IMG/VR virus record: IMGVR_UViG_3300046517_000492
Location: 1 to 23,182 of that record
Source of the DNA: a virus
Length of the DNA stretch: 23,182 nucleotides
Direction: 5' to 3' (one strand)
Below, one piece after another: positions 1 through 23,182 of the stretch; the stretch's first letter is position 1, and each line of letters opens with the position of its first letter. The notes beneath the pieces were generated by a model that was given only the letters and a program-made list of their open reading frames with translations, searched no databases and was not told where the DNA came from. The position numbers and the translations under genes were made by a program.

Positions 1-101
1 CACGCGGCCTGGGTATCGGCGTGACACTGAAGGCGCTGGCTATCATTACCCAGCGCTGCCGGGCGCTTGAGGGGCAGGTTGATGAATGGCCAAACAAGTG
101 A
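1..101 (+). CDS. C-terminal end of a truncated small phage protein
   Basis: Frame 3 is open from the left edge to a TGA at 99-101 and gives about 32 residues ending in ALEGQVDEWPNK. The start lies outside the window. It overlaps the next gene (ATG at 86) by 16 nt, the same tight packing as the other small genes here. The tail GQVDE resembles the GQIDE end of the protein at 411-614, but this follows from a shared DNA leader that precedes the next start codon. No function can be assigned from so short a fragment. Confidence 0.55.
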   Translation, partial: RGLGIGVTLKALAIITQRCRALEGQVDEWPNK

Positions 102-394
102 TGCATCCCGGCAATCTCCGCCTTGCACTCCGTGTCGAGGGTCACTGGTGGAACGCCTACGCGGCTCCGATGAACACGATGAAAGGCGCCGTCCTACTCG
201 GCTCGATCGGCATGGGCACAGTAACCACCGAAGGCGGCGGCGAACGACGCAAACAGGCGTTCATAGACCTGATGAAGGACGTGCTGGACGAGTTCATCAA
301 GGACTTCACCGGCTCAGCACCCGAGGGGTGGAACGACCCTGTAGCAGCGCCGGAACACGAGCGTCCTGATTGGCCGGGCCAAGGGGCATTTTGA
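86..394 (+). CDS. Small phage protein of unknown function (102 aa)
   Basis: ATG at 86 follows GGGGCAG at 71-77; TGA at 392-394. I do not recognise the family. The protein is soluble-looking: an N-terminal part with Trp-rich HWWNAY, a Gly-rich middle (GSIGMGTVTTEGGGERR), then an amphipathic stretch KQAFIDLMKDVLDEFIKDF that is probably a helix, and a Pro-rich tail. There is no signal peptide or membrane segment. It is the second gene in a run of small same-strand genes, probably transcribed together and away from the early side of the genome. An overlapping TTG-initiated frame from 67 gives an Arg-rich translation typical of a shadow, so I prefer this frame. Confidence 0.7.
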   Translation: MAKQVMHPGNLRLALRVEGHWWNAYAAPMNTMKGAVLLGSIGMGTVTTEGGGERRKQAFIDLMKDVLDEFIKDFTGSAPEGWNDPVAAPEHERPDWPGQGAF

Positions 395-410
395 AGAGTA
401 GGGGGCAGTC

Positions 411-614
411 ATGAGCCTGATGGGTGACGCGATCGAGAAGGCAATGTCGGCGCTCGACAAGGCCGAGAAGCAGTTCACGTCCTACGCGGAACACCACCGT
501 GCGAAGGGCGCCGACGACAAGGCCGCGACCAACTATGGATACGCGCTCATATGCGGAGACGCCCTGGAACACTTGAAGCTTGCCGGGGGGCGTCAGGGGC
601 AGATTGATGAGTGA
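411..614 (+). CDS. Small phage protein, predicted helical (67 aa)
   Basis: ATG at 411 is preceded by GGGGGCAG at 401-408, and TGA ends at 614. The sequence is charged and helix-prone (DAIEKAMSALDKAEKQFTSYAEHHRAKGADDKAATNYGYALICGDALEHL), with no membrane segment and a single Cys. It could form a small helical hairpin. I do not recognise the family and propose no function. Its last 8 nt overlap the next start codon (ATG at 607), so the two are probably translationally coupled. Confidence 0.7.
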   Translation: MSLMGDAIEKAMSALDKAEKQFTSYAEHHRAKGADDKAATNYGYALICGDALEHLKLAGGRQGQIDE

Positions 615-780
615 GCCGGCGACAGTCCCCCTCGCAGCCGTGCGCGCCATGCTCGACGCGATGGAGGCGTATGTGCCCCCTGGCCAACGAGAGAATGCGC
701 GGGCACATGCCCTGGCGGTCGGCATCGGCTACGCCTACCCGCCCGCCAAGGCCGAGGGGCAGGTTGAGCATGGAACCTGA
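607..780 (+). CDS. Small phage protein of unknown function (57 aa)
   Basis: I chose the ATG at 607, which overlaps the previous stop (ATGAGTGA) and sits 7 nt after GGGGCAG at 596-602. An in-frame non-ATG start at 580 would only add residues overlapping the upstream gene. The product MSEPATVPLAAVRAMLDAME... is mainly Ala-rich helix followed by GYAYPPAKAEG. There is no recognisable domain. The stop at 778-780 overlaps the next gene's ATG at 770 by 11 nt. Confidence 0.6.
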   Translation: MSEPATVPLAAVRAMLDAMEAYVPPGQRENARAHALAVGIGYAYPPAKAEGQVEHGT

Positions 781-955
781 TCCGCGCCCCTGGTGGCGGC
801 GTCTGCTGTGCTGGGGCCATTGCCCGTGCCGACTCTACAAAGACGCTGGCGGCGTCGGCGGGCAGTGCATCCGGTGCGGCAGGATCGTCGGATACGTCAC
901 CAGGGCGCAGCTACGCGCCTATGCCGACCGGGAGATTGCCCAACACCGGAGGTGA
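770..955 (+). CDS. Small putative zinc-binding protein (61 aa)
   Basis: ATG at 770 lies inside the end of the previous gene and follows GGGGCAGGTTGA at 756-767. The protein starts MEPDPRPWWRRLLCWGHCPC and has a plausible metal site: Cys14, His17, Cys18 and Cys20, then Cys33 and Cys36 in CIRCG, the spacing of a small zinc ribbon. The C-terminal third (TRAQLRAYADREIAQHRR) is a basic helix. Small zinc-ribbon proteins of this kind are common in the accessory gene runs of phages and may bind nucleic acid or a host protein, but the target is unknown. The longer ORF from 611 in this frame is Arg/Pro shadow sequence upstream of this ATG. Confidence 0.65.
   Translation: MEPDPRPWWRRLLCWGHCPCRLYKDAGGVGGQCIRCGRIVGYVTRAQLRAYADREIAQHRR
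948..955 (+). promoter_or_regulatory. Shine-Dalgarno site for the gene at 958
   Basis: The octamer GGAGGTGA is a near-perfect match to the anti-Shine-Dalgarno sequence. It ends 2 nt before the ATG at 958, with the GGAGG core 5 nt away. It also contains the stop codon of the preceding gene. This is the only classical strong site in the plus-strand run; the other genes use a GGGGCAG leader. Confidence 0.75.
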
Positions 956-957
956 TT

Positions 958-1164
958 ATGACCGACCAGACCGAACCTGCGATCACCATCAACGGCACGC
1001 CGCTCACCACCGCACAGGCCATGACCATGCGCGTCGCCCTGGAAACCTTCGCCATGGATTTGCGCGACCACGGCCTTGGCGATGACGAACACGGCACGAC
1101 CATGACGCACGGCTATCTGGCAGCGATCCGGGTCATCAGAGAGCTGATGCGAGGAGAGGGCTAA
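958..1164 (+). CDS. Small phage protein of unknown function (68 aa)
   Basis: ATG at 958 has a strong GGAGGTGA site just upstream; TAA at 1162-1164. The sequence opens with MTDQTEPAITINGTPLTTAQAMTMRVALETF, a short beta-hairpin-like segment followed by a long helix, and contains LGDDEHG before a second helix (YLAAIRVIRELM). I have the impression of a widespread family of small phage and prophage proteins with the 'INGxxLTxAQAMTxRVAL' pattern, whose function is unknown to me. It is the last gene of the plus-strand run and ends 70 bp before the convergent end of the late operon. Confidence 0.75.
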   Translation: MTDQTEPAITINGTPLTTAQAMTMRVALETFAMDLRDHGLGDDEHGTTMTHGYLAAIRVIRELMRGEG

Positions 1165-1198
1165 ATCTCAAAAATTTGTCGCGGCGACGGAAGCCAAT

Positions 1199-1215
1199 CT
1201 AAGCGTTTAGCTTAG
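1199..1215. terminator. Possible hairpin at the convergent gene junction
   Basis: CTAAGC-GTTTA-GCTTAG forms a perfect 6-bp stem with a 5-nt loop between two converging transcription units. There is no T-tract on either side, so a standard intrinsic terminator is not supported. It may act bidirectionally with the palindrome at 1222-1233, or be incidental. Confidence 0.3.
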
Positions 1216-1221
1216 GCCATA

Positions 1222-1233
1222 AATCCGCGGATT
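1222..1233. other. 12-bp perfect palindrome
   Basis: AATCCGCGGATT is its own reverse complement and lies immediately next to the stop codon (1235-1237) of the minus-strand giant gene. It could be a protein-binding site or part of a transcription-end structure. With no spacer it is a poor RNA hairpin. No function can be shown from sequence alone. Confidence 0.35.
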
Positions 1234-1234
1234 A

Positions 1235-4200
1235 TCACGGTCCGCCCTGTACCTGTTGATGATGTTCCATCCGGCGCTGCATCTCGGGGGTGGCAGTGCG
1301 GTTGAACTGACGCGTGGCAGCCCGCGACGGGCCAGGTGCCTGTGTCCTCTGGACAATGTCAGAGACTTCTTTTGCCGGCATCTTCAGATCCTCCAGCATC
1401 TGCCGTCGCGCCCCCTCGACGTCGCCCGACAGGATCTTGTCGCGGATCCCCGGCATCGCCGCCTGCTGTTGCGCCGTCTGCCTCTGCTTCATGGCATACG
1501 TCTCGCCGGCTCCTGGCCCGCCAGGGAAGCCCGAGCTGACCGTGGCCAGGCCGGTCACCGGGCCGACCACCTTGGCCGCGGCCACGTAGGGATCGCCCTT
1601 GGTGGGCTTGCCCTGCACGTAGTGCTGATACAGCTCGCCGATCCCCTGCAGCGTCGAGAGCGGCAGCGCCGATGCACCGATGTGCTGCACCACCGCGCCG
1701 GCAATGGCGAGCCGGTCGCTGATGGTCTCCGGATGGGGCTGGTAGATCTTCCGCCCCAGCGTGTCGGAGCCGATGATGGATTCCATGATCGCCCGCACCG
1801 GCGGTGACAGCTTGTTCTCCAGCATGGTGCCGGGATGCCCCCACGGCATCCAGCCCATAAATTCTTCACCCACTTTGCCAGGCGGCAGCCGCAGATAGGT
1901 GCCGCGCCCGGTCGAATCGTTGCCGGCGTACACCCGGTTCTCTTTGCCTGGCTCGTTCCAGTTCTGCGGCAGCACGTTGAAGATCGCCAACGGGTTGTCC
2001 TTGGCGTCCACCACGGCTTGCTTGGCGTCGTCCAGCCACTGGTTGAACACCTGCTGCGCTGCCGGCCCGAGCCCGCCGGCCTGCGGCGACTGCCGTAGTA
2101 CCTGCAGCCCGAGCTGCAGCGCCGCGTTGGCGCCGTAGAACAGTCCGATATCGAGGACGAAGGCCGAGATCGCTTTGCGCTGCAGCGCCCCCTTGGCTGA
2201 CTTCGCCGCCTCCGGGCCGGACATCTGCTCGATGCGTGACAGCACGTGCTTCGGTGCGCCGGTCAGCATGTCCTTGATCACGCCGAGATTGCCCAAGGTG
2301 AAGCTGCGGCTGAACAGCAGCAGGTTCGCCGCCATGTTGGCGGACTGGCTGAGATGCTCCGGTGGCAGCGCACCGGCGTAGCGGTTGGCGATGTGGGCTG
2401 CCATGACGCCGGCCGCATTCTCATCGAGCCCCTTCTTCATCGCGCGCTGCTTCATCGCGTCATAGAGCCCGACTTGCAGCTTGAAGATGTTGTCCCACAA
2501 CAGCGTCTCGTGGACGAAGCGGCCGACCGCGCGCACGCCCTGCAGCGCGCGCTGTGAGCCGCCCAGCGGCGTTGCGTCCATCCTGGCCTGGTCAGCGATC
2601 GACACCGGATCACTGCGCCAGCCTTGCCCCAGTGGGGCCAGCCCGTCCTTGATTGCCGTGTCCATGTACTGGGCGTCATTGCGCAGCCGGCTGCCGTCGC
2701 GGAACACCTGCAGCGTCAGCATCTTGCCTGGCAGCACCGGCAGGGCGCGACCAACCTCCACACCGAGATGGATGAACGGCGAGAACATGATCGAGTTCAT
2801 GATGCCGCCCTTCAGCTTCATCGCCGCGTTGTACCATTCGGGCGATGCCTGCCGCAGCACCGCCTTCAGCGGTCCCTCGAACTCCTTGGCGACGTGCACC
2901 GCCTGCCAGCCGGCACCGGTCCAGCGGCGGAAGCTGGGGTGATCGGCCATCGTGAAGTAATCACCCGGCGTTAATAGACCGGGTATATCGCCGCGGACCA
3001 CCAGGTTCACCCCGGTCTCGCGGCCGACGTAGTCGATCGCGTTCATCAGCTCGACGCCGTGCGCCGCGCGCTCGCCGTCGGCCAGCCGCTGCACCAGGCT
3101 GCGGATGTCGGTCAGCACCTGCGCGCCAGGACCGAAGCGCGCTTGCGCCGCGGCTTCGGTTTCTTCCGGCGTCAGGTGCTCGCGTCTCATGGGGCCTGAC
3201 GTCGTCAGGCCCGTGCGCTTGTCGAGGCCACGGTTGCCGCCGGTGCCACCGCCTTCCGGCCGGCTGAAGCCCAGCCCTTCGGAGTGCACCACGATTTGCC
3301 GCGAGAAGTAATAGGGGATGGGCTTTGCATCGGGCGAGACCATACCGAGCCGCTGGTAGCGTGCCCAAAGTCGGTCAGACAGACCGCCCGGTCCGGCCAG
3401 CGCCTCGACGGTGGCGCGCTCTTTCGCGTTGAGGCCGGCGAGACCGGTCTTGCCGGCGTCGAACGCGGCCCGCCTGGTGGCTTGTTCATCAGGCGGTAGG
3501 TCGGCGATTTGGCTCTCAAATACTGACTGCCGGTCGAGATGGAGAGCTTGTTTGGCACGGGAGGCGGCGTTGAACTCCTTCAGGATGTTCCGGTCGATCA
3601 TGCCGTAGCGGAACATCACCCGGCGCAGGCCGTTGGCAAACGTCGTGGCGAAGGCTTGTGCGCGGGTGGATCCCGCCCGCATCGGTGCCAGGCCGGTCTT
3701 GATCGAGTCCGAGACTGATTTGACCGCATCGACGATGCCTTTGACCGCCGTCTTGATCGCGCCGGGTGTGGCGGGTGGTGGCGTGAGCGTCAGACCTGGC
3801 GCAGCCGGCGCGAACAGCGACAGCCCTTCCTCCGTCACCGCCTTCCTCATGCTCGGTGTGATGTCGAAGGCATGGACGGGCTGCGCGGTGCCGCGCGCCA
3901 TGGTCTCGTCGACCATGCGATCGTGCAGCTTGTCCATCTGCGTACGGATATCATCGCGCTGCGCGGTGATCCGTTGTACCGCGGGATCGTTTTCATCAGC
4001 GCGGAAACCGCCAAGCCGCTCCCATTCTTCGCCTGATCTGCGATCCTGTTCGACCAGCCGCTGCCAGGCAGGCCCGTGTTCCGCCTGCGCCTGCGCGTCC
4101 GGCTTCACCTCGTCGCGGTTGGCGTAGGATTTCGTCACCTCGCCCTGACCAACCTTGGCGCCAAACTTACCGATTATCTTATTGGTCTCGGACGGCAGGA

Positions 4201-7200
4201 TCTTGTCGTAGAAACCCTTCATGCCCTCGCCGCCGACCTTCAGGTCCAGGCCGGAGAGTTCGCGTGCGCGATTCCGCCACCCACCAACGCCGTTGACGTC
4301 CTTCTTCGGCGCGTTCAGCAGTTTCTCGGCGACTTCCTTGCCGATCAGGTCAGGCAATTCCTTGACGTCATCAACGTGCTTGTCGATGACGCGCTGGCCT
4401 GAGTGATCATAGGCATACAACTCACCCCCGCGGTCCGGCGCATTCATGTCGGGGTTGCCGGCCCCCATACTGCTGGCATCATGGAACTCGATGCGGCTGA
4501 TCTGCTTGCTCAGATCGAACCGATCGGCCTGCACCTCACCAGGCGTCCAGGCGACCTTGTCGTAGCCGTTGTCCGCCGCCCATTTGGTGATCCGCTTCAT
4601 CGCCAGGGCGGACCATGAGGTCTTGAAGGGGGCGTTGGGGACGGTCTTGTAAGCCCCTTGGTTCAGTCGATCGACAGTATCGGCAATTGCCGCTTCGGGG
4701 GTTGGGTGGCCGTACGACGTCACGTCGTGACCATCCGGAGAACGGACGACAAACCGCTGCTCTGGTGAGCCATCGGGGTATTCAAAAACGCTCCATCCTT
4801 CCGGTAGCTTGGTGACGTCACCCTGATAACCCCTCTGCCGCCCCGCCTGGTGCCAGTCCGACTGGATCTCGTGCACCAATAGGGTCTTCTTCCCATCAGC
4901 CCCGACGCGATCGTCGAACCGCACGTGGGCCAGTACGTTCGGCTCGGCCCAGTGCGAGGATTGGTAAGGCTTGGGGAGATTGTTGACTTGCCGCTCGATG
5001 TCCTCGTGCCGCCTGGTGGCGTCATGCCAGGCGTTCTCGGTTGCCTCTGCACGTGGATCATTCGCCCCGTGCTCTTCGACCGCCCGCTTCCATGCAGCGA
5101 AACCGTCCGCCCTGGCACGCTTCGCTGCGGTCAGCTCGGCGTACAGCCCGTTATCCTTCTGCGGCAACGTCATCAGCAGCTCACGGTAGTTCTTGCCGCC
5201 GGGGAGGGTGTATTTACCCCACTTGGTGCGGTCGCCGCCTCCCACGCTGCCCCAACCGGCCGGCGCGTTCGGATCGCCGGTCGGTTCCGGCTCGCCGCCC
5301 TTCATCACTTCGCGCACGTCGACCTGGTGCTCACGGAGGTAGTCTTGCAGCGCTTCCTTGGTGACCGACTTCTGGTTCTTGAGCCAGTCGTCGACGCCGG
5401 TCCAGCGCAGCTCCTCCGGCTTCACGCCGGGTGCCTTGCGCAGCATGGCCAGGAACTGTTCGCCCGACCCCTTGGCCTGCTTCAGCGCCTCGACCGCGCG
5501 CTGAACCCCGCTGTAGAGCGGGACGCGGTCGTCATCCTCAGAGAGAGAGCGGGGAAGATCTTCTAGGAGGCGACCTTGCGTTCCCGGCGGTTGCTGTCGG
5601 GGTGCAGGTTCGGGTCTTGCAGCCACTGGCGAACCGCCTTCAGGTCGCCCTGCAGCGCCGGATCCCACTGCGCCTGCGGATGGTTTTCCCACTGGGCGAG
5701 GAAGTCCTGCAATTCCTTCGTCGGGCCAAACGGCGTCGGTGAATCGACGAGATACGTCTGGGGCATGGCCGGCTCTCCTCGCGATCTGGTCGACCAAGTC
5801 AGCGACCGGTTTGGGCAACACGTGGGTTGATACATAGTCGATCATGCCGTGAACATGAAGGATGCGGCTGATCAGATCGTGGAACGCATTGTTGGCCTCC
5901 TCTGCGGTTACCAGGCCGGCAGCCCACAGGCGCTCAAGTGCGGTCTTGGCAACCGCCCTGGCGTCCTCATGAGCCTGTGTGATGTCGGCGAGGCCCTCCA
6001 CGGTTCCCCGCTTGGCCTGGAGTTTTGGCCCGGTCGCGACGGTGTAGACCGCGCCATTCTCTCCCACCGCGACCAGCCTGGCGATCGAGGGGATAGCGAC
6101 AGTCGCGCGCAGATCGCCGCTGGAGAATGACCCCGAGTTCGGATGGTTGTGGTGGACGACCAGGCTGTTCTCGGGAAGCTGCACCAGGGCAGGGCTATCG
6201 ACCGCGACCGTCTTCGGGTTGTTGCTGGTGCCGGCGTGGATGATCTCACCGGTGGCCAGGTCGACGATGGCGATGTGCTCATTGCCGGTCGCGCGCCCCT
6301 GGAAGAACACGAAATTCTTCGCGGTGTTGTTGGCGGTCTCCGGCGTGTGCGCCGGCACCTGGCTCAGCTCGTCGGTGGCGATCTTGAAGGCGGAGACCTT
6401 GGGCGCTGCGGGCTGCGGCTCCATCGGCAGGCTGGGCTGCGGCGGCGCTTCACGTGAAAACAGCCCGCCTGGTTCCTGCTGCGGCACCTTGGGCTCCAGC
6501 CCGCCGCGCCCGGTGGCGTCACGCGCGGCCTGTGCCTGCACAGCCGAACCACCCATGCCAGGCATCGCCTGCTGGCGCGGGTCGGTCCGGATGGTGGGTT
6601 CGGCGGTGCGCGCCGGGGCTGGCGCGGTGGGCGTCGCCCGCCCGAAGATATCTGCCTGACCGGTGACGATCCCTGGCCGACGGCCGGCCTCTAATGCATC
6701 CGGCGGCGCTTCTCCGCGTGCCGCTTCGCTGCTTCCTGGAGGCCAATCAACACCTCCAGCTTGTCCATCACCTTCTTCGCCAGCAGGCGTGTCTCGTGGG
6801 TCGTGTCCACGTCCCTCACCAAATGCCGCGCGTTGCTCCAGCGCTGCAGCAGTGTCCGCCTGTCGGTGCTCACGCTCCAGATCCTCCAGCGTGCGCGCCT
6901 GGGTCTTCCCGCCATACGTCTGGCGTGGTGTGGTCGCGCCGCTGTCTCTTTTAGCGGCGCTTTCCATCTCAGCATAGTCGGCATCAATTTCGGCAAACCG
7001 CTGCGCCTGCTCTTCGGTGGAAAGCCGGTCGTGCACCGCGTCGTAGAACTGATCGCGGTTCATCCCCTTCATGTCGATTTCGTACTGCTGGGCCAGGCTC
7101 TCGATCTCACGGTTGCGATCGAGCGCGCCGTGGTGCGCCTGAACCGCTTCGTGGTCCTGGTCGGAATACTGCGGGTTGCCGCGGTGGTCCTCCGCGATGG

Positions 7201-9406
7201 CATCGAGCAGCACGTTCTCCGGCGGCGGCTCGCTATGGTCGGGGAAGTAGCCGGCTTCCCAGGCACGCTCGGCTGCGTTCTGCAGCGACATGCCGTTGCC
7301 CTCTTTGCGGATAAAGCCGGGGCGCCCCTTGGTGCCGCCGAAGATCGCCTTGAGGTTGCCGCCGGTATCGACGATGCCGCCGGGGTTGGTCACCTGGTGG
7401 ACGCCTTCGCCGGTCGTCCAGTCCTGCTTCAGGAAGCTGATCAGCCGCTGCGGCTGCTTCGGCACCGGCTCGAACGGCGTGACCGCCTTCGGCTGCCGCG
7501 GCGCCTTCGGTGGCTTCTCGGTATCGTCCGGCGGTACCTCAGCGGCCTCATCGCGCGGAGCAGGGGAGGGGGGTGGTGGCTTGCCACGCACCTCAGTCGG
7601 CTCCTCGACAGGGGGCGTAGGCGGTGGGGGCTCGGTCCGGACGATAGGATCTTCGGTCCGGACAGTTGCTTCGGCGGTCCGCCTGGGTGGAATCGAGTCC
7701 GGTGTGGGTCTGCTGGAGTCCGGCTCGGTGATCGGTCGCCCCGGCGTCAGGTGGCTGTAGTCGACTTCAGTCCCTGGCGGAGCTGGCGGAGGCGGAGGTG
7801 GCGTCGGAGGCGGGGGTAGGGTTACCGCATCAGGCAGCGGCGGTAAGCCTGCAGCGTCCCGCTCCAGATCTCGCTGCGCCCGTTGCTCCGGGGTAAGGGC
7901 GCCCGGACCACCCGGACCACCCGGACCGCCGCCGGGAGGCGTGCCGGTACCGCCAGGCGGCGTTTCGGTTCCCGTTTCCCCGGCTGGTGCGCCTCGACCG
8001 CGGACGCCTCTGACCGCGAGATGAGCCAGCGCCGGCGCCCCGAGCCCGACGCCTGTCATGATCGCGGCGTTGGCGAGATCATCCGTGACCGGCTTGCCCT
8101 GCTCGACGTTCTGCGCGGCCTGCTCGCCGACCGCGACGCCGGCCTGCGCCGGGATCTGCGTCTTCATCGGCGCCGACGGCTTGATCCACTCGCCCTCTTT
8201 GGTCACCTTCAGGCCAGCCGATACCGCCGCCTCTTCCAGCCCTTTCCCGCCGACAAAGATCTGCCGGAGGAATGGCACCGCCCAACCGCCTCCCTCGAAC
8301 AAGGCGAACGACAAGGCGGTGCCAGCGCCCGTCGTGCCGGCGCGCGTAATGGCGGAGTGGAACGCCTCGTTCTCCTTGCCGGGACCAAGGCGGGTCAGCT
8401 CCTCGTAGTAGAGCGGGGCGAATTCCTTGGCGGCGGACACCGTGCCGGCAGCCAGGCCGGCACCCGCCGCGCCGGTCAGCAGCGCGCCAGGTCCGAGTTC
8501 AGATCCCGCTGCCGCGCCAGCGACACCGCCAACAACCGCCGCGCCCATTTCCGGCGCCAGCGAGGTCACGCCCTTGGTGAGCTGATAGACGCCTTTGGAG
8601 ACGCCAGCCCAGCTTGGCGCCGACAGCCAGTCGATCGGCTTCGACAAAGCCTCTTCTTCCGGCGACAGCTTCGGCGGCGCACCAGGCTTGCCGGTCCTGG
8701 CCATCTCGACCGCCTGCCGACCAGCCGTGATGTTCTCTCGCACGCCGCCGACCGCGCCGAGCGTGCCGGCCTGCAGCAGACCGGGTGTCGCGACCGCCGG
8801 CGGTTCGGTCGTGGTCGCGGGCTGCTCCGTCTTCGGCGCTGTGGCACCTTCATCCGTCTTGGCGGGTGGCGGCTTCACCATCGGCACATCGTCGAAGTTC
8901 AGACTTGGTGGCGCTGACGGCTTGCCGGCCATCGGGACGTCGTCGAAGTTCAGCTTCGGCGCCGCTCGTGAAGCCGGTGCCCGCTGCGCACGGTAGCGGT
9001 CCCAGCGGTCAATGATGTTCTGCGCGTATTGTTGCGGACCATCCGCATCGAGGTTGCCGTGCGGTCCGGCATTGTAGGCAGCCAGCGCTTTGTAGGGATT
9101 GCCCTCGAAGGTCTTCCATTGCTCGCTGAGATACTTGGCGCCGCCGTGGATGTTCTGCTCCGCCTCGAACGGACGCGTCACGCCGAGATCGTTCGCCGTC
9201 TCTGGCATGAGCTGCATGACGCCTTGCGCACCGGCCGGTGAGACCGCCCAGCGATTGTGCTTCGGGCCGCTCTCAACGTCAGCCACCGCGCGCAGCAACA
9301 GCGGATCAAGATTGTGCTCAGCGCCGGCCGCTTGAAAGATCGGCGTGTAATCCGCGTCAGTCTTCGATGGCGCGGCAGGCACATCGGAGAAGTCCAGCGG
9401 TGGCAT
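1235..9406 (-). CDS. Giant phage polyvalent protein with N-terminal lytic transglycosylase (2723 aa)
   Basis: ATG at 9406 overlaps the preceding stop (TGATG). Domains in order: residues 22-140 are a soluble lytic transglycosylase-like domain with catalytic Glu45 (DVESG), GVMQLMP (62-68) and AYNAGP (110-115). Residues 286-326 are a Gly/Ala-rich hydrophobic segment. About 470-645 is Pro-rich linker, and 650-810 a polyvalent-protein module (MSLQNAAERAWEAGYFPD). About 1035-1130 is a JAMM/MPN-like domain with HNHP at 1086-1089 and SSGD after it. Residues 1295-1865 form a large polyvalent-associated region (LYSGVQRAVE, YTLPGGKNYRELL, LVHEIQSDWHQAGRQ, FDITPSMRKAV). About 2080 to the end resembles the LPD38-type region. 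Families with this architecture are large proteins of phages and mobile elements thought to enter the cell with the DNA. The transglycosylase would cleave peptidoglycan during entry; the roles of the other domains are unknown. The two linkers near residues 845-906 and 1214-1282 coincide with nested small ORFs (separate entries). Confidence 0.9.
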   Translation of the reverse strand: MPPLDFSDVPAAPSKTDADYTPIFQAAGAEHNLDPLLLRAVADVESGPKHNRWAVSPAGAQGVMQLMPETANDLGVTRPFEAEQNIHGGAKYLSEQWKTFEGNPYKALAAYNAGPHGNLDADGPQQYAQNIIDRWDRYRAQRAPASRAAPKLNFDDVPMAGKPSAPPSLNFDDVPMVKPPPAKTDEGATAPKTEQPATTTEPPAVATPGLLQAGTLGAVGGVRENITAGRQAVEMARTGKPGAPPKLSPEEEALSKPIDWLSAPSWAGVSKGVYQLTKGVTSLAPEMGAAVVGGVAGAAAGSELGPGALLTGAAGAGLAAGTVSAAKEFAPLYYEELTRLGPGKENEAFHSAITRAGTTGAGTALSFALFEGGGWAVPFLRQIFVGGKGLEEAAVSAGLKVTKEGEWIKPSAPMKTQIPAQAGVAVGEQAAQNVEQGKPVTDDLANAAIMTGVGLGAPALAHLAVRGVRGRGAPAGETGTETPPGGTGTPPGGGPGGPGGPGALTPEQRAQRDLERDAAGLPPLPDAVTLPPPPTPPPPPPAPPGTEVDYSHLTPGRPITEPDSSRPTPDSIPPRRTAEATVRTEDPIVRTEPPPPTPPVEEPTEVRGKPPPPSPAPRDEAAEVPPDDTEKPPKAPRQPKAVTPFEPVPKQPQRLISFLKQDWTTGEGVHQVTNPGGIVDTGGNLKAIFGGTKGRPGFIRKEGNGMSLQNAAERAWEAGYFPDHSEPPPENVLLDAIAEDHRGNPQYSDQDHEAVQAHHGALDRNREIESLAQQYEIDMKGMNRDQFYDAVHDRLSTEEQAQRFAEIDADYAEMESAAKRDSGATTPRQTYGGKTQARTLEDLEREHRQADTAAALEQRAAFGEGRGHDPRDTPAGEEGDGQAGGVDWPPGSSEAARGEAPPDALEAGRRPGIVTGQADIFGRATPTAPAPARTAEPTIRTDPRQQAMPGMGGSAVQAQAARDATGRGGLEPKVPQQEPGGLFSREAPPQPSLPMEPQPAAPKVSAFKIATDELSQVPAHTPETANNTAKNFVFFQGRATGNEHIAIVDLATGEIIHAGTSNNPKTVAVDSPALVQLPENSLVVHHNHPNSGSFSSGDLRATVAIPSIARLVAVGENGAVYTVATGPKLQAKRGTVEGLADITQAHEDARAVAKTALERLWAAGLVTAEEANNAFHDLISRILHVHGMIDYVSTHVLPKPVADLVDQIARRAGHAPDVSRRFTDAVWPDEGIAGLPRPVGKPSAGAVGSGAAGRPEGGSPVAARPEPAPRQQPPGTQGRLLEDLPRSLSEDDDRVPLYSGVQRAVEALKQAKGSGEQFLAMLRKAPGVKPEELRWTGVDDWLKNQKSVTKEALQDYLREHQVDVREVMKGGEPEPTGDPNAPAGWGSVGGGDRTKWGKYTLPGGKNYRELLMTLPQKDNGLYAELTAAKRARADGFAAWKRAVEEHGANDPRAEATENAWHDATRRHEDIERQVNNLPKPYQSSHWAEPNVLAHVRFDDRVGADGKKTLLVHEIQSDWHQAGRQRGYQGDVTKLPEGWSVFEYPDGSPEQRFVVRSPDGHDVTSYGHPTPEAAIADTVDRLNQGAYKTVPNAPFKTSWSALAMKRITKWAADNGYDKVAWTPGEVQADRFDLSKQISRIEFHDASSMGAGNPDMNAPDRGGELYAYDHSGQRVIDKHVDDVKELPDLIGKEVAEKLLNAPKKDVNGVGGWRNRARELSGLDLKVGGEGMKGFYDKILPSETNKIIGKFGAKVGQGEVTKSYANRDEVKPDAQAQAEHGPAWQRLVEQDRRSGEEWERLGGFRADENDPAVQRITAQRDDIRTQMDKLHDRMVDETMARGTAQPVHAFDITPSMRKAVTEEGLSLFAPAAPGLTLTPPPATPGAIKTAVKGIVDAVKSVSDSIKTGLAPMRAGSTRAQAFATTFANGLRRVMFRYGMIDRNILKEFNAASRAKQALHLDRQSVFESQIADLPPDEQATRRAAFDAGKTGLAGLNAKERATVEALAGPGGLSDRLWARYQRLGMVSPDAKPIPYYFSRQIVVHSEGLGFSRPEGGGTGGNRGLDKRTGLTTSGPMRREHLTPEETEAAAQARFGPGAQVLTDIRSLVQRLADGERAAHGVELMNAIDYVGRETGVNLVVRGDIPGLLTPGDYFTMADHPSFRRWTGAGWQAVHVAKEFEGPLKAVLRQASPEWYNAAMKLKGGIMNSIMFSPFIHLGVEVGRALPVLPGKMLTLQVFRDGSRLRNDAQYMDTAIKDGLAPLGQGWRSDPVSIADQARMDATPLGGSQRALQGVRAVGRFVHETLLWDNIFKLQVGLYDAMKQRAMKKGLDENAAGVMAAHIANRYAGALPPEHLSQSANMAANLLLFSRSFTLGNLGVIKDMLTGAPKHVLSRIEQMSGPEAAKSAKGALQRKAISAFVLDIGLFYGANAALQLGLQVLRQSPQAGGLGPAAQQVFNQWLDDAKQAVVDAKDNPLAIFNVLPQNWNEPGKENRVYAGNDSTGRGTYLRLPPGKVGEEFMGWMPWGHPGTMLENKLSPPVRAIMESIIGSDTLGRKIYQPHPETISDRLAIAGAVVQHIGASALPLSTLQGIGELYQHYVQGKPTKGDPYVAAAKVVGPVTGLATVSSGFPGGPGAGETYAMKQRQTAQQQAAMPGIRDKILSGDVEGARRQMLEDLKMPAKEVSDIVQRTQAPGPSRAATRQFNRTATPEMQRRMEHHQQVQGGP
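5563..5766 (-). CDS. Nested small gene inside the giant ORF, +1 frame (67 aa)
   Basis: ATG at 5766 follows GAGGAGAG (5773-5780) with the GAGGAG core 8 nt from the start; TAG at 5563-5565. The product (MPQTYLVDSPTPFGPTKE..., then DFLAQWENHPQAQWDPALQG and AVRQWLQDPNL) reads like a normal soluble protein with two amphipathic helices. By hand count, 56 of 67 codons (84%) end in G or C, against 28 of 68 (41%) in the giant's frame over the same bases. The giant's frame here is a low-complexity linker (AGLPRPVGKPSAGAVGSG...). I have an impression of a family of small phage proteins opening with 'TYLVDSPTPF', but cannot confirm it. It would be translated from the same mRNA. Function unknown. The alternative is a shadow ORF, which the codon bias argues against. 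Confidence 0.7.
   Translation of the reverse strand: MPQTYLVDSPTPFGPTKELQDFLAQWENHPQAQWDPALQGDLKAVRQWLQDPNLHPDSNRRERKVAS
5773..5780 (-). promoter_or_regulatory. Internal Shine-Dalgarno site for the nested gene at 5563-5766
   Basis: Read on the minus strand, the octamer is GAGGAGAG, followed by CCGGCC and ATG. A site of this strength at ideal spacing deep inside another reading frame supports internal initiation. Confidence 0.6.
6691..6873 (-). CDS. Second nested small gene inside the giant ORF, +1 frame (60 aa)
   Basis: GTG at 6873 lies 9 nt after GGAGG (6883-6887); TAG at 6691-6693. The product starts MSTDRRTLLQRWSNARHLVRD and continues with THETRLLAKKVMDKLEVL, a basic, strongly helical small protein ending KRHAEKRRRMH. 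By hand count 53 of 60 sense codons (88%) end in G or C, whereas the giant's frame over the same bases has 24 of 61 (39%) and encodes a Gly/Glu/Pro-rich linker. The giant's codon bias returns to normal right after this stop. The ORF is open further upstream in this frame, but the Arg-rich extension looks like shadow. The basic C-terminus could bind nucleic acid, but no function can be assigned. Confidence 0.62.
   Translation of the reverse strand: MSTDRRTLLQRWSNARHLVRDVDTTHETRLLAKKVMDKLEVLIGLQEAAKRHAEKRRRMH
6883..6887 (-). promoter_or_regulatory. Internal Shine-Dalgarno site for the nested gene at 6691-6873
   Basis: The minus strand reads GGAGG followed by ATCTGGAGC and GTG. A second GGAG lies directly before the GTG. 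The spacing of 9 nt is normal, which is why I chose this GTG over the longer upstream reading. Confidence 0.55.
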
Positions 9407-12400
9407 CAGAGCCCCGTTGGGTCGTAACCGGCATCTTGGATGCGCTTACGTATGACGTTCGAATCCTTCCCCTCAGCAATAGCCGCAGCCGCTCGTTGTT
9501 TGACGTCATCCGGCATTGGTTTCAGAGCTGGCGCCGCCGTGGTCGATGACGTGCTCGCCGGCGTGCCTGAGACGGTCGTACGTCCCTTCTGCGCGCCGGC
9601 AATCGCCTCATCCCATGTCAGCGGCTTCGCAGTGCCTTGTGCGGTGAGGTAGTTCTTCGCCGCCACGTTCATGGTGTTGTTGTCGACATTGGCCTTGAGC
9701 TGTGCGGCCTTCGCCTCATTGCTCTCCAATGCCTGCTGCAGACGCAGATTGTAGTTTGCGTCAGCCTGCTTTTCGGTTGCCTGATGATGCGTCGTCGTCT
9801 CGCTGAGGTTAGCCCACCGGAAGTCGATGCCCTTGATGTGGTCGAAGGCTTCGGCCGGCGTGTAGTTCGCGCCGGTGGCTGGGTTGATGGTGTTCTGGAA
9901 GGTCAGTGCCGCTTGCTGCTGCAGATCAGCCAGGGTCGCTTTAGGGTGGTCGCTTCGGTATTGCATCGCCGCGATCTTGGCGTCGTTCAATTGGCTGGTG
10001 ACGTCGATCCTGCGGTTGGCAGTCGCGCTGGTTGCCCGGTGATAGTCGGACAGTTCCTTCGCCTGTTGCGCGCGCAGATCTTCAGCGGCTTCGGTCTCGC
10101 GCTGCTTCTCGCCGAACTTCACGCCTTCCAATCCGCCGCGGCCGATGTTGACGCCGGCCCATGGTGAGGTGCCGCCCATGGTGCCGAGACCCGCGGCAAC
10201 CAGCGACATCCATGGCGACCGCATGAAGTCGGTGCCGCCTTTGCTGGATAGCGCATCTTTCGATGCGTTGACGCGATCATGCAGTGACTTCGCATCATCG
10301 TCGACGCTGCTGGCGTGAATGCCTGGCGATGGCGGCGAAGCAGCCGGCGAATGCGTGTCGTCGAGACCGCTCGATGAGCCTGGCGCTGCTGGCTGTGCGG
10401 CTGGCCCATCGGGTGTCTTCTTGCCACCGACCATGCCAGCACCGAGCGGTGCGCCACTTTGCGTGCCTGGCGCACCTTTCACGCCGGCGACGTTGGACGA
10501 CGGTGAAGATGGAATAACCGGTTGCGCCATCAATGGCGCTTCGCCACTCGGCGAACCGGTTAGACCCTTGATGCCCGCAGCATTCGATGAAGGATCAGAC
10601 GGCGCGACCGGCTGTGCTGTAATGCCGGTGCCCAGCGGTGTTGTTGCCGCCGCGGCAGATTTCGGCTTCGGCACACCGAGCAAGTCATGCCACCACTGTC
10701 CGGTATCGCTGAGCCGTTCTCCGAGTGTCTTACCGGGAGGTGCGGTGCTGATCTGTGGAGGCACGCGATACGGCGGATCCTGATACCCAGCCCCGGTCGA
10801 CGTAGCCGTGGGTCCGCTTGGAGAACCAGCCGGCCCTTTCACACCAGCGGCGTTGAATGCTGGCGTTGCGGTGCCATCCGGCGTGACCACAATCGTCTGG
10901 GTCTGGTCGTCATCGATACCGCCGCCCTCAGCAAACCCGCGGCCGAGCCTGCCGCCGAAGCGCATCCCGTCGTCACTACCGCCGCCTTCTTGGCTCCTCT
11001 CGTACACGGGTTGCTGTGCCGCGTCTTTCTGCTGCTTCAACAGCGCCGCCTGTATCATCGCGTCGATGTCGGTCTGACTAGGCCCTGCCGGTGCCGCCGC
11101 AGCCGGCTTCGGCGGATTGATCTGGTCCTTCGTCGGGATCTGACCCATCACGCTGGTGAGGTAGTCGTTGAACGAGCCGCCGGCGCCACTTTTGGTACCA
11201 CTTCCGGTACCAGATGTTGCGCCACTTCCGGTACCACTTCCGGTACCCACGCTGAGTTGCGGCACGCTGATGCCGCCTTTGTAGGTCGCCGGCAGCATGC
11301 TGACCTGTGGTGGACCGATGTTGCCGGCGGTAAGAGGCGTGCCGGCCGTGCTGCTCGGTGCAGGGGTGCCAGCAGGCACCTCTTTGCCTACAAAATCGGA
11401 GCCCATGTTGGCTGGCGGAGCCGTTGCGGCATTGGCTTGCGCAGCGGTGACGCCGGCCGGCAACCAACTGCCGCTCGCGGTGCCACCTTCAGCAAAGCCA
11501 CGGCCGAGCCTGCCGCCACGATCGAAATGCACCTGCGAGCTGAGTTCACTCGCAGCCATGCCAGCAGCCGGCGTGCCGTAGAATGTCGCGGCAGCAATGC
11601 CGGCGTCTTTCAACAGCGTGCCGAAGATACTGTCCTTACTACCGCCACCCGTGGTCGTGCTGGTCTGGCCGTAGTTCTTCATAATATTCATGCCGCCGGC
11701 ACGCGGACTGGCGCCTTGCGGGATGATGCTGAGGCTGACGTCCTCGCCGCCGCCACTCGGCAGATCGATGTTGTGCATGCCGCCGGTCGGATCGCTGCCG
11801 CCCATCGCTGGGCTCATGTTGAGACCGCCACCGCCAAGCGCGCGATGCGGGATGCGTCCGCCGCGAGCTACAGCATTCGCGGCCATATCGGCAGCGGCAC
11901 CGGCCGGCAGATCCCAGGCGCCGCTGGCAGCTTGCTGAGCGGCGGTTGAACCAATGCCGCTACCTGTCAGCCAACCATTGTTACCGAACGCACCTGTCGC
12001 CCCCAGCATGCCGACGCCGGCCATGCCCGCACCAGCAATCTGCGATGCCGCACTCGGTCCTGGCACTGTCGACGTGCCGGTGCCGGTGCCGCCGGCCGAA
12101 CTCCCCAAGCCTTCCGCGATATTGGCCAGCCAGCCCGTGCTTTGGAACGGATAGCTCTGCTGCGCCACCCACTGCTCGTACGGGATATTCAAATACTGCT
12201 GCGCCATCTGCTGTTGCTGGCCACCGATCCCCATCAGTGCGCCGGCGCCGGTCAGCGTTGAATTCTGTGCCTGGTTGCCAAGGCTCGCCATGCCGTAGCC
12301 AAGCCCAGAGTTGAGCCAGCCTTGCGCTTCGTTGGCACCCAAGATCTGTTGCGCTGCCTGCTGCTGCAGTTGCGATTGCGTCGTGGCGCCCTGTAGCCCC

Positions 12401-13590
12401 ATCGCGCCGGCACCTTGCGCACCCGACATGCCGAGCTGCGCGCCAGTGGAGGCCGCGCTTAGTCCGGTCTGTGCTGCGCCCTGTGCGGCACCGAGACCAA
12501 GTTGCCCCGCGGACGTGGCAGCACCGGTGCCGATCTGACCGGCGGATGTTTGGGCGCCCAACTCGGTTTGCGCGGCACCTTGCGCGGCGCCCAACCCGAG
12601 TTGTCCTGCGGACGTTGCCGCGCCAAGTCCAAGTTGCCCCGCCGCCGTGGCGCCTTGCGTTTCAAGTTGCGACTGCTGCAGCGCTGCCTGTTCGGCCTGT
12701 GTATATCCCTGTTGATACAGGTTGGCGATCGTCGGCGCCTGTGCGAGCTGCTGTTGATTGGCGAGTGTTGCCTGGGCTACGCCCAGCCTGTCACCACCGA
12801 GCGCGCCTTGCGAAGCGGCATTGCCGCGCAACTGATTTTGCGCCTGTTGGTTTTGATTGTTAAATTGCGACTGCGTCGCATCAACCACATTCTGCGTGTA
12901 AGGCGACATCCACTGCGGGATCTGACCAGGCTGGTAACTTTGCGACGCACTCGTGATGGCGCCGGTGCCTTGCTGACCGGCGCCCATGATGCCACCGACA
13001 CCTTGCTGGCCGGCGCCAGCGATCTGACCAGCGCCACTCATGCCGGCACCGAGGATCCCTTGCGTGGCCTGCTGAGCGGCGTTTTGAATGCCTGACGTGC
13101 CGGCCTGTCCGGCGTTTTGAATGCCGGCGACGCCGGCGCCACCGGCCTGGCCAACATTGTATTGGCCCATCTGCATCTGACCGAGGATGCCTTGCGCGCC
13201 ACTCTGTGCCGCGTTGGTGACTTGCGGTCCGGCGCCTTGCTGCAGGTAGTCCTGGAATTGCTGGGTCTGGAACGGCTGCCCAGCCGCCTGCATGTACTGC
13301 GCCGCGGTGTTGATATACGGCTGCTCGATATTCTGCGCGCCTTCGATCTCCTGGAAGGCGGCGAGTTGGTCAGGCGAGAAGGGGGCGATCAGGCTTTGCG
13401 GCGTGCCTGGGTATTGTTGCAGCGGGGCGTTGGCGGCAGCGTTCGCCTTATCCATCACATGGGAATAGGCGTCGAGGTATTGCTGCGGTGGCGCGTTGTT
13501 GGTTGTCGTGGTCGAGGTGCCGCCGCCCTTACTGCCGCGTGGTGCGTTGCTCCACGAGAAGTCTTCGCTATGAAGTATGCCGCGCATCAT
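9406..13590 (-). CDS. Large Ala/Gln/Gly-rich repetitive protein, probable internal virion/ejection protein (1394 aa)
   Basis: ATG at 13590 (a second ATG follows) overlaps the previous stop as TGATG; the stop at 9406-9408 overlaps the giant gene's ATG. Residues 1-145 are Gln-rich with QQYLDAYSHVMDKANAAANAP. Residues 150-215 and 310-409 are 11-residue repeats. In between (228-280) is the segment YTQNVVDATQSQFNNQ...NAASQGALGGDRLGVAQATL, a pattern I associate with phage proteins encoded beside ejected enzymes. Residues 580-870 carry RGGRIPHRALGG and two GRLGRGFAEGG cassettes, and three copies of NxAGxKGxxGxxSG lie at about 910-1040. The C-terminal third is helical, with SPWMSLVAAGLGTMGG and a terminal IRKRIQDAGYDPTGL. 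It is very poor in Cys and has no signal peptide. Its place next to the transglycosylase-bearing polyvalent protein suggests a packaged protein helping DNA entry. That role is inferred. Confidence 0.85.
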   Translation of the reverse strand: MMRGILHSEDFSWSNAPRGSKGGGTSTTTTNNAPPQQYLDAYSHVMDKANAAANAPLQQYPGTPQSLIAPFSPDQLAAFQEIEGAQNIEQPYINTAAQYMQAAGQPFQTQQFQDYLQQGAGPQVTNAAQSGAQGILGQMQMGQYNVGQAGGAGVAGIQNAGQAGTSGIQNAAQQATQGILGAGMSGAGQIAGAGQQGVGGIMGAGQQGTGAITSASQSYQPGQIPQWMSPYTQNVVDATQSQFNNQNQQAQNQLRGNAASQGALGGDRLGVAQATLANQQQLAQAPTIANLYQQGYTQAEQAALQQSQLETQGATAAGQLGLGAATSAGQLGLGAAQGAAQTELGAQTSAGQIGTGAATSAGQLGLGAAQGAAQTGLSAASTGAQLGMSGAQGAGAMGLQGATTQSQLQQQAAQQILGANEAQGWLNSGLGYGMASLGNQAQNSTLTGAGALMGIGGQQQQMAQQYLNIPYEQWVAQQSYPFQSTGWLANIAEGLGSSAGGTGTGTSTVPGPSAASQIAGAGMAGVGMLGATGAFGNNGWLTGSGIGSTAAQQAASGAWDLPAGAAADMAANAVARGGRIPHRALGGGGLNMSPAMGGSDPTGGMHNIDLPSGGGEDVSLSIIPQGASPRAGGMNIMKNYGQTSTTTGGGSKDSIFGTLLKDAGIAAATFYGTPAAGMAASELSSQVHFDRGGRLGRGFAEGGTASGSWLPAGVTAAQANAATAPPANMGSDFVGKEVPAGTPAPSSTAGTPLTAGNIGPPQVSMLPATYKGGISVPQLSVGTGSGTGSGATSGTGSGTKSGAGGSFNDYLTSVMGQIPTKDQINPPKPAAAAPAGPSQTDIDAMIQAALLKQQKDAAQQPVYERSQEGGGSDDGMRFGGRLGRGFAEGGGIDDDQTQTIVVTPDGTATPAFNAAGVKGPAGSPSGPTATSTGAGYQDPPYRVPPQISTAPPGKTLGERLSDTGQWWHDLLGVPKPKSAAAATTPLGTGITAQPVAPSDPSSNAAGIKGLTGSPSGEAPLMAQPVIPSSPSSNVAGVKGAPGTQSGAPLGAGMVGGKKTPDGPAAQPAAPGSSSGLDDTHSPAASPPSPGIHASSVDDDAKSLHDRVNASKDALSSKGGTDFMRSPWMSLVAAGLGTMGGTSPWAGVNIGRGGLEGVKFGEKQRETEAAEDLRAQQAKELSDYHRATSATANRRIDVTSQLNDAKIAAMQYRSDHPKATLADLQQQAALTFQNTINPATGANYTPAEAFDHIKGIDFRWANLSETTTHHQATEKQADANYNLRLQQALESNEAKAAQLKANVDNNTMNVAAKNYLTAQGTAKPLTWDEAIAGAQKGRTTVSGTPASTSSTTAAPALKPMPDDVKQRAAAAIAEGKDSNVIRKRIQDAGYDPTGL
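11186..11245 (-). repeat. Five 12-bp tandem units coding Gly/Ser/Thr
   Basis: On the plus strand the units are CCACTTTTGGTA, CCACTTCCGGTA, CCAGATGTTGCG, CCACTTCCGGTA and CCACTTCCGGTA, one after another without gaps. They encode the flexible GTGSGTGSGATSGTGSGTKSG stretch of the 1394-aa protein. Near-identity at DNA level indicates recent slippage or expansion; length probably varies between relatives. Confidence 0.8.
12364..12663 (-). repeat. Nine 11-residue repeats (second block) in the 1394-aa protein
   Basis: Residues 310-409 break into 11-residue units such as GLGAATSAGQL, GLGAAQGAAQT, ELGAQTSAGQI, GTGAATSAGQL, GLGAAQGAAQT, GLSAASTGAQL, GMSGAQGAGAM and GLQGATTQSQL. Gly or a hydrophobic residue recurs at fixed positions. 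An 11-residue period fits three turns of alpha-helix (hendecad), so a long, weakly amphipathic helix is likely. Confidence 0.8.
12946..13143 (-). repeat. Six 11-residue repeats (first block) in the 1394-aa protein
   Basis: Residues 150-215 split into GGAGVAGIQNA, GQAGTSGIQNA, AQQATQGILGA, GMSGAGQIAGA, GQQGVGGIMGA and GQQGTGAITSA. The consensus is GQxGxxGIxxA. It has the same period as the second block but a different consensus, so the two blocks are distant relatives or have a shared structural requirement. Confidence 0.8.
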
Positions 13591-14159
13591 CAGGCGACCT
13601 TCGTCTGAGTGCGGAAGATCCCGTCACCGATCAGGTACATCGAGCCGACACGCTTGCCGTAGCGCTCGAACATCGCTTCCTTGAGTTCTAATTCAGTGGT
13701 CGGAAACACCCCGAGCACCACCGGCATCCGCATGTTGCGTTCCCACCAGGCGGCAAACCTAAACAGCGTGATGGCGTGTCGGCTGCGACGATGCAGCGGA
13801 TGCACGAAGAACGTCAGATCATGCCAATACCAATCGGCATCGCCACCGTACCACATCTTGGCCGGCTCTAATCCCAGCATCGCCTCGATGCGGTCAGGAC
13901 CGTCGATGATGCCGAACACGGCGCTCTCACGGTTGAGCGCGCGCGCGATAACCGCCCGCACGACGGTGTCGTCACGACCGCCGAACCCGCCTTCCCAGTA
14001 TGCCGCCATGCAGAGATCAAACAGCCGATCGGCATCGGTGGGCTGCGCCAGCCGCAGCCCAGCCGGCAGGCTATCCGACCGCGGCGATGGCGGGAGGTAA
14101 TCCACCTGCGGTGGCGGGTTTGACTGTTCGACCGGAATACGACTGGCGCACCTGACCAC
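13590..14159 (-). CDS. GNAT-like acetyltransferase fold protein, copy 2 (about 189 aa)
   Basis: The core LRLAQPTDADRLFDLCMAAYWEGGFGG...SAVFGIIDGPDRIEAMLGL...WYWHDLTFFVHPLHRRSRHAITLFRFAAWW...PVVLGVFPTTELELKEAMFERYGKRVGSMYLI follows the order of a GNAT domain. A variable N-terminal helix comes first, then strands, then the motif A region (HPLHRRSRHA) and a final strand-helix. The expected R/Q-x-x-G-x-G/A loop is present only in degenerate form (RRSRHA). The start is uncertain: I chose GTG at 14159, 9 nt after GAGGAG. GTG at 14105 would give 171 aa, and the longer TTG reading from 14270 has no ribosome site. It overlaps the paralogue upstream. Substrate unknown; it might modify a virion or host protein, or have lost catalysis. 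Confidence 0.75.
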   Translation of the reverse strand: MVRCASRIPVEQSNPPPQVDYLPPSPRSDSLPAGLRLAQPTDADRLFDLCMAAYWEGGFGGRDDTVVRAVIARALNRESAVFGIIDGPDRIEAMLGLEPAKMWYGGDADWYWHDLTFFVHPLHRRSRHAITLFRFAAWWERNMRMPVVLGVFPTTELELKEAMFERYGKRVGSMYLIGDGIFRTQTKVA

Positions 14160-14742
14160 TGGCGGGCTCTCCTCTTGGAGAAGTTCCCTCCGACTTCCTC
14201 CAGCCGCCGGGGCTGCTTTGATTGAAGAAGTTGCGGTCGGGCAGATCCCCCCACCCGAAGGTCGCTCCAATCTGGGGGGTCTGACGCTGATAAGAGGTAA
14301 GTTTGGCGGCGAGGTCTCGGGCGGTCAACACGCTTATCACCAACGGCACGTCCATCTGCTCGGATGCCCACTTGGCAAAGCGCAATAGTCGCGTGGCCAA
14401 ACCAGCATCTTCCGGCGCGTAGTTGCGCTGCCGCTGCTTGGTGATCCGATCGCGATACGCCTGCGAGGTGCCGATCCACAGCGTCGCGAGGTGGTCAGCA
14501 TCGCTATAGGGGAATTGCTGAATGACCAGGCCGACGGTGCCATCGATGCCGTCCTTGCCGTCGATGATGCCAGCGATGGCGTTGTCCATGTTGACGCAGC
14601 GTTGCACCGCGGCGCGCAGCTTGGTCTCGCTCACCGGCTGCAACGCGTCCTCGTGCGCCAGGAACAGCGCGATATCGAACAGCGCGTCGAGATCATACGG
14701 ATCCGCCTTGCGGACACTGAAGGGGTTGCTGTCGTCGCTCAT
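14071..14742 (-). CDS. GNAT-like acetyltransferase fold protein, copy 1 (223 aa)
   Basis: ATG at 14742 follows GTGAGGATCCG, a fair ribosome site. Residues 8-165 resemble the neighbouring GNAT-like protein: VRKADPYDLDALFDIALFLAHED matches its N-terminal helix region, and NAIAGIIDGKDGIDGTVGL aligns clearly with SAVFGIIDGPDRIEAMLGL. The region of the acetyl-CoA loop reads QRNYAPEDAGLATRLLRFAKW, with no clear R/Q-x-x-G-x-G/A, so catalysis is doubtful. The last 50 residues are Gly/Ser/Pro-rich and probably disordered; they overlap the start of the next gene. The pair probably arose by tandem duplication. Both sit among virion genes and are translated with them. Confidence 0.8.
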   Translation of the reverse strand: MSDDSNPFSVRKADPYDLDALFDIALFLAHEDALQPVSETKLRAAVQRCVNMDNAIAGIIDGKDGIDGTVGLVIQQFPYSDADHLATLWIGTSQAYRDRITKQRQRNYAPEDAGLATRLLRFAKWASEQMDVPLVISVLTARDLAAKLTSYQRQTPQIGATFGWGDLPDRNFFNQSSPGGWRKSEGTSPRGEPASGQVRQSYSGRTVKPATAGGLPPAIAAVG

Positions 14743-14749
14743 CGGATCC

Positions 14750-16213
14750 TCACTGTCTGACCGGACCGGGTAATTTCCGGAGCGTTTTCATATGTTGCTG
14801 GCGTAGCCGCATGACGAACTTGTCGAGCACCTGGTGGCCACGCCTGGCATTACCGCGGCCGACCGCGGCGACGATGTGCGGCGGCACAATGAATTCGCCG
14901 CCCGCTGCCATGATCGGCACCTCTCCCTGTCCGACGCCGGAACGTGCGCCGCCACGGCTTTCCTGTGCCAGTGGCCGCGGTGGCGTGGCATGTGGTGGTC
15001 CGGAACCACGATGTGCCGCCGGCATGCGTGTGCCGTACGGCCCCATGCCGAACGCCATGCTGAGCATGTGCGCGCCAGCCAGTGAATTCCCTTCGCCGAG
15101 ACCAGCCACCTCTTCCGCTGGAATGACGTAGCTGTCGGCCGCAGGGTTTTGCGGGATGTGATCGGTGCGGCCGGGAACCGCCGAGTTGATAAAGCCGGAA
15201 TCGGCGCTGCGCGCCTCTGCACGCGTCCACCAAGGCGCCGCTTCCGATGAGGAGATCCCCATCGGTGAACTGCCGCCGCCGGCAAATCCACCGCGCGCGT
15301 AGCCTTGCTCTGACTGTGCGGTTGATGGTGTGCTGATCGCCTGCGTGTTGCTCAGCGCCTGCGCGCCTTGCACCTGTTGTTGCTGCTGCGCCTGGAGCTG
15401 CGGTGAGGTTTGCGAGCCGCCCATCATGCGCTTCTGGGTCAGCAGCTTCTGCGCCACCTGACCTTGCGGTGAGTTGCCGGAGCGCATGATGAATTCCTGG
15501 AGCTGCTCCGGCGTCTTGTTCGCGTACTGTTTGATCATCCCGGCGTACATCGGGTTCTGGGTGACGTCGCTCGGCGCCAGTCCACCTGGTGTGGCTTCGA
15601 TTTCGCCGCCTTCGGCAAAGCCACGAATGCCACCGAGATGCGGCATGCCCATGTGCGACTGCCGCACCCGCGGCATGCCGACATGCGGCGGGCCAGGCCC
15701 CATACTGCCACCCGCATGCGGGGCACCCATCCCGGCGCCCATACCGCCGCCCATACGAGGCGCTGCCATTGGCTGCGCGGTCGGCAGCGTGCCGCCGAAT
15801 TGGTAACCGCCGATCACGCTGCCACCTCGCTGTGTCTCTGGCTTGTAGTAATAATCGCCTGTCTGATGAGAATCGGCCTCCGGTGGCCGTACCTCTCCTT
15901 CGGGGTCGGCCGCTCGTGGCGGCGGTACGATCTGCATGCCGCGATCGGTCTCATAGGTCGGATAGCGCCGGTCCATAAGGCGATCCATCCAGGTGGTGTT
16001 GTTGCGCTCGCGTGCGCGCGCATTGCCCATGACGGCGCCACCCTCGACGCGATGCGGTACACCGGCAGCGCGCGCGTTGGCGGTCGCGATGGCGAGACCT
16101 TCCTGACCTGGGTTCTTGCGCAGAATGGCATTGGCGATACGCGCCGCATGTGACGCCTGCGCTGGCGAAAGCGACTTGTTCTTGGGAGCAAAACTAGCGC
16201 CTGACCAGGGCAC
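14750..16213 (-). CDS. Gly/Met/His-rich late protein of unknown function (487 aa)
   Basis: I prefer GTG at 16213 (upstream AAGGCGA), giving MPWSGASFAPKNKSLSPAQA; a TTG at 16240 would add 9 basic residues. Residues 1-60 (SHAARIANAILRKNPGQEGLAIATANARA) resemble an N-terminal segment I associate with many phage proteins, where a helix carries a 'xxIANAxL...EGxAI' pattern. The middle is low complexity: MGGGMGAGMGAPHAGG, then RGFAEGGEIE, a Gln-rich run and ARGGFAGGG. The C-terminal third has two copies of a YVIPxxxVAxxGxGN-like motif (DSYVIPAEEVAGLGEGN and EFIVPPHIVAAVGRGN), the second leading into GHQVLDKFV and the basic end RQQHMKTLRKLPGPVRQ. It is probably a virion component; no enzymatic motif is seen. 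Confidence 0.75.
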   Translation of the reverse strand: MPWSGASFAPKNKSLSPAQASHAARIANAILRKNPGQEGLAIATANARAAGVPHRVEGGAVMGNARARERNNTTWMDRLMDRRYPTYETDRGMQIVPPPRAADPEGEVRPPEADSHQTGDYYYKPETQRGGSVIGGYQFGGTLPTAQPMAAPRMGGGMGAGMGAPHAGGSMGPGPPHVGMPRVRQSHMGMPHLGGIRGFAEGGEIEATPGGLAPSDVTQNPMYAGMIKQYANKTPEQLQEFIMRSGNSPQGQVAQKLLTQKRMMGGSQTSPQLQAQQQQQVQGAQALSNTQAISTPSTAQSEQGYARGGFAGGGSSPMGISSSEAAPWWTRAEARSADSGFINSAVPGRTDHIPQNPAADSYVIPAEEVAGLGEGNSLAGAHMLSMAFGMGPYGTRMPAAHRGSGPPHATPPRPLAQESRGGARSGVGQGEVPIMAAGGEFIVPPHIVAAVGRGNARRGHQVLDKFVMRLRQQHMKTLRKLPGPVRQ

Positions 16214-16541
16214 GGCGCTTCGCCTTTTTCTTCGCGACAACCTTACGGGCTGGTCGTTTGGCAGATTTCTTCGCTGCTAATTTCTTCGGCTTTAATTCAG
16301 ATGGTGCAACGGGCAGCCGGCGCTCATCGATGGCTTCCCAGAACTCGCCGAGTTCGCCCCAGTTGCGTTGGCAGCAGATGATATCGCCGATGCGGTAATT
16401 ATGCTGACGCGTGGGATTTAGCAGCGGGTGACCCAGCTCAACCAGGACCGTGTCACGGCTCACGACTCGTGCGACGATGGCGCGGACTGTTTCGCCTGGA
16501 AGCGACACAACGAGACCGGATCCGGTCGTCGGTTGATACAT
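16194..16541 (-). CDS. Small late protein with histone-like basic tail (115 aa)
   Basis: ATG at 16541; TGA at 16194-16196 lies 20 nt inside the next gene. Residues 1-80 look like a compact beta-rich domain (PGETVRAIVARVVSRDTVLVELGHPLLN, then YRIGDIICCQRN and FWEAIDERRL), a pattern I think is widespread in small phage proteins of unknown function. Residues 84-115 are a Lys/Arg/Ala tail (KPKKLAAKKSAKRPARKV..., KKKAKRRALVRR) like a histone H1 terminus. That points to nucleic-acid binding, but no structural proof is available. The ribosome site is weak. Confidence 0.75.
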   Translation of the reverse strand: MYQPTTGSGLVVSLPGETVRAIVARVVSRDTVLVELGHPLLNPTRQHNYRIGDIICCQRNWGELGEFWEAIDERRLPVAPSELKPKKLAAKKSAKRPARKVVAKKKAKRRALVRR

Positions 16542-16563
16542 CGCATTTGCGGGTTAGCACGCT

Positions 16564-16845
16564 TCAGGTGGTCGGCGCCACCCCGCTCCACACAGCGATC
16601 CACACACCGGCATTATTCACACAACATAAAGTGCCGGTGCCGGCACCGGCTGCCTGGCCTGTGTTGCGGCCATGGATCAGGAACGCGAGCTGACCGGCGT
16701 TGCTCGCGGTGACCGGCGGCAGCGTCAGTGTCGACGGCGCTTTGAAGGTCGCCGGCGTATCGGCCGTTGCCCAGGTCGCTTTGACCAGATCCTGCAGGAC
16801 CGAGATGACCTGGCCGACACCCGGCGGGACAATGCTACCGCTCAT
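16564..16845 (-). CDS. Small late protein of unknown function (93 aa)
   Basis: I chose ATG at 16845, which overlaps the upstream stop as ATGA; an in-frame extension upstream is shadow of the membrane-protein gene. The product starts MSGSIVPPGVGQVISVLQDLVKATWATADTPATFKAPS and continues with Thr/Ala/Gly-rich beta-type sequence ending GVWIAVWSGVAPTT. It has no membrane segment and no known motif. It may be a minor virion or tail protein, judging by position after the stabilisation protein. I do not recognise a family. Confidence 0.65.
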   Translation of the reverse strand: MSGSIVPPGVGQVISVLQDLVKATWATADTPATFKAPSTLTLPPVTASNAGQLAFLIHGRNTGQAAGAGTGTLCCVNNAGVWIAVWSGVAPTT

Positions 16846-17081
16846 CGCACGCGAGGCATCCCAATACCTCCGGCACACATGAGAATGTCGTAACAGAACC
16901 AAATTAGAAAGATAATCACAATCGCCGCGACAATGATCCTGATAATCCGCATCGCAATGTCACCGGCCCACCCCAACCAACCAAGCACAATGGGGAGCAA
17001 GATCATCAAGATCGCGACAACGGCACAAACGACAACCAGCCACACCAACGTCTGCACCAACCACAACATCGAGAAGCACAT
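16842..17081 (-). CDS. Two-transmembrane small protein, holin candidate (79 aa)
   Basis: ATG at 17081 follows TAGGAG at 9 nt spacing. The product has two long hydrophobic helices, roughly residues 7-36 (WLVQTLVWLVVVCAVVAILMI...) and 46-68 (IIRIIVAAIVIIFLIWF), separated by a short GWAGDIAMR loop, and ends GMPRVR. Three small features fit a class II holin: length of about 80 aa, two TM segments, and a short charged tail. No endolysin gene is adjacent, so a virion or entry-pore role remains possible. The longer ORF starting at 17273 is shadow of the 663-aa gene before this ATG. Confidence 0.75.
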   Translation of the reverse strand: MCFSMLWLVQTLVWLVVVCAVVAILMILLPIVLGWLGWAGDIAMRIIRIIVAAIVIIFLIWFCYDILMCAGGIGMPRVR

Positions 17082-17091
17082 CGTCTGTCTC

Positions 17092-19083
17092 CTATCCGCG
17101 CCGGCCGGCTGTCGCGAAGCGGTAGCGCACGCCGCCAAGCCGCACCTGTGAGTTGAGATCGTTGCCCGAGAACTTGAGTGCCAACTGCCGGCCGCGCACC
17201 CGCACATTGATGTACTCAGTGCCAGGCTGGATGACGAACGGGCCATAGCTGCGCGCTCTGAGATTGGGCGCATCGGTAGCGAAGATCGTCATCTCGATGG
17301 CGGAATACGTGCCCACGAAGTCAGGAATGAAGAAGTCGACGAAGGCGAAGTCCTCACCGGCCTGCAGGTCGAAGTATCCGGTGGTAAAGCTCCAACTGAT
17401 TGGCGCGGCGTCGGCGTTAAAGCCGATCTCGTGCTGATAGAGGACGCCGCCGGTACTGGCACCGATCGGATTGCCGACCGGGCTCAGCTCGGTCCAGGCG
17501 GTGCGGTCGAGCACACCAAGATCCCATAGGTTGTTGGCAAAGTTCCAGCGAACGTAACCTATCTCGGTGTCTTTCCGCAGATAGTACCAGCTCACTTCAT
17601 TGAACATGGCGTTCAGCGCGGAGAACACCAGCTCCTGCTGGCGGCTATCGAGCAAGGTAAAGAACACGTCCCATACCGTGCAGGCGAGCGGCGAGACGGT
17701 GCCGCCGTCAAACCGGAAGAAGCCGCGTGGGCCAGGCCACACCACGAGATTGCCGGGGCACACCGCAACCGCCTTCATCGACATCGGTTCGCAGGAGATG
17801 CCGACGCGATTGAAGCTGAAGATAAACGGCGTGCCGATATAGCTCATCGACCACAGGTCGACGTCGGTCCAGATCAACGCGCCGAGGCCGATCGCCAGAC
17901 CGGCCACCGCGGTGCTGCCGGTCGGGATCTGATAGCTGCCGGCTTGATTGGTCGCACTTGCGATCCAGTCAGTGAAGTCGCCGCTGTCACACCAGCGCAC
18001 CAAGGTAGGATACAGCACACCGAGCGCTTCGGCGCCTGCTGAGATGATGATCTGCACCTGGCCCATGCCGAACACCACGATGTTCTGCAGTGGCGCGGAG
18101 GGATCGATCACGCTGGCTGGCTGGATCGCCGGCGGCTGCCAGTAATAGATCATGCCGTATGACGGCGAGGCGATCAGATCCTGACCGAAGTTAAACAGCG
18201 ACCACTGCCTGGCATGGATCAGCTTAGAGCCGCTGCTGCCGGTACCCCAGTCGCCCTTGCCGAAATCACCAATGCCCCAGCCGGTGGTGTAGGTCGGCAC
18301 GGCAAGATCGCTCGGGATCAGATAGTTGATACGCGCGTTGCCGCCATTTGCCGCACCGGTTGCGGTGGATGTCGCTTCGGTATCAGCGATCACTGTGAAG
18401 GTGTTAGGGTCGGGGACTGTCGCGACATTATAGGATCCATCGACCGGGATGCCGCCGACTGTTGCTCCCACGGAGATGACGATGAAGTCGCCAACCAGCA
18501 GACCGTGATTGGCCAAGGTAATGGTGACTGTCGAGGAACCTGTCGTGGTGTTTACGGTCGCCACCGCGCCGCCGCTGGTGACCGTACTGGTCGCCGGCGT
18601 GCGGGACTGGATGATGTAGTTGTTGCCATCCACGACGCTGGTGATTTGATAGAAGCCATGCAGGTTTAGCCCGTTGACCCCGACATGGGTCAACAGATTG
18701 ATCCAGTCACCAGCCACCGCACCGTGGTCGAAATCAGCAATCTGCACCGCGGTCGATCCTGTTGTCGTGCTGAACGACACCGCGGGGTTGTGGACGACGC
18801 GAAGCGGCGTGATGTCAGACAGTGCGCCGCCGGTCATGATTTCCAGGCGTTGTTCGGTACCGGCCGCGAGATAGGGAGTGCCCTTGAAATCGGCCCAACC
18901 AAACAGCCCACGGCAGGTGCCGATCAGCAGCGGCAGGTTGGGAAAGGACTGCCAGCCGCCTTGCTTTTCCGGCAGGCCGAACGGGAAGCGGATGAGCTGA
19001 CTGTCCGAGATGCCGGCTTCATTCAGCGTCGGTGAACGCTGGGTGTCGACACCAGGTTTAAGAGCTAGTTTGGCGAACGGCAT
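17092..19083 (-). CDS. Phage stabilisation / tail-hub protein, P22 gp10-like in role (663 aa)
   Basis: ATG at 19083, 2 nt after the collar gene's stop. The N-terminus MPFAKLALKPGVDTQRSPTLNEAGIS followed by LIRFPFGLPEKQGGWQSF is a pattern I associate with phage proteins annotated as stabilisation or tail-tubular proteins. Residues 90-250 contain two or three Thr/Ser-rich beta repeats of the 'NHGLLVGDFIVISVGA...GGIPVDGSYNV' type (FCCH-like), which occur in several phage hub proteins. The rest is beta-rich with many aromatic residues (GWGIGDFGKGDWGTG, SPSYGMIYYWQPP), ending in RLGGVRYRFATAGRRG. No enzyme motif is visible. The gp10-like role (sealing packaged DNA at the tail) is inferred from position after the connectors and from length. 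Confidence 0.75.
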   Translation of the reverse strand: MPFAKLALKPGVDTQRSPTLNEAGISDSQLIRFPFGLPEKQGGWQSFPNLPLLIGTCRGLFGWADFKGTPYLAAGTEQRLEIMTGGALSDITPLRVVHNPAVSFSTTTGSTAVQIADFDHGAVAGDWINLLTHVGVNGLNLHGFYQITSVVDGNNYIIQSRTPATSTVTSGGAVATVNTTTGSSTVTITLANHGLLVGDFIVISVGATVGGIPVDGSYNVATVPDPNTFTVIADTEATSTATGAANGGNARINYLIPSDLAVPTYTTGWGIGDFGKGDWGTGSSGSKLIHARQWSLFNFGQDLIASPSYGMIYYWQPPAIQPASVIDPSAPLQNIVVFGMGQVQIIISAGAEALGVLYPTLVRWCDSGDFTDWIASATNQAGSYQIPTGSTAVAGLAIGLGALIWTDVDLWSMSYIGTPFIFSFNRVGISCEPMSMKAVAVCPGNLVVWPGPRGFFRFDGGTVSPLACTVWDVFFTLLDSRQQELVFSALNAMFNEVSWYYLRKDTEIGYVRWNFANNLWDLGVLDRTAWTELSPVGNPIGASTGGVLYQHEIGFNADAAPISWSFTTGYFDLQAGEDFAFVDFFIPDFVGTYSAIEMTIFATDAPNLRARSYGPFVIQPGTEYINVRVRGRQLALKFSGNDLNSQVRLGGVRYRFATAGRRG

Positions 19084-19085
19084 GG

Positions 19086-20480
19086 CTACACACCCGTGTA
19101 GATGATTGTATTCACCATCATGACCGGCGGCATGTTCTGCGTGCTGCCGGCGCCGGTGCCGTAGATGCCGATGCCGGTCGGGGAGTAGCTGTTGTACGTG
19201 CCGACGCCGGCGGCATAGATGCTGACGCCAGTGGCGTGATACTGGATGCTGACGCCGGTGCCAGCGTAGCCGAGGTAGATGCCGGTGTAGTTGCCATAGA
19301 TGCCGATGCCGGTGCCGGAGGGATTGTTGGTGACACCGGTATAGGCGTAGCCGAGATAGATGCTGGTGCCGCGAACATCGGTGCCGATGTTGTGCGCGTG
19401 GTTGCCCTGGACGTCGGTTTGCCAGGTCTGATTGTCGGTGATCTGATGCGAGCTGTTGCCGCCGATAAAGTTGCCGGCACCCGTCATCACCGGCGCAGTG
19501 AAGTTGTGGTTGTGGTTGCCCTGCCCATCGGTGCTGCCGGCATGGGCGTGACCAGGATCGCCGATACCGTGAATGTGCGACGGATCGTTGTGGCTGTGAT
19601 TGTGCCCGCCGTCGGCGATGCCGTGCGCGTGGGTCGGATCGCCGACACCATGCACGTGACTTGGGTCGTTCACGCCATGATTGTGGGTCGGATCGTAAAC
19701 GCTGTGCGCGTGACCGGGATCGTTGATGGTGTGCGTGTGCTGCGGATCGTAAACGCTGTGCGCGTGGCTCTGCAGCATCTCGTTGCCGCCGACGCCCCCC
19801 AGCGTGGTGCCTGGCGTGCCTGAGTTGGCCGTCATCCGACCGGCAGCCGCAGCGCCGCCCATGTTGTCGAGGCCAGCCATGGTCCGGCCGCGGAGGTCAG
19901 GCAGACCGAAGGTCGCGAGACCATCGCCCGCGCCGTAGGTGGTGCCGATCACCGCGAACAGCAGCGCATAGGCGGTGCGCGAGACGAGCTGCCCGTTGCA
20001 CATCAGCCAATGCGGCGGCGCGATAGCGCCGGCATAGTTCATCAGCGCGCCGATCGGCGTGGCACCGACAATGTTGGGCGCATCGATGTTGGTGCCGTCG
20101 CACGCATACCAACTGCTTTGCCCCGGCAACACCGCGATGGTGCGTCCGCCGGCAATACCGGTGGTCAGGATGACGGCGAAGCCCCCGGTCGTCTTGTTCT
20201 GCGCCATGCCCATCTTGGCAACCGCGGGGATGGTGACAGTGCACGCACCGAGCAGCGTGCCGGTGAAGTTGTAGGCAGCCTGCCGCGCCTGATCAGGTGC
20301 GTTGTTTGCAACAGTCAGCGAGTAGGCGGTGAAGCCGGTGAGAGTGATCGGTGAGTTGCCAGCGATTGCCTGCTCAACCACCGCGACCGTGTTATCCCAG
20401 ACGGTACCCCACTGATCCCGCACAGCAGGATCCGCAGTCACCATCATGGCAAATCTTAGGGATGGCGTGTACGACGTCAT
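19086..20480 (-). CDS. Tail-collar-domain fibre protein with His-rich insert (464 aa)
   Basis: ATG at 20480 overlaps the upstream stop (ATGA). Residues 1-130 are a beta-type N-terminal domain. Residues 142-200 are a phage tail collar domain: PIGALMNYAGAIAPPHWLMCNGQLVSR, then LFAVIGTTYGAGDGLATFGLPDLRGR. Residues 239-326 hold about ten His-x-His motifs, many as DPxHxHG, plus HAH at 361-363. Known phage fibres (T4 gp12, lambda side fibre) use such His ladders to bind metal along a trimer axis. Residues 385-446 carry TGIGIYG/TGVSIY repeats, probably also a beta-structured shaft. The end, NMPPVMMVNTIIYTGV, is the usual last strand of a collar domain, so the His and TG segments are an insertion within it. 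It probably trimerises and contacts the host surface. Confidence 0.85.
   Translation of the reverse strand: MTSYTPSLRFAMMVTADPAVRDQWGTVWDNTVAVVEQAIAGNSPITLTGFTAYSLTVANNAPDQARQAAYNFTGTLLGACTVTIPAVAKMGMAQNKTTGGFAVILTTGIAGGRTIAVLPGQSSWYACDGTNIDAPNIVGATPIGALMNYAGAIAPPHWLMCNGQLVSRTAYALLFAVIGTTYGAGDGLATFGLPDLRGRTMAGLDNMGGAAAAGRMTANSGTPGTTLGGVGGNEMLQSHAHSVYDPQHTHTINDPGHAHSVYDPTHNHGVNDPSHVHGVGDPTHAHGIADGGHNHSHNDPSHIHGIGDPGHAHAGSTDGQGNHNHNFTAPVMTGAGNFIGGNSSHQITDNQTWQTDVQGNHAHNIGTDVRGTSIYLGYAYTGVTNNPSGTGIGIYGNYTGIYLGYAGTGVSIQYHATGVSIYAAGVGTYNSYSPTGIGIYGTGAGSTQNMPPVMMVNTIIYTGV
19503..19766 (-). repeat. His-x-His ladder with 24-bp direct repeats
   Basis: This segment encodes residues 239-326 of the collar protein. 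Units have the form DPxHxHGxx, spaced mainly 8-10 residues apart. An exact 24-bp repeat occurs at 19689-19712 and 19743-19766, 54 bp apart, so part of the ladder has expanded recently at DNA level. Confidence 0.8.
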
Positions 20481-21238
20481 CGCGGCGGTCCGCCAGGCGG
20501 CGGTCCCATTGGTACCATCGGAAACGAAATCGGCACCGGCCGACCGAAGCTACGGCGCATTTCCTCCGTGCCCGCGCTCTTCAGATCCTGCTGGTAGCGC
20601 TGCTCCCATGACAGTGCCAGCTTTGGATCGTCGGCCTGCTGGCCGAAGTTCTGCATCCAGCCCGCCACCTCGACCATGCAGGCGTCGACCAGCAGATCCG
20701 ATACGTGATTACCGATCCAGCTCTGCGGATTGCTTTCGCTCATCGGCGCCGGACGCCAGAAGCCTTGCACCTCAGCGCCGTATTGCAGATCAGGCGTCGG
20801 CGCGACGATCAGGGTCTGATCGTCCAGCATGGCAAAGTAAGCAAATGGATTGCCTGGTGTGCTGACCACGCTTTCATTCGGCCAGGTCAGATCGATGAAT
20901 GACAGGCTGACCGGCTGAAAGCGGACACGCGTGCCATACGGCGGCATCTTCCAGGCCGGCACGATGGCACTCAGCCCTTCCACCGAGACCGGATAGGGAT
21001 ATGCGACCGGCAGGCCATTGAGGGTCTGACCGCTCATGCCGGTGAGGGAGAGGATGCGTGAGCCAGGCGTGAAGACCAACGAGGCATTGGTAGCGCTGGT
21101 CGCGCTGATATCGAGTTCGCGATAGATCCTCAGTTCAGCCTTGCTGATGATGGTCGGCAGCGCAGTGGTGTATTCCGCTGATGGCTGTTCCTGCTGCGCA
21201 TACGATGCAAGGGCTGTGATGAGGTCGGGATACTGCAC
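20477..21238 (-). CDS. Phage adaptor / head-tail connector protein (253 aa)
   Basis: GTG at 21238, 2 nt after the preceding stop; ATGA overlap with the collar gene. The N-terminus PDLITALASYAQQEQPSAEYTTALPTIISKAELRIYRELDI fits the adaptor-protein pattern (helix, 'F/TxIxxAExRIxRELD') I associate with the SU10-type adaptor family. The middle is beta-rich (GSRILSLTGMSGQTLNGLPVAYP...GNPFAYFAMLDDQTLIVAPTPD) and the C-terminal helix (DLLVDACMVEVAGWMQNF...WEQRYQQDL) packs around the portal in that family. The end is Pro/Gly-rich (MGPPPGGPPR). Likely a ring between portal and tail. Family assignment is from memory of the pattern, not a search. Confidence 0.78.
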   Translation of the reverse strand: MQYPDLITALASYAQQEQPSAEYTTALPTIISKAELRIYRELDISATSATNASLVFTPGSRILSLTGMSGQTLNGLPVAYPYPVSVEGLSAIVPAWKMPPYGTRVRFQPVSLSFIDLTWPNESVVSTPGNPFAYFAMLDDQTLIVAPTPDLQYGAEVQGFWRPAPMSESNPQSWIGNHVSDLLVDACMVEVAGWMQNFGQQADDPKLALSWEQRYQQDLKSAGTEEMRRSFGRPVPISFPMVPMGPPPGGPPR

Positions 21239-21240
21239 CG

Positions 21241-21564
21241 TCAGTCACCGATGATCTCGTTGGGCAGCGCTGGCGACCAGGGTGGATCTGGCATGTCGCC
21301 CATCTGCACGTCGGCAAACCCCGGCCGCGGATTACGCACCGGCACCGGATCCGGCCCAATCTTGATCGGTTTTCTGCCGCTCGGCTGCGGCACATCCAGG
21401 CATGTTTCACACACCAAGATGCGGAGATTGGCCAGGCGAGGCCCACGCCAATCCCACTGCCAGGTGAGGTTCTTGTGCATGTGCCGAAAATTGCACCGAT
21501 CACAATGCGCCCAAGGCTCCGGCTTGGAGATATCGGCATATGCGCGCGGGCTGTGCCGGATCAT
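21241..21564 (-). CDS. Small zinc-ribbon protein between connector genes (107 aa)
   Basis: I chose ATG at 21564, overlapping the upstream stop as ATGA; the longer in-frame reading to 21687 is shadow. The product begins MIRHSPRAYADISKPEPWAH and has Cys21-Cys24 (CDRC) and Cys52-Cys55 (CETC), a standard four-Cys zinc ribbon separated by a Trp-rich segment (LTWQWDWRG). The C-terminal half is Pro-rich (RKPIKIGPDPVPVRNPRPG) and probably extended. It is co-translated with the connectors. In other phages proteins of this shape are of unknown function, possibly virion or assembly factors. Confidence 0.75.
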   Translation of the reverse strand: MIRHSPRAYADISKPEPWAHCDRCNFRHMHKNLTWQWDWRGPRLANLRILVCETCLDVPQPSGRKPIKIGPDPVPVRNPRPGFADVQMGDMPDPPWSPALPNEIIGD

Positions 21565-22310
21565 ATAAAATACCCGCTGAAGTCCGGCACGATGATGGTC
21601 GGAACGTGCTCGTGGTCCTCGCCTTGCGCTTCCTTGAACACCGCCATGGCATAGCCCGCGAGGGTGGCAACCTGCGCCGGTGCCCATTTCAGCGCGACGT
21701 GCGCGGCCACCTCCGCGATGTAGGCTTCATAGAACCGCTGCACCAGATCGCCGGTCATCCCCATCTGCGGGATCGCATCCTGCATCTGGCGGAACACGTA
21801 GTAGTTCAGCGTGTAGGGGCCATTGCCGTCGACCGCAGGCCACAGCTTCATGTTTGGAGCCTGTGTGCGCTCGAACCAAAATGATGTCGGCGGTCCTTGC
21901 GTCTCCTTGTTGGGGATGCTGGCGTAGTTCGAGCGGTCAATCGGATACAGCACGGTGTCGATGATCACGCCTGGCGCTTCCGTGTTCGCCGGCGCTGAGC
22001 GATAGGTGTCCAGCACGTTGATCACGTTGGCATCGACCGGCACGTCAATCTGACCCTGGATCAACAGCGTGCTGACCAGCTCAATTTTCCAGAGATTAAT
22101 ACCTCTATTGCTCCACCTGGACTGCACCAGGTTCATGCTGCGGCGGCACGACTGCCAGTGCTCGGGCTCCAGCTCGATGGCGCGCTTCTGACAGCGCTCG
22201 AACACCTCGATGACGATGTCTGAAAGCGGCGGGTTGAAGGATGTGGCGCCGCTGGCGCCGTTGCCGAACGGAATGCCCACGCCCTCGCAGTTGGGTGTGG
22301 TTCCGCTCAC
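21561..22310 (-). CDS. Head-tail connector / tail accessory protein (249 aa)
   Basis: GTG at 22310 after GGAAG; stop overlaps the zinc-ribbon gene. The sequence DIVIEVFERCQKRAIELEPEHWQSCRRSMNLVQSRWSNRGINLWKIELVS has the pattern of phage tail-tubular or P22 gp4-like accessory proteins: an N-terminal helix, a second helix ending in WxNRGINLW, then LIQGQIDVPVDANVINVLDTY. Next come a beta-region with YPIDRSNYASIPNKETQGPPTSFWFER and a C-terminal helical part (DLVQRFYEAYIAEVAAHVALKWAP). Such proteins attach beneath the portal to extend the neck. The assignment rests on remembered patterns and gene order. Confidence 0.75.
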   Translation of the reverse strand: MSGTTPNCEGVGIPFGNGASGATSFNPPLSDIVIEVFERCQKRAIELEPEHWQSCRRSMNLVQSRWSNRGINLWKIELVSTLLIQGQIDVPVDANVINVLDTYRSAPANTEAPGVIIDTVLYPIDRSNYASIPNKETQGPPTSFWFERTQAPNMKLWPAVDGNGPYTLNYYVFRQMQDAIPQMGMTGDLVQRFYEAYIAEVAAHVALKWAPAQVATLAGYAMAVFKEAQGEDHEHVPTIIVPDFSGYFI

Positions 22311-22313
22311 GGT

Positions 22314-22850
22314 CTACTTCCCGCCGGCCAGTCGACCGCCGCGCTTTTTGCCGAGACCCTGCGGCACTGGATAGCCTTCAGGCTGACTGCGTGGATACTT
22401 CGCACCGCCTGGTAGCCCAAACGAGCGATAGCCACGATCGCGCGCGATATCACCCCGCTGAAGATCCAGTGGGCTCGTGCCGTCATCTTCCGAGAGCGCC
22501 TTTTTGGTCAACGCCTCCGACTGTCTGAATGCGCTGCTACCCGCCGCGAGATCGGCATCCGTTGATCCGCCGCTGGCGCGGCGGAGCCGACCGCCGCTCG
22601 CGCGTTCCTTACCGACCAGCTTCTTCTCGGCATACCAAGGGCCGCGGGTCTCGCGTTCGATCTTGCCGCCGCGCGCATACTTGCTCGGCGCATCGCGTGC
22701 ACCACGCGCACCGTCCGGCTCAAACCAATCCTTGCGCGCCTTGCGGACCGGCGATTCCGGTCCCGGCCCGCTGGTGTCTTCCGTCAGCCTGCCGCCGAAA
22801 GCCCGTCGCGCCCGGTCAGGGCGCCTCCTTCGGGGAATCGCTTCCCTCAT
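22314..22850 (-). CDS. Basic Arg/Gly-rich protein with GGR cassettes (about 178 aa)
   Basis: The start is uncertain: ATG at 22850 lies 35 nt inside the upstream gene, and its ribosome site is weak. The product is highly basic and probably disordered, with AFGGRL, YARGGKIE, ASGGRLRRASGG and a terminal KKRGGRLAGGK. Residues 20-60 are Pro/Arg-rich and the region after residue 110 is mixed charge (EALTKKALSEDDG). No fold is recognised. The neighbour upstream is of the same type, so the two probably act together, perhaps on DNA or on the capsid interior. This is inference. Confidence 0.65.
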   Translation of the reverse strand: MREAIPRRRRPDRARRAFGGRLTEDTSGPGPESPVRKARKDWFEPDGARGARDAPSKYARGGKIERETRGPWYAEKKLVGKERASGGRLRRASGGSTDADLAAGSSAFRQSEALTKKALSEDDGTSPLDLQRGDIARDRGYRSFGLPGGAKYPRSQPEGYPVPQGLGKKRGGRLAGGK

Positions 22851-23142
22851 GGCCTTGGCCACCACCGCCAGGATGAGAGAGGCTTGATGCAGATGAGAGC
22901 GGTGAGCCGCCCCTCGCAAAGGACCGACCGCCCCGACCGATGCCGCCACCACGTGCGCGCTTTGCCAGGCTGCCGCTTTCGCTGGCGCCGCCGATCGCGC
23001 CGCCAGCTTTACGGGCTGGGATCTTGCCGCCGAGCGCGCGCGCTACAGTGCGACCACCGCGCGCGCGATCGTCTTCGTCATTGTCAGACTTCGCCTCGTC
23101 AGCGACCTTGCCGCCCCGCTTGCGCTTCAGCATTTTGGCCAT
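22816..23142 (-). CDS. Arg/Gly-Gly-rich small protein (108 aa)
   Basis: ATG at 23142 is favoured because AAGGAG ends 8 nt upstream; ATG at 23148 or GTG at 23151 would give 2-3 extra residues. It reads MAKMLKRKRGGKVADEAKSD, an acidic stretch, then RGGRTVARALGGKIPARKAGGAIGG and RARGGGIGRGGRSFARGG. The tail is Ser/Gly-rich. Low complexity and likely disordered. It is close to the end of an upstream gene, which in this gene order is probably the capsid or a head protein. Function unknown; binding nucleic acid or acting as a scaffold or linker are possibilities. Confidence 0.65.
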   Translation of the reverse strand: MAKMLKRKRGGKVADEAKSDNDEDDRARGGRTVARALGGKIPARKAGGAIGGASESGSLAKRARGGGIGRGGRSFARGGSPLSSASSLSHPGGGGQGHEGSDSPKEAP

Positions 23143-23155
23143 GGCCATCACTCCT

Positions 23156-23182
23156 TCAGACGTTGGAAATTCCGGCTTGCAG
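23156..23182 (-). CDS. Last codons of an upstream late gene (partial)
   Basis: Reading in from the right edge, the minus strand gives LQAGISNV then TGA at 23156-23158, followed 13 nt later by the next start codon at 23142. The spacing and the Shine-Dalgarno AAGGAG in between fit an operon junction. Eight residues are too few to name the protein; a capsid or other head protein would be expected here by gene order. Confidence 0.4.
   Translation of the reverse strand: MQAGISNV

Follow-up and report, generated by a model that had tools for sequence, protein, structure and literature searches.

Can a short open reading frame (ORF) that lies wholly inside a much larger one be a gene in its own right, and, if so, does it stand alone? 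The question is raised by a 23-kb contig from an uncultured virus, of which we analysed the whole stretch of 23,182 nucleotides (the window). The original prediction, made from the letters alone, placed a 67-amino-acid gene inside a 2,723-codon ORF (the giant) in another frame, at a point where the frame of the giant encodes a Pro/Gly/Ala linker. We consider it very likely that positions 5563–5766 are a real, conserved protein-coding gene (nested gene 1) in the +1 frame of the giant, in the linker that follows a JAB-like domain. Treatment of this gene as a lone case has to be amended, as the giant contains a second nested gene (nested gene 2; Table 1) and nested genes recur in such giants: judged from sequence, nested gene 1 belongs with other small +1 genes that turn up repeatedly in linkers of polyvalent (DarB-like/PLxRFG) giants.

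The giant and its modules

The giant meets the criterion for a polyvalent protein—several unrelated domains in one long polypeptide—with an SLT transglycosylase domain and modules that are reordered among other giants. The JAB/RadC name of one domain rests mainly on its motif, because the Pfam RadC match reaches only E = 0.18, below the cut-off; an HNHP..SGD motif is present. The end of this domain overlaps the start of nested gene 1, and the module labelled 'mid' directly precedes and overlaps nested gene 2. Elsewhere on the same strand of the window are a 1,394-amino-acid ORF without a Pfam or PHROGs match (9406–13590) and a gene for a tail-collar-like protein with a long DPxHxH repeat array (19086–20480).

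Table 1. Features of the giant ORF and its two nested genes (window coordinates)
Feature	Coordinates	Strand	Description
Giant ORF	1235..9406	(-)	2,723 aa; polyvalent-type multidomain protein
SLT transglycosylase domain	9053..9337	(-)	Giant residues 24-118; E = 4e-20
Module 'mid'	6788..7492	(-)	Giant residues 639-873; conserved; aligned to the L125 and L154 giants
Shine–Dalgarno sequence, nested gene 2	6883..6887	(-)	GGAGG; 9 nt upstream of GTG
Nested gene 2	6691..6873	(-)	60 aa; GTG start at 6873; +1 frame of giant; L125/L126 homologue
JAB/RadC-like domain	5699..6376	(-)	Giant residues 1011-1236; HNHPNSGSFSSGD motif
Shine–Dalgarno sequence, nested gene 1	5775..5780	(-)	GAGGAG; AGG AGA codons in giant frame; function inferred
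Nested gene 1 (product P0001)	5563..5766	(-)	67 aa; +1 frame of giant; codon signal and L154 homologue
Module mod1-3	3812..5545	(-)	Giant residues 1288-1865; conserved; begins right after nested gene 1
C-terminal module	1268..3757	(-)	Giant residues 1884-2713; conserved

Coding signal of the nested genes

The gene was found as predicted: an ATG at 5766, a TAG ending at 5563, a product of 67 amino acids, and GAGGAG at 5780–5775, 8 nt before the ATG. The middle base of this ATG is a third codon position in the giant frame, where a synonymous change (CAT to CAC) would convert the ATG into ACG. The earlier hand counts of GC content at the third codon position (GC3) were also matched by our recount, with 84% in the nested frame and about 41–42% in the giant frame. 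Over the bases of 5563–5766, codon positions 1/2/3 are 70/42/84% GC in the nested frame and 84/70/42% GC in the giant frame. Position 3 of the nested frame is position 1 of the giant frame, which in part forces nested GC3 to be high; more can be learned from how low GC3 is in the giant frame. When the giant peptide is recoded with the codon usage of the phage, a GC3 of 0.75 ± 0.05 is expected over these bases, against 0.41 observed (z = −6.6; none of 20,000 simulations was as low), and no other 67-codon region of the whole giant has a lower GC3.

By codon-usage score, the nested frame leads by as much as 38 nats over 67 codons relative to the giant frame. Elsewhere in the giant, away from both nested regions, the +1 frame reaches −6.6 nats at best, with a mean of −47. 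The best-scoring +1 stretch, 5778–5539, is a close fit to the ATG and TAG. An open +1 frame is by itself little evidence at this locus (P = 0.66). In the window, no stop interrupts the nested frame for 25 codons ahead of the ATG; the position of the start therefore rests on the Shine–Dalgarno sequence, the codon signal and the homologue in a related giant (L154) described below. The structure model of the product, P0001, was poor (pLDDT 67). The signature seen at nested gene 1 marks a second region of the giant (6886–6647), with z = −5.7 for giant-frame GC3 at nested gene 2.

Homologues in rearranged giants

Closer relatives were gathered by searching with the C-terminal module of the giant. 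One of them, L154, is 63% identical to the window giant in the best segment of the C terminus and encodes, at its positions 6886–7050, a homologue of P0001 (phmmer E = 2e-4 among 10,854 ORFs; MQTILIDPPSPFAPRSELLAFLRECEASKSKDRPEVQRAMAEVRGYLARRKADS; 41% identical in the alignment). The giant that holds this homologue in its +1 frame has 2,664 codons; GGAG precedes the ATG of the homologue, and a stop codon lies directly before the ATG, which excludes entry by frameshift there. The layouts of the two giants differ, with the order JAB, gene 1, mod, C in the window and mod, JAB, nested gene, C in L154; the nested gene thus stays with the JAB-like domain under module reordering. Similarity is greater in the nested frame than in the giant frame (BLOSUM 81 versus 40), with only P = 0.03–0.045 and a single homologue behind this frame-specific conservation. 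For nested gene 2, a homologue that is also nested in the +1 frame was found in L125 and L126 (E = 7e-10), likewise where the 'mid' module ends and with the GGAGG..GTG region conserved; here the nested frame scores 121 versus 57 for the giant frame (BLOSUM, P = 0.002–0.003). The nested sequences of L125 and L126 are identical, so that they are effectively one observation.

Homologues that kept the linker and broke the nested frame would have refuted the original prediction; the outcome was the opposite in L154, the sole homologue found. The search for relatives of the 67-amino-acid product succeeded in part, yielding this nested homologue and no free-standing one. P0001 alone had no homologue in phages, plasmids, viral_contigs, genome_contigs, PHROGs or Pfam; a profile of P0001 and its L154 homologue retrieved nothing new in genomes or viruses, and a profile of nested gene 2 retrieved L125/L126 again and nothing else. 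Microbacterium matches to P0001 (E about 1–8) were taken as chance, and a nested ORF before mod1 in L003 is not claimed as a relative (pairwise E = 0.04). Support for the nested-gene reading comes from codon usage, from a start with a Shine–Dalgarno sequence and from the fact that a rearranged giant carries a homologue in its +1 frame, too. The term 'overprinted', which had been applied to the gene, implies that the small gene arose later; the nested gene holds, and the order of origin is not shown. The small gene may predate the giant linker, the giant frame then running through it as a low-complexity linker.

The N1 family

Wider relatives of the giant contain a nested family of ~129 amino acids, N1. 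The starting point was a nested protein of L007, which has near full-length matches inside giant genes of five cultured phages: Pseudomonas phage Skulduggery, Serratia phage Parlo, Klebsiella phage ZX1 and two Vibrio phages. A sixth cultured phage with N1 is Ruegeria phage 45A6. All six carry N1 in the +1 frame of a giant gene, without a CDS in the deposited annotation; in Skulduggery it spans 33577–33963 of MF042361. A profile search found N1 in 37 viral contigs. We examined 42 loci, with 36 distinct proteins among them and 45A6 not counted, and in every one the N1 ORF is in the +1 frame and wholly within the giant. Amino acid identity of N1 exceeds that of the giant frame at every divergence (58 versus 38% at 60–70% DNA identity), and, of the three nested codon positions, the second differs least and the third most.

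The giant frame is open through N1 in 36 of the 36 distinct copies and the third frame in none. When N1 is recoded with phage codons, the giant frame is open by chance in a mean of ~3% per copy, and in 0 of 2,000 recodings for the AT-richer Vibrio phages; both frames therefore appear to be kept. Because of the relatedness of the copies, the per-copy probabilities should not simply be multiplied. Taken by themselves, the two window genes would leave the giant frame open by chance with probabilities of 0.20 and 0.14, and selection for both frames is thus argued from N1.

A nested-frame stop stands directly before the ATG in 10 of the 36 copies, and 31 have an upstream motif that resembles a Shine–Dalgarno sequence. 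N1 always precedes the same giant module, an NGTGTGKT helicase-like domain (630/630 pairs alike downstream), and the part of the giant upstream of N1 varies (193/630 pairs alike). The predicted fold is compact and helical (pLDDT 84, pTM 0.77). We found no relatives of N1 as a family in PHROGs, and none among solved or viral structures in fold libraries; as modelled, N1 is a conserved, confidently folded protein without a database family. The family offers a direct way to test the origin of overlapping genes. In L096 (5842–6000), L097, L098, L100, L101 and L105, a further small ORF, N2 (~53 amino acids), has its TAA or TGA stop immediately ahead of the N1 ATG, forming tandem nested genes in one frame.

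Nested genes across giants

Long ORFs of the fetched relatives were scanned against synonymous shuffles, which uncovered many nested genes, nearly all in the +1 frame. When only loci that had not been fetched for nested genes are considered, a strong +1 signal is present in 13 of 97 giants and in 2 of 179 other long ORFs (Fisher P = 4e-5); none of either set has a strong +2 signal. Giants are longer than the control ORFs, and the +1 excess per codon is about 3-fold; the counts ignore phylogeny. One nested +1 protein, from a GC-poor giant (L063, 4011–4337), matches phrog_24764 (E = 9e-7) and phrog_13736 (E = 9e-4), which shows that, in at least one case, a nested protein has look-alikes among annotated phage proteins. 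Both PHROGs are of unknown function and neither matches P0001 or the N1 family. Long antisense 'giants' in the all-versus-all table were ignored as shadow frames, and where stop-to-stop ORFs scored high at their 5′ ends, as the 934-codon ORF of the window did, overlap with the preceding gene was taken as the cause. Other small +1 families are common to giants (L033/L035/L047; L003/L130 and L150; L014 and L019; L019 and L034) and include MPYKS[KQ]AQQ proteins.

Alternative explanations

A programmed +1 frameshift from the giant into the nested frame, producing a truncated giant that ends at the nested stop, would be consistent with signals that are nearly all +1 and with the 25 open codons ahead of the ATG in the window. 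We regard it as very improbable, given that in L154 and 10 of the 36 N1 copies a nested-frame stop immediately precedes the ATG, that homology begins at the Met and that Shine–Dalgarno motifs stand ahead of it. An equally slight prospect is that the window gene is an unexpressed ORF that arose by chance in a low-complexity linker of odd codon usage. Open +1 frames are indeed common in Pro/Gly/Ala linkers and nested GC3 mirrors the first-position GC of the giant, but this reading has to contend with the depressed giant-frame GC3, with a homologue at the matching place and with a signal that is mostly absent from control long ORFs. Scarcely credible is the proposal that compensating indels moved the true linker of the giant into another frame: the same frame pattern would be expected across a bounded stretch, but the coding stretch starts near an ATG with a Shine–Dalgarno sequence and ends close to the stop, and in L154 the homologue is bounded by a start and a stop of its own.

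The giant itself might not be one protein, if adjacent and out-of-frame small genes only look fused because a GC-rich frame is open by chance. Over one short nested gene in a GC-rich locus, the giant frame is open by chance with a probability of 0.1–0.55, a range that includes both values for the window, and mod1 is near the ORF start in some relatives, so separate genes exist. Nevertheless, we judge this improbable: the giant frame is open in every N1 copy against about 3% each, with the third frame always closed; chance opened the Vibrio copies in none of the 2,000 recodings; and the downstream module in the window lacks an obvious start of its own ahead of its conserved region.

Possible mechanism and role

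The sequences provide a coding signature, conserved nested homologues, conserved starts and, for N1, an open giant frame; in the absence of expression data, translation and function of the nested genes are inferred. In the reading that we prefer, a gene nested in one long giant, ribosomes would start nested gene 1 independently at its ATG behind GAGGAG, on the mRNA of the giant, and translation in the giant frame would turn these bases into a flexible Pro/Gly/Ala linker as well. That the giant is packaged in the virion and injected is inferred from its class (PMC5512222) and from neighbouring virion genes. The nested product could be a companion—an inhibitor, chaperone or packaging partner—of the adjoining giant domain. 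We propose this because nested genes keep their neighbouring domain while the rest of the giant reshuffles; the suggestion is tentative and may well be wrong, as function is inferred from this linkage argument only and mere nearness would also hold a nested gene and the adjoining domain together. In a similarly speculative extension, polyvalent giants might be chains of cassettes, each an effector domain with a small companion gene overprinted in the +1 frame at its edge; while the virus is being produced in a cell, the companion would restrain or chaperone its domain, and several linkers would be no more than these small genes read out of frame. Nested proteins may supply partners or inhibitors of injected anti-host domains.

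Relation to known systems

Overprinted phage genes are well known, for example Rz1 (PMC9409062). As in lambda-type Rz/Rz1 spanins, nested gene 1 is a small phage gene wholly inside a larger one, in another frame and of a kind that often goes unannotated; unlike in those spanins, its host is a polyvalent-type giant, and several nested genes are possible per giant. P0001 lacks cysteine and therefore a lipobox, so the criterion for an Rz1-type o-spanin is not met. Phage genes can also be embedded in frame, as is the second endolysin within lysA of Ms6 (PMC3111421). There, too, one locus has two products, but these share a frame, whereas the giant and its nested gene use different frames and encode unrelated proteins. 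Polyvalent, DarB-like antirestriction giants have been described (PMC5512222), and the host ORF is likewise multidomain (SLT and JAB-like, with a DarB-type helicase module in the N1 giants). Nested genes in linkers are not described in that article, where 'overlap' occurs 0 times and 'nested' twice, including for a structural hairpin and, in the passages seen, not for a gene within a gene. No recurrent set of nested genes in the linkers of polyvalent giants was found in the literature searched, which included few subscription papers or preprints, and an earlier description is not excluded.

As overlaps of this kind are generally ruled out by gene finders, annotation may lack a layer of small phage genes in a class of very large ones. 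The giants concerned include those of phages isolated on Pseudomonas, Serratia, Klebsiella, Vibrio and Ruegeria. Besides N1, the Parlo and ZX1 giants each contain an extra +1 ORF with coding signal (L084, codon ~785; L085, codon ~965), and these two look alike (..RFL..ITxxQ..FL..).
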